This document shows, in pieces, positions 1 to 64,000 of a DNA stretch of 64,000 nucleotides. Source of the DNA: an uncultured Cohaesibacter sp. (lineage in GTDB: Bacteria; Pseudomonadota; Alphaproteobacteria; Rhizobiales; Cohaesibacteraceae); the NCBI RefSeq assembly GCF_963678225.1, contig NZ_OY782763.1, forward strand, positions 682,001 to 746,000, written 5' to 3'. The notes under the pieces were generated by a model. It did no database searches. It saw nothing but the letters and a program-made list of their open reading frames with translations, and had not been told where the DNA came from. Made by a program: the position numbers and the translations under genes. Numbering within the stretch: position 1 is the first letter of the stretch; each line of letters starts with the position of its first letter.

Positions 1-1
1 A

Positions 2-1306
2 AACCAGTATCTTTCTGTCCTTGACGACTCAACAGTAACGGATGTCGCTCAACCTCGTTTTTCATATGTCGATGACCTTGTAACGGTGATCAATGCCAAT
101 ATTACGTGGCATGCCTTGGGGGGCAACGATACGGTTCATGGCACAGAAACAGCCAATACTATATTTGGAGATCGTGGCAATGACATCCTATATGGGAACA
201 ATGGTGGAGATTCCTTGTATGGCGGCGCCGGGCTTGATCGCCTCTTGGGTCAGGCTGGAGATGACAAACTCTTCGGCGGCCTTGGTGCGGATGTGCTGAA
301 TGGCGGTGCAGGCAATGACCGTCTGTTTGGTAACCAGCATGGTGACACGCTGATTGGTGGTCTTGGCAATGACTTGCTCAATGGCGGCATTGGTGCCGAC
401 ACCATGGCGGGCAACCAGGGCAACGATACCTATATCGTTGACAATGTGGGAGACAAGGTCAGTGAGGCGGCGGGCCAGGGCATTGATCTGGTCAAAAGCA
501 CGGTCAGCTTCTCCTTGAAAGCTCATAGTCAGAATATCGAAGCCCTGACCCTTCTGGGCAATCAGGCCATTGACGGTACGGGCAATGGCTTGGGCAATGC
601 CATCACCGGCAACATGAAAGACAATGTGCTGAACGGCCTGTTCGGCAATGATACGCTGACAGGGCGCGGCGGCAACGACACGCTGAATGGCGGCTTCGGC
701 AATGACATTCTCAATGGTGGTTTTGGCGACGATATCCTTAATGGTGGCAAGGGCAATGACAAGCTCTATGCCTCCAATGGCAATGACAAACTGAACGGAC
801 ATCAAGGCGCGGACAGTCTCAATGGCGGCCTTGGCAACGACATCCTGAACGGTGGGGGTGGCAACGATATCCTCAACGGTCATGGCGGTAACGACACTCT
901 CATTGGCGCCCTCGGCTGGGACAAGCTTTTTGGTGGCGCTGGAGCGGACAGTTTCACGGGAGGTCTCGGAGCCGACGCCATGTTTGCTGGCGCTGACAAT
1001 GCCGTTGATCGCTTCTTTTTCAATTCTATCAACGACAGCAAGGCTGGCGCGGTACATGACAAGATCGCCCAGTTCGATAGCGGCGAAGATGTGCTTGATC
1101 TCTCCGGGATCGATGCCAACAGCACAGCAAATGGCGATCAGTCCTTCGCCTTTGCAGGTACGACCGCTGCGGCTCATTCTATCTGGTTGGAAAATGACGG
1201 ATCGGATCTGCTGGTCTTTGCCGATGTGAATGGCGATGCCGTGGCTGATTTCGAGATCCAGATGGTCAATACATCCTCGCTGGTGGAAGGCGATTTCGTG
1301 CTTTAG
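2..1306 (+). CDS. RTX (hemolysin-type Ca-binding repeat) exoprotein, C-terminal part
   Basis: Partial: the frame is open to the left edge, so the true start lies outside the window (a GTG at 86 is only an internal candidate). The 434 visible residues carry two blocks of glycine/aspartate nonapeptide repeats of the GGxGxDxLx type (for example GGLGNDLLNGG and GGRGGNDTLNGG). These fold as calcium-binding parallel beta-rolls. Between them is a non-repeat segment containing NDTYIVDNVGDKVSE, common in RTX proteins. The non-repetitive tail ends in hydrophobic/acidic residues, as type I secretion signals do. Likely exported by a type I secretion system. The catalytic or adhesive N-terminal domain is not in the window, so the specific role is unknown. 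Confidence 0.9.
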   Translation, partial: NQYLSVLDDSTVTDVAQPRFSYVDDLVTVINANITWHALGGNDTVHGTETANTIFGDRGNDILYGNNGGDSLYGGAGLDRLLGQAGDDKLFGGLGADVLNGGAGNDRLFGNQHGDTLIGGLGNDLLNGGIGADTMAGNQGNDTYIVDNVGDKVSEAAGQGIDLVKSTVSFSLKAHSQNIEALTLLGNQAIDGTGNGLGNAITGNMKDNVLNGLFGNDTLTGRGGNDTLNGGFGNDILNGGFGDDILNGGKGNDKLYASNGNDKLNGHQGADSLNGGLGNDILNGGGGNDILNGHGGNDTLIGALGWDKLFGGAGADSFTGGLGADAMFAGADNAVDRFFFNSINDSKAGAVHDKIAQFDSGEDVLDLSGIDANSTANGDQSFAFAGTTAAAHSIWLENDGSDLLVFADVNGDAVADFEIQMVNTSSLVEGDFVL

Positions 1307-1324
1307 ACACAAGAAATAAAACCA

Positions 1325-1353
1325 GTCCGGACTTGGATCACTCAAGTCCGGAC
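1325..1353 (+). terminator. Stem-loop after the RTX gene
   Basis: A perfect 11-bp inverted repeat, GTCCGGACTTG / CAAGTCCGGAC, with a 7-nt loop begins 18 bp after the RTX stop codon. There is no clean U-tract, so it may be a weak intrinsic terminator or an mRNA-stabilising hairpin. Confidence 0.55.
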
Positions 1354-1472
1354 AATTATGGCGCCAAAAGCTTTTGGCGAGATGCGAGCCCGTGACCTTC
1401 CAAGCATTTGCGCTCTGGCCTGGATCTGCTACCTTTATAAATAGTGTTGTTCATCCCTAGAGGCATTGTTTC

Positions 1473-2999
1473 ATGGCTATGGAAATTGTCCCCACGGCTT
1501 TCCTTGCGCAAAAAAGTGCCGAACAATCCCTGCTCAAAATTCTGAGCAATAACCAGCCGCAACAAGCCCGCGTTCAGTCAGCCTTAAAACTACCTTCCGG
1601 GGAAACACAAATCAAACTCAGCGCAAGCGGTCAAACACTGGATCTCAAGATTGATTCTCAGGCCGCGACGCAGGTGAAACCAGGCACCACAGTCCTGTTG
1701 CAAACAATCCAGACCCCGGATGGCCCACGCCTGGCGATCAGTCAACTTTCCCCCGAAGCGTCAGCGCAAAATAAACCGGCAGCTTCCGCAAAAGACAGCC
1801 TAACCAATCCAACGCCGCCCTCCTCCAATACGCAACCAGCCCAACAACCAGTAGCCAAATCAGGCGCAGAGCCTGCCTTAGTGATGCGCCCAGCAACAAC
1901 CACCTCGCAAAGCTCTGCCCCGAACACGCAACAAGGTCCCTACGGTGCAGCACAGGTTTCCGCGCCATCTGTTGCGTCAACGCTATCAGCGTCTGGCAAC
2001 GCCCCCCCACAAGAGGCGCTCATTGCCTTGCAGCGGCAGGCCCTCAGCCAACAGCGTTCTCTTGCAGACTTGTTCGCCAATCTTGCAGGCTTCATACAAC
2101 AGATCGAAACGGGCCAACGCCCACCCGTCGCGCAAGACATAGAAACAGCAATGCGCTGGTTGCTAGGCTTCCAGCTCACGCCAAAACAGCAGCCCGGAGC
2201 CACGAATGCCAAAGCAGCCCTTAAAGACATCATGACGTCTCTTGGATCTCTGGGACAGCTAACAACCGGACAAGCGACTGAGAAATTCAGTTCCAATCTC
2301 AAAGCCTCGCTGACCTTACTGCAAGCCCTTTTGCCCATGGAGACCAACCCGACGCCCCCACCGGCAATGGGGACACAGCGCGATCATCCTCCTTTGCCAA
2401 ATACCCCCTTGCACGGTCAAAGCCCGAGGCTTTCCAACATTTCTCCAACTGACTCAAACAGCCTTGCCCTCGCCCGCATCAAGGGGGATGTCGAAGCTGC
2501 GTTGGCGCGTTTGACATTGAGCCAGATCGCGTCTGCCCGGTCGGCCTTTTCTTCCGGCTCTTCTGCGGGAAGCCACTCCATGCAAGCGCTTCATGTCGAA
2601 ATCCCTGTCATGCTGGCCAACGGCACGGCGATTGTTCAGATGGTCGTGGAGCATGACCCTGAAACACCCGAAGGTGACGAAACAGAACAAAAGGACAGCG
2701 AGGAAGCAAAAAGGCAACGTGGTGGATGGACAGTCCAGTTTGCCATTGATGCCGATGCAATCGGCCCCGTTGATGTATCGCTCAAGCTCCATCAACAAAA
2801 CCTTCTCGTTACCCTCGCCGCCGAGCGTGAGCAAACCGTGGTACTCTTCCAACAAGCAGCCCCAATGCTCCAGACCATGTTGGAGCAAGAAGGACTGACA
2901 CTTGAGGGCCTCTCATTTGTTAGAAAAGAGAAGACAGAATCGGCGTTTGCAGTCGACAGCATCGGCAAACATCACCTGCGCCTGGATCGCAAACTATGA
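1473..2999 (+). CDS. fliK: Flagellar hook-length control protein FliK-like
   Basis: 508 residues. The middle is low-complexity and rich in Ala, Gln, Ser, Thr and Pro. The C-terminal part (about residues 385-495) looks like the Flg_hook domain of FliK: VSLKLHQQNLLVTLAAERE followed by a helix MLQTMLEQEGLTLEGL. FliK acts as the ruler that switches flagellar export from hook to filament subunits by touching FlhB-C. The next gene encodes an FlhB-C-like protein and overlaps the stop codon by ATGA, which supports this role. No other flagellar genes lie in the window, so this is a detached pair rather than part of a main flagellar cluster. Start chosen at the first ATG, with AGAGG upstream. Confidence 0.75.
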   Translation: MAMEIVPTAFLAQKSAEQSLLKILSNNQPQQARVQSALKLPSGETQIKLSASGQTLDLKIDSQAATQVKPGTTVLLQTIQTPDGPRLAISQLSPEASAQNKPAASAKDSLTNPTPPSSNTQPAQQPVAKSGAEPALVMRPATTTSQSSAPNTQQGPYGAAQVSAPSVASTLSASGNAPPQEALIALQRQALSQQRSLADLFANLAGFIQQIETGQRPPVAQDIETAMRWLLGFQLTPKQQPGATNAKAALKDIMTSLGSLGQLTTGQATEKFSSNLKASLTLLQALLPMETNPTPPPAMGTQRDHPPLPNTPLHGQSPRLSNISPTDSNSLALARIKGDVEAALARLTLSQIASARSAFSSGSSAGSHSMQALHVEIPVMLANGTAIVQMVVEHDPETPEGDETEQKDSEEAKRQRGGWTVQFAIDADAIGPVDVSLKLHQQNLLVTLAAEREQTVVLFQQAAPMLQTMLEQEGLTLEGLSFVRKEKTESAFAVDSIGKHHLRLDRKL

Positions 3000-3361
3000 A
3001 CAAACGCCCCAGCACGTCCGACGACACCTTAACAGAAACAGAGCAGGAAGACGCATCATCCAAACTCGCCGTTGCCCTACATTATGAAGAGGGCGCAGAT
3101 GAAGCGCCGCGCGTAACGGCAAAAGGCCGAGGAAAAACCGCTGAACGGATTATTGAGCTTGCCAAAGAACATGGCGTGGTTGTCGAAGGGAATCCAGCCC
3201 TCACCCAAGCGCTTGCAAATGTGGAGCTGAACGAAGTCATTCCCGAAAAACTCTACGCTGCCGTTGCCACAGTTATCGCCTTTGTCATGCAGGAAGCTGA
3301 GAAAAAGCAAAAGAGCGCTCTTCACTCATCGCCTGCACCGGACAACCGACCTTACGAATAG
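2996..3361 (+). CDS. FlhB C-terminal-domain-like export switch protein
   Basis: 121 residues. From about residue 25 it matches the cytoplasmic domain of FlhB/EscU/YscU: AVALHYEEG, APRVTAKGRG, then AKEHGVVVEGNPALTQAL and a helix ending in VATVIAFV. It lacks the membrane segments of full FlhB and lacks the NPTH autocleavage motif, so it is the short 'FlhB2' type. It overlaps the fliK-like stop codon by 4 bp (ATGA), so the two are translationally coupled and probably act together in export substrate switching. Its exact role compared with full FlhB is uncertain. Confidence 0.75.
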   Translation: MNKRPSTSDDTLTETEQEDASSKLAVALHYEEGADEAPRVTAKGRGKTAERIIELAKEHGVVVEGNPALTQALANVELNEVIPEKLYAAVATVIAFVMQEAEKKQKSALHSSPAPDNRPYE

Positions 3362-3489
3362 GCACATCGGAATGACGCTATAGTTTTTTCCCTCACGGCC
3401 GCAGCCAGCTTTGGCGCAGACATGATGTAAAAGCATCATTCTTGTGGTAATCTCAACCTATCCAGCCCATCAATGCGAGAGCGGATGAA

Positions 3490-3873
3490 ATGAGATCGAT
3501 CGCGACCATATTTGCATTGCTTGTGGCGGCTCCGGCCTTGGCCGATCCGGTTTTCGGTGAGTGGAAAACCCAGAGCAGCGCCATGGAGAAATATGCCGGC
3601 CATTATCTGCACGTACGTTTTGAGCCCTGCGGCAGCAAGATTTGCGGCAAAATCACAAAAGTGGTCGGGATAGAAGCGGATATCATAGGCAAAGTCATCA
3701 TATGGGACATGAAAGCGAAAGCAGATGGCTCCTACACCGGCGGCAAGATATGGCCACCGGATCGCGGCGGCACCTATTCCTCCAAGATGAAACTGCAGGG
3801 TGACAAGCTCAAGGTCAGTGGCTGCTTGGCCGGAGGCCTGCTCTGCGAAAGCCAGACATGGTCTCGTTTGTAG
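3490..3873 (+). CDS. DUF2147-family exported protein
   Basis: 127 residues. A typical Sec signal peptide (MRSIATIFALLVAAPALA) is followed by DPVFGEWKT. This start, the two cysteines in EPCGSKICGKI, the GGKIWPPDRGGTYSSKM stretch and the LKVSGCL ending are all features of the DUF2147 family of small periplasmic beta proteins. A periplasmic location is expected. The function of the family is not well defined. It stands alone with its own upstream spacer. Confidence 0.8.
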   Translation: MRSIATIFALLVAAPALADPVFGEWKTQSSAMEKYAGHYLHVRFEPCGSKICGKITKVVGIEADIIGKVIIWDMKAKADGSYTGGKIWPPDRGGTYSSKMKLQGDKLKVSGCLAGGLLCESQTWSRL

Positions 3874-4325
3874 TCGGCCAAGACCCGCGACCCAGAAAAA
3901 AGACGCTTGAGACAGCCTGATCATCTGACCACACACCGCAGCAATGATCTTTGTTGCTTCAGCAAAGCTGTGGTGACAATGAAGCCAACCAATGGCTCGC
4001 TCTGAACGGCACGACTCAAGCCTCTCCCAAGACCACAAGGCCCCTTTCCGCAGTTTAAGACGTAGCAACGTGGCCAATCCACTGCGTTAATCCGCACAAT
4101 AACAACAATTACATAAGCAATTTTAACAATTCTCTTTCCTCTTTTTCCCCGAGAAAGAGCTCAGATTGGAATTTCTATTACTCAATTTTGTTCAAAAGTG
4201 GCGACAGCACATTGCATCTACCTTTTGGCGTGGATATACCAAACCACAACCTATAGATTTATATTTCAACACCACAACCTTTTACACCCCGCCCATGATG
4301 TCCTTTTACAAGGCTAGAGAACGAA
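3874..4325. other. Intergenic, no gene seen
   Basis: About 450 bp without a convincing reading frame. A hairpin at 3949-3967 (CTTTGTTG / CAGCAAAG, triloop) follows the DUF2147 gene but lacks a U-tract. From about 4090 the sequence turns AT-rich and probably holds the promoter of the glycosyltransferase gene. The frame beginning at 4166 has atypical composition and overlaps the next gene's start, so I do not call it. Confidence 0.5.
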
Positions 4326-6257
4326 ATGCTGAGCACCGAAAATTCAACCGTCAAAGATTTATCAAATGCACTGGCATCGTGGAGCCATGGATGTTCTGCC
4401 ATCTCCAAGAAAACGAAAATTACCTTGTCGGGATTAGACCACAGCAACACTGACAAAACGATTGACGATCTGTTCTTTGCAAATTTGCCAGGACATGTGT
4501 CACTATCGGAGAAGGCATCGAACGAACTGCAGGCCTATGAGGTGGTGGATTCCGGGACATTGCGCAACTCCTTTTACATCGCTCCTTTCCTGTCCCATAC
4601 CGATATTCAGCGCTGCTTTTTGCGGATCAAGGTCACTGGGCGCTGCGTCGTACAGCTTAGTAAATCCAGAGTGGGTGAAAAGGTGGGCGTCATATGCGAA
4701 AAGCAACTGTCGCCTCCCAAGAATCATGATGTAAACACCCCCTATATCGCCGAAGTCCCATTTGTTCTCGGCAAGGAAGTTGCGCGCAGCGCACGTCTAT
4801 TCTGGCGGCTCCGCGCCCTTGAAGACGGCGTTCAAATTCACGAGGTGTCGTGGTGCGCTTCTGCCCCCAAAACCGTCGAAGGAAAAATGCTTGTTGCAAT
4901 GCGGACATTCGGCCGCACGGCAGACATCATCAACCTGCTGGAAAACTTCGCCACGCATGCCGAGACGAATGAGCATTATGACCAGATGCTGAAAAACACA
5001 TTCTTCTTCGTTCTTGATACAACCAACGGGGTTGATGAAACCTCATACGAACAGCTCTCACAATATGACAATCTCAACTACCAAGTTGTAAGAGGCGCCA
5101 ATCTGGGCGGCGGCGGCAACATGAGTCAGCTCATGAGACTGGTCAATGAAGCGAGCGTGGATAGTGGGGTTGAACCTCAGGAATTTCTCCTGCTCGATGA
5201 CGACTTGAGCATTTCTCTTGAAGCCTTGTATCGCCATTGGGCCGCTACATTGTTCCGTACAGATACGACAATCTTCACCTTGCCGGTTTTCATGAAAACA
5301 GAACCGCGCAGGATGTGGGAAGATGGGGCCTTCTGGGGGCGCTTCATTGATAGCAAGCACGGTTCGGATCGCACCCATGTTGCCCCGCGCCTTCTGCGCC
5401 ACGGGCTGGTTTTCAATATGTTTGACAATCTGGATTCTCTGGCTGAACCCAACTATCCCGAATATTGCACCTTCATCTTCTTCAGCTTGCCCTGGAAGCT
5501 CTTTCAAAGCATAGGCTACCCGTTGGCAATCTTCCTGCGGGGCGACGATATCGAGTATAGCTTGCGCAGCTATGCGATGACCGGTTCGAAAATCATGTCG
5601 AACCCCAATCTCCTAGCCTGGCATGAACCGGCCCATTCATATGCGCAGGAATATATGTCCATCTGCCACGGCGTCATCATCAATATGTGCTATGAGCAGG
5701 AAAAGCCGAACGCACTGGTCGAATTCTTCCTCAATCAGGCACTGCGTCATGCCTCCATCAGGGATATCAACGCCCTCAAGCTCTATGTGGAAATCCTGCG
5801 TGACCTGATGTCAAAATCCGTTTTTCTGGAAAATGGGTTTGCCACGCACTACATCGAAAAACTCAAATTCTTTAAGGATTTTGATGCTGGCTTTCGCCAG
5901 CTCACCCATGAAATCATCAGCGATTTGCGCGCCTCTCACAGCGACCAGATGGGCGCTCTGGCAGAGCATCCATTTCTCTATCCCAACATCGAGAACAGAC
6001 CCAATATCCGAACGGTAATTCTGCATAACCCACACAGCAAAAGCTACTTTATCTACCCGTTTGATGACATCGAGCGGACGAAGGAAGTATCGCAGATACT
6101 GTCTGAGCTCTATGCGCTGATCAATGAATTCTCCAATCGGTATGAAGAGCTGCGCCTGCACTATATCAGCCGCGTCAATCGATCCAGCACCGCTGAATTT
6201 TGGGACAAGGAATTGTCGATGCATGACACCCCTGCCACGCTCGCCCACAACAATTGA
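4326..6257 (+). CDS. GlfT2-like galactofuranosyltransferase (GT-A fold)
   Basis: 643 residues. The N-terminal ~185 residues look like a beta-sandwich. Then comes a GT-A domain with features of the GlfT2 family: RTFGRTADIINLL (about residue 192), a glycine-rich loop RGANLGGGGNMSQ, the metal-binding acidic motif LLLDDDLSI (about residue 290), and a WHEP motif (about residue 432) at the position of the GlfT2 catalytic/acceptor WH. A helical C-terminal region follows. GlfT2 enzymes polymerise galactofuranose from UDP-Galf onto a glycan chain. No signal peptide or membrane segment is seen, so it should be cytoplasmic or peripheral. It heads a + strand run of polysaccharide-type genes. The sugar specificity is inferred, not shown. 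Confidence 0.75.
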   Translation: MLSTENSTVKDLSNALASWSHGCSAISKKTKITLSGLDHSNTDKTIDDLFFANLPGHVSLSEKASNELQAYEVVDSGTLRNSFYIAPFLSHTDIQRCFLRIKVTGRCVVQLSKSRVGEKVGVICEKQLSPPKNHDVNTPYIAEVPFVLGKEVARSARLFWRLRALEDGVQIHEVSWCASAPKTVEGKMLVAMRTFGRTADIINLLENFATHAETNEHYDQMLKNTFFFVLDTTNGVDETSYEQLSQYDNLNYQVVRGANLGGGGNMSQLMRLVNEASVDSGVEPQEFLLLDDDLSISLEALYRHWAATLFRTDTTIFTLPVFMKTEPRRMWEDGAFWGRFIDSKHGSDRTHVAPRLLRHGLVFNMFDNLDSLAEPNYPEYCTFIFFSLPWKLFQSIGYPLAIFLRGDDIEYSLRSYAMTGSKIMSNPNLLAWHEPAHSYAQEYMSICHGVIINMCYEQEKPNALVEFFLNQALRHASIRDINALKLYVEILRDLMSKSVFLENGFATHYIEKLKFFKDFDAGFRQLTHEIISDLRASHSDQMGALAEHPFLYPNIENRPNIRTVILHNPHSKSYFIYPFDDIERTKEVSQILSELYALINEFSNRYEELRLHYISRVNRSSTAEFWDKELSMHDTPATLAHNN

Positions 6258-6271
6258 GGAGATAGACTGCA

Positions 6272-6820
6272 ATGCTCAATATTGGCGTGAAGAAAATCTT
6301 CAAACGAAACACCGCCCCCAATGTCAAGCTCATCCTTCCCGGCATGCAGCCAGATGTCATTGCGCATGATGCATTCATTTCCATCGGACTGGGCTGCCAA
6401 AATCCGGACAATTACATTGATGGCGTGGTAGCGGAGCAATCTCTCACCATCGTTCAAAAAGAAAATATCGCCCCCTTCATGACAGGGCTGATCTGGAGAT
6501 TGCGCTGGTTGGGAGACGGAACCTGGGCGTTGCTCAACCAAGGGCTTGAGAATGCCGCGCTGACCAATCGCGCACCCGATGTCGCTTTGGGCAGAATCTT
6601 CAGCAACTGGTCAACCAAGGATACCAGTTGGTTCATCTATTATGACGCAGAAAGCAGCGGCTACCTTCTGCGCAGCAAGCTGGGTGGATGGCTGACAATG
6701 GACGTTTCCGGAGCAGGCCTACGGCTAAACAAATTCAACGCCGAAAACATCGCCAGCCAATTTATCACCATCCAACATACCGTCGATGGCGTAGGGTCGT
6801 CCCTCAGCCCCGCTCACTAG
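6272..6820 (+). CDS. Unknown protein downstream of the GlfT2-like gene
   Basis: 182 residues, 14 bp after the glycosyltransferase stop, so probably one operon. I do not recognise a family. The sequence alternates short hydrophobic strands with turns (WRLRWLGDGTWALLNQGLENAAL-like units split by NWSTKDTSWFIYYD and GYLLRSKLGGWLTMD). This resembles a beta-trefoil or other carbohydrate-binding beta fold, but that is a guess from pattern only. There is no signal peptide and no membrane helix. Confidence 0.6.
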   Translation: MLNIGVKKIFKRNTAPNVKLILPGMQPDVIAHDAFISIGLGCQNPDNYIDGVVAEQSLTIVQKENIAPFMTGLIWRLRWLGDGTWALLNQGLENAALTNRAPDVALGRIFSNWSTKDTSWFIYYDAESSGYLLRSKLGGWLTMDVSGAGLRLNKFNAENIASQFITIQHTVDGVGSSLSPAH

Positions 6821-6866
6821 ACCGCAAAACAATCATTGACCGATATTTCGAGGCGCATGAAAGCAA

Positions 6867-7457
6867 ATGCAAGTCACGTTTAACGGGAATCTTTTTCCTG
6901 AAAGGTTCAATTGCCAGATTCTCTATCCCACTGAAATTGCGAAATATTTTTTGAAAGAAAAGCAATATGATGATGTCGAAGAGATTTGCTACTACGCACT
7001 CCTCGGAAATATGGCACACCCTCAACTTCGTCGCGAGCTATTCAACTACGCATTTTGTGCAAGCATTTTTGGAAAAGGAGAGATAAGCAGCTACTTAAAA
7101 AGAAGCACAGAAATGGTAGCACAATATCATTCGTCTGAAATTATCAATGGAATCCTAGACAACAACATCGAGCTAAATACAATCCCTGCTAAAGAAATTA
7201 CAAACCTGTCATTCGATTATCTGAAGATTTTTGGCGATAGGATCGGAAGCGGATTTTTGAAAGAAAATAATAAAATAATAAATATACAAAGCGAAAATGA
7301 AAATAATTGGCAATACAAAGACGGAATACTGTTTTTCATCAACAAAAAAGATGAAATATCAAGCATTTACCAAGAAAAAATATTAATAAATGAAAAAATT
7401 TATTATGCAGGATTTTTCATCAAAACATATGTTTGCCACATTTTAAAGAAGAAATAG
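6867..7457 (+). CDS. Unknown AT-rich protein
   Basis: 196 residues with strongly AT-rich codon use (long Lys/Asn/Ile/Glu runs after about residue 130), unlike the genes before it. The first half is helical (EIAKYFLKEKQYDDVEEICYYALLG) and could be a short TPR-like helical pair. The second half is beta-rich. Family unknown. The stop codon is followed one base later by the start of the SGNH-type gene, so the two are cotranscribed. Base composition suggests recent transfer. Confidence 0.6.
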   Translation: MQVTFNGNLFPERFNCQILYPTEIAKYFLKEKQYDDVEEICYYALLGNMAHPQLRRELFNYAFCASIFGKGEISSYLKRSTEMVAQYHSSEIINGILDNNIELNTIPAKEITNLSFDYLKIFGDRIGSGFLKENNKIINIQSENENNWQYKDGILFFINKKDEISSIYQEKILINEKIYYAGFFIKTYVCHILKKK

Positions 7458-7458
7458 A

Positions 7459-8181
7459 ATGAAAGACCTCATCATTTTAGGATCCTCCAATTCTGAAATA
7501 TACGACTATATATTCGGAAAAAATACCAAATATTTTCCATATTGGGCTTCTGGGTGGACTGCCAGAGGACTTTCGAGAGCAAGAACATTTGAATACATAC
7601 TCCCTCTCGTTTCAAAGCTCCCTTTGAATAGCAACATCATCCTTAACTACGGTGTATCAGACATTGATATCTCGACTGGTTTCAAAGCAAGCAAAGCAGG
7701 CTTTTACGACTTCCGCAGCTTCCTCGATGAAGCGGACGCAGGAATCTATTGTTTATACAAATTCCTAAAAGATTTTGGCTTTTCAAACGTGTTCGCATCG
7801 GTGCTTTTTCCGCCAACATTGATGGGAGATAGCTTCTTTTACCCACGTTTTAATATCTACCCATTACCTGTAAGAGTACGAGCTCAGATGATGCTCGATC
7901 TTGCAGAAAATCTCGGTTGCAAAATGCCAGTCATCAGTACTCTTGACCAACTAAAACTCAATGACGATTTACCGGCACTCCATCCTAAGTTTTCAAGAGA
8001 AAACGTAGAAAACCACCCCGACTATATTGCTACTCAGGACATAGTTTGGGAGGCCATCAAGAATATCGAAGGAATGCTTCCAAGGCGCTCGGAACGACTT
8101 ACCGAACACTACCCTCATGAAGGATATCGTATAGATACCCTAATGAAAGAACGGCGCCCACGTCCCAACACAACCAGATAG
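7459..8181 (+). CDS. SGNH/GDSL-hydrolase-like protein
   Basis: 240 residues. Features compatible with an SGNH hydrolase are an early LGSSNSEIYDY motif (block I, residues 7-17, Ser likely nucleophile), NYGVSDID near residue 65 (block III GxND-like), and a late HP segment (LPALHPKF) near residue 175 (block V-like). Such enzymes in polysaccharide loci add or remove acyl groups. The block V Asp-x-x-His is not clear, so this could be a related non-hydrolytic protein. It is coupled to the preceding AT-rich gene and is the last gene before the old integrase stub. Confidence 0.5.
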   Translation: MKDLIILGSSNSEIYDYIFGKNTKYFPYWASGWTARGLSRARTFEYILPLVSKLPLNSNIILNYGVSDIDISTGFKASKAGFYDFRSFLDEADAGIYCLYKFLKDFGFSNVFASVLFPPTLMGDSFFYPRFNIYPLPVRVRAQMMLDLAENLGCKMPVISTLDQLKLNDDLPALHPKFSRENVENHPDYIATQDIVWEAIKNIEGMLPRRSERLTEHYPHEGYRIDTLMKERRPRPNTTR

Positions 8182-8258
8182 AACCAATTCATATTAAATC
8201 AGCTGTCAGAGTGATTTGCTTCCCCACACAAATCTCATCTATTGCATGCCCGAATTAA

Positions 8259-8417
8259 CGCCGAAAGGCCGATGTGGAAAAGCTGATTAGGCTTTACATG
8301 AACAACGAAGTCGTGCTAGCAGCCATCATCCGTAAAGTTGAAATGGGATGTCAGCTGAACAGTGGATGTGAACCGACTGGAAACCAGTCCCTTCACGCTG
8401 TGAAAACCGACAAATAA
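8259..8417 (+). pseudogene. 3' stub of an older tyrosine integrase gene
   Basis: In frame from about 8262 this stretch encodes KADVEKLIRLYMNNEVVLAA and on to a TAA at 8415-8417. It is closely similar to the last ~50 residues of the intact integrase at 55360-56496 (ADVEKIIKLYINKEAVLAAI). The catalytic tyrosine region (LY) is present but everything upstream is missing. It sits just left of the tRNA-Thr fragment, as the intact int sits just left of the intact tRNA. It is therefore the right end of an earlier element that used the same site. Confidence 0.85.
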
Positions 8418-8461
8418 GATTTGCAATAACGCATTGAACATCTTATCTCTTTCAACACAGC

Positions 8462-8502
<41 letters not shown>

Positions 8503-8680
8503 CAAAAAAATCAAAGAAATTCAATCGGTTAACTGCCAACCACCTCCAAACCAACACCAATCATTTCAAGTACTTACAGTCTTATACGATAACCGCTTTG
8601 CTAGCCCTTTATTCTGCCGAAGAATCTGAAAATTAGCTTAATACAAGTTAATTATCCGACCAATTTAATCTCGCACACTC
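8503..8680. other. AT-rich spacer inside attL, no gene seen
   Basis: Noncoding, AT-rich sequence between the attachment core and the TPR gene remnant. No promoter, RNA or reading frame can be supported. Confidence 0.5.
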
Positions 8681-9025
8681 CGGTGGCTGTCCCAAATCGC
8701 TATCATCATATTTACCAAATGCTCCGAGTGATTGTTATGACTCGCAGAATCGTTATTCTTCGCATCAAAAGCTCTCTTTGCATAGGTAACCGCATCTTCG
8801 AAATCGCGCAAACAACTAGGTCACTTCACTTGCTTGCAGATACGTTGAATTCCGGTGATCACCTAGAGCAATAGCCTTAACAATTTGCAACTTAGCTTTT
8901 TCAAGTTCGCCCATTTCTAACAAGATGTTCGCCTTCACCAATCGAGCACTAGACTGATTTCCATCGTGGAATAACACTTCATCAATTCCGCTAAAAGCAG
9001 CCTCCAGACCTCCGATCTCTTTCAA
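8681..9025 (-). pseudogene. Frameshifted TPR gene remnant
   Basis: A 69-residue frame (8816-9025) and a continuation in another frame (about 8681-8815, encoding DFEDAVTYAKRAFDAKNN and further) both match the repeat unit of the neighbouring TPR protein (for example ALRVIEEVLFQDENRSSAC and DFEGSVVYAKKALEAKDN). At least one frameshift separates the pieces. It is either the broken end of a second copy or the original 3' end of the upstream gene. Confidence 0.7.
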
Positions 9026-9049
9026 TGAGGTAAAGACGCTCCAAATTCC

Positions 9050-10900
9050 CTAGTAGACCCTTTCGCCATTATTATCTTGTGCTTCAATGGCTTTTTTAGC
9101 AAACATCTCAGCGCCTTCGTCGTCATCTATTCTACGACACAATTCACTTGCTTTGCGATATGTTGAAGGTCGCCGGTCTCCACTGAAAATAGCTTTTTCA
9201 ACTAGCCACAACGCATCCTCCTCCAAGGCTCCCATTCCTAACAAAATATTAGCCTTAACTAGGCAAGCACTAGACCGATTTTCATCTTGGAATAGCACTT
9301 CTTCAATAACCCTAAGAGCAGCATTATACTCTCCGCTCTCTGACAATAAGTTCGCTAGATGCTCAGTGTGATTTTTTCGACTCTCTTCAGTATTATTCTT
9401 CGCCTCAATGGCCTTCTTTGCAAAAAAAACAGAGCTTTTCGTATCACCCAGACGCTTGCAAATATTGCTTGCTTGACGGAAAGTTGAATGGCGATCATCA
9501 CCAAGTTCAATGGCTCTCAAAACCAGATTTTTTGCTTCTTCTACTTTCTGACGCGCCAATAAGATATTAGCCTTAATGATGTGGGCGGAAAACCGATCTG
9601 GAGCCAGAAACAAAACACTGTCGACTTTTTCAAGAGCGATGTCTAAATCACCCGTCCGCCCCAGCATATTCGCTAAATGCTCTAGGTGGCTGATACGGCT
9701 TATATCGGTGTTGTCTTTGGCCTCAAGTGCCTTCTTCGCATATACGACAGAACCTTCAAAATCACGCATGCGGCTACATAAATTACTAGCTAGACGGTAA
9801 GTTGAATGACGATCATCACCATACTCAATGGCTTCCAGAACCAAGCTTTTGGCCTTTTTCAAATTTTGCATTGCCAATAAAATATTGGCTTTTATAATAT
9901 AAGCAGTAAAGCGATCAGGGTTCTGATCCAATACACTATCAATCTTCTCAAGCGCAGCCTTCAAATCACCTGTCAACCTCAACATATTTGCGAGGTGCTC
10001 CATGTGGTTGCTAAGGCTTATAGCATTATTATCGTTGGCCTCAACTGCTTTCAACGCATATCGTACAGCACTGTCAAATTCTCCGAAGTAGCTATGTATA
10101 TTACTTGCTTGACGATATGTCGAATGCCGTTCGTCACCCAGGTCTATTGCTTTCAAAACGAGGGTTTTAGCCAATTTCTTTTTATTTCTTTTCATTGCCT
10201 CAGCGGCAAGTGTTTTGATATAAGTTATATTATTGCGCTTATCTATAGTCGGGATAGCGCATCTGTCATGTGCAAATGAGACAAGTAGTTCTTTAAGCTT
10301 ACCAGCGTCATTGAAATAGTAGGTAGTTGGGTGTGAGCCAAAGTTAACTTTGTGCCCATACACTTTAGAATTTTTAAAATTATTGTAAATTAACTGAAAG
10401 TGCCTAGCGTCTAAATCATATGGATCATAGAATACATGTATCTCTCCATCAAATTGGCAGGAGGAATCCATTGTATATTTCCATACAATCTTGTTGTCGC
10501 AATATTTCCACCGTCTATCGAAATGTTCACTTATTGTATACTGTGGACTCAGCGCAAGTACCGATTTGAAATTCAAAATTTCAGCATATAGTATAGCACC
10601 AAATCCCCCCATAGAGGATCCATAACCTTTTACAACCGAGTAATTTTCATCTAAGTATTTTTTTAATTTTTCCAGCCCAATTGGGTAAATATTCTGATGC
10701 CAATCATCACAGTTAGTTTGAACGCATACAACATCAAAGCCCTCTCGAAGCAGAGGATCTGTGCCACCTATTTTAGAATTCAATGCCCTCCCACTCCAAG
10801 ATGAGAAAATAACGAAACAAACACTCGATTTAGTATGTTTGTCAGCAAAAAAAGCAGTAATAGATGACCGCTCATCCATGTAAATAGATAATGCATCCAT
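9050..10900 (-). CDS. Alpha/beta-hydrolase-like domain fused to a TPR array
   Basis: 616 residues. The N-terminal ~215 residues look like an alpha/beta hydrolase: a GYGSSMGGFGA nucleophile elbow (Ser near residue 95), followed by VLALSPQYT, an Asp-rich YDPYDLDARH and a late SHPTTYYF histidine. From about residue 225 to the end are degenerate tetratricopeptide repeats of about 34 residues. Each full cycle repeats the phrase (L/A)xxAIxxGDDRHSTYRxAS. TPRs bind protein partners; the hydrolase may act on glycan or acyl chains, but this is inference. AT-rich, cytoplasmic, monocistronic and transcribed away from the other cargo genes only by strand order. A broken copy of the repeats lies just downstream. 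Confidence 0.65.
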   Translation of the reverse strand: MDALSIYMDERSSITAFFADKHTKSSVCFVIFSSWSGRALNSKIGGTDPLLREGFDVVCVQTNCDDWHQNIYPIGLEKLKKYLDENYSVVKGYGSSMGGFGAILYAEILNFKSVLALSPQYTISEHFDRRWKYCDNKIVWKYTMDSSCQFDGEIHVFYDPYDLDARHFQLIYNNFKNSKVYGHKVNFGSHPTTYYFNDAGKLKELLVSFAHDRCAIPTIDKRNNITYIKTLAAEAMKRNKKKLAKTLVLKAIDLGDERHSTYRQASNIHSYFGEFDSAVRYALKAVEANDNNAISLSNHMEHLANMLRLTGDLKAALEKIDSVLDQNPDRFTAYIIKANILLAMQNLKKAKSLVLEAIEYGDDRHSTYRLASNLCSRMRDFEGSVVYAKKALEAKDNTDISRISHLEHLANMLGRTGDLDIALEKVDSVLFLAPDRFSAHIIKANILLARQKVEEAKNLVLRAIELGDDRHSTFRQASNICKRLGDTKSSVFFAKKAIEAKNNTEESRKNHTEHLANLLSESGEYNAALRVIEEVLFQDENRSSACLVKANILLGMGALEEDALWLVEKAIFSGDRRPSTYRKASELCRRIDDDEGAEMFAKKAIEAQDNNGERVY

Positions 10901-11072
10901 GACTAAGCGCCTTTATGCCCTTTTTCTTGTTACTTTTAAAGATGAAGACCTTATGCTTAAAATCTTATTCAAGATTTCATTCGGAATTACCAACATAAAA
11001 TTTCGGACACTATTTTAATTGGCATCTGAACATCTGCACATTAAAAAACTAGAGCTGACGCGCATTTACAAG

Positions 11073-12218
11073 TCAAGCTCTTCGGTCAAAAACAAAAGCT
11101 TCCATTTCAGAAACGTTGACGCTAATGACGTCTTCAGGCAGGAACAACAACAATCCGAATGTGTGTTTTAACCTGTCATCGGCCAAAATTGGAGAAAGAT
11201 CGAGCATTACAGTTTGTTCATCGGGTTTCGTTTGCAAATTCAAAGGCTCGCGTAAAATGGTGTCGTTCCATTCAAAATTCTCATCATATTCACGCAAAAC
11301 CAACAATGCACTTGCTTCTTTAATATTTTTGGAGAAGAGCGTACTTCCTTCCATCCTAACTATTGCTAATATACTGCCGGTATTTGTGATATCTTCGAAT
11401 CTAAACTCGAAGTTTCGCCATTCAGCTTCTTGCATATTCTCGAAAGTAAATTCGAGTTCTAACGCGGTTTTCTGCACGTTGACAGAACGATCATCAGCCG
11501 TTTCAAAATCAACAAAAACCCCATCAGAAATCATCTCATGGTGAGTAATTCGCTTCTCCACAACATCAGTTTTGCCAGAAAGAATTGCATAATTGTGTTT
11601 TACAAGACTGCCTTCTTTCTGGGTAGCTTCGCGCAATGTCATTAAATCTGCAGCGTTGTATATGACTTCCTGCCTATCGAGCCCTGAAATGCTATAACCG
11701 TATAGTTCGAGTTTAACATCCCGTGCCTCAATAAAAAAGATAACGACCGCCCGATCGATAGATTCTAGCCCAGTAGAACGGATATCAGCTAACGAGATTG
11801 GAAAAGTCTGTCTCACACGGTTGCGTTTGATTTCTATTTGAAGCGAACTAATATCTTCGCTTCGCCCATCCTGATAGAATAGCCGCAAATTTGCATGGCA
11901 GCTCACAGATTGTGGACTTGCAATGTCAAGATAAGGCACCACCTGACCAAGTTTTTCAATATCCGCGCAATTAATTGGACACTCTATCGAGTACCACCTC
12001 GCGCCACCTAAAGAAAAAGGCTTCAGAACATAATGAGGAGACCCTACGATAGGGTTCACCGCGCTAAGTTCGACGCCACCACCACTCGATGGATCGAAAT
12101 TGATAAGAAGATTGTTATCAATCCTAAACGAACGATCATATTTTCTAGGAGTTCTGCAGATATCGGAAAACTCCGGAGTTTTAGGGTCGATTTGAAAGCT
12201 TCCTATAGATCTCAACAT
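11073..12218 (-). CDS. Unknown beta-rich protein of the polysaccharide cargo
   Basis: 381 residues, no recognised family. The sequence is a succession of beta-strands with an all-beta look in two halves (about 60-180 and 225-375), for example RWYSIECPINCADIEKLG and WRNFEFRFEDITNTGSI. No signal peptide or TM helix is seen. It lies 49 bp downstream of the bifunctional glycosyltransferase on the same strand, so it may be cotranscribed. A carbohydrate-binding or accessory role is possible by association only. Confidence 0.6.
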   Translation of the reverse strand: MLRSIGSFQIDPKTPEFSDICRTPRKYDRSFRIDNNLLINFDPSSGGGVELSAVNPIVGSPHYVLKPFSLGGARWYSIECPINCADIEKLGQVVPYLDIASPQSVSCHANLRLFYQDGRSEDISSLQIEIKRNRVRQTFPISLADIRSTGLESIDRAVVIFFIEARDVKLELYGYSISGLDRQEVIYNAADLMTLREATQKEGSLVKHNYAILSGKTDVVEKRITHHEMISDGVFVDFETADDRSVNVQKTALELEFTFENMQEAEWRNFEFRFEDITNTGSILAIVRMEGSTLFSKNIKEASALLVLREYDENFEWNDTILREPLNLQTKPDEQTVMLDLSPILADDRLKHTFGLLLFLPEDVISVNVSEMEAFVFDRRA

Positions 12219-12267
12219 TAGCTCAATCTTTTTTGTCTGGTTGCGGATGGAAAACAGAACCGAATTG

Positions 12268-14388
12268 CTATTTTCGGAAGGCGCTTTCTTTGCCTGCTAC
12301 ATGGTAAAAATTATTTGGGCCATTGACGTTAAGGAAAGCAGCAATCTCAGCTCCCCAACGACCGTAAAGCTCGCGATGCTTTCTCGTAATCATTTCATAA
12401 TTGATATCCCAAATCCCTCCGGTCGATCGAAATATGGAATTAGGACGGATGCGATATTGAAACAGCGGTTCAGGTATCATAATGCCACGATGCCCCCCTG
12501 CCAGAAGCGATATAACACCAGCCCAGTCGTCCAAAAACATACGCAAATCTGGATCATGCCATCCATCACGCTCAAACGCAGCGCGTTTATAGACGAGAGA
12601 CTGACAATTGGTCTGATTCATGATCAACTGAATAGGGGGTTCCGCATTCCAAGTTGCCCAGTGCCGAATGCGACCATGTGTATTGTAGTCTTCAATCCAA
12701 GCTCCGCAGAAGGAAACATTGTCGTACGTTTCAAGAACCCGAAGTGCTTTTTCATAATAACAAGAACGAATGAGATCATCAGCATCCAACAAAGAAACGT
12801 AACGACCTTTTGCTTCCCTGACACCAGTATTACGGGCATTTGCCACTCCCCCATTAGGAATGGTAACGATGCGCAGTTGGCTTTCATCTAAACCATGGTC
12901 CTGGTTTAGAGTTTCGAGCTTAGAGACAGAAAGAGGATCCGTTGAACCATCATTGACTAAAACGATCTCAATGTCTTTAACAGTCGAGTTCTTAACACTG
13001 ACCAGAGTTTCATCGATGAATGCCCCCATATTAAAATATGGGATTACGACAGAAAGCTCTGGCTGGCCATGTTCTCGGGCTTCCGCCTTAAAGACACAAT
13101 CCGTTTCAGGAGGAGAAAGAAATGGGTAGGAGCGTGCTTCTGTCTCATCTCGAGATTTCCACTCTCGAACAATTTGCTCTTTCTTCGCAAAAAACTCGCC
13201 AACGTCACAAGCCTCGACGATTTTAGCACGGGCATTACCGGACATATCTGCACGCTCTTCTGCAGAGAGTTCCATAGCTTGCTTAAGCACTTCTGCAAAT
13301 TCGTTCGGATTTTGCACATCAGTCAGGAGGATTTCCCGTCCATGCTCGGCAATCTCTTTGATCCCCCCATTCTGCCCGGCGACACAAACAATTCCATCAC
13401 TCATGGCTTCCAGCAAGCTGTAGGGAAAGTTATCAAATAAAGATGGATGGACTTGTGCATATGCTGTCCGAGCGCTCTCCGCGATAACTTCACGCGGTTG
13501 CTTTCCCATAAGTTTAATCAAACCAAGATCAAAGTATTTTGCGTAGCGTTTTTTTAGGTATTTGGAGTAATCATCCCCTGTTGCTCCATGAATGGTGTCG
13601 TCTCCGAAAATATGGAAGGACACATCACAACCACTATCCCAAAGAACCTTAAACGCCTTAATCGCATTTTCCGCACCCTTCCAATGCGTAAGGCGTGACG
13701 CCATGTAGAAATGGTCACGCGGCATATCCGCATCTGGCATCGGTATGTTAGATACAGGATAAGGATTATGAACCACATGGTGTGGAGCGAGTTGTGCTCC
13801 GGTTACTGCAAGTTCGCGTTGAATAACTTCTAAGATAGCTTGCGAACAACCTATAACGATGTCCGCACCAGCAAGAGCCTGAAACTCCATTTGCCCACTC
13901 CAATAGTTTGGCAAAATGAAGTTTGGCAACAAGTTCCACATATCGATCAAACGCGTAGGTGTATGTGCTGTGACAAGAATGGGCACGTCTGCCAAAGAAG
14001 AGTTCAATGCTAGCTTTTGTTGAATAGTTAAAGCCCCAATACCAAAGCCATCACAAAATTCAACATAATCAGGTTTTTGAGAATCGATAGCACCAGTATT
14101 GATTTGCATCATAATTAGGTCAGCGAATCTCTCAAACATTCTGGATACACCGACCCAGTAGCCGATATCTTTGGTTTCCGCGAAGCGAAGAGGGTTGAGA
14201 GTAATAAGCTGTACATTTTTATGAAGATATCGACGTGTCATAAGACCTGACTGTGATGTCGACAGACAAAAGACAATTAGTTCGTCATTCGGACGATCTG
14301 CATAGCCTTCCGTGACGATCCTCATATACGTGCTTAACCCCCCACCAAATTCTGGCGGATACTCAAATGTAAAATACCATGCATTCAT
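12268..14388 (-). CDS. Double-domain glycosyltransferase (GT4 + GT2)
   Basis: 706 residues. Residues 1-410 form a GT-B (GT4) domain: an N-terminal FEYPPEFGGGLSTYM glycine-rich acceptor loop and a DNFPYSLLEAMSDG nucleotide-sugar motif near residue 330. Residues 440-640 form a GT-A (GT2) domain: ELSVVIPYFNMGAFI, VLVNDGSTD and a DxD-like LLDADDLI near residue 532. Such fusions add two successive sugars to a lipid-linked oligosaccharide or capsule unit in the cytoplasm. It is flanked by a sulfotransferase gene upstream and an unknown beta protein downstream on the same strand, so this looks like a small glycan-decoration operon. Confidence 0.85.
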   Translation of the reverse strand: MNAWYFTFEYPPEFGGGLSTYMRIVTEGYADRPNDELIVFCLSTSQSGLMTRRYLHKNVQLITLNPLRFAETKDIGYWVGVSRMFERFADLIMMQINTGAIDSQKPDYVEFCDGFGIGALTIQQKLALNSSLADVPILVTAHTPTRLIDMWNLLPNFILPNYWSGQMEFQALAGADIVIGCSQAILEVIQRELAVTGAQLAPHHVVHNPYPVSNIPMPDADMPRDHFYMASRLTHWKGAENAIKAFKVLWDSGCDVSFHIFGDDTIHGATGDDYSKYLKKRYAKYFDLGLIKLMGKQPREVIAESARTAYAQVHPSLFDNFPYSLLEAMSDGIVCVAGQNGGIKEIAEHGREILLTDVQNPNEFAEVLKQAMELSAEERADMSGNARAKIVEACDVGEFFAKKEQIVREWKSRDETEARSYPFLSPPETDCVFKAEAREHGQPELSVVIPYFNMGAFIDETLVSVKNSTVKDIEIVLVNDGSTDPLSVSKLETLNQDHGLDESQLRIVTIPNGGVANARNTGVREAKGRYVSLLDADDLIRSCYYEKALRVLETYDNVSFCGAWIEDYNTHGRIRHWATWNAEPPIQLIMNQTNCQSLVYKRAAFERDGWHDPDLRMFLDDWAGVISLLAGGHRGIMIPEPLFQYRIRPNSIFRSTGGIWDINYEMITRKHRELYGRWGAEIAAFLNVNGPNNFYHVAGKESAFRK

Positions 14389-14446
14389 AATTCTACTCTT
14401 GTAATCAGATCCGCCCTATCAGCACGAGCAGCTCAAGCCAACATCG

Positions 14447-15415
14447 TTAAGAAGGAAATTCTTTATAATAATAATTAAAGCGATCAATATTATCTCTTTG
14501 TTGTATTGCATTACGTACGATAATGAAATCGATCAATCTATGAGGCATTTTATTCCACAATGATTGCCGGCTAATTCTATCTATTACAGCTTCAGTTTCC
14601 AGTGGTGTTAGCTTTTGAGGTCCTTCCTCAAAAAAATCTTTTAGATATTGAATAGGTCTGCCATCATCCAAAAAGTCCAGAAAGAAACTTCGGCATTCTG
14701 GCACACTGATTTCTTTGATCGGTTTTTCTGATTCCGGGCTATAATTGAAAAAATCATAGTCCTGTTCGTATAGCAGATCGATCATGCCAAATGCTTCATC
14801 ATCAAACAAAGCAGCATTAACCTTAGCTGACGTTGAGTGGCTCTGACGATCCACCACCGAGAGCGTGAAATCTGAAAAACTCAATTTAGTATCATTCCTA
14901 TCTAGACTCTCCAGATGAAATACTTTTGTAAATGGAAGCGCCCCCCAAAATAGATTTGTATGTTGGCAAGCCACATGCGGATCCAAGTCCTGTTTTGAAG
15001 AGTTAACGAGTCTTTCCAAGATAGGTTTAGGTTCATACACTTTGTTCGGATCTAAACTTAAAAAATCAGAAATTAGGTTCCATACAGATTGATCTCTTCC
15101 TTCAAACATTTTGTCAAAATACGCGGAGACAAAGCGTTTGCGAGGGTGCCTAACAACAGAAAAAGTGTTTTTAGCCGGTTTTTTTAAAAGCTTTACAATA
15201 TCAGAATATTGACGAACGAAAGGCGTCTCTCTTCGATCATGAATCCGGTTTATGCTTTCCAAAACTTCTGGCCTATACTCTCGAATTAGAGACCATTTAA
15301 TGTTTGAACATGCCACCTTCGGGTTTTCGATATATACTAAATCTGACCCGTCAATGTAGTGCGTAGCACGGGAAATACGCTCAAAAATCGTTCGCTTATG
15401 CATGTCAAAATCCAA
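14447..15415 (-). CDS. Carbohydrate sulfotransferase (Sulfotransfer_2-like)
   Basis: 322 residues. Two PAPS-binding motifs are visible: ENPKVACSNIKWSL (residues 30-43), matching the 5'-phosphosulfate loop of the HNK-1/carbohydrate sulfotransferase family, and FSVVRHPRKRFVSAYFDK (about 87-104), matching the 3'-phosphate-binding motif. The enzyme would transfer sulfate from PAPS to a sugar hydroxyl. No membrane anchor is seen, unlike eukaryotic relatives. It is the first gene of the leftward cargo operon (sulfotransferase, glycosyltransferase, unknown), which suggests that the lysogen sulfates a surface glycan. A host sulfate uptake locus begins at 62.6 kb, but the two are not physically linked. 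Confidence 0.8.
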   Translation of the reverse strand: MDFDMHKRTIFERISRATHYIDGSDLVYIENPKVACSNIKWSLIREYRPEVLESINRIHDRRETPFVRQYSDIVKLLKKPAKNTFSVVRHPRKRFVSAYFDKMFEGRDQSVWNLISDFLSLDPNKVYEPKPILERLVNSSKQDLDPHVACQHTNLFWGALPFTKVFHLESLDRNDTKLSFSDFTLSVVDRQSHSTSAKVNAALFDDEAFGMIDLLYEQDYDFFNYSPESEKPIKEISVPECRSFFLDFLDDGRPIQYLKDFFEEGPQKLTPLETEAVIDRISRQSLWNKMPHRLIDFIIVRNAIQQRDNIDRFNYYYKEFPS

Positions 15416-15560
15416 ATCGACTCGTTCAAAGCACTAGTATATCAAACGTGTGAATTGTGCAATATGGCGTCCTATCTGCCAGATATAAATGTCTAATTGA
15501 TAAACTCACCTCGAAACACATTCGAGAATAGGAAAAAATCAGCTTTGTAAGGCAACTCAC

Positions 15561-15593
15561 AAAAAAATCGCCCGCCAGATTGCTCCAGCGGGC
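15561..15593 (-). terminator. Terminator of the phage late operon
   Basis: On the minus strand, a GCCCGC ... GCGGGC stem with a 12-nt loop is followed by GATTTTTTT. It lies just after the last lysis gene and separates the phage late operon from the cargo genes. Confidence 0.85.
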
Positions 15594-15600
15594 ACACCTT

Positions 15601-15903
15601 CTATTTCCCTGCGCCCTTGAAGCGCGCGAGGATCTGGCCGGGGTCTTTGCTGATGCGCAACACCCACTTGACCAGATTGTTACCAGAGAGCGCCAGCCCA
15701 CCGGCCACCACATTAACCCACCCTGCCCCAAGCTCAAGATAGGAGAGCAGCGGATCCGTGCAGACGGCTGCCACAAACAGGCCTGAGCCGAAGGCAAGCA
15801 GCCGCTGCAGCTTGGAGAGGTCGGACGCAAAAAGGGCGCTCATCAGAGCGCCCGCAGCCATAGCCAGATATTTGCTTGAAAGGCTATCGAGAAATTCCTG
15901 CAC
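15601..15903 (-). CDS. Small membrane protein, probable holin
   Basis: 100 residues from a GTG start at 15903, chosen because GGGAGG lies 5 nt upstream; a longer ATG frame to 15957 overlaps the nuclease gene by more. Two or three hydrophobic stretches (YLAMAAGALMSALFA, LLAFGSGLFVAAVC, VNVVAGGLALSGNNLVKWVL) and a charged C-terminus (KDPGQILARFKGAGK) fit a holin or holin-like protein. It is the last gene of the lysis block, right before the terminator. The exact holin family is not recognised. Confidence 0.65.
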   Translation of the reverse strand: MQEFLDSLSSKYLAMAAGALMSALFASDLSKLQRLLAFGSGLFVAAVCTDPLLSYLELGAGWVNVVAGGLALSGNNLVKWVLRISKDPGQILARFKGAGK

Positions 15904-16543
15904 GCTTGCCTCCCTCAATCGGAGCGCACCACCAGGCATCCTTTGTGCCACCTTCATAGGGCACCGCGAGATTTTCCCTGATCAGCCGGTCACCGAGTGA
16001 TTCCATCTCGATGATGCCGCCATCGCCAACCACCGGATAGGAAAGCGTAGCCACCACCCGCTGGGCATATTTGCCCGCCTTCAGCCCGCGCAACACAACC
16101 CAATCGCCGGCATGCAGCAAACCGCGCTGCTTGCTGATCTCGCCATTGTCGCGCAGCGCCTTGCATTTGGAGCGCTTGAGCTTGTCGGTTCCAGCCACAA
16201 AGGCCGTGGCAGCACAACCAAGTCGGTTTTCCTGTAGCTTGATCGCTTCGGGCACCTCCTGCCCCAGAGCCTTGTAGTGCATTGTGCAGCCGGAGCCGCT
16301 TTTTTCCGGCGTATCCACCCCGCTGATCCGCACCGAAATATTGCTGATGATCACATCCGGCCATGGCTCGGCATTGACCACCACCGTGTCAGCATCGATC
16401 ACCCGCACCACCTCGGCCGGCACCTGCCCTTTTGCTTTGAGCAATCGCTCACGATCCGCCTGTGTGGCCGCATTCACATAGCCCTGAAAACACAGCGCCG
16501 CCAAAGCAACGCCCAAGCACGCCAGCATGAGTTTTCGCATCAT
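15884..16543 (-). CDS. Exported thermonuclease-like (SNase) protein
   Basis: 219 residues from the ATG at 16543, which overlaps the spanin stop codon (a longer start at 16567 is possible). A signal peptide MMRKLMLACLGVALAALCFQ precedes an SNase/OB-fold core: AEVVRVIDADTVVVN (catalytic-type Asp pair), VRISGVDTPE, and a late DRLIRENLAVPYEGG segment. SNase proteins are calcium-dependent nucleases that cut DNA and RNA. Its position within the phage lysis block, between spanin-like and holin-like genes, is unusual. It may degrade host or competitor DNA in the periplasm during lysis. Retention of the arginine that follows the first motif could not be confirmed by eye, so activity is not certain. 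Confidence 0.75.
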   Translation of the reverse strand: MMRKLMLACLGVALAALCFQGYVNAATQADRERLLKAKGQVPAEVVRVIDADTVVVNAEPWPDVIISNISVRISGVDTPEKSGSGCTMHYKALGQEVPEAIKLQENRLGCAATAFVAGTDKLKRSKCKALRDNGEISKQRGLLHAGDWVVLRGLKAGKYAQRVVATLSYPVVGDGGIIEMESLGDRLIRENLAVPYEGGTKDAWWCAPIEGGKRAGISR

Positions 16544-16836
16544 TTTTCCTGCCTCATAAGTTGGCAAGCCGTCTGCCCATCATTGATCGCACAGATCTGT
16601 TGCCGCAAGAGTTTCAAATCCGCCACACAAACGCGCAGCGCGCTGTCCGGCGATGTGGCCTGCAGCTCGCCAATCAGACGACCGACGAACCGTTTGTCAT
16701 AGGTTTTGAGAGTTGGCAACGGCCAGTTGGTCCAGTCGGAGCCAAAGGCATCAGAAGTGACCGAAAGGCTAGAGCCCCTCGTTGCGCAGCCGCTCAAGCA
16801 AGTCATCAGCACCAGGATCATTAATGGCGATTTCAT
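16540..16836 (-). CDS. Rz1-like outer-membrane spanin lipoprotein
   Basis: 98 residues. The N-terminus MKSPLMILVLMTCLSGCATRG has a lipobox (LSGC), so the mature protein should be lipid-anchored in the outer membrane. Its start lies inside the preceding Rz-like gene in another frame (68-bp overlap), the classic nested Rz/Rz1 arrangement. Two more cysteines (RVCVAD, RQQICAI) occur near the C-terminus. It would fuse inner and outer membranes with the Rz-like partner at the last step of lysis. Confidence 0.65.
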   Translation of the reverse strand: MKSPLMILVLMTCLSGCATRGSSLSVTSDAFGSDWTNWPLPTLKTYDKRFVGRLIGELQATSPDSALRVCVADLKLLRQQICAINDGQTACQLMRQEK

Positions 16837-17023
16837 TGGCCCTGCCCTCCGCGTCTCGCGCCCGCTCTTCCAGCCCGCGCTCAGTCTTTACCCTGTCTGC
16901 CTCAGCCGCCCGCTTGCGGAGCTGACGCGATTCCAGCCACCGCCTGAGAGAGGTCAACAGGAGCGGAAGGATAGCCCGAAGGAACTGCAGCAGAAGCGCT
17001 TGCAAAGTCGCCATTGTCATCAC
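16769..17023 (-). CDS. Rz-like inner-membrane spanin candidate
   Basis: 84 residues with a hydrophobic N-terminus (LQALLLQFLRAILPLLLTSL) followed by a highly charged coiled-coil-like helix (RRWLESRQLRKRAAEADRV and on). This is the layout of an i-spanin, though shorter than lambda Rz. It overlaps the lipoprotein gene downstream and the LLH-holin-like gene upstream. Start is a GTG at 17023; the internal ATG three codons later is an alternative. Confidence 0.55.
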   Translation of the reverse strand: MMTMATLQALLLQFLRAILPLLLTSLRRWLESRQLRKRAAEADRVKTERGLEERARDAEGRANEIAINDPGADDLLERLRNEGL

Positions 17024-17507
17024 CCGTCAATTTATCGATCTGGTCTGCGATCCGCCCCAGCACCATCGCCCGGACGCCCTCTTCATCGAGCCCGAAATAC
17101 TTGACCGCATCCGGCGCTTTCTCGATGACATAATTGGCAATAGCAGCGAGCACCGCTCGGCGCGTGTAGAGGGTCGGAGATCGAGCAGACGCAACAACCG
17201 ACAGCTGATTGATCCGCGACAGGATCACCTCGTTGAGGGCCTCGCGATGCTTGGCCTCGATCTGCACCCCGAAATACTGATGCGCCTTGCGCGAGAGCCA
17301 AGCCGTCGCAGCGGTCACCACCGCCATCAACGCCGCTTCAAGAAACGGCACCGCCGCCGATATCAGCGGCCCTGTATCAATCGCGTATGTCGACCCATCA
17401 GCAGCCAGAGCGAGAGAGGGGGCAAGCACCACGGCCACCCCCGCAAGAAACAGGCAGGCCACCGCGCTTATGCGCGGGCCTACCATCACAAGAAGCGATT
17501 TTCGCAT
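16902..17507 (-). CDS. Phage holin LLH-like membrane protein
   Basis: 201 residues. A signal-anchor or signal peptide (ISAVACLFLAGVAVVLAPSLALA) is followed by a second hydrophobic helix (ISAAVPFLEAALMAVVTAATAWL). Next comes an amphipathic helical region (AKHREALNEVILSRINQLS) and a flexible Ala/Ser/Pro tail. This order resembles the LL-H holin superfamily, whose members form lesions for endolysin release. Its 3' end overlaps the Rz-like gene by 122 bp in another frame. It is one of two holin-like genes in the block; the other may be an antiholin. Confidence 0.6.
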   Translation of the reverse strand: MRKSLLVMVGPRISAVACLFLAGVAVVLAPSLALAADGSTYAIDTGPLISAAVPFLEAALMAVVTAATAWLSRKAHQYFGVQIEAKHREALNEVILSRINQLSVVASARSPTLYTRRAVLAAIANYVIEKAPDAVKYFGLDEEGVRAMVLGRIADQIDKLTGDDNGDFASASAAVPSGYPSAPVDLSQAVAGIASAPQAGG

Positions 17508-17604
17508 TGAATTGTTTCCTATTGTGAGAGAAAAAATGTAGTTGATTGCATTCGAAACTATTCTTCCTTAGGTTGATGCTGCAGGCATCTTAGAGGAGTT
17601 ACAA

Positions 17605-17865
17605 ATGCTGTACGGAGACGGGAAATGCCCCAAATGCGAGAAAGACGTCACGCATTTGGAAATCAAGGATACTCATTGGGGAGAATCCGTTTCAGGACCC
17701 AAATACCCAACAATCCTTGGGTGCTGTCCTCACTGCAAAACAGTAATCACCGCATCAATTTCACCCGACTTTCTTACGGATCAGGTGGCGAGAAAAACTG
17801 CGATACTCATTCTGGGCGAAGACGAATTGGAAGCAAGACTTCAAGCAAGGGAAAGACCTTGGTAG
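17605..17865 (+). CDS. Zinc-ribbon-like moron protein
   Basis: 86 residues, opposite in direction to all surrounding lysis genes. It has two cysteine pairs, CPKC (residues 8-11) and CCPHC (about 41-45), which could bind one zinc ion. A good ribosome site (GAGGAG) precedes the ATG. Its placement between holin and endolysin genes on the other strand marks it as a lysogen-expressed insert ('moron'). Function unknown. Confidence 0.7.
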   Translation: MLYGDGKCPKCEKDVTHLEIKDTHWGESVSGPKYPTILGCCPHCKTVITASISPDFLTDQVARKTAILILGEDELEARLQARERPW

Positions 17866-17892
17866 TGTCTACTCTCTACCAAAGAGAGACTT

Positions 17893-18333
17893 CTACCAGT
17901 CCCTATTGATACCGCGCGTGTCGATATGTACACCCCAGCCATAAAGGCCGAGGCCACCTTTAAACATCCCCTCTGCCCTTGCCCATTGGAGGCGATGGTA
18001 GAGAATTTCATGGGATTTGTTCTCTGCATGGACGTCGCAAGCACAAAAATGCATATGCTGACTGTCTGGCGCGCCGCCCACCGCCTTGTTGTAAGCCGGT
18101 GAACGATATGCGTTGGTAATGAAAATGGCCTCGCCAATGTCCTGACGAAGCCATTCCAATACTTTCACGGTTTTAATAATGTAGGGCCAAAGCTCTGGCG
18201 GGGGATCCGTGTTGAGCCCAAACCCCTTATGCGTAGGGTCAGAGTGAGCAGCCCCCTTATACAATAATTCATTTGCTGAAAAATGAGCAAATTCATGGCT
18301 CTTGAAGAAACTCTCAAATTCCAATCCGCGCAT
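17893..18333 (-). CDS. Endolysin, peptidase M15-like
   Basis: 146 residues with the metallopeptidase M15 / VanY-like pattern: NAYRSPAYNKAVGGAPDSQH, HFCACDVHA, and GWGVHIDTRG. The histidines in SQHMHF and VHID and the Asp in CACD correspond to the SxHxxGxAxD and HxD zinc-binding sites. It should cleave peptide cross-links of peptidoglycan. No signal peptide is present, so release needs the holin. It is first in the lysis block and convergent with the zinc-ribbon moron gene (27-bp gap). Confidence 0.8.
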   Translation of the reverse strand: MRGLEFESFFKSHEFAHFSANELLYKGAAHSDPTHKGFGLNTDPPPELWPYIIKTVKVLEWLRQDIGEAIFITNAYRSPAYNKAVGGAPDSQHMHFCACDVHAENKSHEILYHRLQWARAEGMFKGGLGLYGWGVHIDTRGINRDW

Positions 18334-18404
18334 GATTACCTCTCTAAACTTGCGGTTCTAATTATAAAGAACTAAAACTGATACAACTTGTAAGGGAGGC
18401 GCCA

Positions 18405-18581
18405 ATGACGGCCAAAACCGACTATCGGAAAATCACCACACTGATCAATCGAGCTCTTATAATTTGTGGAGAAAATGAAGACACCGCCGTGCTGCGCTAT
18501 CTTCTGGAGAACGCGAGATCAGAAGCCCAGAATCTATCTGGCCAAATCAAAATAGAGCCAGTCTCTTCGAAACTACACTAA
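18405..18581 (+). CDS. Small 58-residue moron protein
   Basis: A short frame with a strong ribosome site (GGGAGG, 5 nt before ATG) on the strand opposite to the late operon, divergent from the endolysin gene. The product begins MTAKTDYRKITTLINRAL and looks helical and amphipathic. It ends just before the stop of gpD on the other strand. No family recognised. The 70 bp shared with the endolysin gene contain an inverted repeat GTTCT-N8-AGAAC at about 18356-18373 that may be an operator. Confidence 0.55.
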   Translation: MTAKTDYRKITTLINRALIICGENEDTAVLRYLLENARSEAQNLSGQIKIEPVSSKLH

Positions 18582-18590
18582 CTTCAATAT

Positions 18591-19613
18591 TCACCGCCCA
18601 TCCGTGCCCGCATCCCCTCGCGGGTGCTCAAGCTGAGCGCTGCAGTTATAGCCGCCCGTATCGAGCGTGTGCGTGCAGCTCGAAACCGTGTAGGTGCCAT
18701 CAATACCAGGGCGAGCGCCAACAAGGGCAATCGTGCCTCCAGCGATCAGCGAAGCGTCACCATCAAGCGATACAGAGCCCGCTCCTGCTCCCCTGTCGCC
18801 AGCGTCCTTGTCAGCCTTGGCTTGGCTCTCGGCCTCTGACTTGGTCGCAGCAGGCTTGGCATTCTTCGCTTTTGCCTTGGCCTCGCTCTTCCCGCTTTCC
18901 GAGACAGTCACCCACTTGCCCTGCTCAAGGTCAAAATATTTGCTCTGATATTCGGAATGGTCCGACCGATTGTCGCGCGGAGAAATAGACCAACTGATCA
19001 GATTGTCGCCCCACGTCACCGCCAACGCGGCAAGGCTTGCCCCGCTGGCTGACGTGCCGCCCTTTGCGTCAACCATGACAGGCTGGTCGCCAAACATCTT
19101 GAAGCGCCCGCCAACCTCGCCAGCAACCCGCCGCGCGATTTCCAGAAAGCTCTCACCGTCCGCAACCTCTTTTTCCCGCGTTTTGCTGCCGATGCTATCG
19201 TCAATCTTGGGTGCCTGATAGCCAGCCTCATTGGCGGCATCGGTCAAAATCTCCTTGACCGTCTTGCCCTTCCAGCTCTTCTGCAACGGCTCCTTGCCCT
19301 TGCCGGACATGTCGGCACTGTCGCAATTGACCGTAATCGTCCGCCCGCCAGAGCCGCCAACCGATTGCACACCCGTCACCTTGCCAGTGAATTTCTTCAC
19401 CACAGCCGCAGCCGATCGCCCTATCATGATGACAACATCATCATTCTTTTGCGGCAAGCGATTGCGACCGTCCGTATCATCCAGCGTCATGGTGGCCGTG
19501 TCGGCAGTCTCACCGTCATTGTCATTGATGGAGATCGAATTGAGCCCGTTAAGGCTGGAGCCAGACAGCACCACAGTGCCGCCAACCATCACCGAGAAAT
19601 AAAAACTGCGCAT
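18591..19613 (-). CDS. P2 gpD-like tail/baseplate hub protein (late control D)
   Basis: 340 residues. It resembles the 'phage late control D' family: an N-terminal beta-rich domain (FYFSVMVGGTVVLSG, TMTLDDTDG), KFTGKVTGVQSVGGSGG, then ESFLEIARRVAGEVGGRFK. In myophages this protein is the tail hub through which the tape measure and DNA pass, equivalent to T4 gp27. Residues 235-270 are a Lys/Ala/Glu-rich linker. It is the most distal of the tail genes, and gpX overlaps the order as in P2 (U-X-D). Confidence 0.9.
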   Translation of the reverse strand: MRSFYFSVMVGGTVVLSGSSLNGLNSISINDNDGETADTATMTLDDTDGRNRLPQKNDDVVIMIGRSAAAVVKKFTGKVTGVQSVGGSGGRTITVNCDSADMSGKGKEPLQKSWKGKTVKEILTDAANEAGYQAPKIDDSIGSKTREKEVADGESFLEIARRVAGEVGGRFKMFGDQPVMVDAKGGTSASGASLAALAVTWGDNLISWSISPRDNRSDHSEYQSKYFDLEQGKWVTVSESGKSEAKAKAKNAKPAATKSEAESQAKADKDAGDRGAGAGSVSLDGDASLIAGGTIALVGARPGIDGTYTVSSCTHTLDTGGYNCSAQLEHPRGDAGTDGR

Positions 19614-19625
19614 CAGACCGCCCGA

Positions 19626-19859
19626 TCAATTGAAAAGCTGGATGATTTCCACTTCCTGCCCCGCCTGCTTTTCCTCGGCGCTCAAAATAGGCATGGTCAC
19701 CTCGGTGCCAACCGGCAGGATAGCAATATTAGATAAGCCGGGGTTGAGCGCGAGGCACCGCTCCACCAGCCCCTCGATCCGCATTTTATTCTTTCGCCAG
19801 AGCAAACTGGAAAGAGTGAGCCCCTGCCGCGAAACCGTGATGACTTCCGTGTCGCTCAT
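19626..19859 (-). CDS. Tail protein X (P2 gpX-like, LysM-type)
   Basis: 77 residues. The pattern SRQGLTLSSLLW ... LVERCLALNPGLSNIAILPVGTEVTMP is the LysM-like fold of P2 gpX, a small tail-hub-associated protein. It overlaps the gpU gene by 4 bp and precedes gpD, the same order as in P2. Confidence 0.88.
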   Translation of the reverse strand: MSDTEVITVSRQGLTLSSLLWRKNKMRIEGLVERCLALNPGLSNIAILPVGTEVTMPILSAEEKQAGQEVEIIQLFN

Positions 19860-20296
19860 GCCAACAGACCTTTAAAGATATTGATCAGACTGCCAATGAT
19901 AGAACCGATGGACGGGCTTTCCGTCCGCTCCAGTTCCAGCGTAAAGTCGGCCAGATTCCCCGTGCCCGATCGGGCCAGATGCCGGTGAGTAAGGTTGGTG
20001 TTGCTGACTAGATACCAGCCCAAAACCGCCCCATCGGCCCGCGTCACATAAACCGGCGTTGCATTGACCGCCGCTTCATAGAGACTATCCGTAGAGCCAA
20101 GCCCGCCAAATTCTTCCGGCGCAAGCTTGCAGGACAGGGAGAGCCGTTCCTCCCCCTGCCCCGTTTTTTCATGTCGTGGCCCGGCCCCGAGCACTGTTTT
20201 TCTGGCTACTTTCGGCGAGGCGCTTTCGCTCACCGTCATGTTGCCAAAAACAAGCCCCTCAATGACCACGCCGCCGATCACATAGAGAATAGCCAT
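19856..20296 (-). CDS. Tail completion protein U (P2 gpU-like)
   Basis: 146 residues. Contains GGVVIEGLVFGNMTVSES, a variable loop, then GADGAVLGWYLVSNTN-type beta strands and a C-terminal hydrophobic helix, as in P2 gpU, which completes the proximal tail end. The start overlaps the tape-measure stop by one base. Confidence 0.85.
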   Translation of the reverse strand: MAILYVIGGVVIEGLVFGNMTVSESASPKVARKTVLGAGPRHEKTGQGEERLSLSCKLAPEEFGGLGSTDSLYEAAVNATPVYVTRADGAVLGWYLVSNTNLTHRHLARSGTGNLADFTLELERTESPSIGSIIGSLINIFKGLLA

Positions 20297-23148
20297 CAGA
20301 CCAAAGCCCCGTTTTGATAACTGGTCAACTGCGTCTCACGCCAGAGCCGGGTGAGCATGGCGCGCATTGCTCCGGCCATTTGTGGCGAGTTGGCAAATTG
20401 CGCCATTTCCCGCTCCATCAATCGGACCAGACTGGCCTCATCGATCGCACCGCCAGAGGCATCAACAGAGACCTGAGGCGACACACTGAGATGCATATGC
20501 ACCTGAGGCGTTCCACCCGCCAAAGCCCCTACAGAGGGAGCTGCAGAGTGCCTACCAGCCGCGCCGGAACCAGAAGTCTCCGATGCCCCTTGCGCAGCTG
20601 CACGCACGGATCGCATGGATTCCGTGTGTGACAAGATCCGACCAGACAAATCAGAGACCAGCATTTCCCCTCGCCCATGCTCGTTGACATGATAGGTCTG
20701 CCCAGCCTTGACCGCGCCACCAAGCGCCCGCTTTGGCATCTTGGCAGCCCCGCCAGAAGAGGCAGCAAGCGCCATGCCCCTGATCTGGTCTGCCGTCTGC
20801 TTCATGGCCTCAGGCAATCCTGAGGCCCGCACGCCATCCGCCTGCAGTCTGGTTGCCTCGTCAAGACCAGCTGTGGCCATGCTTTGCGAGAGGCGGTCGA
20901 TCTCGGCCACCAGCTCGACCCGTTGCTGCTGCAAAGGACCGGTGAGCATCTCGCCAGCTTGTGGCCCAATCGCTGTGCGCTTGAGTGCCGCAATGCGCCG
21001 GTCGAGTTCGGCCAGATCATCCCGCTTGGCAGCGAGATCCGTTTTAGGCTCCCCATCACCAAACATTGCCTTGTGGGCAGACGTGGTCTTTTTATAAAGC
21101 CAGCCAATACCGGGCAGGTTTTCAGCCGCCTTGTTCTGCAACGCCAGCTTGTCATCAAGCTTCTTCTTAGATGCCGCCTTTTCTTCTGGCGACATCTCGT
21201 CAAGGCGCTTCATCTCGCTGAAGGCCTGCCCAGTTTCATAGGCAGCGAATCCAAGCGTGACCGCATTGAGCAGACCAGCCTTGCCGACCAGCCCTTTTAC
21301 CATCGGTGCCTTTCCGCCTTTTACACCGCCAAAACCGTTCATAGCCGATTTGGCGGATTTGGCATTGTCTCCAATCAACCCCAAATTATCAGCAATCCCC
21401 TCGATTGTTGTTGCCATTATGCCCCATCCACCCTTGGAAAGAGCAGCCGCCAATCCTGCCGTTGCAAATACGGCAGTAACTGCACCAGCACCCGCCGTCA
21501 GTGCAGCGACAGCCGCAACAGCAACACCGAGAGACTTGGCCAAGCCAGGATACTCCTCAGCCATGTCAGACATCCAATTAACAAGCTTACCCAGCTTTTC
21601 CAGCATCTCGTTGAAAAGCGGCAGAAGCGTATTACCGAGATTGACCTTCAACGCCTCCAACTGGTTCTGGAAAATTTGGAACTTTGCAGCGCTGGTATTA
21701 ATCCGGTTGTTATATTCTCCCATCGCCGAGCCTTTGTAATTGCCCGCATCATCAATGAGCCCCCACGCCTCCTTTAGAACACTCAGATTTTTGATCAATG
21801 GCCCAAGACCCCTTGCCTCGTCGCCAAAAATCTGACTACGAACAGAAGCGCGCTGATACTCCGGCAACTTCTCAAGCCGCTCGAACACGTCCATAATCGT
21901 GCCTTTTGCATCAAGCTGCAGGTCTTTAGCCACCTGTTCAGCAGATAGGCCAAGAGCTTTAAAACCGTTTTTCTGCCGCTTGGTTGCGCTTTCTCCTTTA
22001 GCCAAGGCTTTACCCATATTCCTGAATGATGTAGCCGCCACATCAACAGGCACCTTAACAGCCAACATTGCAGCACCAACTGCAGTGGCCTCCTCTTTCG
22101 CCAGTCCAAAATCCTGAAAGTCGCCAATAACGCGAGAAGTGAAGTTTAGAAGGTCCGGAGCCGTAGCCGCCATCTTGTTGGAAAGATGGTTGATCGCATC
22201 GGCATAAAGCTCGACCTGATCCAAATTCAGTCCAAGAGCGGTGCGAATACCTGCGAGACTGCTACCAGCTTCATCAGAGGTGATATCAAAGGCAGTTCCT
22301 ACGCGAGAAGCCAACTGTGCAAAATCAATCAATTTGTCTTTTGGTATTCCGGCCTGACCAGCCGCCGCAACGATCTGGTAAAGATCTGCAATTGCCATAG
22401 GAACCGTTTTCGACAGATTGACGATCTGCTTCTGAAAAGCCGCGCTCTCATCCTTGCCATCAAAATCGACAACCTTTCGAACTTCTGCAAAGGCCTCTTC
22501 GGCGCTCATAGCTGTGTTGACAGGGTTCCAAAGCGACCGGCCGATCTGTTTTCCCGTTTGGATCATGCCGTATGAGGCAACATATCGGCTTTGCGCCTTC
22601 CCAAAGGCCTTGTCCATATCTTCGCGATAACCCTTGATCTTGGTCATCCGCTCTTCATGGCGTTTCCATGCCTCGCCCTCTTTATCAAGGGCTGTTGCCG
22701 TATCCTGCAACTCACCTTTGAGTCGCTCTTTTGCGCTCGAAACATCCCCTATGGAAACACCATAGTTATTCATTTCCTTTGCCGCTTCAGCGACAGCATT
22801 ATTCAAAGTGCGCTGTTCAGCCTCAAGGCCCTGCACTTTTTCGGACTGGCGCTTATATTTTTCAGCAAGCGTCTGCGACACCTCAGCGCCGCTCTTCACC
22901 CGGTCCTCAAATTTTTTAAGCTCTTGACGCTGCTTATCGATCCGTTTCGAAAAATCCTGCCGCTTTTTGTTCAACTTTTCAAAATTATCAATAAGAGCTG
23001 TTACGCTTTTAATATTTTCAAGCTTTTCAAAATGGCGCTGCATATCCTGCTGAAATTTGCCCGCCTCTTTAACGCCGCGACGCAACGGACCTTGCAGATT
23101 CATAATCGCGCCGACAGAAAGCTTCACCTCTACAGTTTTCGATGCCAT
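20296..23148 (-). CDS. Tail tape-measure protein (P2 gpT-like)
   Basis: 950 residues. The N-terminal ~190 residues are coiled coil (repeated Lys/Glu/Gln heptads such as EKYKRQSEKVQGLEAEQR). Then comes the TP901-type tape-measure core (VNTAMSAEEAFAEVRKVVDF, AAAGQAGIPKDKLIDFAQLA), followed by hydrophobic segments around residues 540-580 (VAVAAVAALTAGAGAVTAVF). The Ala/Gly/Ser-rich C-terminus contains histidines. Tape-measure length sets tail length: 950 residues would predict a tail of roughly 140 nm at 1.5 angstrom per residue. The reading frame is intact. Confidence 0.92.
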   Translation of the reverse strand: MASKTVEVKLSVGAIMNLQGPLRRGVKEAGKFQQDMQRHFEKLENIKSVTALIDNFEKLNKKRQDFSKRIDKQRQELKKFEDRVKSGAEVSQTLAEKYKRQSEKVQGLEAEQRTLNNAVAEAAKEMNNYGVSIGDVSSAKERLKGELQDTATALDKEGEAWKRHEERMTKIKGYREDMDKAFGKAQSRYVASYGMIQTGKQIGRSLWNPVNTAMSAEEAFAEVRKVVDFDGKDESAAFQKQIVNLSKTVPMAIADLYQIVAAAGQAGIPKDKLIDFAQLASRVGTAFDITSDEAGSSLAGIRTALGLNLDQVELYADAINHLSNKMAATAPDLLNFTSRVIGDFQDFGLAKEEATAVGAAMLAVKVPVDVAATSFRNMGKALAKGESATKRQKNGFKALGLSAEQVAKDLQLDAKGTIMDVFERLEKLPEYQRASVRSQIFGDEARGLGPLIKNLSVLKEAWGLIDDAGNYKGSAMGEYNNRINTSAAKFQIFQNQLEALKVNLGNTLLPLFNEMLEKLGKLVNWMSDMAEEYPGLAKSLGVAVAAVAALTAGAGAVTAVFATAGLAAALSKGGWGIMATTIEGIADNLGLIGDNAKSAKSAMNGFGGVKGGKAPMVKGLVGKAGLLNAVTLGFAAYETGQAFSEMKRLDEMSPEEKAASKKKLDDKLALQNKAAENLPGIGWLYKKTTSAHKAMFGDGEPKTDLAAKRDDLAELDRRIAALKRTAIGPQAGEMLTGPLQQQRVELVAEIDRLSQSMATAGLDEATRLQADGVRASGLPEAMKQTADQIRGMALAASSGGAAKMPKRALGGAVKAGQTYHVNEHGRGEMLVSDLSGRILSHTESMRSVRAAAQGASETSGSGAAGRHSAAPSVGALAGGTPQVHMHLSVSPQVSVDASGGAIDEASLVRLMEREMAQFANSPQMAGAMRAMLTRLWRETQLTSYQNGALV

Positions 23149-23306
23149 GGACCTGTTCCTTTACGCGTGCGCCAGCGGCCCCGCATGGCTTGGCCATGCA
23201 GGCTGGTAAATTCATCTCAAAAGGGCTGATAAGTGAGTTTCGCTCGGGACTAGCGCGACAATTTTGCACTATTCAACTGAACATATTTTTATTCTACAAC
23301 TGGATA

Positions 23307-23336
23307 TTGCAAACATTCGCACCTAATGTTTATGAT
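23307..23336 (+). promoter_or_regulatory. Candidate promoter of the 23.4-kb moron pair
   Basis: TTGCAA and TATGAT separated by 18 bp, 33 bp upstream of the moron start codon, in an AT-rich gap. It would let the two + strand genes be read in the lysogen independently of the late operon. Confidence 0.45.
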
Positions 23337-23368
23337 TGTTTCGATCACTTACATATGCAGGTGCTTAT

Positions 23369-23701
23369 ATGAATACTCGCTTATCAGTTCTCGGCTTCGC
23401 TTTTTCGTTCATAAGCCTGTCTCTAACTGGCTCGGTATTGGCTGACACCAATTATGATCTTGCAGAAAGCCTAGGAAACCTAATTGCAGCAGAAGAATTC
23501 TGCGACCTCTCCTACAACCAAGACGCTATCGTTTCCTTTATCGAGCAAAAAGTCCCTGCTGATGACCTTGAATTCGCAAACTACCTAGACACCAGTATCC
23601 GCCTTTCCTCTGATCAGCTTAATGAGATGTCAGGCTCCCGCAAAACAGCATTTTGCACCCAGATCAGGCGTACAGCCAAACACTACGGATTTTCAAAATG
23701 A
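23369..23701 (+). CDS. Exported small moron protein
   Basis: 110 residues from the ATG at 23369, chosen because it begins the signal peptide MNTRLSVLGFAFSFISLSLT...VLA. The mature ~85 residues contain two cysteines (EEFCDLSYN and AFCTQIRR), which may form a disulfide in the periplasm. It lies on the strand opposite to the tail operon, between the tape-measure and gpE genes. Family not recognised. Exported phage-borne proteins of this size sometimes block superinfection or modify the envelope, but this is inference. Stop overlaps the next start (ATGA). Confidence 0.65.
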   Translation: MNTRLSVLGFAFSFISLSLTGSVLADTNYDLAESLGNLIAAEEFCDLSYNQDAIVSFIEQKVPADDLEFANYLDTSIRLSSDQLNEMSGSRKTAFCTQIRRTAKHYGFSK

Positions 23702-23931
23702 CGAACGGAATGGAAGATAGAACACCTGCACAAGATCTCTGGAGAACATGGCGCACTTTCATGTGGCGGGCCATGTCATTGGCCTCTTTTCTTCCATTGG
23801 TTGTCGCTGGCTTCGTCATCTATGCCACATGGTTTGATGTGATCGTCACGGTCATTGTCGGAATTGTCGGTTTCATTGGCTTTCTCATATTCCTTGGAAT
23901 CGCCAACGCCTGCCGCCCTACTGACAGTTAA
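23698..23931 (+). CDS. Small two-TM membrane moron protein
   Basis: 77 residues from the ATG at 23698, preferred because ATGA couples it to the preceding exported protein. Two hydrophobic helices (MSLASFLPLVVAGFVIYATW and VIVTVIVGIVGFIGFLIFLG) predict an inner-membrane hairpin with both ends in the cytoplasm. Its 3' end overlaps the end of the gpE' frame on the other strand by 14 bp. Together with the upstream gene it makes a two-gene envelope-directed cassette, possibly a superinfection-exclusion pair. Confidence 0.6.
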   Translation: MTNGMEDRTPAQDLWRTWRTFMWRAMSLASFLPLVVAGFVIYATWFDVIVTVIVGIVGFIGFLIFLGIANACRPTDS

Positions 23932-24124
23932 GGCCTGCCATCTGAAGCCTAAGCTTGATCGCTGATTTCGCCCTATCCGCCCAATCCATCAGCTCGTTCA
24001 GGGGCAATTCATCGAAATCCCGAATTGAAAACAATCCGGGATAAGCCAGAGCAATTAGCTCGATTGCGTCTCTGCCTCCTGCTGAAAACGCTCCAGCCCG
24101 TTCGGCGCTGTAAAAAAATCCCAA
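23918..24124 (-). CDS. gpE' extension read by −1 frameshift
   Basis: This frame continues the tail assembly chaperone after slippage at 24112-24118. The encoded extension (YSAERAGAFSAGGRDAIELI and on to LPLNELMDWADRAKSAIKLR) has the pattern of P2 GpE' (…MSLxEL…W…). It has no proper start of its own: the ATG at 24124 lies inside the E frame and would need independent initiation. The fusion product E+E' should be made as a minor species, as in P2 and lambda (G/GT). Confidence 0.8.
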   Translation of the reverse strand: MGFFYSAERAGAFSAGGRDAIELIALAYPGLFSIRDFDELPLNELMDWADRAKSAIKLRLQMAGLNCQ

Positions 24125-24447
24125 GCAGCCTCAACAAGTTCTTTATAGTCGATGTCTTCAAGCGCATCCACCTCTTCCACCGATAAACCGGAAAGCCTCA
24201 CAACAGACTCGAATTGAATGTCATCCATCGACAACCCATCTGGAGACTTATAGCTCGGCTCACCAGTCCACCCGATGATATTTTTGCGAAACCAACGTCC
24301 ATCTTTTGCTTTTGGTGGTGTGAGTGTTATTGAACTCAGTTTTTGCCCGTCTCGTTCAAAACCGATTGGCAACGGGACGGTTGTTTTCTTCCAATAGTCC
24401 TTCGCATTATCTGCGCTATCTGCCTTGCCTTCAGTTTTCTCATTCAT
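24055..24447 (-). CDS. Tail assembly chaperone gpE (P2-like)
   Basis: 130 residues. The N-terminus is Lys/Glu-rich; the core PLPIGFERDGQKLSSITLTP, then DDIQFESVVRLSGLSVEEVDAL, is typical of the phage tail assembly chaperone (E/41/14) family. It binds the tape measure during tail assembly. Near its end the codons GAT TTT TTT ACA form a slippery run where ribosomes can slip back one base into the E' frame. Confidence 0.82.
   Translation of the reverse strand: MNEKTEGKADSADNAKDYWKKTTVPLPIGFERDGQKLSSITLTPPKAKDGRWFRKNIIGWTGEPSYKSPDGLSMDDIQFESVVRLSGLSVEEVDALEDIDYKELVEAAWDFFTAPNGLERFQQEAETQSS
24112..24118 (-). promoter_or_regulatory. −1 ribosomal frameshift site (T7 run)
   Basis: Seven consecutive T on the minus strand, read GAT TTT TTT ACA in the E frame, giving the slippery heptamer T TTT TTT. 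Slippage to −1 enters exactly the frame that encodes the conserved E' domain. Placement near the 3' end of E is the same as in P2. Confidence 0.8.
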
Positions 24448-24546
24448 GGTTCATCCCCATGCAAAATCCCAAAAGAAAAGCAGGCCAGCCCGCAAGCTGC
24501 CCCGCCCGTTCAATTCATGTCAGCCAATCGCCAAAACGATGGCAGA

Positions 24547-25068
24547 TTAGCCGGTAATAGCCCGACGCGAAGCACGCAGATCATTGCCCCCGATGATCAA
24601 CACATCGTTGTAATAGTCCCACTCATAGAGGGTATAATCGAGGTCATCCTGCTTGCGCGTAAAGGCCCGGAAGTCCATCAGCCCATAATCATGGTGATGC
24701 AAGCCGGAGCGGTTTTTCGCTTCCGGCTCCAGCCGCCCAAGCGTACAGGTCATAGTGCCATAAGTACCTTTAATCTCACTGGTCTGATCATTTTCCAGTA
24801 CGCCATTGTATAGCCAGTTGGTGCGGATCCCGAATGCCTGCGTCAGGACCGGATGCTCACCCAGCAGCTTGAAAGAGGATTCCAGCTTCAGCAATTCGCC
24901 GGTCGAGATGTCGATACCATGCCCGCCGCCACCAGCAGAGGAAAAGTCCTCCATCCCCATTTCGATTTTCGGCAGCGCCAGCTCTTCCAGCGTCAGCTTG
25001 AAGAGTACATCGCCAAGATAAGAACAGGTGACGGACACATCTTTGAGAATGTCGAAAGTTTCAGCCAT
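24547..25068 (-). CDS. Major tail tube protein (P2 gpFII-like)
   Basis: 173 residues. The pattern ELALPKIEMGMEDFSSAGGGG, IDISTGELLKLESSFKL and RFRAFTRK-like C-terminal strands match the P2 FII tube family, which forms the inner tail tube. It directly follows the sheath gene (16-bp gap), the usual FI-FII order. Confidence 0.92.
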   Translation of the reverse strand: MAETFDILKDVSVTCSYLGDVLFKLTLEELALPKIEMGMEDFSSAGGGGHGIDISTGELLKLESSFKLLGEHPVLTQAFGIRTNWLYNGVLENDQTSEIKGTYGTMTCTLGRLEPEAKNRSGLHHHDYGLMDFRAFTRKQDDLDYTLYEWDYYNDVLIIGGNDLRASRRAITG

Positions 25069-25083
25069 GTTTGAGGCCCTCCC

Positions 25084-26319
25084 TTATGCTGCCGAATAGG
25101 CTTCAAGCTCGGCAATGGAATATTCGATGGCGTCCCGATCGCGATAGAGGGTCGTGTCGATCGTCATCAGCGGTGCATGAGGCTCGGCAAAGGCCGAAAT
25201 TTCCAGCTTGCCCTCGCGCCAATCTTCCGGGCTAGATGCATTGCCCACAAACTTGACGGAAGGATTGGGGTAAATCGCATCCTTGGAGGCCAGCTTGGAA
25301 AGGAAGCTCTGCGCGGTGGCAATGATATTGCGGGCCACAGTCACCGAGATATTGTATTTGACCAGAAACTGCCGCTGAGTCCGCAGGATATTGAGCAGCA
25401 CATAATCCTGCATGCGCACCACGTTGATGAACTGCTCAAGCGTATCATCCGAGAGCGTATGCGCCCCCACATAATAGGTGCCGCCATCCCCGACCGAGAA
25501 GTCAGCGCCAGCATCCCCGACCACGATAATGCCGATCTGGTAGCTGAGCAGGTCCTGCCCTTCACAAGCCGGATTGTTGAGCGTGAAGTCGATCTCTCGA
25601 CCAGGTCCACCGACATTAAGCGCGCGCATGCCTGCGCAGTGGCTTGGGATGCCGTCATGGGTGAGATCAACCGCCGCCTGCAAAGCCGCCACAAAATGGG
25701 CCGCAGGCTTGGTCACGCCATCCACAACAACGCCACCATCAGTCATCACAAGACGCTTGGAGCTGTATAGCTCACGATGCGTGATAGCATCTGCCTTGGT
25801 CGTCGATGGGCCATTAAAGAAGGTCATGCCCAGAATAGAGCTGGAAACAGAAGCCAGATTCTGCACTGCCTGGTTGGCAGTGTCACCAGCACCGAGGATC
25901 ATGTCATAACCACCGGCAATTACCAGCAGGCGCGGCAGTTCGGCCTGATGCATGGTTGCCAGCTTGAAGGCAAAAACACCAGTACCATTAGCAGACGTGC
26001 CCGCTAGGTTGGTGATCGTCCCGGCGTCGTCTGCGCCCTCTTCGACCACCACCACCGTAACGCTCAGCGCATACTGGCCATCCTCAACACAAAGCGCCAT
26101 ATCATTGAGCGCGTCGAGAATATCCCCCTCGCCAAATTTGGTGGCGAGATCGCTGTCATCAGTCGTGACCGTGTAACAGCGGTTATATTCGATATCGGCA
26201 GATTTGAGCGGCGATGTGCCGATCAGGCCGAGGGTTGAAAAGCTGGCTTCCTTTGTCGGGCGGATCTCACCGGATAGATCCCAACTGCCGGACATACCAA
26301 CCGTGACAGTGCTTGCCAT
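25084..26319 (-). CDS. Contractile tail sheath protein (P2 gpFI-like)
   Basis: 411 residues. Sheath signatures are LIGTSPLKSADIEYNRCY near the N-terminus, an expanded beta domain in the middle, and a C-terminal domain with QRQFLVKYNISVTVARNII and WREGKLEISAFAEPHAPL. It forms the outer sheath that contracts for DNA injection. A strong ribosome site (AAAGGAG) precedes the ATG, and a terminator plus a GC-rich hairpin lie upstream, suggesting separate control of this high-abundance protein. Confidence 0.92.
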   Translation of the reverse strand: MASTVTVGMSGSWDLSGEIRPTKEASFSTLGLIGTSPLKSADIEYNRCYTVTTDDSDLATKFGEGDILDALNDMALCVEDGQYALSVTVVVVEEGADDAGTITNLAGTSANGTGVFAFKLATMHQAELPRLLVIAGGYDMILGAGDTANQAVQNLASVSSSILGMTFFNGPSTTKADAITHRELYSSKRLVMTDGGVVVDGVTKPAAHFVAALQAAVDLTHDGIPSHCAGMRALNVGGPGREIDFTLNNPACEGQDLLSYQIGIIVVGDAGADFSVGDGGTYYVGAHTLSDDTLEQFINVVRMQDYVLLNILRTQRQFLVKYNISVTVARNIIATAQSFLSKLASKDAIYPNPSVKFVGNASSPEDWREGKLEISAFAEPHAPLMTIDTTLYRDRDAIEYSIAELEAYSAA

Positions 26320-26340
26320 GATTATCTCCTTTCAAGGCAA

Positions 26341-26354
26341 GGCGCGCATGCGCC
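26341..26354 (-). promoter_or_regulatory. GC hairpin upstream of sheath ribosome site
   Basis: Palindrome GGCGCGCATGCGCC located in the sheath leader, followed by CTTGCCT and AAAGGAG. The same block occurs upstream of the gene at 30386-30595, so it may be a translational or mRNA-processing element. Confidence 0.4.
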
Positions 26355-26366
26355 GAAGCCGTGCAT

Positions 26367-26397
26367 AAAAAATCCCGCTCACGGCAAGCCGGGCGGG
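26367..26397 (-). terminator. Terminator upstream of the tail sheath gene
   Basis: On the minus strand CCCGC-C-CGGC-TT-GCCG-TGA-GCGGG is followed by ATTTTTT. The bulged GC-rich stem with a U-tract is a good intrinsic terminator between the fibre genes and the sheath gene. Confidence 0.75.
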
Positions 26398-26435
26398 GCA
26401 TAGAGGGCCTCTGTTGGGCCGATTAAGAGTTTGGC

Positions 26436-26846
26436 TTAATAATCAGCGGCCAGCGCAATCACGGTCGCCGGGCATTCAGGCCAAGCGGCGTACTGCGTAT
26501 AGTCGGCCCCGGCATCTGCCGCCAGCGTCTGCACGGCAGCGCGCATAGATGCGATCCAGTCAACCATCTCGCTGGCAGCGGCCAGCATGGCGGTCTGCTC
26601 CGTTGTTCGATCAGCTTCCGCAACCGAGCCGATGACTGCTGCTGCTGAGGCGATATTGGCCTGAGTTTCGGCAGAAAGAACGTCGTAGATCCGGCGCTGG
26701 CAGACTGTCTTGATTGTTGCCAGCCGTGCCGCTGTTGTGGCTTCCAAGATCGTGGCCTGCGGCACGCCGCGTGTCAGCAGCTCAGCCTCTGTCATGGCAA
26801 CGTAGCGTTTGCCGTCATAGGTCAGTGTAAATTGATCCATTTTCAA
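26436..26846 (-). CDS. Probable tail-fibre assembly or fibre-cluster protein
   Basis: 136 residues. It begins MKMDQFTLTYDGKRYVAMTE, then an Ala-rich helical body and an end with WIASMRAAVQTLAAD and YAAWPECPA. The C-terminal Trp/Pro-rich segment and the position right after the fibre gene resemble short tail-fibre assembly chaperones, but the match is weak. It is the last gene before the terminator at 26367. Confidence 0.55.
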   Translation of the reverse strand: MKMDQFTLTYDGKRYVAMTEAELLTRGVPQATILEATTAARLATIKTVCQRRIYDVLSAETQANIASAAAVIGSVAEADRTTEQTAMLAAASEMVDWIASMRAAVQTLAADAGADYTQYAAWPECPATVIALAADY

Positions 26847-26858
26847 AGCTCCTTAAGC

Positions 26859-27599
26859 TTAAACTGACGTCAGGTTTGAGCGGAACCGATTGGACGTATC
26901 CGTATTAGGATCAACTCCAGCTGCAACTCCCCGCATCAAGTGTCCCTCGACACCAGTGCCCAACACCACATTGCTGGCCCATAGGGCCGCAGGAGCGGGA
27001 TAGTAAGTCGACAGCAACAGCGCGACGCCACCCGCAGCCGCGATTGACACGTCGCAATCACGCAAGATTAACTCTCCGCTCTGCCCGCCATGGACCAAAT
27101 ACGGGAAAGTGATTTCTTCACCACAATCCGGAATGACAATGTCTATCGAAGTGAACGTCACCATGCCTGACGCGCTAAATTCAATGCCCGCGCACTGCCT
27201 CTGCCCGCTCCAGCGGGGTGAGGTGACGGCCTCTGCTGCAAAGGACAAAGTCCGGCGTACGGTTTCACCAGCCGCATTGCGGCCCTGAAACAGCAAGGCC
27301 CGCGCACCAGTCGTGACACGATCGGTCATGACCGCATCATTGAGCAACAGGACCAGCACACGGATATTATCCTTTGTTGCGTCAATTGCTTTTTCGACGG
27401 TCAGATAAGGCTCTTCTGCAGTGCCCAGCCCCTCGTCATCGCCATTGACGGAATCCACATACACCCATTTCGTGACCATCGTCTCAGCGGCTTCCAGCCG
27501 GGCCACCGCTGCATCGATATCATCCTTCTTGGCATTGAATGTCTCAATGAGCGCTCGTGACTCATCGACTAAATCAGTAATATTGTCTGTCAAGCTCAC
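26859..27599 (-). CDS. Tail-fibre distal (receptor-binding) protein candidate
   Basis: 246 residues. The N-terminal helix (DLVDESRALIETFNAKKDDI) leads to WVYVDSVNGDDEGLGTAEEPYLTVEKAI, a motif common at the start of phage beta-helix/DUF1565-like fibre domains, followed by beta-strand ladders. It begins 11 bp after the gpH-like gene and is likely the distal, host-range-determining fibre part. Receptor unknown. Confidence 0.65.
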   Translation of the reverse strand: MSLTDNITDLVDESRALIETFNAKKDDIDAAVARLEAAETMVTKWVYVDSVNGDDEGLGTAEEPYLTVEKAIDATKDNIRVLVLLLNDAVMTDRVTTGARALLFQGRNAAGETVRRTLSFAAEAVTSPRWSGQRQCAGIEFSASGMVTFTSIDIVIPDCGEEITFPYLVHGGQSGELILRDCDVSIAAAGGVALLLSTYYPAPAALWASNVVLGTGVEGHLMRGVAAGVDPNTDTSNRFRSNLTSV

Positions 27600-27610
27600 A
27601 GCTAATCTCC

Positions 27611-28231
27611 TTATACCGCTGACAATTCGCTAATTTGGGCTTGCAGCCCCTTAATCTGATCAAGCAGACCGTCGATGCGCGCCGCCTGAAGTGCCAAGCG
27701 GTCTGGCAATACTTCCAGATCACGAATTCGGTCCAGCGCTTCCTGATGATGCCGAGCGTTGGCAATGATCATCGACGCCAGCTTGGCAAAGTCACCGTCG
27801 AAAAAGAGTTGCAGATCGACATCGCCGGAGAAACTGAGGCCATCAGCAGGTAGCTGACTGATAGCCAGGCGGCAGCCAAAGGCAATTGGCACCCCGGCTG
27901 TGTAAGTTGCCAGAGGTGTATCCGCATCAGACCAGACACCAAGCAGGGTGCCATCCTCAAGGATCAACCCGATTTCGGCGACAGTGAAGCCGGTGGCGGT
28001 ATCCAGCAGCGCCGAAATCTCGATGTTATAATCATCGATATAACGCCCCCCTGCCACGTCAATACGCGCTTGCTCTGCCTTCAAAGCGGTCTCGGCTCCG
28101 GTCGGCGTATATTTGCTAGTGCCAAGCGCAACATGCGTGATCTTGGCACTCAATCCATCATTGGCCGCAGCAAAAACAGCTCTAAGGCCTGCCACGGTTA
28201 GCGTGACATTGATGGCGGTCATTTCCGTCAT
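27611..28231 (-). CDS. Tail-fibre protein (P2 gpH N-terminal/DUF3751-like)
   Basis: 206 residues. The N-terminal domain (LTVAGLRAVFAAANDGLSA, ITHVALGTSKYTPTGAETAL) and the pattern IGLILEDGTLLGVWSDADTPLA are typical of the baseplate-proximal domain of P2-type tail fibres. Residues 165-206 are a helical linker. It is short compared with P2 gpH (669 aa), so the fibre is split over this and the next gene. Overlaps gpI by 4 bp. Confidence 0.82.
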   Translation of the reverse strand: MTEMTAINVTLTVAGLRAVFAAANDGLSAKITHVALGTSKYTPTGAETALKAEQARIDVAGGRYIDDYNIEISALLDTATGFTVAEIGLILEDGTLLGVWSDADTPLATYTAGVPIAFGCRLAISQLPADGLSFSGDVDLQLFFDGDFAKLASMIIANARHHQEALDRIRDLEVLPDRLALQAARIDGLLDQIKGLQAQISELSAV

Positions 28232-28998
28232 TGTAATTCTCCACTGATTTGCAGATACATGATCGCGCGGCTTTGAGCGCCAAGAGCAAACCCAGCCCCC
28301 ATGGACGGCAGCTTCGCTTCACCATCACGTGCAACAAAGCCAAGGGCACGTCCGGAAACGCCCAGCCCAGCCGCACTGCCCATCGTGGGCAGCTTCATCT
28401 CGCCTTCACCCTTGGCAAGCCCCACAGCCCGCCCAGAGGATGCAAGACCAATCTCGGTCTCAAGACCAACACCGAGCTGGAAAGAAAATGTGCGACTTTT
28501 CGGCTTTGTGCGGGTCACAGAGGTTTGCGCTTCCTGCTGCGCTCTTGCACTCAAGATGGATTCATCTTGTTCGAGCCACTCATTGACATAGACTGTAATG
28601 TCAAAGGTTCCGCGCTGGCCGATCGGGTCCGTTTCCCACCATTCCGTAATATGCGGCCGCATGCCAAGGGCTTCCAAGGCAGCGATCACCGCCGACAATG
28701 TACCCTTGAGCCGATGTACCATCGGACTGGCTGCAATCACCGCCCGCTTGCGTTCCTGAGGCCATGTGCTATCCCAGACATCAACGCTCAGCGCATAGGC
28801 TAACCAAGAGAGGAGCGGGGTCGGGCAAGAGGCCGGATCCCAAATTGTCGCGATCACTTCAGGTTCATGCCGCAATAGAGCCGCCAGCTCAGCGGTCAAT
28901 ATGACATTCATCAGGACAGAATGGCCGGTATCGCGCAGAAGCGCAGCAGCGATCGGCTTCGCGATCGCAACGCGCTCAGCATCGGTCAAATCAGTCAT
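28228..28998 (-). CDS. Tail protein I (P2 gpI-like)
   Basis: 256 residues. Contains the gpI signature WDPASCPTPLLSWLAYALSV and WDSTWPQERKRAVIAASPMV with HRLKGTLSAVIAALEALG. gpI links baseplate wedges to fibres. The C-terminal ~90 residues hold two imperfect repeats (GLASSGRAVGLAKGEGEMKL / GLGVSGRALGFVARDGEAKL / GFALGAQSRAIMYL), an extension absent from P2 gpI. Overlaps gpJ by 8 bp. Confidence 0.87.
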   Translation of the reverse strand: MTDLTDAERVAIAKPIAAALLRDTGHSVLMNVILTAELAALLRHEPEVIATIWDPASCPTPLLSWLAYALSVDVWDSTWPQERKRAVIAASPMVHRLKGTLSAVIAALEALGMRPHITEWWETDPIGQRGTFDITVYVNEWLEQDESILSARAQQEAQTSVTRTKPKSRTFSFQLGVGLETEIGLASSGRAVGLAKGEGEMKLPTMGSAAGLGVSGRALGFVARDGEAKLPSMGAGFALGAQSRAIMYLQISGELQ

Positions 28999-30007
28999 CC
29001 CACCGGCCCTCTGTCTGTACAGCGGTCACGGCAATATCAGTGCAATGCGGCACCTGCTTGCGGCCACCACCAACATTGGCAGTTGGCGATGCAAGCTCAA
29101 CGGATTCAACGCCGCTGATATAGCCACAGCCCGCAATGCCGAAAAGCTCAGCCACCACACCAACCCGCCGTCGTTTTGCCGTGTAGGTTTCAAGCGCTGC
29201 AGTCGCCGCTTCTATCAATGGCTCCGGATCCGCACCAGGCGCGTAGTAAACCGTCATGGAAACCTGATAATTGGCGATCTCCGGCTCTTCGATGCGCACG
29301 CAATCACCAATCGGCCTCACATCTTTGGACGTAACAGCTGCATAAACGCGATCAAGCAGCGACTGGTCACAATCTCCATAATCAACCGTTGGCAAGGGAA
29401 CAATCAACACCTCGGCTGGCTCCACCGGATCACCAGTATCGCGATCCGCAAATTCAGTTGCCCTATCCCCCGCCGTATAGGCATCAGCCAAAAGCACATC
29501 CGCCGAATAGGTCGCCCCGTCCTCTGCGCTATAGACAGCCACATCGGAAAGGTCAGCCACGCCATCCAGCTCCAACGCATGAAAGGCATAAGCACCTTCA
29601 GGACCTGCCGTTGAAAAAGCCTCCGGAGCCAAGAGAATGCGATCGCGAAAAACTTCAAGGTCTTCCTTTACTTCGTTTCCATCCTCATCCGTCGAGGCCA
29701 GCCGCGAAATGCCATAATATGTCGCTGCGATATGTTCGAGAGCATCTTCGTCTGTTGTGGTAATTGAAAGCTGTTGCATGGCCTGATTTATCCGGTCATG
29801 CAAATTGACATCGCTATAGCCACCCGCCTCACCAATCATGATGCGCACCGGGTCGCTTTCCAGATCCGCAGGATCCCAATCAAGATCATGCGCCTCAAAA
29901 GCCGCTGCGAGCAAAGCCTCGCGGTCTTCTTTGGCGCTCTCAATATCGAGATCAACAGTCGGTAGATCGCCCAACGCTGCTAAGTCCGGCGCAATGAATT
30001 TGGACAT
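28991..30007 (-). CDS. Baseplate assembly protein J (P2 gpJ-like)
   Basis: 338 residues. Motifs of the Baseplate_J family are visible: a DREALLAAAFEAHDLDW helix, LEHIAATYYGISRLAST, FRDRILLAPEAFSTAGPEGAYAFHAL, and IDEATAALETYTAKRRRVG-like C-terminal text. gpJ forms the baseplate wedge with gpW and gpI. Gene order V-W-J-I matches P2. Confidence 0.9.
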   Translation of the reverse strand: MSKFIAPDLAALGDLPTVDLDIESAKEDREALLAAAFEAHDLDWDPADLESDPVRIMIGEAGGYSDVNLHDRINQAMQQLSITTTDEDALEHIAATYYGISRLASTDEDGNEVKEDLEVFRDRILLAPEAFSTAGPEGAYAFHALELDGVADLSDVAVYSAEDGATYSADVLLADAYTAGDRATEFADRDTGDPVEPAEVLIVPLPTVDYGDCDQSLLDRVYAAVTSKDVRPIGDCVRIEEPEIANYQVSMTVYYAPGADPEPLIEAATAALETYTAKRRRVGVVAELFGIAGCGYISGVESVELASPTANVGGGRKQVPHCTDIAVTAVQTEGRWDD

Positions 30008-30024
30008 GACAGCCCTCGCATTTT

Positions 30025-30399
30025 CTAAACAGTGAGAGAGGCGTCGACGCTGTCGTCGACTGTGTCGTCACCAAGATGACCACGCGGCATATACTGACCG
30101 GTAATAAGCGCCTTATGCTCACCCGCCCGTCGCGCTTCGGCGCTATCTAGCACCTTGTATCCGGTCATCTTGTAGCGTGGCTCCCAAAGGTCGATGACCA
30201 GGGCCCGGCACCAGAAAAGGATATGGATGGTCTTGTTTGTGTAATTTTCCCGCACCAGCAATTCTGGAATGAGCGAGCCGAATTCCTCTCGCATCAAACG
30301 GGAACCAAGACGGGTGGGAAACAGGATTTTGGAAATGGCCTGCTTGACAACAGGCCAGCCCTCAATCCATTCGCCGGTGTCAATATCAAGCGTTCCCAT
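30025..30399 (-). CDS. Baseplate wedge protein W (gp25-like)
   Basis: 124 residues. Typical gpW/gp25 core: GWPVVKQAISKILFPTRLGSRLMREEFGS with TGQYMPRGHLGD at the end. It forms the baseplate wedge. The start overlaps the stop of the next upstream gene (30386) by 14 bp. Confidence 0.88.
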   Translation of the reverse strand: MGTLDIDTGEWIEGWPVVKQAISKILFPTRLGSRLMREEFGSLIPELLVRENYTNKTIHILFWCRALVIDLWEPRYKMTGYKVLDSAEARRAGEHKALITGQYMPRGHLGDDTVDDSVDASLTV

Positions 30400-30595
30400 C
30401 AGAAGCCGCCGCAGCGCTCGATGCCTTGGTCGCCTTTGTCGCTGCTTTCGAGGTTATAGCAACAATCTGGCCAGTCCGCAGATAGGCCTTGGCCTGCTTC
30501 TCGGTCATCTGGACAGTGTCGCCAGACTTCACAGGCTTGCCATTCATCCGAGGGCCTGCCTTCTCAGTGACTTTATAGCTTTTCAATTCGCTCAT
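30386..30595 (-). CDS. Small unknown baseplate-region protein
   Basis: 69 residues. The N-terminal half (MSELKSYKVTEKAGPRMNGK, DTVQMTEKQAKAYLRTGQI) resembles the small basic protein at 32390-32677 in layout, and the C-terminus is Ala/Lys-rich. Function unknown. The ribosome site AAAGGAG and the GC hairpin upstream are near copies of those in front of the sheath gene. Confidence 0.6.
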   Translation of the reverse strand: MSELKSYKVTEKAGPRMNGKPVKSGDTVQMTEKQAKAYLRTGQIVAITSKAATKATKASSAAAASDGNA

Positions 30596-30609
30596 TGTTC
30601 AACTCCTTT

Positions 30610-30630
30610 TAGGCAAGGCGCGCTGCGCCG
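30610..30630 (-). promoter_or_regulatory. GC hairpin upstream of the 30386-30595 gene
   Basis: GGCGCGCTGCGCC flanked by CTTGCC and AAAGGAG, the same arrangement as at 26341 before the sheath gene. Confidence 0.4.
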
Positions 30631-30675
30631 TTGGTGACAGCCAATTGCAACGCAACGCACTGTCCGAAAGTGAGA

Positions 30676-31212
30676 TCAAACCGGCACGCCTGTCGGGTCA
30701 AAACCAGCAACAACATCTTTATGCCTGTGTGTGTGGTCGATGACCTTGCCATCCGATTTGACATAGCCACCATTGAGATCGATATCGCCTTGCGTTTCGA
30801 TACCGCCAGCCGTTACGGTCAGGGAGGCATCACCAACTGACAAAACAATCTTGCCATCAGCCAGCGTGAAGGTCGCGTTGCCACGCGTGATATGGCATTC
30901 GCTAGTCTCATTGGACGGGCTGGCATTCTGCCCTGTCCAATCTCCGGGGATAACGACCGCCTGACGCGCATCCCCGTTCGGGCAAATCATCAGCATGGCC
31001 TGCCCGACGCTTGGCGTCATCCGAACTTTGAGAGCCCCAGAAGACAGAGACGCAACACGCGCCTCGACTGGGTCTCCATCCCCTACAGAAACCTTGACCG
31101 TGTTTTTGTCCGGATCCCATTCCTTCACTTCGACAGGCCGCACCATGCGTTCCATCGCACGGCGCAGCTCTTTTAGCTCGCGATAGATCTGCGTGAATGG
31201 ATCGCTCATCAA
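30676..31212 (-). CDS. Baseplate spike protein V (P2 gpV-like)
   Basis: 178 residues. The OB-fold part (VKVSVGDGDPVEARVASLSSG, GQAMLMICPNGDARQAVVIP) is followed by a beta-helix needle and the metal-binding tip motif HTHRHKDV close to the C-terminus, the iron-binding apex of P2/phi92 spikes. It pierces the outer membrane. Starts 4 bp inside the upstream gene (ATGA-type overlap). Confidence 0.9.
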   Translation of the reverse strand: MMSDPFTQIYRELKELRRAMERMVRPVEVKEWDPDKNTVKVSVGDGDPVEARVASLSSGALKVRMTPSVGQAMLMICPNGDARQAVVIPGDWTGQNASPSNETSECHITRGNATFTLADGKIVLSVGDASLTVTAGGIETQGDIDLNGGYVKSDGKVIDHTHRHKDVVAGFDPTGVPV

Positions 31213-31979
31213 TCAAGCTCCATGTCAGAAGAGGCAACATCATTGACGGTAAATTCCGGATGGATCGAAGCAACAGAAGTCCGGCTTTCTGTCTCGCCAA
31301 TCGTGAGGCCCAGAATATGAGCCGAGGTGCGATCAAGCGGTGTCTGCTCAACAGAGGCAACCCACTCGGAGACATCGCCCTGCCCTTCAACCACCTTGCG
31401 GATCAACGCCGCGACCGACTTATAATGGTCCAGCCCATCAGCTTCGAGCTTGGTAATTGCATCAGCCCAAGCACCGGTCAAAGCCTTGCCGCGTGAGGGC
31501 GATGGAAAGACATCAACCGGCAAGACGACCCGACGCAGAGCGCGTTTCTTGCCCTTGGCATCGGATCCGCAATAGCTCTTGACCGTCCCGTTGACCGTTG
31601 CGAACCGCCGCCAAATCTCGGCCCAATCGTTGGATGTGTCCTTCAGCGCTGCCGTGATATCATCTTCCACCAAATCACAATGCAGCTCTGCCTTGGCATT
31701 CATCACCTGCGGAATGATAACCTGCTCGCCATCAGCCAGATTGAAAACGCCTTCTACACCGGCCAGAAGATCAATAATCAGATCGACATGCGGCTTTTTG
31801 CTGTTATCAAATTGCCGTTCCAAAACTTCTGTGTAGACAATAGCGGCAATCTCCGGCCAATCCGTATCCTTGCCTTCATCGAGCGGCACAATCAGACTGT
31901 CTTCGACATTCTGCCGAAGGCTTGGCACTTCCATCAAAACCTGAATGGTCAGCATGCGCAAAAGTGTTTTGGCAAGCAT
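31209..31979 (-). CDS. Unknown phage structural-region protein
   Basis: 256 residues, no family recognised. Acidic N-terminal half (LDEGKDTDWPEIAAIVYTEV) and a C-terminal half with TSAHILGLTIGETESRTS and EFTVNDVASSDMELD. Position between head-joining and baseplate genes suggests a tail completion or connector role (compare P2 gpR/gpS position), which I cannot confirm from motifs. Confidence 0.6.
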   Translation of the reverse strand: MLAKTLLRMLTIQVLMEVPSLRQNVEDSLIVPLDEGKDTDWPEIAAIVYTEVLERQFDNSKKPHVDLIIDLLAGVEGVFNLADGEQVIIPQVMNAKAELHCDLVEDDITAALKDTSNDWAEIWRRFATVNGTVKSYCGSDAKGKKRALRRVVLPVDVFPSPSRGKALTGAWADAITKLEADGLDHYKSVAALIRKVVEGQGDVSEWVASVEQTPLDRTSAHILGLTIGETESRTSVASIHPEFTVNDVASSDMELD

Positions 31980-31982
31980 GGC

Positions 31983-32390
31983 TCACTCCTCAAGTGCCTC
32001 AATCCCACAACCACAAATCAGCCAGCCATTTCCCTCATCAAGCACCCGTTCGATGATATAGACAGGCCCTGAAGCACCATCTTTCAGCTTGTCCCTGTCT
32101 CGCGGCAGGCGAGGCAAAGAAGCCTCATCAACATGAATGGATATGACGACATCATGATTGGCGAGCATGGCGCGCATATGCTCATCCGACCCTTGCAAAT
32201 CCGTATCGTCCAGACTTTCGGTCGTAACCAGATCTGCAAAAATCTGCACCGGATCATCATCCGCATCGCGGCCAGCAAGAGACGACCAGCCAGCACCATT
32301 GACGCCGATAAAATCAAAGGGCTTGCCAAAATATCCGGCAAGCCCCTTGCTGCGAACGGCAAACCGCTCGCCAAATGCCGAGCGCGACAT
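31983..32390 (-). CDS. Putative head-tail joining protein
   Basis: 135 residues. It begins MSRSAFGERFAVRSKGLAGY and contains short beta-strands with an ISIHVDEASLPRLPRDRDKL loop and PVYIIERVLDEGNGWLICGC, a layout common in neck/adaptor proteins of the lambda gpFII / head-tail connector type. The gene overlaps the upstream one by one base. Identification rests mainly on position and fold impression. Confidence 0.5.
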   Translation of the reverse strand: MSRSAFGERFAVRSKGLAGYFGKPFDFIGVNGAGWSSLAGRDADDDPVQIFADLVTTESLDDTDLQGSDEHMRAMLANHDVVISIHVDEASLPRLPRDRDKLKDGASGPVYIIERVLDEGNGWLICGCGIEALEE

Positions 32391-32677
32391 CAGCTTGTCT
32401 TGTCGTCGCCCGTCAAGAGATCAGAACTGTCTTCTGATGCTTGGCCAACAGTCTCGGCCTGAACGGCTTTTGTGGCCGATGCTGTTTCAAGCACCGTGAC
32501 CTCTTTGGTCGTGACCGCCCCGTAATCCTCGACAAGAGCCTTCAGCTCTTTGGTCGGATTGCCCTTTTCGGTAAACAGCTTCTTATGCGTTTCCGGCAAG
32601 ATCTCGGCGCCAGCCGCAATGCGGCCAGCCGAGGTCTTGAGAGCGAATTTAGCCACATGAATTGTCGCTTTGGTCAT
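32390..32677 (-). CDS. Small basic head-region protein
   Basis: 95 residues: MTKATIHVAKFALKTSAGRI, AAGAEILPETHKKLFTEKG, then an acidic/Thr-rich tail. It lies exactly between the major capsid gene and the joining protein with one-base overlaps on both sides, the position of small head-completion proteins. No clear family. Confidence 0.6.
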   Translation of the reverse strand: MTKATIHVAKFALKTSAGRIAAGAEILPETHKKLFTEKGNPTKELKALVEDYGAVTTKEVTVLETASATKAVQAETVGQASEDSSDLLTGDDKTS

Positions 32678-33735
32678 CAGATCACCCCTGTGATTTTCAT
32701 AGTGCCATTCGGACGCCCCGGAATCATCAGTGGCGCCGATTGGGTCATGGCAACATCCATGGACGGGTTAGCCTGTTCATAGACCCGAGGGAACATAGGA
32801 AGGGCCTGAAGCTCCGCCTTCTTGTCTTCGATCATGCCGAAGCCGCGAACACCGTAAACGCCTTCCGTTCCAGTCACTCCAACCGGTGCAACCATCAGCA
32901 CCTCATCAGAGGCCAGATAGCGTTTGGTGAGAGTATCGACCGGATCACGATAGGTTCCGTTGTGAACATAGATCGCGAACTCGCCAACATAGCCCTTGAA
33001 GACAACCGGGTTGGTCGGATCGTCAGCCGTTGGTGATGTATTGATCGTACTCACATTGCGCACGGTCAGATCCAACTCTTCTTTGATCGAATTGTTCTTC
33101 TTGAAATAGGGCCAGATTTCGCGAGACATATAAACATCTGTCAAAGGCGTGCCGCATTGCTCGGCCCCGACACCAGACCATTCTTCAAGATCACCTTTGA
33201 TGTCATGGTCAACATCAGACCACTTCTCAGTGCCCAGAGAAATAACAACGGTATTGTCAGCGTTGCGTCCGAAGTCCACCAGAGTGGAAGGATAGTCCTC
33301 GCCAACAATGGTCACGGCACCATCAATCAAAGCCATCTGGGCCAACCACTCCCAGCGCTGGGTAATCTGCAATTTTTGACGAGCCAGAGCATCCATAACT
33401 GCCAGCTCCATTCGGTCCATGGCGGTGAGCACACCGCCAAACGGCTCACCAGCTCTGCGTGTCTGCACATCACCTGGGCGGATGTTGTCGAGTGGCTTCA
33501 GGTAAGACGGAGTAAAAGATTTCGTCTTGTAGCCTTCACGATTCTGCGGCTTTCCGGCTGCAGTGGGAATGACAAACGGGGCCAGCATAACTTGCCCCTT
33601 GAAGACCTCATCAAAGAAGATTTCCGGCTTATCCGAACGGTGTTCAATCTTGAAATATTTATCAAGAAAGTGCGTCTTTGGAACGATGATCGTGTCGATA
33701 ACGGCGATCAGTTCATAAAGAGTATAAAGATCCAT
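32677..33735 (-). CDS. Major capsid protein (lambda gpE-like)
   Basis: 352 residues, close to lambda gpE (341). Signatures of Phage_cap_E: VPKTHFLDKYFKIEHRSDK, VFKGQVMLAPFVIPTAAGKP, a SYLKPLDNIRPGDVQTRRAG P-loop-side motif, and the C-terminal VRGFGMIEDKKAELQALPMF. It forms the HK97-fold capsid shell. Downstream of the decoration protein gene, the usual order D-E. Confidence 0.93.
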   Translation of the reverse strand: MDLYTLYELIAVIDTIIVPKTHFLDKYFKIEHRSDKPEIFFDEVFKGQVMLAPFVIPTAAGKPQNREGYKTKSFTPSYLKPLDNIRPGDVQTRRAGEPFGGVLTAMDRMELAVMDALARQKLQITQRWEWLAQMALIDGAVTIVGEDYPSTLVDFGRNADNTVVISLGTEKWSDVDHDIKGDLEEWSGVGAEQCGTPLTDVYMSREIWPYFKKNNSIKEELDLTVRNVSTINTSPTADDPTNPVVFKGYVGEFAIYVHNGTYRDPVDTLTKRYLASDEVLMVAPVGVTGTEGVYGVRGFGMIEDKKAELQALPMFPRVYEQANPSMDVAMTQSAPLMIPGRPNGTMKITGVI

Positions 33736-33746
33736 ATCTGATCACC

Positions 33747-34094
33747 TCATGCTGGAGTGTAAGTGCGGCAATAGATGCCGACAGCGCGCAGAGCCCGCTT
33801 AACCGACATCAAATCAAGTTCGCCGATGTTGATCTGATCCTCATTGAGGTCATCAACCTCGACAATGACCGGTACGCTCTGGTCAGCCGCCAGCGTCATG
33901 TCATGCATGATCACCGCGTCCGCATTGGCCGCCGTCGCCAACGGAATGTATCGGCTGTTTGCCGCATCCCATTCCAACACATCACCGCGCTTGTAAGTCC
34001 CCGCAAAGAGCGGGAAAACGGCAGTTTTAACATTGGGACCATGCAGAATAACGCTGCTGAAGGATCCTTGTTCAGTAAAGCTCGCAAGGGTCAT
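33747..34094 (-). CDS. Head decoration protein (lambda gpD-like)
   Basis: 115 residues, similar in length to lambda gpD (110). Core strands VFPLFAGTYKRGDVLEWD and YIPLATAANADAVIMHDMTL fit the HDPD family of trimeric capsid-stabilising proteins. Overlaps the protease/scaffold gene by 4 bp. Confidence 0.88.
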   Translation of the reverse strand: MTLASFTEQGSFSSVILHGPNVKTAVFPLFAGTYKRGDVLEWDAANSRYIPLATAANADAVIMHDMTLAADQSVPVIVEVDDLNEDQINIGELDLMSVKRALRAVGIYCRTYTPA

Positions 34095-35179
34095 TTAGAG
34101 CCTCCATACATTTTCTGGGCACGCGCCAACAGGCGGCCATCCTTTTTGTCACCACCAGAAGGACCGGCTCCAAGATCAGGCTGCTGACTTTCGGCCTGTC
34201 GGCGTGAAGCCGCATATTGGCCGGGGCCATCATTGGCCAGATCACCGGGCTTGTGTTCGTCTTCATCCTTGCCCGCAGCAGCCTTGGCCCCATGTTTGAG
34301 GCTGGCGACAATATCTTCGGCGCTGAGGTCAGTGCGATTGAGCAGATGCTCTGCGAGGTCCTGATTGGGGCCATAATGCTCGCAGGACGTTACAGCCTCA
34401 CGCCGGTCTCGTTCTGCCTTGATCGCTTCAGCCCTCGCATCAGCTTTGACTTTATCCAGATCAACGGCATTGGTATCCGCCGCCTGTGGTTTGCCAGACA
34501 TGGAAATCTCCTTTTTCTGACTGGGTTTCGCGGCGGAGGCCGCAGACTGGGAAATATTGGGAGGACGGAAGGTCCAGCCATTCTGCTTGGCGACAAGCTT
34601 CAAATGCTCCGGAGCCTTGTCATAGCTGCGATAGTCAAAGGCGATCACATCAACCGCCACTTCAGCATCCGTCCGATGAGCAAAACCGGCCTCGACAGCT
34701 TCCTCACCGTCAAGATAGGTTTCCTCTTTCATGATCGACCGGCAGGCAGCTTTATCCTTGCCGCTGGCGCGGGCATAGATACCGGCCATCTGCTCGGCTA
34801 TCTTATCAAGGCTGTCGATGACCTTGCCCATCTCCGAGGCGTTACCCCAAGCCATGGTCATTGGATCATGGATCATCAGCAGCGCACCCTCGCGCATGAC
34901 AACCTCATCGCCAGCCATGGCAATGACAGAGGCAGCGGACATGGCCATGCTGTCTACATAGATCGTAACAGTCCCCTGATGGGCCTTGAGCGCATTGAAA
35001 ATAGCGATCCCCGCAAAAGCATCGCCACCTGGCGAATTCAGTCTGACCGGCAAGTCATTCTCGCTGCCATGCTCGGCCAACGCTTCCAGCACCTCACTTG
35101 CGGTGAAATAGTCCCCCCACCAGCCGTCACCGACTTCGCCATAGAGCACCAGCTCACCGTCAATCAGTAGTCTGCTCAT
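34091..35179 (-). CDS. ClpP-like prohead protease with C-terminal scaffold
   Basis: 362 residues from the ATG at 35179, preferred because AAGGTGG lies upstream (an ATG at 35209 is in frame). Residues ~1-200 form a ClpP-type serine protease: NSPGGDAFAGIAIFNALK, catalytic Ser in VDSMAMSAASVIAMAG, catalytic His in LLMIHDPMT. The Ala/Lys/Glu-rich remainder (DKVKADARAEAIKAERDRRE) resembles the lambda gpC/Nu3 scaffold arrangement. It should process head proteins during prohead maturation. Confidence 0.88.
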   Translation of the reverse strand: MSRLLIDGELVLYGEVGDGWWGDYFTASEVLEALAEHGSENDLPVRLNSPGGDAFAGIAIFNALKAHQGTVTIYVDSMAMSAASVIAMAGDEVVMREGALLMIHDPMTMAWGNASEMGKVIDSLDKIAEQMAGIYARASGKDKAACRSIMKEETYLDGEEAVEAGFAHRTDAEVAVDVIAFDYRSYDKAPEHLKLVAKQNGWTFRPPNISQSAASAAKPSQKKEISMSGKPQAADTNAVDLDKVKADARAEAIKAERDRREAVTSCEHYGPNQDLAEHLLNRTDLSAEDIVASLKHGAKAAAGKDEDEHKPGDLANDGPGQYAASRRQAESQQPDLGAGPSGGDKKDGRLLARAQKMYGGSK

Positions 35180-36812
35180 CGCTTCCACCTTGGTTTGAAT
35201 TTGGATCATCTGCCATCAAAGCCGGATCAATGTCTGGCACATCGGCCTCGGATGGATGCCTCATGCCCCGTCTGCGATGATCCACGATTTCGGATTCAAG
35301 GCTTTCCATATGCTCGTCATAATCCTCGCCCCGCTCGGCAAGGATCTTGCGCTTGGTCTTGGTTCCCAGCGACAGCTCAACCTCATCGGCCCGCGCTTCT
35401 TTGTACGGATCCGCCGTGCCGCGTCCCGGTCCAAGCCATGTGCCATTGAGATAGGCGCTCGGCATGTCCCAGAAGGAAGGAGCCCCACGAGGGACTTGGA
35501 TCTTGCCCCGAGCGATCCCCTCTTCGATGACCACACGATGCCAAGGTTTGACCCACGTCGCTTCGAACCCGGAGCGCTCGCAAGTCACCCCACGCCAGAC
35601 ATTGGTGATTGCCCCGCGCCAGCCTGAATAGGAAAGCTTGGAGTAATCCGCCGTCAGCATTTCAAGGCTGATGTTGAAGGCCGACGCGATATTGCGAAGC
35701 GCCGCCATCTCGAACTTGTCATAACCGGCAGAGGGCCGTGCCGGATTGGTGAAATTGATTTTCTCGCCAATCCCGGTTTGCATGAACCGCACGCCTTCAA
35801 GGCTTGGTCGGTTCTTTTCCCAATGCACTAGCCGCTGCGCTTCCACTCCGTCCAGATAAGCGGCCACATTCGCATCAGCATCTGCTGGCGTGTCCGCTTC
35901 ACCGATCAAACGTTCGATCACATTGTGATCCGCATCGGTTTCGACGAAGGCGGCCAGAATGGCATTCAACGTTGCGGCCTGCAGTTCCGCCTCATCAAAC
36001 TGGCTAAGCTGACGCAGCTTCTTGACGATCGGAGCCAGCAAAGAGCGTCCGCGAAATTCACCTGGCTCCTGTGGTGTAAAATAATGCAGAATGCGGCGTG
36101 TGCGATCCGCGTCATACTTGGCAATACGCACCGACTGCTGCTGCCTAAAAAGCGCCTGCGTATCATTGGGGTGCGCAACCGTGAACCAATAGGCGATCGC
36201 TTCATTGTGGCGCCCGAGTTCGATCCCGTCGCGGAAGCGGTCTTCATCTGGTTTGCCAACCGGCTGCCTGCAACGGGCTGAATGAATCAGCTCAAGCGCG
36301 GTGTTCACTTCCGCCCCGCGCTCCAAATAATGCAGCCGCCCGAAAGCATCCCCATCCAGCAAGCAATGGCGAAAAGCGGACCCCATCTGCATGGCAACGG
36401 ATTCGCGCTGGGTGGTGTCGTTGCGCAGTTCCGTATCCGCGCAATAGGCATTCCACCAATCCTCAATCTGGTCGCCAAGCTTCTTGGCCTGCTTTTTCGT
36501 GATCCCCAGGCGGCGAGCATTGGGCTGGCTGGTAAATTTCCAGCCCTTGCCGATCACCATTTCCAGCTTGCGCTGAAGGGCAGCACTGGCCCATGGGTTA
36601 TTCCGTCCCATATCTTCGGTGCGCGCCACCATCATGTTGCGATCGGCTGACAGAGCCGATTGCGGCGCATACCGATTGGGACGCCAATTGCCATGGCTTT
36701 GGCTGCTCAGAGACGCTGCCTCATAAGCGCCGCGACTACCATAAGCAGAGACACGCCGCGCCGACATCGAGAGCGGTGCGCCATGCCTATCAATCAAGAA
36801 TTTTGACTGCAT
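35160..36812 (-). CDS. Portal protein (lambda gpB-like)
   Basis: 550 residues, close to lambda gpB (533). Signatures include RNNPWASAALQRKLEMVIGK, MGSAFRHCLLDGDAFGRLHY, the long clip/stem text GRSLLAPIVKKLRQLSQFDE, and AFNISLEMLTADYSKLSYSG. The 12-subunit portal is the DNA entry vertex and terminase docking site. Ends 20 bp inside the protease gene. Confidence 0.93.
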   Translation of the reverse strand: MQSKFLIDRHGAPLSMSARRVSAYGSRGAYEAASLSSQSHGNWRPNRYAPQSALSADRNMMVARTEDMGRNNPWASAALQRKLEMVIGKGWKFTSQPNARRLGITKKQAKKLGDQIEDWWNAYCADTELRNDTTQRESVAMQMGSAFRHCLLDGDAFGRLHYLERGAEVNTALELIHSARCRQPVGKPDEDRFRDGIELGRHNEAIAYWFTVAHPNDTQALFRQQQSVRIAKYDADRTRRILHYFTPQEPGEFRGRSLLAPIVKKLRQLSQFDEAELQAATLNAILAAFVETDADHNVIERLIGEADTPADADANVAAYLDGVEAQRLVHWEKNRPSLEGVRFMQTGIGEKINFTNPARPSAGYDKFEMAALRNIASAFNISLEMLTADYSKLSYSGWRGAITNVWRGVTCERSGFEATWVKPWHRVVIEEGIARGKIQVPRGAPSFWDMPSAYLNGTWLGPGRGTADPYKEARADEVELSLGTKTKRKILAERGEDYDEHMESLESEIVDHRRRGMRHPSEADVPDIDPALMADDPNSNQGGSDEQTTD

Positions 36813-36824
36813 GACAAACCCCTA

Positions 36825-37046
36825 TCAAAAATAGACACGACTGTTCCGATGCGGCCCGTCAATCGGCAGTCCGAGTTGAGCCTTCAAACTATTGATGTAA
36901 GCGCGCAGCTTTTTCTCATTCGGTATGCTGAAACTGACTGATTTGCCAGCTTGAGCCATTTCCTTTTCAAGCTGGCCGGTCTGCAATTTGTGCAGGGTCT
37001 CCTCGGCCTCAGCCAATCGCGCCTCTAGCGTTTCTGTATCGGCCAT
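36825..37046 (-). CDS. Head-tail joining protein gpW (lambda-like)
   Basis: 73 residues from the ATG at 37046 (MADTETLEARLAEAEETLHK), close to lambda gpW (68). The central strand SVSFSIPNEKKLRAYINSLK matches gpW, which binds the portal to complete the head. A longer in-frame start at 37082 would add 12 residues. Lies between terminase and portal, as in lambda. Confidence 0.88.
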   Translation of the reverse strand: MADTETLEARLAEAEETLHKLQTGQLEKEMAQAGKSVSFSIPNEKKLRAYINSLKAQLGLPIDGPHRNSRVYF

Positions 37047-37096
37047 GGTCGTCTGTTCCTGTCCTTTGCCAACCAGCAGCAAAAGGGCAGGAAAGC

Positions 37097-39202
37097 CTAA
37101 GCCCGCCTGCCCTTTTGTCTGGCCTCTCTCATTTCCCGTAATTTCTTCAAGGTCGGACTGTCGCTTTCGCGCTCATCATGCAAGGCCAATGCAGCCTCGA
37201 TGGGCGCTACCTGATCCGCCCGCCCTTCTATAACTGCCTTTATAGCGGTCGATACTTTTGGCTGTTCCTTGGCTGGCTCGCCGCCCGGATCATCGATCGA
37301 AGGCGTTTCAGGCGCTTTCCGGCTGTCACCAAGTGTCAGAAGATCTTCAAGATCAAGCTGGGCATCCGGAGTCGCCAGCCCAAATTTCTTTTCCATATCG
37401 TCCCAATATTCGTCGGAAACAGAAAAGACACCACAACGCCGTGCAGCCGCTTCTGCCTGATTGAGCATGTCGAGCGCTTCGTTGGCCTGGTTCGGATCTT
37501 TCTCCCAGAGAAACTTCTTGAACCCCGTCTTGCTGACTTTCGACACGCGCTTTTCCGCGCAGACCTGCTCACAATAGTCATCGCTAAGCCCGCGCGGGAA
37601 AGCGATATGCGATCGCTCCAGCGGATCCGTTACCTTTCGAATGGAGCGATACAGCGCCATCTTGTAACTGTTGGCATTGAAATGGAAAAAGCGACCACGC
37701 CAGCGGTTTGGCTTGCGTTTGCCGTCCTTGGTCCATTCGTGCCGTACTTCGATCAGGGGTGCCAGATCATCCTTGCCAACACCGCGTACCATGATGACTT
37801 TTGATTTCGGATGGCGCTTGGCCCATTCGCCGACATCATCGCGCGAGTAGTTGGCGTCAATGCCGGTGCAACTGATTGGCAGATAATGGCCCGCAAAGTT
37901 GCGCCATTTCCGTTTGATCAGAACATCCAGCTCATCCTTGGCCGCATCCTCGGAAATATGATGCTGGATAATTCCGGTCTGGATCACCGCGCGGCGAACA
38001 TTGCGGCCATAGGCCACCAGCGTCCATTCCACCCTGTTATCCTGACAGTCAATGCCAAGCACCAAAACATAATAACCGGCAGGCACCTGCCCGAGATCAT
38101 AGTGGGATTCCTCGCTTCGCTTGCGAATATCCTCAGTCTTGGCCCCGTCGCCGATCACCTCATAGGCAAGGCCAACATCGTTATTCATGAACACCTGTTC
38201 GGCACTCGGGATGCCGCGAACGCGGATCCACTTGCGGGCCAGCGCACCAAAGCTCTGCAGTGGCGAATGTGCCGTCCAGAGATAGAAACTGCGATGGATC
38301 GCCATGGCCTTAGGATTGCGCGCCACGAACCGGCCCAGCGGCATAATCTTTGGCCGGTGATAATCATGGATCTCACAACCACAATGGATGCATGTGAAAT
38401 GCGATCGATCCGGATTTTCCTCATCAATATTGGCCTTGAAATTCTCCCATTCCAGAGCCTGATATTCACCACAATGCGGGCAAGGCACTTCCCACTCTTC
38501 CTGACTGCCAGCGCGATAGTTGCGCGTGATCTTGCAGCCGGGCCAGATGAGCGGCGTGGAAACTTTTAGAATCTTGCGGAATTCATAGGCGCGCGATCGG
38601 TCATCGGCCTGCTCTTCAGGATCGCCCGCAGCATTCTCATCCCATTTGGAAAGGTCATCCTGTGCCTGCTTCGGTCGCGAGACCTGCGCCAGATCGTCTT
38701 TTGACTGGGCGCTCAAGGCTTCGATCTTACCGCGCCCGTCTTCTGTGCCCTTTTCCTGATCGGTGTTTTTCGCCAGCCTACTGTTAGCAGGGAACATCTT
38801 GCGCAGCGCCGGAACCGACTTCAGAACCGGCCCCATCTTTTCTGCCAACCACTTCGTTGCCGCGCTTTCCGTAGCCTGCACATACATGAAATGGATCGGC
38901 CCGGTGATCATCGACACCGCAACAAAAATCACGATGATAATCGTTCCGCCGAGCTGCGCCGATTTCATGATGGTTACCACCTGACAGGGATCGTCATCAG
39001 ACAGTGCATCAAGGATGGGCGGGAAATAGGGGAATTTCTCATCATTGTAAGGACCGGGAAAAGGCTCTTCCGGACCGAAGACAATATTTTCACGCGCCCA
39101 TTGATTGAGGTTCACTTTCGGTTTCGGCTTGATGGTCCTCGACGCTGCTCGGGACAGCCATCTGGTCGCGTTGGCCCATTTCCGCATCGTCATCAGGTCC
39201 AC
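37097..39202 (-). CDS. Terminase large subunit (GpA family)
   Basis: 701 residues. GpA hallmarks: GPEEPFPGPYNDEKFPYFPP, the Walker-A-like VVTIMKSAQLGGTIII, zinc-ribbon-like CPHCGEY and CIHCGCEI pairs, and nuclease-domain text VLGIDCQDNRVEWTLVAYGR. It cuts concatemers and pumps DNA into the prohead. The first ~38 codons overlap the end of the small-subunit gene in another frame; an internal ATG (MRKWANATRW, 39187) is also possible. Confidence 0.95.
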   Translation of the reverse strand: MDLMTMRKWANATRWLSRAASRTIKPKPKVNLNQWARENIVFGPEEPFPGPYNDEKFPYFPPILDALSDDDPCQVVTIMKSAQLGGTIIIVIFVAVSMITGPIHFMYVQATESAATKWLAEKMGPVLKSVPALRKMFPANSRLAKNTDQEKGTEDGRGKIEALSAQSKDDLAQVSRPKQAQDDLSKWDENAAGDPEEQADDRSRAYEFRKILKVSTPLIWPGCKITRNYRAGSQEEWEVPCPHCGEYQALEWENFKANIDEENPDRSHFTCIHCGCEIHDYHRPKIMPLGRFVARNPKAMAIHRSFYLWTAHSPLQSFGALARKWIRVRGIPSAEQVFMNNDVGLAYEVIGDGAKTEDIRKRSEESHYDLGQVPAGYYVLVLGIDCQDNRVEWTLVAYGRNVRRAVIQTGIIQHHISEDAAKDELDVLIKRKWRNFAGHYLPISCTGIDANYSRDDVGEWAKRHPKSKVIMVRGVGKDDLAPLIEVRHEWTKDGKRKPNRWRGRFFHFNANSYKMALYRSIRKVTDPLERSHIAFPRGLSDDYCEQVCAEKRVSKVSKTGFKKFLWEKDPNQANEALDMLNQAEAAARRCGVFSVSDEYWDDMEKKFGLATPDAQLDLEDLLTLGDSRKAPETPSIDDPGGEPAKEQPKVSTAIKAVIEGRADQVAPIEAALALHDERESDSPTLKKLREMREARQKGRRA

Positions 39203-39872
39203 TTGTCAAGAGATCGGCGGAAACATGGTCGGGCTCATTCTCGGCCCGTCTTTCCAGTTCCTCGCTGATATGCTGTTTCAAATCGCGGTAGGTATTGCGA
39301 AGAAAGAAGATCAAGCGCCGCTTGTCCGTTATCTCGAACTCCGCCGCCAGCAAGTCACCAAGCCGGTCAGGATGGCCACTCAGAACATCATAGATCTGCC
39401 CGACAATTGCCTGCATTTCGGAAACGGCATCGTCCGTTTTCATCAGGATGCCCTGCCGCAGCAGTTCGTCTTCCTGTTCCCGCGCATCCTTGCGTCGATC
39501 AGCCTTGAGCCTCAGCAACTCGCGTTCTTCGCGATAGTCCTGCTCGCGGCTTTTAAGCGGGGCGCGGGGAGATGAGCTTTCATCAGAAGACTGGTCAGTG
39601 CCACCAGCAGCAGCACCAAAATCCAGGCTATCGGCTTTGCCGTCTTCCGGGTCACTCAGGAGCGTATCAAATCCGTTGCCTTGCGCCTGCCCCAGATCGG
39701 TGCGCAGCCGCACCTGCTCTCTTGCCTTCTCCAGATTGATTTTCGCAGAGCGACCGGACCCGACCAAAGCGTGCTGGTCGATCTTGCCCTCTTTGATCAT
39801 CTGGCTAACCCTTGCAGGCGACACGCCAATCCTTTTGGCAAATTCTGATTTGCTTATGATTGTCGGCATCAC
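39090..39872 (-). CDS. Terminase small subunit-like DNA-binding protein
   Basis: 260 residues. The N-terminal winged helix (ISKSEFAKRIGVSPARVSQM) is of the Nu1/MerR type and would recognise the packaging site. The middle is acidic and Ser-rich, then a long charged coiled coil (EERELLRLKADRRKDAREQE) and a helical domain that could contact the large subunit. Longer than lambda Nu1 (181). Position directly upstream of gpA supports the call. Confidence 0.8.
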   Translation of the reverse strand: MMPTIISKSEFAKRIGVSPARVSQMIKEGKIDQHALVGSGRSAKINLEKAREQVRLRTDLGQAQGNGFDTLLSDPEDGKADSLDFGAAAGGTDQSSDESSSPRAPLKSREQDYREERELLRLKADRRKDAREQEDELLRQGILMKTDDAVSEMQAIVGQIYDVLSGHPDRLGDLLAAEFEITDKRRLIFFLRNTYRDLKQHISEELERRAENEPDHVSADLLTSGPDDDAEMGQRDQMAVPSSVEDHQAETESEPQSMGA

Positions 39873-40020
39873 CTCTTTAAGGATTTTTCAGGCCCTTAAC
39901 TCCCTTTTTAAGCAACCACTTAAGCTTTTAAGGCTTTTTTTAAACCCAAAATCCCGCCATCCCCCGCCGCCACGTTCGCCCGCTGGGGGTGCTGGGGGCG
40001 GCCAAAGGACCCGCGATCGA

Positions 40021-40569
40021 TCAAGCGGCAGCGAGCAGCGTGTGGGCGAAGTCAGCCAAGGCGCGAGCGGCTTCGTCGCCGCCGTGCTCAAGCGCGTCGG
40101 TGTTTTCGCGTTCGATTTCGCGCATGGGGTTTAGCCCCCAAAGCTCACGGATAGGTTTGCGCGCCGAGCCGACGCGGGTATAGATACCACGATGGCCGCT
40201 ACTCATGGAGGCCTTGAAAGCCCCGCGATAAAAGCCGAGCCGGTTGGTGATCCCACCGCCACCCTTGCGCCCGAGGCCATGATCGGCCAGCCGGAACCAG
40301 CCAGCAGACATGAGTGCATCAGCCGTCGAGCCTCCACCGTTGAAATAGGCAACCGACACAGCCCGTTTGACTTTAGAGCGGGACAGGCCAACATCGGACA
40401 AATGATCTGCGGATTCGTCAATAACGACATCAACGCCCTGTTTTAGGGCCTTGCGGGTGACGCGGGCAATTGCCTTGGCGCTGACCTTCTTGTTCATCAG
40501 CTTGAGGGCTGCGTCCAACTGGCTTAGATCGGACAGATCGCCTTTGATTTGGAAATTTGCAGACGCCAT
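40021..40569 (-). CDS. Minor tail protein Z-like (head-tail)
   Basis: 182 residues from the ATG at 40569 (AGGTGAG upstream). Text such as DVVIDESADHLSDVGLSRSK, GAFKASMSSGHRGIYTRVGS and RKPIRELWGLNPMREIE matches the prophage gpZ/HK97-gp10-like minor tail family that terminates the tail at its head end. The place is odd: it precedes the terminase genes, whereas gpZ normally follows the capsid genes. Confidence 0.75.
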   Translation of the reverse strand: MASANFQIKGDLSDLSQLDAALKLMNKKVSAKAIARVTRKALKQGVDVVIDESADHLSDVGLSRSKVKRAVSVAYFNGGGSTADALMSAGWFRLADHGLGRKGGGGITNRLGFYRGAFKASMSSGHRGIYTRVGSARKPIRELWGLNPMREIERENTDALEHGGDEAARALADFAHTLLAAA

Positions 40570-40597
40570 CACACTCACCTGAAAGGTAGCCAAAAGA

Positions 40598-40640
40598 AAA
40601 CCGCCCTCGACGGGGTTATCCATCGGGGCGGCTTTCTTAT
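40598..40640 (-). terminator. Hairpin with U-tract before the gpZ-like gene
   Basis: Minus strand AAAGCCGCCC ... GGGCGGTTTT (10 bp with one G-U) followed by CTTTT. Good intrinsic terminator for transcription coming from the primase side, so the structural operon probably has a separate or antiterminated promoter here. Confidence 0.65.
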
Positions 40641-40672
40641 CTCGGTGCATACTTCGCTTCACTGGCAGCTTG

Positions 40673-41413
40673 TCAAATAGCCAGCTCCAAGTCAATAAGC
40701 TTTTTCAATCTGGCGGCTGGTTTGGTGTGGCTAGCATCGGCAGGACATTGATAGGATTGCACTTTCCAACTCTTTACCCTGTGGAGATTGCCAGCAACAT
40801 AGCTCAGCCCCATGGCCCAAAGGTCGAAATGTTCTATCAAATAGAGGTTCAACTCGCATGCCTGGCTGTAAGTCAGCTCGCACGCCTGCCCTACATGACA
40901 GACACGTCCATCAGTGCCGCGTACCTTCCGGCCAGACCGTTTGGCCAGCCGTTCGCCGGTCTGCCAATCGTGATAAACCATCCGCACCGCGCCGCCGCGA
41001 CCATAGACCGGCGCGACCGATCCGCCCTCAAACTCTGGCCGCTCTGGCACGCGACCATTGCGGGCATGTTCGACAATCAGGCCAGCAGCCACTTGCCCAT
41101 CAAGACTGAGGGAAGCCAGATCACAGACCAGATCATGCACGGCAAGCGCGTCCGGGTGCGGATCGCTGATGGAATGGCCACCGCCATCCACCTGACAGCC
41201 AAGCAGATACAGGCGCTCAAGCGCGGCCAGCGGGTTACCTCCGACCAGATAGCGTCGATCGTCAATGGTGTCGCCATCCTGATAAACGCGCTGGATGCGG
41301 TAGGTCCATTCGAGCAGGTCGAACAGCGAGCCTACTTTAGCCACGTCCTTTTCGTCGCGGTCAAACTTGATGGAAAGATTGTAGGTCCTGCTCTGCGCCA
41401 ATCCGATTGCCAT
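40673..41413 (-). CDS. Unknown phage protein upstream of the packaging block
   Basis: 246 residues, no family recognised. Contains WTYRIQRVYQDGDTIDDRRY, GRGGAVRMVYHDWQTGERLA, and VCHVGQACELTYSQACELNL. The last segment looks like a DNA-binding helix-turn-helix, and the protein lies between the primase gene and the terminase block, so a late-gene regulator is a reasonable guess only. Confidence 0.6.
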   Translation of the reverse strand: MAIGLAQSRTYNLSIKFDRDEKDVAKVGSLFDLLEWTYRIQRVYQDGDTIDDRRYLVGGNPLAALERLYLLGCQVDGGGHSISDPHPDALAVHDLVCDLASLSLDGQVAAGLIVEHARNGRVPERPEFEGGSVAPVYGRGGAVRMVYHDWQTGERLAKRSGRKVRGTDGRVCHVGQACELTYSQACELNLYLIEHFDLWAMGLSYVAGNLHRVKSWKVQSYQCPADASHTKPAARLKKLIDLELAI

Positions 41414-41438
41414 GCTCTTGCCCTTTCTGCGGTTGATT

Positions 41439-41760
41439 TGCCTCTCGGAGAGGCTTTAGAGGGTTTGGAGAAGGGTCAAAATAAACCCTCCCCCATAATT
41501 TGATAAACAACACCAGATAGTTAGAAACTTTGGAGAAGGTAGAGAGGGTTTATTAGCTTATAGTGCATGTGAAAAATTCCTTTATTCATGGCCCCGTACC
41601 CCTTCTTATGTGTAGACGCGAAGCCAAAGCCTCTCTACCCTCTCCCAGTACGGATAACCCATTGAATAGCCGCTATTATTATGCGGAGAGGAATTTGCAC
41701 AAACTATCTCCCAAGCTTCTCCGAACCCTCTCCCTTCTAGTGCATAGAGAGAGTTTGAGA
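41439..41760. repeat. Inverted-repeat-rich region, candidate replication origin
   Basis: 355-bp gap upstream of the 40673-41413 gene and right after the primase stop. Motif (G)AGAGGGTTT occurs at 41458 and 41543 on +, and its complement (ACCCTCTCC, AACCCTCTCC) near 41630 and 41722. TTTGGAGAAGG occurs at 41464 and 41529 with its complement CTTCTCCGAA near 41715. A perfect 8-bp stem GAGGGTTT/AAACCCTC lies at 41459-41490, and TAGTGCAT occurs twice (41561, 41739). The copies face an AT-rich centre. No gene is seen. Confidence 0.55.
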
Positions 41761-41768
41761 CCCCATAT

Positions 41769-44606
41769 CTAGCCCCCGTCAAAGCTGGTGGGTACGGGAG
41801 GTTGGTAGCGATCGGGCACCTCGACCGTGATGTTGAGATAGGTAATCACCTTGTTGATCTTCTCTTTCTTCAGCCCCGGCACCTTCGAGCAGATATGCCT
41901 GCCAAAATAGGCATTGGTTGATTTGTGCTTCTCGGGGTTTTGCGACTGCCAATCGCAATAACGCGCATAGAAGTCCGCGCCGGTGATGTAGCAAGAAGGC
42001 GAGCCATCCTCGTTTGGCTCTTCCAATGTGACGCATTGATCGGCAAAGCTCTGCAGCGGGTCCATCTCATCGCGGTAATCAGACGTGAACTCCGAAATGC
42101 GCTGTGGCACGCGTAGGCCCTCGGCGTAATAGATCGCCAGCCCCTCCAAGAGCCAGTTGAGAAGGCCCGACCGCTCCTTGGCAAATTCGGCCATGACCTC
42201 CTCGAAGGTGCGCCGCTTGTCATCCGGGATGGTCACATCCCACGGAACGATCACAACGCGCCGCCAGATGCCGAAGTCATTACCGGTGATGAATGGCTTG
42301 TCGTTGCCCGACATGATGGCCTTGAAGCGCGGTATGAGGTCAAAGAAGCCCTCATTGAGCCGCCGCACCCGCCTTGGCGCGCCACCCGTCAGGGCCTTGA
42401 TCAGGTTTTCCTTGATCCCCTCACCGCGCGGCAGCTCTTCCACACGCACCATGCGCTGGCCGACCAGGTCGGCGAGATCCGGCGTGGCCTGATCGCCCCG
42501 CGCCTGATGTTTGCCGGTGACCGATTCCGGATTGAGCTGGCCCGCATATGGCCCCATCATTTCGGCGATGGCCTCTGTCAGGGTCGATTTGCCGTTCGAG
42601 CCGGAACCATAGAAAAAGGCCAACTTCTGCTCGCCAGTGAGCCCTGTAAGGCAATAGGCGAAATAGACCTGCAAAAAGCGTTGTATCTCAAGGTCTGGCT
42701 GAAAATAGTCTAGAAACTCCCTGAGTTTCTGCGACTTGGCCTTGGGATCATAGGTGACCGGCGCACATTTTGAGATCTTCATGGCCCGATCATGGGGCAC
42801 GAACTCCACCTGCAGACGTTTGCGCGGCGGACCATCAGAGGGGTCATCCTCATCATCGACGCGCCGAAATAGCAAGGTGCCATTGAGGCAATTAAACGCC
42901 TCCAGATCGGCGTCCAGCTCTTCCGGAGCCACGGTAATGTGCGGTTCGGCCTGCTTGATCATGCCATTGATCTTGCCGTTATTGCCCGAGCTGACCGCAT
43001 ATTTGCGACGGTTATTCTTACGCGCCTCAAAGGCCTTTTGCGCAACAGCCGCATCAGCAATCAGCGCACTGGCGGCCTTGCGCTCTTCCTCGCTCATGTC
43101 GTCGGTGACCTGCAGGCCAGAAGCCGCCTCGATCGCCGCCCACTCTTTGCGGCTCATCTGGATATGCTCTGTTTCAAGCTCAATCAGCTTGGCGGTTTTT
43201 TGAGCGTAAATGGTGATTTGCTCTTCCCCACCCGTCAGATCCCAATGAGAGCCAACCCAGCGGAAAACACCATGCTCGCGCACCACCATCACCTCATCTC
43301 CAAAATGTATGATCAAGCGCTGTGCATTGCCGGTGTCATTCTGATCGAGGGTCGCACAGTGAGCGACTTTCTGAGGCAAGGCGGCTTGCCCGCCGTTGGC
43401 ATGCGCCAAGTCATCACCCTGTGATGACTGAGAGCTAACGCCCCCGCTTATTTTGCCGTTTTCAGGCGCTTGGTCCCCAGTTGCGCCATCATCGAAACCA
43501 CCCTCATAATCATCAGGGCTGGCCGGTGGTGGCGCGTCTGGCCCGCCATGGGGCGGCGGGCTATCCCTGCGCGTGTGGCCCTGATATCGGGCGGCCTTTT
43601 GCCTTGCCTCTTCTGCGATTTCCTTGAGGCGCAATTGAACATCACCACAGGCACCCTTGCCAGCTTCCAGCCCGCGCGTGATTTTGGCATCGCGTTCTCG
43701 CGCGCCATCCGTTGCAGTCAGTCCGCAGGCGTCGGACGCCATTTCAAGCCCATGCCGCACCTCTCCCTCATCGAGCGCACCGGCACCTACCAGCTTGCCG
43801 AGGCTGTAGGCGTGGGCATTGAGCGCAGATCCACGCCCGCCCGTTCCCGTCCGCGCCATTTCAGCACAAGCATTATCAAGCGCCCCTCTGGCATAGCGCC
43901 GGATCGCCTTGTCGCCCGCATCTTCCGACCATGCCAGATTATGGCTCGGCGCAGGCATGACCGGCTTCACAGCCTCTTTCTTGGCAATAGCATCCACCAG
44001 ACTTTGCGGCATCACAGGCGGCTCAAAATCCGCCCCATCGCGCCATGTGTAGGTGTTACCGTTGGTTAGCCTTGAAGGCGGCAGGATGACATAGCCATTG
44101 TCGCAGCGCGCATCGACCCGCCCGACCTTTTTGACTTCACCATGCTCATCGACCATATCGCGCTTGCATAGTTTACGGTTGCCCAGCTCGACGCCTTCCG
44201 CACGCCTCAGCCAGATATGCCAGCCACCGCTCTGGGTGATGACGATAGGTGCATCAGGCAGAGGCTCGCCGAGATCTTTTTCCAGCTCACTGACAACCCA
44301 CTCGCAAGCCTCTCCTTCTGCAGGATCCACATCGACCACCAGCATTCCCTTGGAGGCTGGCGGACAGCCGATCAGCGCATCCGGCCATTTTTCCCACCAA
44401 AAGCGGATCTGAGCCTCGTCTGTTGTGGCTTCATGGAATCCGCCTTGGCCTCTTACGTCCGAGGTGTTGAGGGGGCGTTTTGCCTTGCGCTTACTCTTCG
44501 GCAATGCGTCCTCGTCCGGCAAGCCGGGATGACAAGGGAAAACAGCATAGCCCCGCCGTGCATAGGCCAGAGCATAATCAAGCATGGTTTTGCGTTGGAT
44601 GTTCAT
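41769..44606 (-). CDS. Phage primase-polymerase/helicase (P4/D5 type)
   Basis: 945 residues. Residues ~1-230 form an AEP prim-pol: GYAVFPCHPG, WPDALIGCPPASKGMLVVDV with catalytic DVDPAEG, and VITQSGGWHIWLRR. A Ser/Pro/Asp-rich linker follows, then a D5_N domain and an SF3 helicase with Walker A GSGSNGKSTLTE (about residue 672) and Walker-B/sensor text VRVEELPRGEGIKEN and MSGNDKPFITGNDFGIWRRV. It would prime and unwind at the phage origin. Its stop faces the repeat-rich region at 41.4-41.8 kb. Confidence 0.93.
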   Translation of the reverse strand: MNIQRKTMLDYALAYARRGYAVFPCHPGLPDEDALPKSKRKAKRPLNTSDVRGQGGFHEATTDEAQIRFWWEKWPDALIGCPPASKGMLVVDVDPAEGEACEWVVSELEKDLGEPLPDAPIVITQSGGWHIWLRRAEGVELGNRKLCKRDMVDEHGEVKKVGRVDARCDNGYVILPPSRLTNGNTYTWRDGADFEPPVMPQSLVDAIAKKEAVKPVMPAPSHNLAWSEDAGDKAIRRYARGALDNACAEMARTGTGGRGSALNAHAYSLGKLVGAGALDEGEVRHGLEMASDACGLTATDGARERDAKITRGLEAGKGACGDVQLRLKEIAEEARQKAARYQGHTRRDSPPPHGGPDAPPPASPDDYEGGFDDGATGDQAPENGKISGGVSSQSSQGDDLAHANGGQAALPQKVAHCATLDQNDTGNAQRLIIHFGDEVMVVREHGVFRWVGSHWDLTGGEEQITIYAQKTAKLIELETEHIQMSRKEWAAIEAASGLQVTDDMSEEERKAASALIADAAVAQKAFEARKNNRRKYAVSSGNNGKINGMIKQAEPHITVAPEELDADLEAFNCLNGTLLFRRVDDEDDPSDGPPRKRLQVEFVPHDRAMKISKCAPVTYDPKAKSQKLREFLDYFQPDLEIQRFLQVYFAYCLTGLTGEQKLAFFYGSGSNGKSTLTEAIAEMMGPYAGQLNPESVTGKHQARGDQATPDLADLVGQRMVRVEELPRGEGIKENLIKALTGGAPRRVRRLNEGFFDLIPRFKAIMSGNDKPFITGNDFGIWRRVVIVPWDVTIPDDKRRTFEEVMAEFAKERSGLLNWLLEGLAIYYAEGLRVPQRISEFTSDYRDEMDPLQSFADQCVTLEEPNEDGSPSCYITGADFYARYCDWQSQNPEKHKSTNAYFGRHICSKVPGLKKEKINKVITYLNITVEVPDRYQPPVPTSFDGG

Positions 44607-44692
44607 GCTGCTCTCCTCGCCAAAGAAGCCATTGTGCTGTTACGAATGGCGGTGATAGAAAAAGGAGTGCTCAACCGGAGGGAGAACGAAAA

Positions 44693-45331
44693 TTGAGTTT
44701 TAGGCTCAAATGGACACTTGCGGACACCGCAGCCATCGCTATTGGGCTTTTGCTCGGTGCGGGAATCACCGGAGGCTGGCTGTACGGCTTTCAGACAGAA
44801 TTTATAAATTTGATCAGTATGATCGCAGCTATCGGCGCGACATATTTCGCATTCAAATCCGCGGCTATAGCATCCACTCAATTCAGGCTGTTTATTCTCG
44901 AACGTGAAATCCAAGAAGTAGACCTTGTACTTGACGGTCTGTCCAAAGCGATTAGTTACTCTAAGTCCTCTTTTAGCAACCCAGAATTCACATTGACTGA
45001 AGGAGGCAACAAAGAGGCGTGCTATCGCATTCAGAATGTTCTGAGGATCGGAGAATACATTGACAAAGGTTTTCTTTACGCCTTTTACAACTACCCTCGC
45101 GATATGCAGGTAAGAAATGAGAAAGCCTGCAAAACTCTCCCTATTATCGAGAGATACTGCAGCCAATTGCTTGGACACGATTGGAAGAACTGTCTTCACA
45201 CTCAAACAGACCTGCGCAAGGTTTTGGCTGAAGCAGAACCTGAGGTTAGAGACTATATAAACAACCAGAAAACCCGATTTCTTAACAAACGCATAGAGCT
45301 CAACGAAAAAAGAGAAAGTCTGCTGTACTAA
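44693..45331 (+). CDS. Two-TM membrane moron protein (possible exclusion/Abi)
   Basis: 212 residues from a TTG at 44693, chosen because GGAGGGAG lies 8 nt upstream and no in-frame ATG is better. Two N-terminal TM helices (TAAIAIGLLLGAGITGGWLY and FINLISMIAAIGATYFAF) are followed by a cytoplasmic helical domain of about 150 residues (STQFRLFILEREIQEVDLVL; NLGHDWKNC-like cysteines later). The layout recalls membrane-anchored putative phage abortive-infection proteins, but I see no diagnostic motif. It is on the + strand within the leftward early operon, between the primase and the pentapeptide cassette. Confidence 0.65.
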   Translation: MSFRLKWTLADTAAIAIGLLLGAGITGGWLYGFQTEFINLISMIAAIGATYFAFKSAAIASTQFRLFILEREIQEVDLVLDGLSKAISYSKSSFSNPEFTLTEGGNKEACYRIQNVLRIGEYIDKGFLYAFYNYPRDMQVRNEKACKTLPIIERYCSQLLGHDWKNCLHTQTDLRKVLAEAEPEVRDYINNQKTRFLNKRIELNEKRESLLY

Positions 45332-45339
45332 AGCAACCA

Positions 45340-45469
45340 ATAAAAACACCCCTCCCTGCTCCGGTTCATCTTTGACTGGCAGTGGCAGGCGCTCGGCCAT
45401 GCACCAATGCTCGAAATGAGCGTTTCCATCAAGCGTCGGAGGCGCAGTTGAATAATCAAGCTTAAGCAT
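45340..45469 (-). pseudogene. 5' part of a small early gene cut by the membrane-protein cassette
   Basis: From the ATG at 45469 the frame reads MLKLDYSTAPPTLDGNAHFE then HWCMAERLPLPVKDEPEQGG, phage-like text, before it runs into the antisense of the + gene. The open frame continues antisense to 44603, where its stop overlaps the primase ATG (ATGA), so the last ~25 codons (… RNSTMASLARRAA) may be the original 3' end. Interpreted as a small gene split by insertion; could instead be an intact antisense-overlapping gene. Confidence 0.4.
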
Positions 45470-45570
45470 CGCTCGGCCTCACGTAGCTTTTGCGAAGATC
45501 GAAAAGCTCTTCCGCAATGTAAAAGGGATCGTTTCCAAGCCAGCAAGCGAGTACGGCGCTGCTATTTGTG
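45462..45570 (-). pseudogene. 3' part of a small early gene cut by the pentapeptide cassette
   Basis: The frame ending at 45462 encodes AVLACWLGNDPFYIAEELFD LRKSYVRPSDA, which looks like real coding text. It overlaps the next gene's ATG by 8 bp. Its probable 5' part lies on the other side of the cassette at 47650-47759. Confidence 0.4.
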
Positions 45571-45665
45571 GGAATTGTCAAATGATAACAGTTGACGCCC
45601 CTGCCACCAGTTGTCGAAACTGAGCAGGAATGCAATCGAAGATATTCAAAGGCAAGGCTGGCGAG

Positions 45666-47648
45666 ATGAGCGACGAAGATTTTAAAGGCACCCCTGAAGA
45701 CCTCGAGGCGATTAAAAAGGGTAGTGAATACTGGAATACCTACGTAAGTCGTAAATTTGAAAAAGAAAAATATTGGACAGCAGATCTCACAGGGGCAGAG
45801 CTGACAAAAGCAAAGCTCTCGAACGCCATTCTCATAGCGGCAAAGCTCAAAAACGCCAATCTCTCGAGGGCGAAACTCGTAGCGGCAAGACTCATAAAAG
45901 CCAATCTCTCGTACGCAAACCTCTCGGGTGCCGATCTCACAAAAGCTAATCTCTCGGGTGCTGATCTCACAGAAGCCAATCTCTCGGGTGCCGATCTCAT
46001 AGAAGCCAATCTCTCGGGGGCCAATCTCTCGGGCGCTATTCTCTCGGGAGCCTGCCTCAATGGCGCTAACTTCCAAGGCGCCAATCTCAAAGGAGCGGCT
46101 CTCGAAAAAGCAGATGTTCAAGGCACAGACTTCAGTCGAGCTGATTTGGTAGGGATTGACTTTCACGGCATAAATATCAAAAGAGCTAGCTTTCAAAACG
46201 CAACCCTTGTTGGCGCTGAATTTAGTGGCTGGGATCTTGTAAACATGGATTTCAGTGGCGCAAATTTGAAACGAAGCAACTTCGAACGAGCAATGCTGAA
46301 TGGAGCACAGTTCAGAAGTGCAAACCTCAATGACTCTAAACTCGCTTTTGCAAACCTCACGGAAGCAAATTTCAACAATGCTCAACTTGAGGGAGCGGAT
46401 CTTAGGTGCGCTATATTTGATAGAATAGAATTTGGAGGAGCGTTTCTCGATGGAGCTAATCTCAACGACGCGGATCTCAGAGGAGTTTACTTTCGAGGAG
46501 CAAGCCTCCATCAAACAAAATTCAAGAATGCGAATCTTTCGGGGGCAGATCTCATTGGGGCGCGACTTTCGGAAGCAAACTTTGAAGAAGCCATTCTTGA
46601 TGATGCTCAGTTTGTTCGAGCCGATCTTTTTCGAATCAACTTTAAAAAAACCCAACTCGAACGAGCTAATTTTGAAGGCGCCAATCTTTGCGAAGCTAAT
46701 TTCGAAGGAGCTAAACTCAATAAAGCAAACTTCGAACAGGCAAATCTTACAAGAACAAATCTCGATAAGACCGACTTGGACGGAGCTTCGCTTCATAAAG
46801 CAAATCTCAGCCAAGCACACTTTAAACAGCACCATCTTAAGACGACATTCGGTCAGCCAATTCTTGATAATACTCAACTCGTTGATGACGAAAATGGGGT
46901 TTCTGAGTTCGATGAAGATTATGATAAACACATCGGTTCTGAGAGAACTGATCCAGCAATGGAACCTGCCCCTCAACAAAATACGCGGCATTCGACACAG
47001 GTCGAAGCATCTCCTCTCATCTTTAAACCTCAAACGTTGCTGACAATCACCCCAGTAACGCTCAACACACAAGGCGAGAAACAGATCAATTTTGAACTGC
47101 AGGCCCTTGCCATCCCCTTCCGGCGCCAAAACAATTGTCTTCCAGAATTGTTTGACTTGGCGATCAATTCCTTTTTCGATGATGATAACATCACAATCAT
47201 CAACGAGTTCCGAGGAGAAGAGTTTCCTGATCTTATAAATCACATGGTACGCAATTGGGCGGGCCGCAATGTGTTTCCGGCACAGCAAGCTATTCTCAAA
47301 GCAATAGACGAGCAGAACGCTATAGTTTACTTCGGAAGCATTGAATCTTTGAAAACAAAGAGGTTCAAAAGCGTTCAAAAAATAGTTCTTTTTACAAGCA
47401 AACTTGGCCCCAAACAAACATTGGTAGCAGCCTTCGTCGCAGGCTGTAGTATCGCATTCGTGTGTGCAGGCCCATCTGTAGGAACAAGTATTGGGACGGT
47501 CAGCGCAGCAACTGCTGAAGCTGGCGCTGAGATCATTCGCGCAGTAGGGCATTATTGGGCGATGAAAATTCAATATGAGAGCGACAAGATTAAAGCTAGC
47601 GCAACGGCCGAAATCAAAGCAAAAAATGACAGTAATATCGAGCAATGA
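45666..47648 (+). CDS. Pentapeptide-repeat membrane protein (moron)
   Basis: 660 residues from the ATG at 45666 (MSDEDFKGTPEDLEAIKKGS); an ATG at 45630 is in frame. Residues ~35-390 are pentapeptide repeats of the A(D/N)LxxA type (for example ANLSGADLTKANLSGADLTE), a right-handed quadrilateral beta-helix. After an acidic linker, residues ~450-580 form a globular domain (INFELQALAIPFRRQNNCLP, LAINSFFDDDNITIINEFRG, then QKIVLFTSKL). A hydrophobic segment (TLVAAFVAGCSIAFVCAGPS) and a charged tail follow. The repeat may bind protein or DNA surfaces and the C-terminus may insert in the membrane. Direction, AT-rich composition and site mark it as an inserted, lysogen-expressed gene. Confidence 0.8.
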   Translation: MSDEDFKGTPEDLEAIKKGSEYWNTYVSRKFEKEKYWTADLTGAELTKAKLSNAILIAAKLKNANLSRAKLVAARLIKANLSYANLSGADLTKANLSGADLTEANLSGADLIEANLSGANLSGAILSGACLNGANFQGANLKGAALEKADVQGTDFSRADLVGIDFHGINIKRASFQNATLVGAEFSGWDLVNMDFSGANLKRSNFERAMLNGAQFRSANLNDSKLAFANLTEANFNNAQLEGADLRCAIFDRIEFGGAFLDGANLNDADLRGVYFRGASLHQTKFKNANLSGADLIGARLSEANFEEAILDDAQFVRADLFRINFKKTQLERANFEGANLCEANFEGAKLNKANFEQANLTRTNLDKTDLDGASLHKANLSQAHFKQHHLKTTFGQPILDNTQLVDDENGVSEFDEDYDKHIGSERTDPAMEPAPQQNTRHSTQVEASPLIFKPQTLLTITPVTLNTQGEKQINFELQALAIPFRRQNNCLPELFDLAINSFFDDDNITIINEFRGEEFPDLINHMVRNWAGRNVFPAQQAILKAIDEQNAIVYFGSIESLKTKRFKSVQKIVLFTSKLGPKQTLVAAFVAGCSIAFVCAGPSVGTSIGTVSAATAEAGAEIIRAVGHYWAMKIQYESDKIKASATAEIKAKNDSNIEQ

Positions 47649-47649
47649 T

Positions 47650-47759
47650 GTCCCTCTCAAATGCCAGAAGTGCTCTAGTTCGCCCCCGACCTTAAGTATC
47701 GTTTCCCAAAAATCTGGTGCTATCTTCGGCGGCGTCCGATTTGCGTACTTGCCCTTCAT
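47650..47759 (-). pseudogene. 5' part of a small early gene cut by the pentapeptide cassette
   Basis: From the ATG at 47759, which overlaps the upstream gene's stop as ATGA, the frame reads MKGKYANRTPPKIAPDFWET then ILKVGGELEHFWHLRGTSLL before entering antisense pentapeptide sequence. Translational coupling and coding-like text suggest the start of a real gene whose end is now at 45462-45570. Confidence 0.45.
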
Positions 47760-47971
47760 GCCGCATTCACTTCTTTGTCTACGCCAACGGCAGCGAGAAG
47801 CTTGTTTGCCGAGTCCAGAGCTTCAGTCGGAGACAGCATCCGCGTGCCGGGGTTGGAAACCTGCATTGGCCCATTGACGATAAACAGCCGATTGCCGCTG
47901 ACTGGGTCTGCCCAAGGGCGCACTTCGATTGGTGGGCGGAACGACGCCACCCCTGATGGTCGCTTTTTCAT
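47756..47971 (-). CDS. Small early phage protein, unknown
   Basis: 71 residues: MKKRPSGVASFRPPIEVRPW, then GNRLFIVNGPMQVSNPGTRM and SPTEALDSANKLLAAVGVDK. It begins 5 bp after the stop of the upstream HTH gene and its stop overlaps the next start by ATGA, so it belongs to the tightly packed leftward early operon. No family recognised. Confidence 0.65.
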   Translation of the reverse strand: MKKRPSGVASFRPPIEVRPWADPVSGNRLFIVNGPMQVSNPGTRMLSPTEALDSANKLLAAVGVDKEVNAA

Positions 47972-47976
47972 TAGGG

Positions 47977-48792
47977 TTACTCCGCCTCAATCAGACGGCG
48001 CGTTGGGCGCCGCTGTTCAAGGGCTTCAGCGTGCATATTCTCAACCTCGGTCAGAGAGACACCCTTGGCTTTGGCATGCGCCTTAATCATCGAGGTCACG
48101 GTCGCTTTATCGCACGCGATCCAACCCTTGATCTGGGCTTTCAGGCAGCCCTTTGAGCAATAGAGCTTGAAAGCGATGGATTTGCGCGCCTGATCACCGA
48201 CATTGTGCAAGCCAATGCCTTTCATGATGGCCCATTCCGTCGTGCCATATTCTCCGGCAGCAGCGCGCACCATAGCCGCAATCTGCCGTGGCATTTCTGG
48301 CATGTCCGGTGTGGACACTGCTGATTTACCTTTCCATTCGCGACACAAGCTCTGAGCCGTGAAATAAGAACAGCAGAGCTGCTCGGCGATTTGTTCGTAT
48401 GTCATGGCCCAACGGAAGCGCATGGCGTGAGCCACCATCTTGCGTGCTTGGCGGCCATTCTTGGCCCGCATGAACTGGCTGAGTGCGATATCATGATAAT
48501 CGCAAGCTTCGCGCACCAGCCGCTGCAGAGACAGATCCAGTCTCCTGAACCAGATCTCGCACTCATCCGTTGGCTTTTCGCGGCTTTGCCGCCGCTCCAT
48601 CTCAATGAATGACGGCACCCGCATGACACACCGACCGGCTTGCAGCTTTTCACGCTGCATCTCAGCTTGAATATCTTCAATTTCCTCGCGGATGCCCTTG
48701 AGGCCGGTATAGTTGAGCGCGATGACCTTGACGCTATTGCCGATCCGCAGCCTGTGGCGAATATTTGCCCGTTCCTTTTCACTCAAAAGCAT
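47977..48792 (-). CDS. HTH protein, DnaA-C/replication-regulator-like
   Basis: 271 residues. The N-terminal ~90 residues are helical and charged (YTGLKGIREEIEDIQAEMQR). Residues ~115-155 hold a helix-turn-helix, AHAMRFRWAMTYEQIAEQLC then CSYFTAQSLCREW, similar to DnaA domain IV or sigma-region-4 type HTHs of alphaproteobacterial phages. The C-terminal half has three cysteines (LYCSKGCLKAQIKGWIACD). Probably a DNA-binding early regulator or replication initiator. Adjacent to the CII-like gene with no gap. Confidence 0.6.
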   Translation of the reverse strand: MLLSEKERANIRHRLRIGNSVKVIALNYTGLKGIREEIEDIQAEMQREKLQAGRCVMRVPSFIEMERRQSREKPTDECEIWFRRLDLSLQRLVREACDYHDIALSQFMRAKNGRQARKMVAHAMRFRWAMTYEQIAEQLCCSYFTAQSLCREWKGKSAVSTPDMPEMPRQIAAMVRAAAGEYGTTEWAIMKGIGLHNVGDQARKSIAFKLYCSKGCLKAQIKGWIACDKATVTSMIKAHAKAKGVSLTEVENMHAEALEQRRPTRRLIEAE

Positions 48793-49272
48793 CTACTCGC
48801 CCTCCTCGATTTGCTTGATCGCCATGTCCATGCCAACGCCGACCTGAAGCAGGTCTGCGATCTCTTTGCGCAAACAGAGTTGCCGCGCTTCGTCTTGTGA
48901 TATGCAGCCATCATCGGCCAATGCCTGCCCGATCTTCTGGACGACATCGCCCATTTCCTTGAGCATCGCAGCGAGCTGCTGATTGATATCGCCCTCCCAA
49001 CGCCCCTCAGGCAACTTGACCAGCTCATAGCCCAGCTCCCGCACCAGAGCGCGGCTAACCACCGGCTCGCCGATATCCTTTTCAACATCAGCAACCACAT
49101 CCACCGGCATCCAGTCACAACCCTGAGGCTGGCCATAGCGAGCCATCTGTGCAGTACTAACGCGGGTAACCCCTGCAGCACATTCCACCCCGCCTGCCTT
49201 TTTTGTCGCCTCACGACAGCGACCGCGAATGCGCAGGTAAAAATCAGCGCTATATTGGCGAGCACAGGTCAT
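48793..49272 (-). CDS. CII-like phage regulatory protein
   Basis: 159 residues from the ATG at 49272, which overlaps the preceding stop (TCATGA on the + strand). Text such as ECAAGVTRVSTAQMARYGQP and CDWMPVDVVADVEKDIGEPV, then LAAMLKEMGDVVQKIGQALADD, fits the phage regulatory CII / CP76 family: an N-terminal HTH and a C-terminal helical oligomerisation region. It would activate lysogeny promoters. Position in the leftward early operon after the Cro-like gene matches the usual place of cII relative to cro. Confidence 0.65.
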   Translation of the reverse strand: MTCARQYSADFYLRIRGRCREATKKAGGVECAAGVTRVSTAQMARYGQPQGCDWMPVDVVADVEKDIGEPVVSRALVRELGYELVKLPEGRWEGDINQQLAAMLKEMGDVVQKIGQALADDGCISQDEARQLCLRKEIADLLQVGVGMDMAIKQIEEGE

Positions 49273-49619
49273 GAGAAACTTTCCTCCCCTTTCTCGCTGA
49301 CAACAGCCGACCAGTCTTGCAGACTGGTCGAGCAAACGAACCGGGAGCAAATGTCATGGAAACGAAGCCTTTCCCGCTCAGTCATGCAACCCAAAAGGCG
49401 CTCGGAAAATTCAGCAAAAGAAAGCGCAGGCAAATCCGCGCCAGCCTTGTCAGCATCGAGCGCGCGCAGCGCATCGGGGCGCGGCTTGCCAACAAAAGGT
49501 CGGGCACTGCCAAGGGAGGGTACGGCAGGCCCAACACTAGGCCAGACGCGTTTGGGGTTACGAAGGGAAACCGCACCGCGTCTGGCAGATAAATGCAATG
49601 AGAGGACAGGCGTATGCAT
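49269..49619 (-). CDS. Early operon protein, unknown
   Basis: 116 residues from the ATG at 49619 (GAGG 5 nt upstream). The first half is Pro/Arg/Ser-rich and low complexity; the second half (LPALSFAEFSERLLGCMTER, ERLRFHDICSRFVC) is helical. It overlaps the CII-like start by 4 bp and follows the Cro-like gene by 7 bp. Function unknown. Confidence 0.6.
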   Translation of the reverse strand: MHTPVLSLHLSARRGAVSLRNPKRVWPSVGPAVPSLGSARPFVGKPRPDALRALDADKAGADLPALSFAEFSERLLGCMTERERLRFHDICSRFVCSTSLQDWSAVVSEKGEESFS

Positions 49620-49626
49620 GGGAACC

Positions 49627-49860
49627 TCAAGCAGCGGTGGGATTGGAAGTTTGGGGGAGCGTGTAAAAATCATTCGGCAACAGCTCGCCGCCGCTCACAT
49701 CAATCATGCGCTGCATGACTTTGGGGCTAGGTGGGCGGTCCTGATTGATTATTCGTAGTATAGTCGTGTCAGCACAGCCAAACCGCCGCCCAGCTTCTTT
49801 GGAGCTAATCGCTTGTCTATCAATATATGATGCCAAAGGGTGTTTCGTTGCAGGATGCAT
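49627..49860 (-). CDS. Cro-like HTH repressor
   Basis: 77 residues, divergent from the CI-like gene. A clear helix-turn-helix: HPLASYIDRQAISSKEAGRR with FGCADTTILRIINQDRPPSP. Small size, position as first gene of the leftward operon and shared operator region are those of Cro. It should counteract CI on the 49.9-kb operators. Confidence 0.75.
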   Translation of the reverse strand: MHPATKHPLASYIDRQAISSKEAGRRFGCADTTILRIINQDRPPSPKVMQRMIDVSGGELLPNDFYTLPQTSNPTAA

Positions 49861-49875
49861 ATGGCTTCTCCATAA

Positions 49876-49968
49876 CTGCGAATTTGCAGTATAGAAAAAC
49901 AGCTATTTTGCAGCTTGTCAAGCAATATTGCAGCAAGATTTTGCCCTCAATTTACTGCATAATTGCAG
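49876..49968. promoter_or_regulatory. Left operator/promoter region (cro-cI divergent)
   Basis: Two 14-bp palindromic sites CTGCGAATTTGCAG (49876-49889) and CTGCATAATTGCAG (49955-49968), a third site AGCTATTTTGCAGC (49901-49914), and a weaker half site near 49922. A leftward −35 TTGACA (minus strand, 49916-49921) has the third site in its spacer. The same third site lies inside the rightward promoter at 53501, which argues for a common CI/Cro operator. Confidence 0.7.
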
Positions 49969-49984
49969 ACAGGAGCCAGACATC

Positions 49985-50776
49985 ATGACAAAACCAGAAG
50001 AAATCGCCATTGCGCGCATTAAACTCGCGATGAGAATTACAGGACTAGACGCAACCCCTCTTGCTCGCTCTGCAGGAATGGCAGGAACGACACTTTCGCG
50101 ACTGCTCAGCGGGAAGGCAACGTCTGTCCCCTCAACAAGATCCATGATGAAACTGGACGAAGCCGTCGCACAGCACGTTAAAAGCAATCAAGCAACGCCC
50201 GAACAAATTGCATTGTATGAAAAAGAGTACATAAAAGGCGCGAGAGTTACGCTTAGCGATAGTCAGCAACCGGATCCTAGCGAAATTGAAACAACAGCCA
50301 TTGAGCGCTCATTCTTTTCAGACTATTTCTCAGACCCACGCACCATACCCGTCTTGGGTACCGCAGCTGGCTCTGCCCTTGGCGCATTTGAAATCGGCTC
50401 CGAAGTAATAGACCACGTGCGCCGACCTCCTGCGCTTGCCGGTATTAAGGATATCTACGGCATATATGTTGTAGGCGAAAGCATGGTCCCTGAACACAAC
50501 CCAGGCGACCTAAGGATTATTCATCCCCATCGACCAGCGAGACCTGGCGATAGCGTAATAATCCAAACATACAATGCTGCAACAGACACCCGGGAAGCAT
50601 TCATCAAACGACTCATTTCAATGAACAGCCACCAAGTCGTTTGCTATCAACACAATCCGCATTTGGAAATTTCCTACACACGCCCAAACGGCGACCCGTA
50701 TAGCAACGACAGCACGGCAACTTATGCAACCCAGGTCCACAAGGTTCTAACCGTCAATGAGCTACACGGTTTTTAA
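49985..50776 (+). CDS. CI-like repressor with S24 peptidase domain
   Basis: 263 residues from the ATG at 49985 (ACAGGAG upstream). Residues ~5-60 hold an HTH (LARSAGMAGTTLSRLLSGKA). The C-terminal domain is LexA/S24-like: IYGIYVVGESMVPEHNPGD with the catalytic Ser in GESM, and the catalytic Lys in EAFIKRLISM. Ala-Gly in VLGTAAGSALG is a possible self-cleavage site. It should keep the prophage silent and be inactivated by RecA on DNA damage. Unlike in lambda, insertions now separate it from the right operator. Confidence 0.85.
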   Translation: MTKPEEIAIARIKLAMRITGLDATPLARSAGMAGTTLSRLLSGKATSVPSTRSMMKLDEAVAQHVKSNQATPEQIALYEKEYIKGARVTLSDSQQPDPSEIETTAIERSFFSDYFSDPRTIPVLGTAAGSALGAFEIGSEVIDHVRRPPALAGIKDIYGIYVVGESMVPEHNPGDLRIIHPHRPARPGDSVIIQTYNAATDTREAFIKRLISMNSHQVVCYQHNPHLEISYTRPNGDPYSNDSTATYATQVHKVLTVNELHGF

Positions 50777-50790
50777 GAGCCAATTAAGGA

Positions 50791-51577
50791 TTGGAGGCTT
50801 TTTGGAATTTTTTTTGGTTGTCGGACGCGCAATGGGCTGTGATTGAGCCTCTTTTGCCGAATAGCAAGGGAGGATCCCGCCGTGCCGATGATCGCCAGGT
50901 CATCTCTGACATCATCCATGTTTTGAAAGTGGACTACCGCTGGTGTAACTGCCCTGCAGACTATGCCCCCCCCCAACAACGATCTATAACCGGTTCAACA
51001 GATGGTCGCACAAACGGTTCTGGGTTGATCTCATTGATGCTCTGGCAACTTCAGGTGCCGTGGCCAAAAGCACCGCTATCGATAGCACCTATGTCAAGGC
51101 TCACCGTTCTGCCCATGGCGGTAAAGAGGAGCAAAAAATCAGGCGATCGGGCCGTCGCGGGGTGGACAAACCACCAAAATCCACGTTCTGACCGATGTCA
51201 TTGGACGCCCTTTTGCATTCAAGTTGGCTGGTGGCAACGCTGCAGATAGTCCAATTGCGCCTGTATTGCTGAACAGTTTAAAAGGTGCGAGATACTTGCT
51301 CACAGACAAAGGTTATGGCGAAAGCATTTGCGTCAGCTGGCCATCGTCCCGGTCATTCCTAGTCGCTCAAATCGCAAGCGTTCAATCCACTATGATGAGC
51401 GGCGTTACAGAGATCGCCACCTTATCGAAAACGCCACCTTATCGAAAACGCCTTCTGTCGCCTCAAAGACTTCCGACGCGTATCAACTCGTTATGGCAAA
51501 CTCTCCAGAAACTTCCTACCCGCAGTCGCTTTGGCAACCCTCATTGCATTCTGGATTTGATTGAGCCTGCAGCATAA
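50791..51577 (+). mobile_element. Degenerate IS5-type insertion sequence, copy 1
   Basis: Encodes pieces of an IS5-family (IS1031/IS427-like) transposase in several frames: LSDAQWAVIEPLLPNSKGGS, AKSTAIDSTYVKAHRSAHGG, and the DRHLIEN DDE-end motif. Frameshifts lie at a C9 run (about 50966-50975, GCCCCCCCCC), at a deletion near 51320, and at a 17-bp tandem duplication (CCACCTTATCGAAAACG twice at about 51416-51449). Terminal repeats could not be set with confidence. It begins 14 bp after the cI stop. Confidence 0.8.
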
Positions 51578-51743
51578 TGCGGATTTCCACTTATCGGTCC
51601 AGCGTTTGATCTTGTCGTCCATGGTCGTACTCATCGCTATTTTCCTTATCTATAGCATGAGCAGAGTTTCAATGGGTCAATACATCGACAACCATTGGTC
51701 GAGGAAAATGCGGCGAAGTTTTTAAGCTTTGTCAGTAAAAGTA

Positions 51744-52580
51744 TCAACAAAACCTGTTATATACTGCATTAAATAAGTCATCCCCAGTGATTGGCTCAGG
51801 GCTATATACCTCTGGCCTATCTTGGCTCTCAAAAGCATCAAGAAACTCTTCAGGACACCTGAAGTCACCAAGTTTGAATATTTCAGGTGAATAGTGCCAC
51901 CATTGAGACTTGAGTAAGCGCTCAATTACATCCTCACTAAAACGATAGCGTAGAATTTTTGCCGGGTTTCCCGCGACGATTGCGTATGGAGGAACGTCTT
52001 TTGTAACTACTGCGTTTGCTCCGACGATCGATCCTGTGCCTATTGTAATATTGCGAGCTAATGTTGCATCTTTTCCAATCCATACATCATGTTCAATAAC
52101 TGGTGCTGGCTGATTTAAGTCATCAGGCCAAACCACCTCTAAATCATCACATGCAAATCTGCGGCGTGCTTCTAAGAAAGATCGATAGCCATTGGCTTCT
52201 TTTACATCATATAGAATAGACGAAGTCGTTACCCATTCCATGGGGTGACGTAAACCGAAAAAGCTGAGCCCGATCGCAATGGAGCAATATCTCCCAATAT
52301 TTGCTATATTGGGCAAATTCGTTTCTGAGTAGGAAAAAGACCCCATATCATGAAGCCAAGTTGCTTGAGGAAAGCACGCGTAGGGTTCAACTTTAAGAAA
52401 ATCTTTAAAATGAACGCGATGGTCTGGTCTAAATCTGTTGTCTTTACGACCAAAATAAATATTTAGAGATTTGAATAAATCAACAACATCCTGCGTCATA
52501 TACAAAGACAAAAAATCTCGTCCAACAGCGTGGACTTGCGGGAAAGACCTTACCTTCTCAATCAATTCTGCATTAAACAA
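51744..52580 (-). CDS. CatB/XAT-like hexapeptide acetyltransferase
   Basis: 278 residues. The left-handed beta-helix hexapeptide core is visible: IANIGRYCSIAIGLSFFGLR, then PVIEHDVWIGKDATLARNIT, IGTGSIVGANAVVTKDVPPY and the typical ending AIVAGNPAKILRYRF. The RHPMEWVTTSS segment carries the His used by xenobiotic acetyltransferases. It would move acetyl from acetyl-CoA to a hydroxyl, probably of a sugar rather than an antibiotic. AT-rich codon use differs from the phage and matches the left-end cargo. It lies between two related IS remnants. Confidence 0.85.
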   Translation of the reverse strand: MFNAELIEKVRSFPQVHAVGRDFLSLYMTQDVVDLFKSLNIYFGRKDNRFRPDHRVHFKDFLKVEPYACFPQATWLHDMGSFSYSETNLPNIANIGRYCSIAIGLSFFGLRHPMEWVTTSSILYDVKEANGYRSFLEARRRFACDDLEVVWPDDLNQPAPVIEHDVWIGKDATLARNITIGTGSIVGANAVVTKDVPPYAIVAGNPAKILRYRFSEDVIERLLKSQWWHYSPEIFKLGDFRCPEEFLDAFESQDRPEVYSPEPITGDDLFNAVYNRFC

Positions 52581-52648
52581 TTTTTAATTCCAATAAACAA
52601 ACGTTGTATCCAGAATTAAGCTATAAACCTTTCGTTTGTCTCCTATCA

Positions 52649-53357
52649 AGCCTCTTTTGCCGAATAACAAGGGAGGAGTCCGCCGTGCCGATGATCTCCG
52701 AGTCATCTCTGGCATCACCCATGTTTTGAAAGTGGACTACCGCTGATGTAACTGCCCTGCAGACTATGGCCTCTCAACAACGATCTATAACCGGTTCAAC
52801 AGGTGGTCGCACAAACGGTTCTGGGTTGATCTCGTTGAGACTCTAGCAACTTCACGTGCCGTGACCAAAAGCACAACTATCGATAGCACCTATGTCAAGG
52901 CTCACCGTGCAGCCTATGGCGGTAAAGAGGGGCGAAAAATCAGGCGATCAGGCCGTCGCGGGGTGGACAAACCACCAAAATCCACGTTCTGAACGATGTC
53001 ATTGGACGCCCTTTTGCGTGCAAGTTGGCTGTTGGCAACGCTGCAGATAGTCCAATTGCACCTGCATTGCTGAACAGTTTGAAAGGTGCGAGATACTTGC
53101 TCGCAAACAAAGGTTATGGCGCAAACAGTCTGCGAAAGCACTTGCGTCAGTCGGCCATCGGCTCGGTCATTCCTGGCCGCTCAAATCGCAAGCGTTCAAT
53201 CCTCTATGATGAGCGGCGTTACGGAGATCGCCACCTTATCGAAAATTCCTTCTGTCTCCTCAAAGACTTCCAACGCGTAGCATCTCGTTATGACAAACTC
53301 TCCAGAAACTTCCTATCCGCAGTCGCTTTAGCAACCCTCATTGCATTCTGGATTTGA
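52649..53357 (+). mobile_element. Degenerate IS5-type insertion sequence, copy 2 (5' truncated)
   Basis: Same orientation as copy 1 and roughly 90% similar by eye; the similarity starts at AGCCTCTTTTGCCGA, so the first ~60 bp are missing. An in-frame TGA (at about 52747) and frameshifts break the first half. The last 110 codons (53025-53357) are intact, with LLANKGYGANSLRKHLR and YGDRHLIENSFCLLKDFQRV, the C-terminal DDE part. Confidence 0.8.
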
Positions 53358-53486
53358 TTGAGTCTGCAGCCTAAACTCCATAACGTTCCCCTCCCGATCA
53401 AAACACCCCACCTTTAACGAGAGTATCGTGCTTCCTACAACCCACCAAGTCAAATAACGCGAGTCAGAACAACAACTTATCAAAAG

Positions 53487-53546
53487 CTGCAAATTGGCAG
53501 TTGACTTAACGGCTATTTTGCAGCTTTAATAACTGCAATTTTGCTG
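53487..53546 (+). promoter_or_regulatory. Right operator/promoter region
   Basis: Operator-like sites CTGCAAATTGGCAG (53487-53500) and CTGCAATTTTGCTG (53533-53546), with the third site GGCTATTTTGCAGC (53511-53524) inside a promoter TTGACT-N18-TTTAAT (53501-53530). The 15-mer GCTATTTTGCAGCTT also occurs at 49902. It drives the rightward early operon starting at 53601. Confidence 0.72.
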
Positions 53547-53600
53547 TTTTAAAAAATGCCAAGCAAAATTTCAATACTTGCACTTTTAGGAGCACCATTC

Positions 53601-53768
53601 ATGACCGCCCTCTATCTCCCGCCCCCCATCCAAATGCGGACGCTTTCTCAGACCTTGGCCCAGACGCTGCCCTATCTCGCCGAACAAGCCTTTCGCGCTG
53701 TAGGCACCCTCATTGGCGCAGCAAGCATTGTCCTCACCATGATTGCATTTTTCGGAGCGGCATCATGA
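53601..53768 (+). CDS. Small membrane protein, first gene of the rightward operon
   Basis: 55 residues from the ATG at 53601 (AGGAG 8 nt upstream; the ATG at 53556 lies within the promoter region). One hydrophobic helix at the end ([20 protein letters not shown]). Stop overlaps the GapR-like start by 4 bp. Function unknown. Confidence 0.6.
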
Positions 53769-54031
53769 CCAACGCAGGCGGTGTCGCAGCCGATCAATTG
53801 CGGGCCTTCGTCGAGCGCATTGAGCGTCTCGAAGAAGAAAAGAAGTCCATCGCTGACGATATCAAGGACGTTTACGCCGAAGCCAAGGGAAATGGCTATG
53901 ACGTCAAGGTGATGCGGCAGATCGTGCGTATGCGCAAGCAGGATAGCAACGAACGACAGGAGATGGACGCCCTGCTTGATCTTTATCTCAATGCGCTCGG
54001 CATGGCGCCAAGCGAGGAGCAGGCATCATGA
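53765..54031 (+). CDS. GapR-like (DUF2312) nucleoid-associated protein
   Basis: 88 residues, the full length of the GapR/DUF2312 family. Family text is clear: [20 protein letters not shown], then [20 protein letters not shown] and [20 protein letters not shown]. GapR of Caulobacter binds overtwisted AT-rich DNA ahead of replication forks. A phage copy in the early operon with SSB may assist phage replication or alter host chromosome organisation. Coupled at both ends by ATGA overlaps. Confidence 0.9.
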
Positions 54032-54561
54032 CAAAGCAATTCCCCCTGCCAGGCGCGCCCGCGCTCCCTTGCGCAGCCACAGCAAAGCCAAAGCTGCCAG
54101 TGCGCGCGCTGGCTCATCTTATGGCCCGCCGCACGATTCTGACCAACCTCACAGACCAGCCCATCAGCTTGGCGCAGTTCAACTGCCTGATGGCAGAGCA
54201 TGCGCCCCAGAAGCTCAAGCAGATCTGCCTGATGCATAAGGCAGCCGAGGCCGTTTGTGACCCGCTACTGGCCATTGTGCATGAGAACAAAGCGGCCAGC
54301 ACAGTCGGCGCGCAAAACACCTTCCCCGATTTCCTCTATCTCCTGCCCAGCCAGTTCGCCGAGATGAATGCCGAGATCGGCGAGCTGGTGGATGCGACAA
54401 CCAACACACTGGCCCAGCATCTCAGCCAGTTCGGCAACCCGCACGCAGCGCAGCTACCAATCAAGAGCAAGGTAAAACCCCTTCCGCCCGAGGCTGCCGC
54501 ATGGCAATGGGCCGAAGCCATGGAAGCGCAGCTAGCCCACCCAACAGCAAGTGCGGGATAG
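54028..54561 (+). CDS. Unknown early phage protein
   Basis: 177 residues. Helical: [60 protein letters not shown]. No catalytic motif recognised. Coupled to the GapR-like gene (4-bp overlap) and 9 bp before ssb, so probably a replication or recombination accessory, by position only. Confidence 0.65.
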
Positions 54562-54570
54562 GAGGGAACA

Positions 54571-55008
54571 ATGGCAGGCTCAATCAACAAAGTCATTCTC
54601 ATAGGCCATCTGGGCGCGGATCCTGATATCCGGACCACGGATCGAGGCCGCACCATCGCCAGCTTTTCTCTGGCCACTTCCAAAAGCTGGAAGGACCAAG
54701 GCACCGGCCAACGCCGCGAGCGCACCGAATGGCACCGCGTGGTGATCTTCAACGAGAATCTCGCAAAGCTCGCCCAGCAATATCTCAAGAAAGGCTCCAG
54801 GGCCTATCTGGAGGGCGAACTGGCAACCCGCAAATGGACCGACAATAGCGGCATCGATCGCTACACGACCGAGATCGTCCTGCAGGGCTTTAACGCCAGC
54901 CTCACCATGCTTGACAGCAAGGGATCCGGAGGGCCTCCACCAGCCGAGCCCGGAGCTTATGGCGACATGCCGCCGGGCCCAGACGAAACCCAATATGCCG
55001 GATATTGA
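54571..55008 (+). CDS. ssb: Single-stranded DNA-binding protein
   Basis: 145 residues. OB-fold text is standard: [80 protein letters not shown]. The Gly/Pro-rich tail ends in QYAGY and lacks the usual acidic DDDIPF tip, so it may not recruit the same partners as host SSB. Good ribosome site (GGAGGG). Phage replication. Confidence 0.95.
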
Positions 55009-55018
55009 GGAGAGCAAA

Positions 55019-55111
55019 ATGAAACGCCTTATCCCAGCAATCATTCTAACACTCGGCACCATCGGCCTTGGCTTCTATTTTGCCAGCCAAGCACTGATCA
55101 ACGCGTTTTGA
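55019..55111 (+). CDS. 30-residue single-TM peptide
   Basis: MKRLIPAIILTLGTIGLGFY then FASQALINAF: one hydrophobic helix with a basic N-terminus. GAGGAG lies 5 nt before the ATG, and 10 bp separate it from ssb, so translation is likely. Too small for family assignment; a membrane peptide or cryptic holin-like toxin is possible. Confidence 0.55.
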   Translation: MKRLIPAIILTLGTIGLGFYFASQALINAF

Positions 55112-55124
55112 GGAGAACTTTACC

Positions 55125-55373
55125 ATGACCCCACGCCTCCTATCAAAACAGGACGCAGCTGCCTATTGTGGCGTCTGCGTTGCCACTCTGGACAGCTACG
55201 TCCGACAGGGACTAGTGCCCGGCCCAGTTGCCAATACGCGTCGCTTTGACCGCAAGGCTATTGATTTGGCACTGGACAACCTCAGCAAACTGACATCTAG
55301 TGAAAGCCAATCCTCGACAGCATATGAGAAACGGCAGGCAAGAAAACAGGCGCGGGCCAATGGTCAACGGTGA
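55125..55373 (+). CDS. Excisionase-like winged-helix protein (Xis)
   Basis: 82 residues. MerR/Xis-type winged helix: LLSKQDAAAYCGVCVATLDS, YVRQGLVPGPVANTRRFDRK, AIDLALDNLSK, then a basic tail. It overlaps int by 14 bp, the usual xis-int order. It should bend attR/attL DNA and steer integrase to excision, or repress int. Confidence 0.75.
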   Translation: MTPRLLSKQDAAAYCGVCVATLDSYVRQGLVPGPVANTRRFDRKAIDLALDNLSKLTSSESQSSTAYEKRQARKQARANGQR

Positions 55374-56496
55374 TATTAAAGGCATCCATCGCTATCAGAA
55401 AAAGCTATCCGATGGCACTATGCGCTATTACTACAAAGTTTCTCGCGAAAAGGGCGCACCCGTTTTTTGGACCAAGGATCATTTGCCAGAACGAGAGCCG
55501 CTGTGCACGGCCTTTGTTGGCGCCTATATGGAAGCACGTGCCGCATGGTTTAAAGCCCCCATCGCCGAGAAGGACACCATTGCCCATCTCATTCTGCGCC
55601 TACAGCAAACTCCGGATTTCAAGAAACTAGCCAAAGCAACAAAAGCCTATTATCAGGAAGCCTTCCCCGCCATTTTTGAAGAATTTGGCGAGGATGACAT
55701 CGCTGCCTTTGAAGATCGTTCAATGCGCAAGGATGTGAAAACATGGCGCAACCAGTGGCGCGAGACCCCACGCCAAGCCGACAAGATGCTCGGCACACTT
55801 GTTTACCTGCTAAACTATGCAGTTGATGAGGGCGAGATAACCGGACACGTACTCAACAAGATAAAGCGCCTGCATAAATCCGACCGGTCCTATATCATTT
55901 GGGAGAAGGAAGATATCGAAGCGTTTAAATCGGACGCGCCAGAGCACCTTAAATGGGTGATCGATATCGCCACCATGACAGGCCTGCGCCGCGAGGATCT
56001 CGTCACCATTCCAGCCAACGCCGACAAGAGCAGCCATCTTGAATGGCGCACCAGCAAGAGCGGACGCCGCACCACCATTCTTGTGCCTATCGTTGGAGAG
56101 CTTCGCGCAGTAATCGATGCAATCAAGGTCCACAAATCCGAAAACGGAATCCACAGCACCACACTGCTTTGCAACTCACGTGGCAAGCCGTGGACCGGCA
56201 TGGGGCTATCAGCCAGCTTTAGAAAGCACGCCGCCAAGCATGGCATCGAAAAAACAATGCACGATTTGCGCGGCACCGCTGTCACGCACTACAAAATGGC
56301 CGGGCTCGATGACAATGAGATCGCCGACATCGTTGGATGGAAAAAAGCCGATGTGGAAAAGATAATTAAGCTTTACATCAATAAGGAAGCTGTGTTAGCA
56401 GCCATCATCCGTAAAGTTGAAAAAGAACGTCTTCAGAACAAAAACTGTAAACCGGCTGTAAACCGGTGGAAAAAGTCAAAAAATTCTGATGATTGA
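55360..56496 (+). CDS. Tyrosine-recombinase integrase
   Basis: 378 residues from the ATG at 55360 (a longer frame to 55300 overlaps xis more). N-terminal arm-binding domain, SAM-like core-binding domain (residues ~65-165), catalytic domain from ~190. Catalytic residues visible: Arg in TMTGLRREDL, His-x-x-Arg in KTMHDLRGTAVTHY, and Tyr in IIKLYINKE. It recombines attP with the 5' part of tRNA-Thr, 45 bp downstream of the stop. A stub of a close relative lies at 8259-8417. Confidence 0.92.
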   Translation: MVNGDIKGIHRYQKKLSDGTMRYYYKVSREKGAPVFWTKDHLPEREPLCTAFVGAYMEARAAWFKAPIAEKDTIAHLILRLQQTPDFKKLAKATKAYYQEAFPAIFEEFGEDDIAAFEDRSMRKDVKTWRNQWRETPRQADKMLGTLVYLLNYAVDEGEITGHVLNKIKRLHKSDRSYIIWEKEDIEAFKSDAPEHLKWVIDIATMTGLRREDLVTIPANADKSSHLEWRTSKSGRRTTILVPIVGELRAVIDAIKVHKSENGIHSTTLLCNSRGKPWTGMGLSASFRKHAAKHGIEKTMHDLRGTAVTHYKMAGLDDNEIADIVGWKKADVEKIIKLYINKEAVLAAIIRKVEKERLQNKNCKPAVNRWKKSKNSDD

Positions 56497-56541
56497 TAGT
56501 CTAGCCAATAGCTTGATGATAAAAGCTTTTTCAATCGATAT

Positions 56542-56617
<76 letters not shown>

Positions 56618-56787
56618 TCACTCCTCTTCGGAGGGCCGGATATCCTCCCTACCCCAAATAGCCACTTTATCGAGATATACATGGGTATGACATCCATGTT
56701 GTGACAAGAAGCCTAACCTAACTGCGTCTGAATTGATGGGAAGCGGCAAGCAACTTTGCCAGCACAGCATGCAGAATGATCAGGCGA

Positions 56788-56806
56788 ATGGGCTTTTGGA
56801 GCCCAT
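56788..56806 (-). terminator. Hairpin downstream of tex
   Basis: ATGGGCT-CCAAA-AGCCCAT (minus strand), a perfect 7-bp stem about 55 bp beyond the tex stop; no U-tract, so weak evidence. Confidence 0.35.
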
Positions 56807-56860
56807 CCCCTTATCTGGCTTTGCCTGGCCGAGACGCCATCAGAAAACAGAGACCCATCT

Positions 56861-59143
56861 CTATTTGCGAAACGCCTTTGAGAGAGCCTCTCCCAATTGT
56901 CCCATCCCCTCGCCTTTGCCCCGCCTGTTGTCTGCCTTTTTATCGCGAGACTTGGGCGCAGGCTTTCTTCCTCGCACCGGTTCGCCGATGTCTGGTGCCG
57001 ACTTCATGGACAGGCCAATGCGCTTGGCCTTCTCATCGACGGAGGTAACCACAACCTTCACGACTTGCCCCGCCTTGACGACTTTCGAAGGGTCGGTGAC
57101 AAAGCTATCCGATAGCTGAGAGATATGGACCAGCCCATCCTGATGAACGCCTATGTCAACGAAGGCACCAAAGGCTGCAACATTCGTCACTGTGCCTTCC
57201 AGCCGCATGCCGGGAAGCAGGTCGGAAATTTCGTTGATCCCTTCCTTGAAGGTGGCTGTCTTGAACTGCGGGCGCGGGTCGCGTCCGGGCTTCTTGAGCT
57301 CCTCGATGATATCCCGAATGGTGGGAAGCCCGAAGTCTCCGGTTACAAATTTGCCCGGGTCGACATTTTGAAGGCTATTGGCGTCGCCCATGATGTCCCT
57401 GAGATCCCGACCGCAATCCGCGACAATACGCTTGGCGACCTTGTAGGCTTCCGGGTGGACGGCTGATGCATCAAGCGGCTCGGATCCTCCATTCACGCGC
57501 AGAAAACCGGCGCATTGGGAGAAGGTGCGAGCGCCAAGCCGCGGCACCGATTTCAATTCGGCCCGTTTTGTGAAGATGCCGTTATTGTCGCGATGGCTGA
57601 CAATGGCTTCGGCAAGAGATGGCCCCACGCCTGCGACATAAGACAATAGCGCTGGCGACGCGGTGTTGACGTCAACACCAACCGCATTCACCACATCTTC
57701 CACGGCAGCAGCCAGCGCCCTTGCCAGCCGCGTTTGGTCGACATCATGCTGATATTGTCCGACTCCGATCGCTTTGGGATCGATTTTCACCAATTCGGCG
57801 AGCGGGTCCTGCAAACGGCGGGCGATAGACACAGCTCCCCGCAACGATACATCCAGATCGGGAAACTCGCGAGAAGCAAATTCGGACGCCGAATAAACCG
57901 ATGCGCCAGCCTCGCTGACGACGACCTTCGTCGGCTTCTTGCCCTCGATGTCAGATAGCAATTCGGCCACCAGCGCGTCGGTCTCTCGGGAGGCTGTGCC
58001 ATTGCCGATGGCGATCAGCTCCACGCCAAATCTCTTGATGAGGGCACCAAGCTCGGCCAATGTGCCGCGCTTGTCGTTGCGTGGCGCATAAGGGTAGACG
58101 GTACTTGTCGCCAGAAGCTTGCCCGTGGCATCCACAACCGCCACCTTTACGCCGGTGCGGATGCCGGGGTCCAGCCCCATTGTGGTCTTCATCCCCGCAG
58201 GGGCAGCCATCAAAAGAGCTTTCAGATTGGTAACAAAGACGTCGATTGCTTCTTTCTCGGCCCGCTCGCGCATCTCGGACGTCATTTCCAGAGTAAGGCG
58301 CGTCGTAAACTTGACCTTCCATGTCCAGTCGATGACCTTGTCGAGGAAGGCGTTGCCCTGTGGCACGTCATTATCGTTGGCTATCGCTGACTTGGAAAAG
58401 GCAATCGCCTCGTCATCGCATTCGATATCAATGGACAGCACCTCTGCGTCCTGACCGCGCAACATGGCCAGAACCCTGTGGCCGGGGGCCTTGGCCCAGT
58501 TTTCCGTATGATCAAAATAGTCCGCGAATTTCCGGCCTTCTTCTTCCTTGCCGGATACGACACTGGCCTTTAGCCGGGCGGATCGCTTCACAACAGGGCG
58601 GATTTTTGCAGCCGTATCAGGATGGAGGGAGAATCTTTCCGAAAGGATGTCCCGTACACCATCCAGAGCGGCTTTGACGTCGGCGACTTCCTCGCCAACA
58701 AACGGCTCTGCCAACTTTTCAGGAGCCCGCTGGGGTTCAGCCAGAATAGCGTCCGCGAGCGGCAGCAGGCCTTTATCAATCGCTTTTTGAGCTCGGGTCT
58801 TCATCTTGACACGGAAGGGCGCATGAATGTCTTCAAGCTCGGCCTTTGTCGTCGCCTTGCCAAGACGGTCAAGAATTTCATCGGTGAGCTTGCCTTGAGC
58901 CTCGATCGCATTTTTGACCGCTTCGCGCCGTTTGGAGAAATCGCGAAGGTAAATGAGCCGCTCATCGAGTTTGCGCAGCTGGATGTCGTCCAGTCCGCCA
59001 GTCACTTCCTTACGGTAGCGGGCTATGAATGGAATGGTGTCGCCATTGTCTATGAGTTCGACTGCCGCGATGACCTGTTTTGCCTGACAGCCGATCTCGC
59101 TGGCTATCAGAGAGGGAATGGACATTTCTTCGATCAAAATCAT
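56861..59143 (-). CDS. tex: Tex, S1 RNA-binding transcription accessory protein
   Basis: 760 residues, the usual Tex length. Order of domains: N-terminal Tex helical domain (IPFIARYRKEVTGGLDDIQL), YqgF/RuvC-like domain with MGLDPGIRTGVKVAVVD near residue 325, HhH motifs (GVDVNTASPALLSYVAGVGP), and an S1 domain (EGTVTNVAAFGAFVDIGVHQ) near residue 643. A basic C-terminal tail (GRKPAPKSRDKKADNRRGKG) follows. It binds RNA and influences transcription in many bacteria. Host gene, immediately beyond the prophage site. Confidence 0.97.
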   Translation of the reverse strand: MILIEEMSIPSLIASEIGCQAKQVIAAVELIDNGDTIPFIARYRKEVTGGLDDIQLRKLDERLIYLRDFSKRREAVKNAIEAQGKLTDEILDRLGKATTKAELEDIHAPFRVKMKTRAQKAIDKGLLPLADAILAEPQRAPEKLAEPFVGEEVADVKAALDGVRDILSERFSLHPDTAAKIRPVVKRSARLKASVVSGKEEEGRKFADYFDHTENWAKAPGHRVLAMLRGQDAEVLSIDIECDDEAIAFSKSAIANDNDVPQGNAFLDKVIDWTWKVKFTTRLTLEMTSEMRERAEKEAIDVFVTNLKALLMAAPAGMKTTMGLDPGIRTGVKVAVVDATGKLLATSTVYPYAPRNDKRGTLAELGALIKRFGVELIAIGNGTASRETDALVAELLSDIEGKKPTKVVVSEAGASVYSASEFASREFPDLDVSLRGAVSIARRLQDPLAELVKIDPKAIGVGQYQHDVDQTRLARALAAAVEDVVNAVGVDVNTASPALLSYVAGVGPSLAEAIVSHRDNNGIFTKRAELKSVPRLGARTFSQCAGFLRVNGGSEPLDASAVHPEAYKVAKRIVADCGRDLRDIMGDANSLQNVDPGKFVTGDFGLPTIRDIIEELKKPGRDPRPQFKTATFKEGINEISDLLPGMRLEGTVTNVAAFGAFVDIGVHQDGLVHISQLSDSFVTDPSKVVKAGQVVKVVVTSVDEKAKRIGLSMKSAPDIGEPVRGRKPAPKSRDKKADNRRGKGEGMGQLGEALSKAFRK

Positions 59144-59295
59144 CTTCCGAATCTAGTTTGTTTGTGCTCGATAGTGATGCATTTACGAAGCATATGAAAG
59201 CGGAATAGATGAGACTGCGCCTAGCACGCAATCACGCCCCTGCCTGACAGAACGCGTCGCCGCATCACCAAAAGACACCAATGGCCTTTTAACCG

Positions 59296-59700
59296 TCAGC
59301 GAGGATCAAAACTTACCTCAAGCCGCGTTCCACCGGGCTCATAAATAATGAAATGTTCCTTTGGCCCGTTGCCAGAAAACTCCGGAGCAAATTCGATTTC
59401 TACACCAGGCCAAGAGCGTACAGTTTCATAAACGGCGCGCAAAGCGTCAGCCGTTGGAACCTTGAGAGCAAGATGGTGAAGACCAACATTCTTATGCCGG
59501 TCAAATTCAGTGAGCACATCGCCTTTGCACTGCCAAAGCGTGATTTTGGAGGTGCCGTCGGTTATGTAAACAGACGGATAATCTGGATTGCCGCCAAACT
59601 GGGTCCATCCTAGCGCCTTTTCAAAAAAGGCCTTGCTGGCATCAAGATCCCTTACACTCAGACCCAAGTGATCGATACCAAGAGTTGTTGGTTGAGACAT
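59296..59700 (-). CDS. VOC-family (glyoxalase-like) protein
   Basis: 134 residues from the ATG at 59700 (GGAGAAG upstream); the longer frame to 59862 has non-coding-like text. βαβββ pattern with metal-site type residues: LGIDHLGLSVRDLDASKAFF (His), HHLALKVPTADAL (His), and EPGGTRLEVSF (Glu). Could be a glyoxalase, dioxygenase or resistance protein; substrate unknown. Confidence 0.85.
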   Translation of the reverse strand: MSQPTTLGIDHLGLSVRDLDASKAFFEKALGWTQFGGNPDYPSVYITDGTSKITLWQCKGDVLTEFDRHKNVGLHHLALKVPTADALRAVYETVRSWPGVEIEFAPEFSGNGPKEHFIIYEPGGTRLEVSFDPR

Positions 59701-60108
59701 CGTTCTTCTCCGGCTGTGCTCTGTTGAGAGCCAAATATAAAATAATTTGACGATAATGTAGAGATGCTTCGGCATGCGTAGGACGCGCGTCTGGAATTTC
59801 GCACGCCCCGACAGGTTCTCATCAAGGCTTATGGGCCCCTCCATGGACCGAGGAATGGTCAAGAGAAGCCGCTACTGAGACAACAACCTACGTACTAGAC
59901 CCGAGAAAGTCGATAGCAATAGCCGCTGTGTCTGAAGATGGCGTGTCAGGTATCGTGTAAAGCGGGGGCAATATCCCAATTCTACCGCCGCTTGGATTTC
60001 AAAGTCAGCGACAGCCGCGCCACTACTCCAAACAGATTGAATAGTCGAAGGGCCCAGATAAGCTCGCCAATCAGCGCGATATCCCGATCAACTTACGCTC
60101 CAGTCACA
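59701..60108. other. Intergenic, no gene seen
   Basis: About 400 bp upstream of the VOC gene and downstream of the spike-like gene. Short frames exist on both strands but none has a ribosome site or coding look. Leftward promoter of the VOC gene is expected here. Confidence 0.5.
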
Positions 60109-62283
60109 CTAATTGTTGGTGGTGTAGGTCAAGGTGCATCCAACCAGATCAACCGTGCCCGAGGAAAAGTCTGAAACGGACATGGTGCTGGCGTCAGACG
60201 GATCTTTGAAGACGGCATAATTCTTCCCCATCCAGGCCCACATGATGAAGGCCCCCACAGGACCATCCGTGAAAAGAGCTTGCGCAAAAGCGTGCACGGC
60301 AACGGGAAAGGGTAGATTGATCCGCAAGGTGTCTGCAGCCACCAGACTGGACAGATTGATATCGTTGGTGAAGTTGAAATACACCGTCACCTGATCACCC
60401 ACCTTGCGCCACTGGATCGCCTTATCAGAAATTGCCACCGTGTGGCCGCTTTCATCGGAGAAGGACGGAACAAAAGCACCTTCCTGATAGCTGAACAAGT
60501 CCCCACCAAGGCCGAATTGCACTGTCTCAGGCAATGTTGCCGCCGGATCTTCTTCCCCTTGCTGTGTCGTAATCGTCCCCATGAAATCCAGACGTGACGG
60601 ATCATTGGCATCCTGCACCAGATCAGCAAGCAGATTTTCCTTTTTGTAATTAGACCGAAAATAGGCCGACCCGGCGGTTACATGCCCCAGCAAGCCTCCG
60701 GCCGTTGTGAACGTCCCCAATTTGAAAACAGTCTGATTGAGAATATAGGTCGAGATCAGCCGGTCAAAATACCAGTCCTGCCCTCTTTGATCAAAGAAAC
60801 GCAGTTGCGCCTCCCCCACCGGGGAGCGGTCCAAAAAGCCGGAGCTCTCCCACTGGCCGCCAGAAACCGAGTGCCACATATGGGCGATGCTGACGCCTTC
60901 ATTGCTATAAACTTCGCCATGCAACTTGCATTCGGAAAAGCGCCCGAGCGTGTGCCGATGCACCCCGACAGCAACGCCCGCATAATGCTCGATATGTGCA
61001 TTGCGGAACAGATAGTCGTTCCCCCCTACCCGCATATCCGGATCGCTGATATCAACAACACAGACCGCAAATTCCTGATCTACAATCTCCCCCGCAATGG
61101 CGTGGTCAATTTCGATCCTGTATGGATCGCGCACAGACCTGATCGTAACGATATCCACTTTGTCCGCAGAGGACGGGTTGGCCACCCAGATACGCAGTCC
61201 CACATGGGCGGGAGAAAAGCAGGCTCGATCGGCAACAAGCGTCTTGCCTCGTCCAGATGCAATGCGTGGCGCAGCGAAATAGCCTGAGACATCCTTCGCA
61301 TCCTGCAAAAAATCGGCAGAAACACGCACGCGCCGAGCATCACCAAATCCTGCGATTGCATATTTTGCCAGAACCCGCTGCCGCTGTTGCGCTTTAAAAA
61401 CACCGCGGCGCCCCAAATAGCCTGCGCTATTTAGAACAAAGTGTTTTCCCACATCTTCAGGATCGAATATGTCGGCATCTGCGGTGAGCGTGGTCCCCGA
61501 CAGGGTGAACAGGATACCGGACGTGTCCTTGTATTTAAAATCGACCCCACAACTCCAGCTTTCCAGATCCTGCACCCGCACATTGGCCAGACGCGCTGTG
61601 CGCAAAATGCTGTTGTTGAGCCGGTAAAAGCCAACATCGGTCAAAAAGCTGTTTCCCAATCGGCCAAAATGCATGCCCACCGGACTAATTGCATCATCAG
61701 GCTGATTATCATGCGGCTGAATGGAAAAGCCTGAAAATTGCACACTGGCCTTATTCTGCAGCAAGGCCATAACGCTTCTGGATGCATCGGAAAAATCGGG
61801 CCGGATGCGTGTCACCCGCTTGCCATCCCCAGCAAAGCCCCAGCGCGTCTGCAAGGCGCCACCAGACAGATCAAGCGTGTCTGTGGTGCGGTAATTGCCC
61901 GCTGGCAAACGCCCCATCAGTTCATTCTGTCTGAGATAAACAAGCCAGGCATTGAGCGCGCGCGTGTCATCATGCCGGTTGTCACTCAGCGCCCCAAAAT
62001 GATGCGGATAGGGCTCACCAAAAGGGGCCCACTTCGCCCCCATGCGGGACATGGCTGCCGTCCCCCGCGCGTCTCTTTGAAGCATGAGCTTGCCTACTGG
62101 CGTAGCGATGGAGATATAGGCTTTCTCTTTTGGAACCACCGCAGTTTCCAGATCCCGATGGGAATAATAGTCGCATCCACCGCTTGCAAACTGTCGTTTG
62201 AGATCACCAACAGCGCTTCCCCTCGCGCCACTACCGGCTTGGGACATGAGGTCTGAGTCAGAAAGAGATCGCGGATCGGTCAT
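60109..62283 (-). CDS. Tail-spike-like right-handed beta-helix protein
   Basis: 724 residues from the ATG at 62283 (GGGTGA upstream); an upstream extension to 62520 would run through a terminator-like hairpin and is rejected. No signal peptide. Near residue 95 it has FGALSDNRHDDTRALNAW, the typical start of pectate-lyase-3 / phage tailspike beta-helices, followed by LPAGNYRTTDTLDLSGG. Long beta ladders and a C-terminal beta domain (VTVYFNFTNDINLSSLVAAD) follow. This is the architecture of phage or GTA tail spikes and polysaccharide depolymerases. It lies outside the prophage and has no structural neighbours, so it may be a remnant or a GTA-associated receptor-binding gene. Confidence 0.7.
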   Translation of the reverse strand: MTDPRSLSDSDLMSQAGSGARGSAVGDLKRQFASGGCDYYSHRDLETAVVPKEKAYISIATPVGKLMLQRDARGTAAMSRMGAKWAPFGEPYPHHFGALSDNRHDDTRALNAWLVYLRQNELMGRLPAGNYRTTDTLDLSGGALQTRWGFAGDGKRVTRIRPDFSDASRSVMALLQNKASVQFSGFSIQPHDNQPDDAISPVGMHFGRLGNSFLTDVGFYRLNNSILRTARLANVRVQDLESWSCGVDFKYKDTSGILFTLSGTTLTADADIFDPEDVGKHFVLNSAGYLGRRGVFKAQQRQRVLAKYAIAGFGDARRVRVSADFLQDAKDVSGYFAAPRIASGRGKTLVADRACFSPAHVGLRIWVANPSSADKVDIVTIRSVRDPYRIEIDHAIAGEIVDQEFAVCVVDISDPDMRVGGNDYLFRNAHIEHYAGVAVGVHRHTLGRFSECKLHGEVYSNEGVSIAHMWHSVSGGQWESSGFLDRSPVGEAQLRFFDQRGQDWYFDRLISTYILNQTVFKLGTFTTAGGLLGHVTAGSAYFRSNYKKENLLADLVQDANDPSRLDFMGTITTQQGEEDPAATLPETVQFGLGGDLFSYQEGAFVPSFSDESGHTVAISDKAIQWRKVGDQVTVYFNFTNDINLSSLVAADTLRINLPFPVAVHAFAQALFTDGPVGAFIMWAWMGKNYAVFKDPSDASTMSVSDFSSGTVDLVGCTLTYTTNN

Positions 62284-62649
62284 GATTTCACCCGGCAAAC
62301 CATAGAAGGAAAGAAAGAAGCAGCGTTCGCTTTCCTGTCTATCACAGCAGCGCATGCCTTTGCCCATGAAATTTCGCACATTGATCAGGCCAGCGCGCGA
62401 AACCAGTGACAAGAACACGACCCAAGATGGTGCGTTCAGAGAGACCGCATACCCACACAGACGAAAATATTTCCCCATATTGGACTGCAATGAAAATAGG
62501 AAAACAAAGACTTTGCGCATTTAGCGTCATAGTGCGCAAAATTTTTTAATTCCAAGACCAACAACAAACAACGATATCTTGAGAGAAAAGTGCCCTTCAC
62601 CCTATTTTGGCTATCAACGAACACCACAATTTGAAGGGCACAAGACCTC
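62284..62649 (+). promoter_or_regulatory. Structured leader/promoter region of the sulfate transporter gene
   Basis: 366 bp without a gene. It contains an intrinsic-terminator-like hairpin on the + strand: TTTGCGCA (62512-62519) / TGCGCAAA (62533-62540) followed by ATTTTTT. A second perfect 10-bp inverted repeat GTGCCCTTCA (62590-62599) / TGAAGGGCAC (62632-62641) would bury the ribosome site GAAGGG ahead of the ATG. Together they look like a regulated mRNA leader. Confidence 0.55.
62512..62547 (+). terminator. Intrinsic terminator-like hairpin in the sbp leader
   Basis: Perfect 8-bp stem TTTGCGCA/TGCGCAAA, 13-nt loop, then ATTTTTT on the + strand. No + strand gene lies upstream within 3 kb except the phage and tRNA, so an attenuator role is more likely than end-of-operon. 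Confidence 0.6.
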
Positions 62650-63659
62650 ATGAGAAAAACACTTCTAGCCGCTGTTGGCGCCGCTTTCCTCCTCACGGCC
62701 CCCGCGTCCGCAAGCGAGAACGCTCCAAAAGAGATCCTAAACGTCTCCTACGACATTGCTCGTGAGCTCTATGCTGCGATCAACCCCAAGTTCCAGGCCT
62801 ATTGGAAAGACAAAACTGGTCAGGACATCGATATCAAACAGTCCCACGCTGGCTCCTCCAAACAGGCCCGCGCCATCATGCAGGGTCTCAAGGCCGATAT
62901 CGTAACCTTCAACCAGGTGCTCGATGTGCAGGTTCTGGCAGACCGTGGCGGCTTTGTTTCCAAAAGCTGGCAGCAGGATCTGCCAAACAACGCCAGCCCT
63001 TACTATTCCCTCCCTGCCTTCCTTGTGCGTGAAGGCAACCCGAAGGGTATCAAGGACTGGAGCGATCTGGTGCGCGATGATGTAAAGCTGGTCTTCCCGA
63101 ACCCCAAAACCTCCGGCAACGCCCGTTACACCTATCTGGCAGCCTATGCCTATGCTCTTGAGCAGAATGGTGGCGATGATGCCAAGCACGCGAATTTGTC
63201 GGCAAGCTGCTCAGCAATGTTGCCGTATTCGATACCGGCGGTCGTGGCGCTACCACCAGCTTCGTTGAACGAGAAATCGGCGATGTGCTGATCACCTTCG
63301 AAGCCGAAGTGGAAAATATCCGCGCCAAATATGGCGAAGATGAATATCAGCGCGTTGTGCCGTCCATCTCGCTTCTGGCCGAGTTCCCTGTGGCACTCGT
63401 AAAGAAGGTAGCCGAAAAGCGCGGCAGCGTTGACGTCTCCAAAGCCTACCTGGATTACCTCTACAGCGAAGAAGCACAGGACATCATTGCCTCCTTCAAC
63501 AACCGCGTTCACAACGAAACCGTGAAAGCGAAATATGCCGAGAACTTCCCTGAAGTCCGTCTGATCCGCGTAGAAGACGTGTTCGGCAGCTGGGACAAAG
63601 CCAACGAGACCCACTTCGCCGAAGGCGGTGTGCTTGATCAGGTTTTCACCGGCAATTGA
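62650..63659 (+). pseudogene. sbp: Sulfate ABC transporter substrate-binding protein, frameshifted
   Basis: Signal peptide [20 protein letters not shown](AS), then Sbp/CysP family text: [60 protein letters not shown]. At 63194/63195 one base is missing: inserting it restores [20 protein letters not shown] and the frame to 63659. The second frame carries the normal end ([40 protein letters not shown]). The rest is intact and well conserved, so either a very recent mutation or a sequencing error. The protein binds periplasmic sulfate for CysTWA. Confidence 0.85.
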
Positions 63660-63745
63660 TCCCGCCCAAAGAATGACAAACGCGGCTCGAGGCACCCCAC
63701 GCTTCGGGCCGCTGTTGTTACTTCCCCTCAAGACAGGCCAGTGAG

Positions 63746-64000
63746 ATGACACACCTAGATGCAGCGCCTCCCCGCACCTTCCTCAGTTCCTTTCGGCTCA
63801 AACGTCATATCATGCCCGGCTTCTCACTGACGCTGGGCACAAGTCTGCTGTTTGTCTGCCTGATCATCCTGCTGCCGCTCAGTGGTCTCTTCTGGCAAAT
63901 GAGCCAGTTGGGCCTTGCGGACTATTGGCGCATCATCTCCTCCGAGCGCACCTTGGCCTCTTTCCGCGTAACGATCAGCGCAGCGGCTTTTGCAACGCTC
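63746..64000 (+). CDS. cysT: Sulfate ABC transporter permease CysT, N-terminal part
   Basis: Open from the ATG at 63746 to the window edge (85 codons). MTHLDAAPPRTFLSSFRLKR leads into a first TM helix (LTLGTSLLFVCLIILLPLSG) and LADYWRIISSERTLASFRVT, the usual CysT N-terminus. Follows sbp by 86 bp in the standard order sbp-cysT-cysW-cysA. Confidence 0.88.
   Translation, partial: MTHLDAAPPRTFLSSFRLKRHIMPGFSLTLGTSLLFVCLIILLPLSGLFWQMSQLGLADYWRIISSERTLASFRVTISAAAFATL

Follow-up and report, generated by a model that had tools for sequence, protein, structure and literature searches.

In prophages of S. aureus, the product of a small antisense gene, Ith, inhibits the defence protein Tha, according to the available text of that report (PMC11087260). 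Phage L carries a gene with pentapeptide repeats, orf232, in its early left operon (PMC8022706, available sections), and overlaps of the ATGA or TGATG type gave strict translational coupling in 13 of 14 gene pairs tested elsewhere, as stated in the accessible part of that study (PMC6728339). Here we describe an early lytic operon in which cargo genes point the other way, while the reading frame on the operon side of the cargo stays open throughout. We consider it likely that prophage cargo was inserted backwards at coupled junctions and has been kept see-through by selection for translation of the lytic operon, and hence for primase expression.

In the window (the whole stretch of DNA analysed, 64,000 nucleotides) the operon runs leftward on the minus strand. 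A gene for a CII-like activator (48793-49350; PF06892 and phrog_101) lies upstream, followed by a 271-aa gene (47977-48792) with relatives in loci L014, L015, L016 and L020, a 71-aa gene (47756-47971) with relatives in L014, L016 and L020, and, downstream of both cassettes, a phage primase-helicase gene (Prim-Pol, D5_N; 41769-44606). The first-pass annotation had placed two opposite-strand cassettes beside the primase gene, and these are real: the plus-strand genes at 45666-47648 and 44693-45331 face a packed leftward operon. By orientation the cassette genes are transcribed against the lytic operon, both in the window and in its relatives. Their G+C contents (0.45 and 0.44, versus 0.55-0.58 in the neighbours and 0.58 in the primase gene) give them a base composition unlike that of the flanking genes, which is one mark of a moron.

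Going beyond that annotation, we found that the whole operon-side frame is open across both cassettes, as two minus-strand frames that each overlap both neighbours. The frame of cassette 1 (45462-47759; 765 codons) shares a 4-base ATG/stop overlap with the 71-aa gene, and its own stop overlaps the next ATG, that of a small Cys/His gene remnant (45332-45469), by 8 bases. The frame of cassette 2 (44603-45469; 288 codons) starts as this remnant, continues through the cassette 2 leader (44606-44692), which on the sequence stays open on the minus strand, and ends in an ATGA on the primase start. The ATGA overlaps reported earlier are present at 47756/47759 and 44603/44606, while the one at 45462/45469 is instead the 8-base overlap ATGCTTAA.

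In register, antisense stop codons correspond to TTA, CTA and TCA in the sense gene. The pentapeptide gene of the window has none of these in 660 codons and the cassette 2 gene has no in-register antisense stops either, in contrast to the window's own S24-type repressor gene with 10 in 282 codons. Across 25 cassette genes from 12 loci (8,451 codons) we counted 3 in-register antisense stops where the synonymous usage of 44 control genes (19,258 codons, with such stops at 1.6% per codon) predicts 164, a depletion with Fisher P-values of 1e-32 for the Leu codons and 2e-23 for the Ser codons. All 3 stops lie at L116 7990-7999, in the first nine codons of one over-long ORF, and the other two antisense registers of the same genes hold 603 and 278 stops. 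This count leaves out L016, L123 (14 stops), L126 (1 stop) and the other homologues first collected. It includes the pentapeptide genes of L124, which turned up in a pentapeptide search and were retained on the grounds that they are stop-free, and the partner genes of L116, L117 and L119-L121, which were included for sharing the frame; neither set is independent evidence. The cassettes of L016 and L047 were noticed partly through their long operon-strand ORFs and are not wholly independent of openness.

The coupled frames of L116-L122 and L124 extend over 780 to 1,036 codons at a G+C content of 0.47-0.50, and one operon-side frame of L047 over 897 codons. Rechecking 19 frames revealed an overlap with the stop of the upstream ORF in 17, with the downstream start in 18 and with both in 16; no upstream overlap was found at L119 and no downstream overlap for one frame of L047, and the L122 frame only abuts its upstream gene. 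Across the 272-aa gene of L118 and L122, and across gene a of L016, the operon frame runs in register 2, and there it is register 2 that is stop-free (in L016, gene a has 4 stops in register 0 and 0 in register 2, and gene b has 0 stops). Openness follows the operon frame, not a fixed register.

An open frame might be maintained for the sake of its product. In that case the antisense frames would encode functional proteins, such as inhibitors of the cargo at induction in the way that Ith acts on Tha, a reading that fits their full length and their start/stop overlaps, and that has a precedent in a prophage defence gene overlapped by the antisense gene of its inhibitor (PMC11087260, available text). 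Overprinting of this kind implies that both products are conserved, and this is not what we observed. Antisense residue identity between homologous cassettes (for instance 0.23-0.28 at a sense identity of 0.33-0.37 with L116) was about that of primase controls (0.18-0.26 at a sense identity of 0.36-0.39), or at most slightly higher. Moreover, three close pairs compared in register 0 differ at 90 codons; 68 of these differences are synonymous in the sense gene, and 60 of the 68 alter the antisense residue. The sense proteins are conserved whereas the antisense peptides drift, and the same openness recurs in unrelated cargo. We therefore regard functional antisense proteins as unlikely.

The first-pass annotation had explained the flanking minus-strand sequences differently, as the two halves of small dispensable genes, each split by a cassette. 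Both pieces of the supposed first gene do rank first by codon usage, in the same frame, but weakly, and a search of 20 family genomes gave no convincing relative for them (best foreign E-values 0.004 and 0.145); the sequence forms part of the operon frame, which continues open across the whole cassette. The stretch 44606-44692, called a C-terminal gene piece, gave no significant match among the loci compared. Uninterrupted fused genes of ~70 residues, proposed as a check at the primase locus of related prophages, are absent from the cassette-free L020 and L017. In the cassette-free genome G008, ATGA overlaps link the 71-aa-like gene, the Cys/His gene and the primase gene in turn, and no additional small gene lies among them, which places cassette 1 between the 71-aa gene and the Cys/His gene. 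In G004 the site is empty as well, while in G005 and G015 different opposite-strand cassettes for membrane proteins lie immediately upstream of the Cys/His gene, and in G005 the filled site leaves both neighbours intact. A further mark of a moron is additional sequence separating genes that lie side by side in relatives, and this is seen here in the window, G005 and G015. The Cys/His remnant of the window matches L015 at E 5.6e-5, and an alignment with seven relatives indicated that it is internally deleted: its N-terminal part and C-terminal tail are kept, but the middle with the second Cys pair is missing. Since the remnant ends on the relatives' own C-terminus, EQGGVF, cassette 2 sits after the Cys/His gene, at its end and before the primase gene. 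Gene splitting is accordingly very improbable, and the insertion of opposite-strand cargo beside the primase gene is well supported by these comparisons.

Chance or composition is less probable still. Here the antisense frames would be long simply where TTA, CTA and TCA are rare, without selection, and some GC-rich sequences do behave in this way: 4 of 28 class-wide homologues have zero antisense stops, all at a G+C content of 0.62 or more, and phage V1, with a gene rate of 0.65% per codon, has none in 6 of its 16 other genes. For this reason single GC-rich cases prove nothing. Most cassette genes, however, have a G+C content of 0.43-0.51, the other A-ending codons tabulated (ATA, GTA, CCA, ACA, GCA and AGA) are all enriched in them, and the open register is the one used by the operon frame even where this is register 2. 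Furthermore, 13 pentapeptide or two-TM homologues classed outside phage operons contain 76 stops in 4,334 codons (1.75%); among the homologues outside the 25-gene count, the neighbours of L123, L126, L127, L129 and L130 were inspected. A blind scan of the loci of these 13 found no coupled frame, though the same scan missed four known frames. The stop counts together with the class-wide and outside-operon homologues led us to reject a compositional origin. The isolated phage V1 case is weak taken alone.

A two-TM profile gave 13 matching places in 10 of 397 genomes. Nine of the 13 are the profile's own rows: L019 and L047 were first recognised by their position, and the 7 others by their resemblance to the L019 protein. 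Zero antisense stops occur in 12 of the 13, among them L136-L138, all three of which were fetched after the stop rule had been formed; the remaining match has 14 stops and lies among genes that look chromosomal. One counter-case is L126, with one antisense stop in 419 codons and an operon-side frame that starts with an ATGA overlap on the upstream gene. In a class-wide search for a 2TM-pentapeptide family, the two stop-free cases examined, L146 and L151, had no surrounding phage operon.

The opposite reading, in which the operon strand holds the genuine genes and the plus-strand genes are artefacts, as the greater length of the operon-strand frames and their coupling to neighbours might suggest, was ruled out as next to impossible by the Pfam pentapeptide repeats (PF00805) and protein-level relatives on the sense strand, the synonymous excess there, and a sense-versus-antisense codon score that favoured sense in 11 of 12 cassette genes tested (all but the 3TM gene of L047). 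Because codon log-odds alone separate sense from in-register antisense poorly, the argument relies on stop codons, homology and drift.

The 660-aa product of 45666-47648 matches PF00805 with an E-value of 6e-90 (294.6 bits, cut-off 20.2) and has one strong hydrophobic segment near the C-terminus (residues 587-605), which bears out its description as a pentapeptide-repeat membrane protein. Its C-terminal part aligns with the L047 pentapeptide protein (E 2e-14 in a two-sequence comparison; 25% identity) and with that of viral contig L073. A search of phages and plasmids returned no relatives of this part, and G334 contains one, with genes identical in translation to L073; a profile of the window sequence and the G334 relative found, beyond its own rows, four weak partial matches in 397 genomes of the order (E 1e-4 to 8e-3). 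The 212-aa cassette 2 protein (44693-45331) starts at a TTG behind GGAGGGAG, and its likely plus-strand ribosome site lies within 44606-44692. Its earlier label of a two-TM protein holds in part, as one segment passes the Kyte-Doolittle cut-off, and its model is a helical hairpin of low confidence (pLDDT 60). The structure models, with pLDDT values of 60 and 42, were too weak for comparison with structure libraries. No relative of this protein was detected in phages, plasmids or the other 396 of the 397 order genomes, nor in genome and viral contigs by scans that reach close relatives only. It is distant from the two-TM profile family (12-20% identity to the 11 others), and the profile does not match it. 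Against PADLOC-DB 2.0.0 the pentapeptide protein had no match and the two-TM protein one at E 0.016, while ten relatives gave a best E-value of 0.003 and no convincing defence model. Even so, a defence or exclusion role of the cassettes is plausible.

Consensus scans of the cassettes for promoters and terminators found nothing above chance, although the promoters of this host may differ. A dyad resembling a repressor operator is present at 45575-45588 (one match, 0.58 expected by chance). An imperfect 18-base inverted-repeat pair lies inside the pentapeptide gene. Invertible cassettes were considered and discarded, as neither the window cassettes nor the L019 cassette have inverted repeats at their ends.

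Returning to reversed cargo kept transparent by selection, we infer the following sequence of events. Cassettes would enter the early lytic operon in reverse orientation, at junctions where neighbouring genes are translationally coupled, and would then be constrained on both strands. The sense strand would have to encode the cargo (pentapeptide-repeat and small helical membrane proteins), probably for superinfection exclusion or defence and made in the lysogen; the antisense strand would have to stay free of stops in whichever register the operon frame uses, and to keep its stop/start overlaps with the neighbours. Upon induction, ribosomes that have finished the 71-aa gene would reinitiate at the ATGA, read the 765- and 288-codon frames into throw-away polypeptide, and reinitiate once more at the primase gene. 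Such unbroken translation would protect about 3 kb of RNA, which would otherwise go untranslated, from Rho-dependent polarity and mRNA loss, and the same antisense traffic would silence the cargo in the lytic phase. Within this scheme, the sites of insertion, the reversed orientation, the loss of stops, the overlaps and the conservation of the sense proteins against antisense drift are observations, whereas translation of the antisense frames, relief of polarity, expression in the lysogen, silencing and the role in exclusion or defence are proposed. Judged from the sequence, ribosomes can probably still read through the reversed cargo to the phage replication gene.

On the non-coding side of these genes, selection has been strong enough to clear three codons almost wholly from thousands of positions, and this constraint is tied to the operon frame that passes through the cargo. 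If the reason we propose is right, these loci are a natural test of the dependence of phage operons on unbroken translation, would explain how reverse-oriented cargo is carried without harm to phage replication genes, and would offer a simple mark by which unknown prophage modules for exclusion or defence could be mined. It is quite possible, at slightly less than even odds, that this is a general design rule of temperate phages, by which cargo lying against a coupled lytic operon must be transparent whatever it encodes, with its antisense strand kept as a single long frame joined to the flanking genes, and is switched off on induction by the same antisense traffic. Undescribed prophage exclusion or defence genes could then be recognised in any genome from sequence alone, by their stop-free and coupled antisense frames.

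The loci resemble several described arrangements in part. With Tha/Ith they would share a prophage defence that is on in lysogeny and off at induction through an opposite-strand overlap, and here too the cargo is oriented against the lytic operon; yet in our loci the whole cargo is reversed inside that operon, the antisense frame spans all of it with overlaps to the neighbours, and its product is not conserved, as far as the available text of PMC11087260 allows the comparison. Phage L orf232, a pentapeptide-repeat gene, likewise lies in an early operon, but the accessible description (PMC8022706) names it as an operon gene and not as reverse cargo. Across our loci, cassette proteins carry PF00805 and DUF6161 (PF19658), the latter below its cut-off, and the available parts of the literature surveyed, including that on phage L, give no phage-related function for proteins of either kind. 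Moron loci antisense to lytic genes also place extra genes between phage genes and opposite to lytic transcription, while the stop-free coupled antisense frame found here goes unmentioned in the available sections of that report (PMC7067206). In Fc02, a reverse-strand gene of the lytic operon overlaps a forward gene beside an exclusion gene (PMC9936078, available text); that case involves a pair of small genes, of which one excludes phages too, whereas our cassettes comprise several genes, with coupled antisense frames of up to 1,036 codons. Finally, the overlap motifs are the same as those in the accessible part of PMC6728339, but there they join co-directed gene pairs, and here they join operon genes to frames on the back of cargo genes.

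The leftward early operon of the window encodes, in order, a CII-like protein, a 271-aa protein, a 71-aa protein and the primase-helicase, and is broken by two + strand genes. The first (cassette 1; 45666-47648, +) encodes a 660-aa pentapeptide-repeat protein with a hydrophobic segment near its C-terminus, and the second (cassette 2; 44693-45331, +) a helical membrane protein of 212 aa. Their G+C contents are 0.45 and 0.44, respectively, compared with 0.55-0.58 in the primase, 71-aa, 271-aa and CII genes. Cassette 1 separates the 71-aa gene from a Cys/His gene with its middle missing, and cassette 2 separates the natural C-terminus of that Cys/His gene from the primase. This Cys/His gene (45332-45469), upstream of the primase, retains its start and tail, and the missing middle includes the second Cys pair; seven relatives (L014-L020) have a fuller version. 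A perfect dyad, TTGTCAAATGATAA, is located upstream of the pentapeptide gene (45575-45588); it is the sole copy in the window and does not exceed chance expectation.

The first-pass annotation had proposed that each cassette was inserted inside a small gene beside the primase gene. Among related genomes, G008 (L020) has the order 271-aa-like gene, 71-aa-like gene, 101-aa Cys/His gene and primase, the last two junctions being ATGA overlaps. An ATGA overlap also joins the Cys/His gene to the primase in G004 (L017). G005 (L019), whose DNA is 87-90% identical to that of G004, carries an extra reverse-strand membrane-protein gene placed cleanly between the 95-aa and Cys/His genes, and in G015 (L018) a different reverse-strand gene pair replaces the 95-aa gene at the same site. 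Comparison of G004 and G008 with G005, G015 and the window thus upholds insertion, but the cassettes sit between genes rather than within them, and the other flanking pieces read as gene halves have no convincing relatives.

Both window cassettes are crossed without a stop by a frame on the operon strand. The cassette 1 frame has 765 codons, its ATG overlapping the stop of the 71-aa gene and its stop the Cys/His start; that of cassette 2 has 288 codons and ends in an ATGA on the primase. At other loci a single frame spans two cargo genes (L117, 936 codons; L121, 924; L120, 909; L116, 895; L124, 1,036). Inner stops were absent from all 19 rechecked frames. The upstream stop was overlapped by 1-8 bases in 17 of these (L122 abuts and none was seen for L119) and the downstream start in 18 (no such overlap was found for one L047 frame), giving overlaps at both ends in 16/19. 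A scan for frames with overlaps at both ends and a codon score favouring the sense strand, covering 55 loci with a minimum length of 8 kb (795,190 bases), returned 28 frames, of which two are L047 duplicates in viral contig L073 and some, such as those in L046 and L048, may be false positives. Four known frames went undetected: that of window cassette 2, the main ones of L117 and L119, and one from L047. A single early operon of one prophage, IMGVR_UViG_2841887973 (46.4 kb; L073 / L047), contains three reverse cassettes.

For genes in register with the operon-side frame, an antisense stop corresponds to a sense TTA, CTA or TCA codon. Such stops were absent from 11 of the 12 cassette genes tested first (window, 2; L018, 2; L019, 1; L047, 5; L016, 2), a set chosen by position or similarity before stops were counted, although L016 and L047 were noticed partly through long operon-strand ORFs. 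Across 25 cassette genes at 12 loci, partly non-independent (L124 pentapeptide genes; partner genes in L116, L117 and L119-L121), we counted 3 such codons in 8,451, whereas synonymous codon usage in 44 ordinary genes predicts 164; the two remaining antisense registers held 603 and 278 stops. All three residual stops are in L116 (7990-7999), no further than the ninth codon of one ORF, whose start was probably called too early. The other A-ending codons tabulated (ATA, GTA, CCA, ACA, GCA, GGA, AGA, CGA and CAA) were all commoner in cassettes than in controls. It is the operon frame, not a fixed register, that matters for openness: this frame crosses the 272-aa genes of L118 and L122 and gene a of L016, the exception in the first set, in the shifted register 2, which is stop-free, and the codon-aligned register 0 holds 10, 12 and 4 stops, respectively. 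The 272-aa protein (L118:6893-7711 and L122:5204-6022) looks BRCT-like by eye and has no Pfam match; its gene and a lipoprotein-like gene form a cassette shared by L118 and L122, adjoining different two-TM genes.

Similarity to the L019 protein identified nine places in 20 family genomes (L019 included), eight without an in-register stop; L123 has 14. A two-TM profile built from nine proteins matched 13 places in 10/397 genomes, namely its own nine rows, L123 and three new ones, and did not match the window two-TM protein. The new places (L136, L137 and L138), fetched only after the stop-free rule had been formed, were all stop-free and overlapped their neighbours at both ends, making 12/13 places free of in-register stops; the surroundings of the thirteenth, L123, look chromosomal by eye.

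Thirteen pentapeptide and two-TM homologues assigned to locations outside phage operons held 76 stops in 4,334 codons, with zero in L127 and L129; the window S24-type repressor gene contains 10 in its 282 codons. One of the 13, the cassette-like 2TM-pentapeptide gene L126:6170-7429, has a single antisense stop in 419 codons and an ATGA-linked start on the opposite strand, and is on these grounds either an imperfect cassette or a counter-example; it may be a cassette in decay, or may lack essential genes behind it. A class-wide search for the 2TM-pentapeptide family matched 22/289 genomes at 30 loci, 28 with an automatically called ORF (including the window itself, L157, with the wrong strand called, and one gene twice, L155 and L171). 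Four of these 28 were stop-free, all with G+C of at least 0.62; none was observed to overlap neighbours at both ends, and no phage operon was found around the two viewed more closely.

The cargo under such frames comprises pentapeptide and two-TM proteins, DUF6161-like partners (under the Pfam cut-off in four, without a match in L119), HicB-like antitoxins and a VasI-domain protein; no PADLOC model fits the cassette proteins convincingly. The HicB-like genes (L117:3951-4349, L121:3268-3666 and L052:4701-5114) lie opposite similarly overlapping open frames. The isolated Labrenzia phage vB_LagS-V1 has a VasI-domain gene (PF11319; L074:12447-13064) in reverse orientation directly after its CII-like gene, and ATGA overlaps are present on the operon side; since 6/16 other genes of this phage are also stop-free, it is weak evidence by itself.

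Antisense residue identity between homologous cassettes was approximately, or at most slightly above, the passive expectation from sense identity (primase and CII controls). Register 0 comparison of three close pairs (2TM-pentapeptide, lipoprotein and HicB) gave 90 differing codons; 68 of them were sense-synonymous, and 60 of these 68 altered the antisense residue. The 272-aa pair (47/54 synonymous on the sense strand; 38/55 differing codons antisense-synonymous) is uninformative on the selected strand because its operon and sense frames share wobble positions. The cargo is conserved and the antisense product drifts, with its openness kept.

Operon RNA that is left untranslated invites Rho-dependent termination. 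Ribosomes may instead pass the cargo along the antisense frame, which would allow the primase to be made. ATGA and TGATG overlaps couple translation (PMC6728339). In the open-access literature, represented mainly by titles and abstract openings, with subscription papers mostly outside, we found no account of coupled antisense frames that cross phage cargo and are purged of stops. Among known systems, a prophage defence with a different antisense arrangement is active during lysogeny and shut off upon induction (PMC11087260), and accessory loci antisense to lytic genes have been documented too (PMC7067206).
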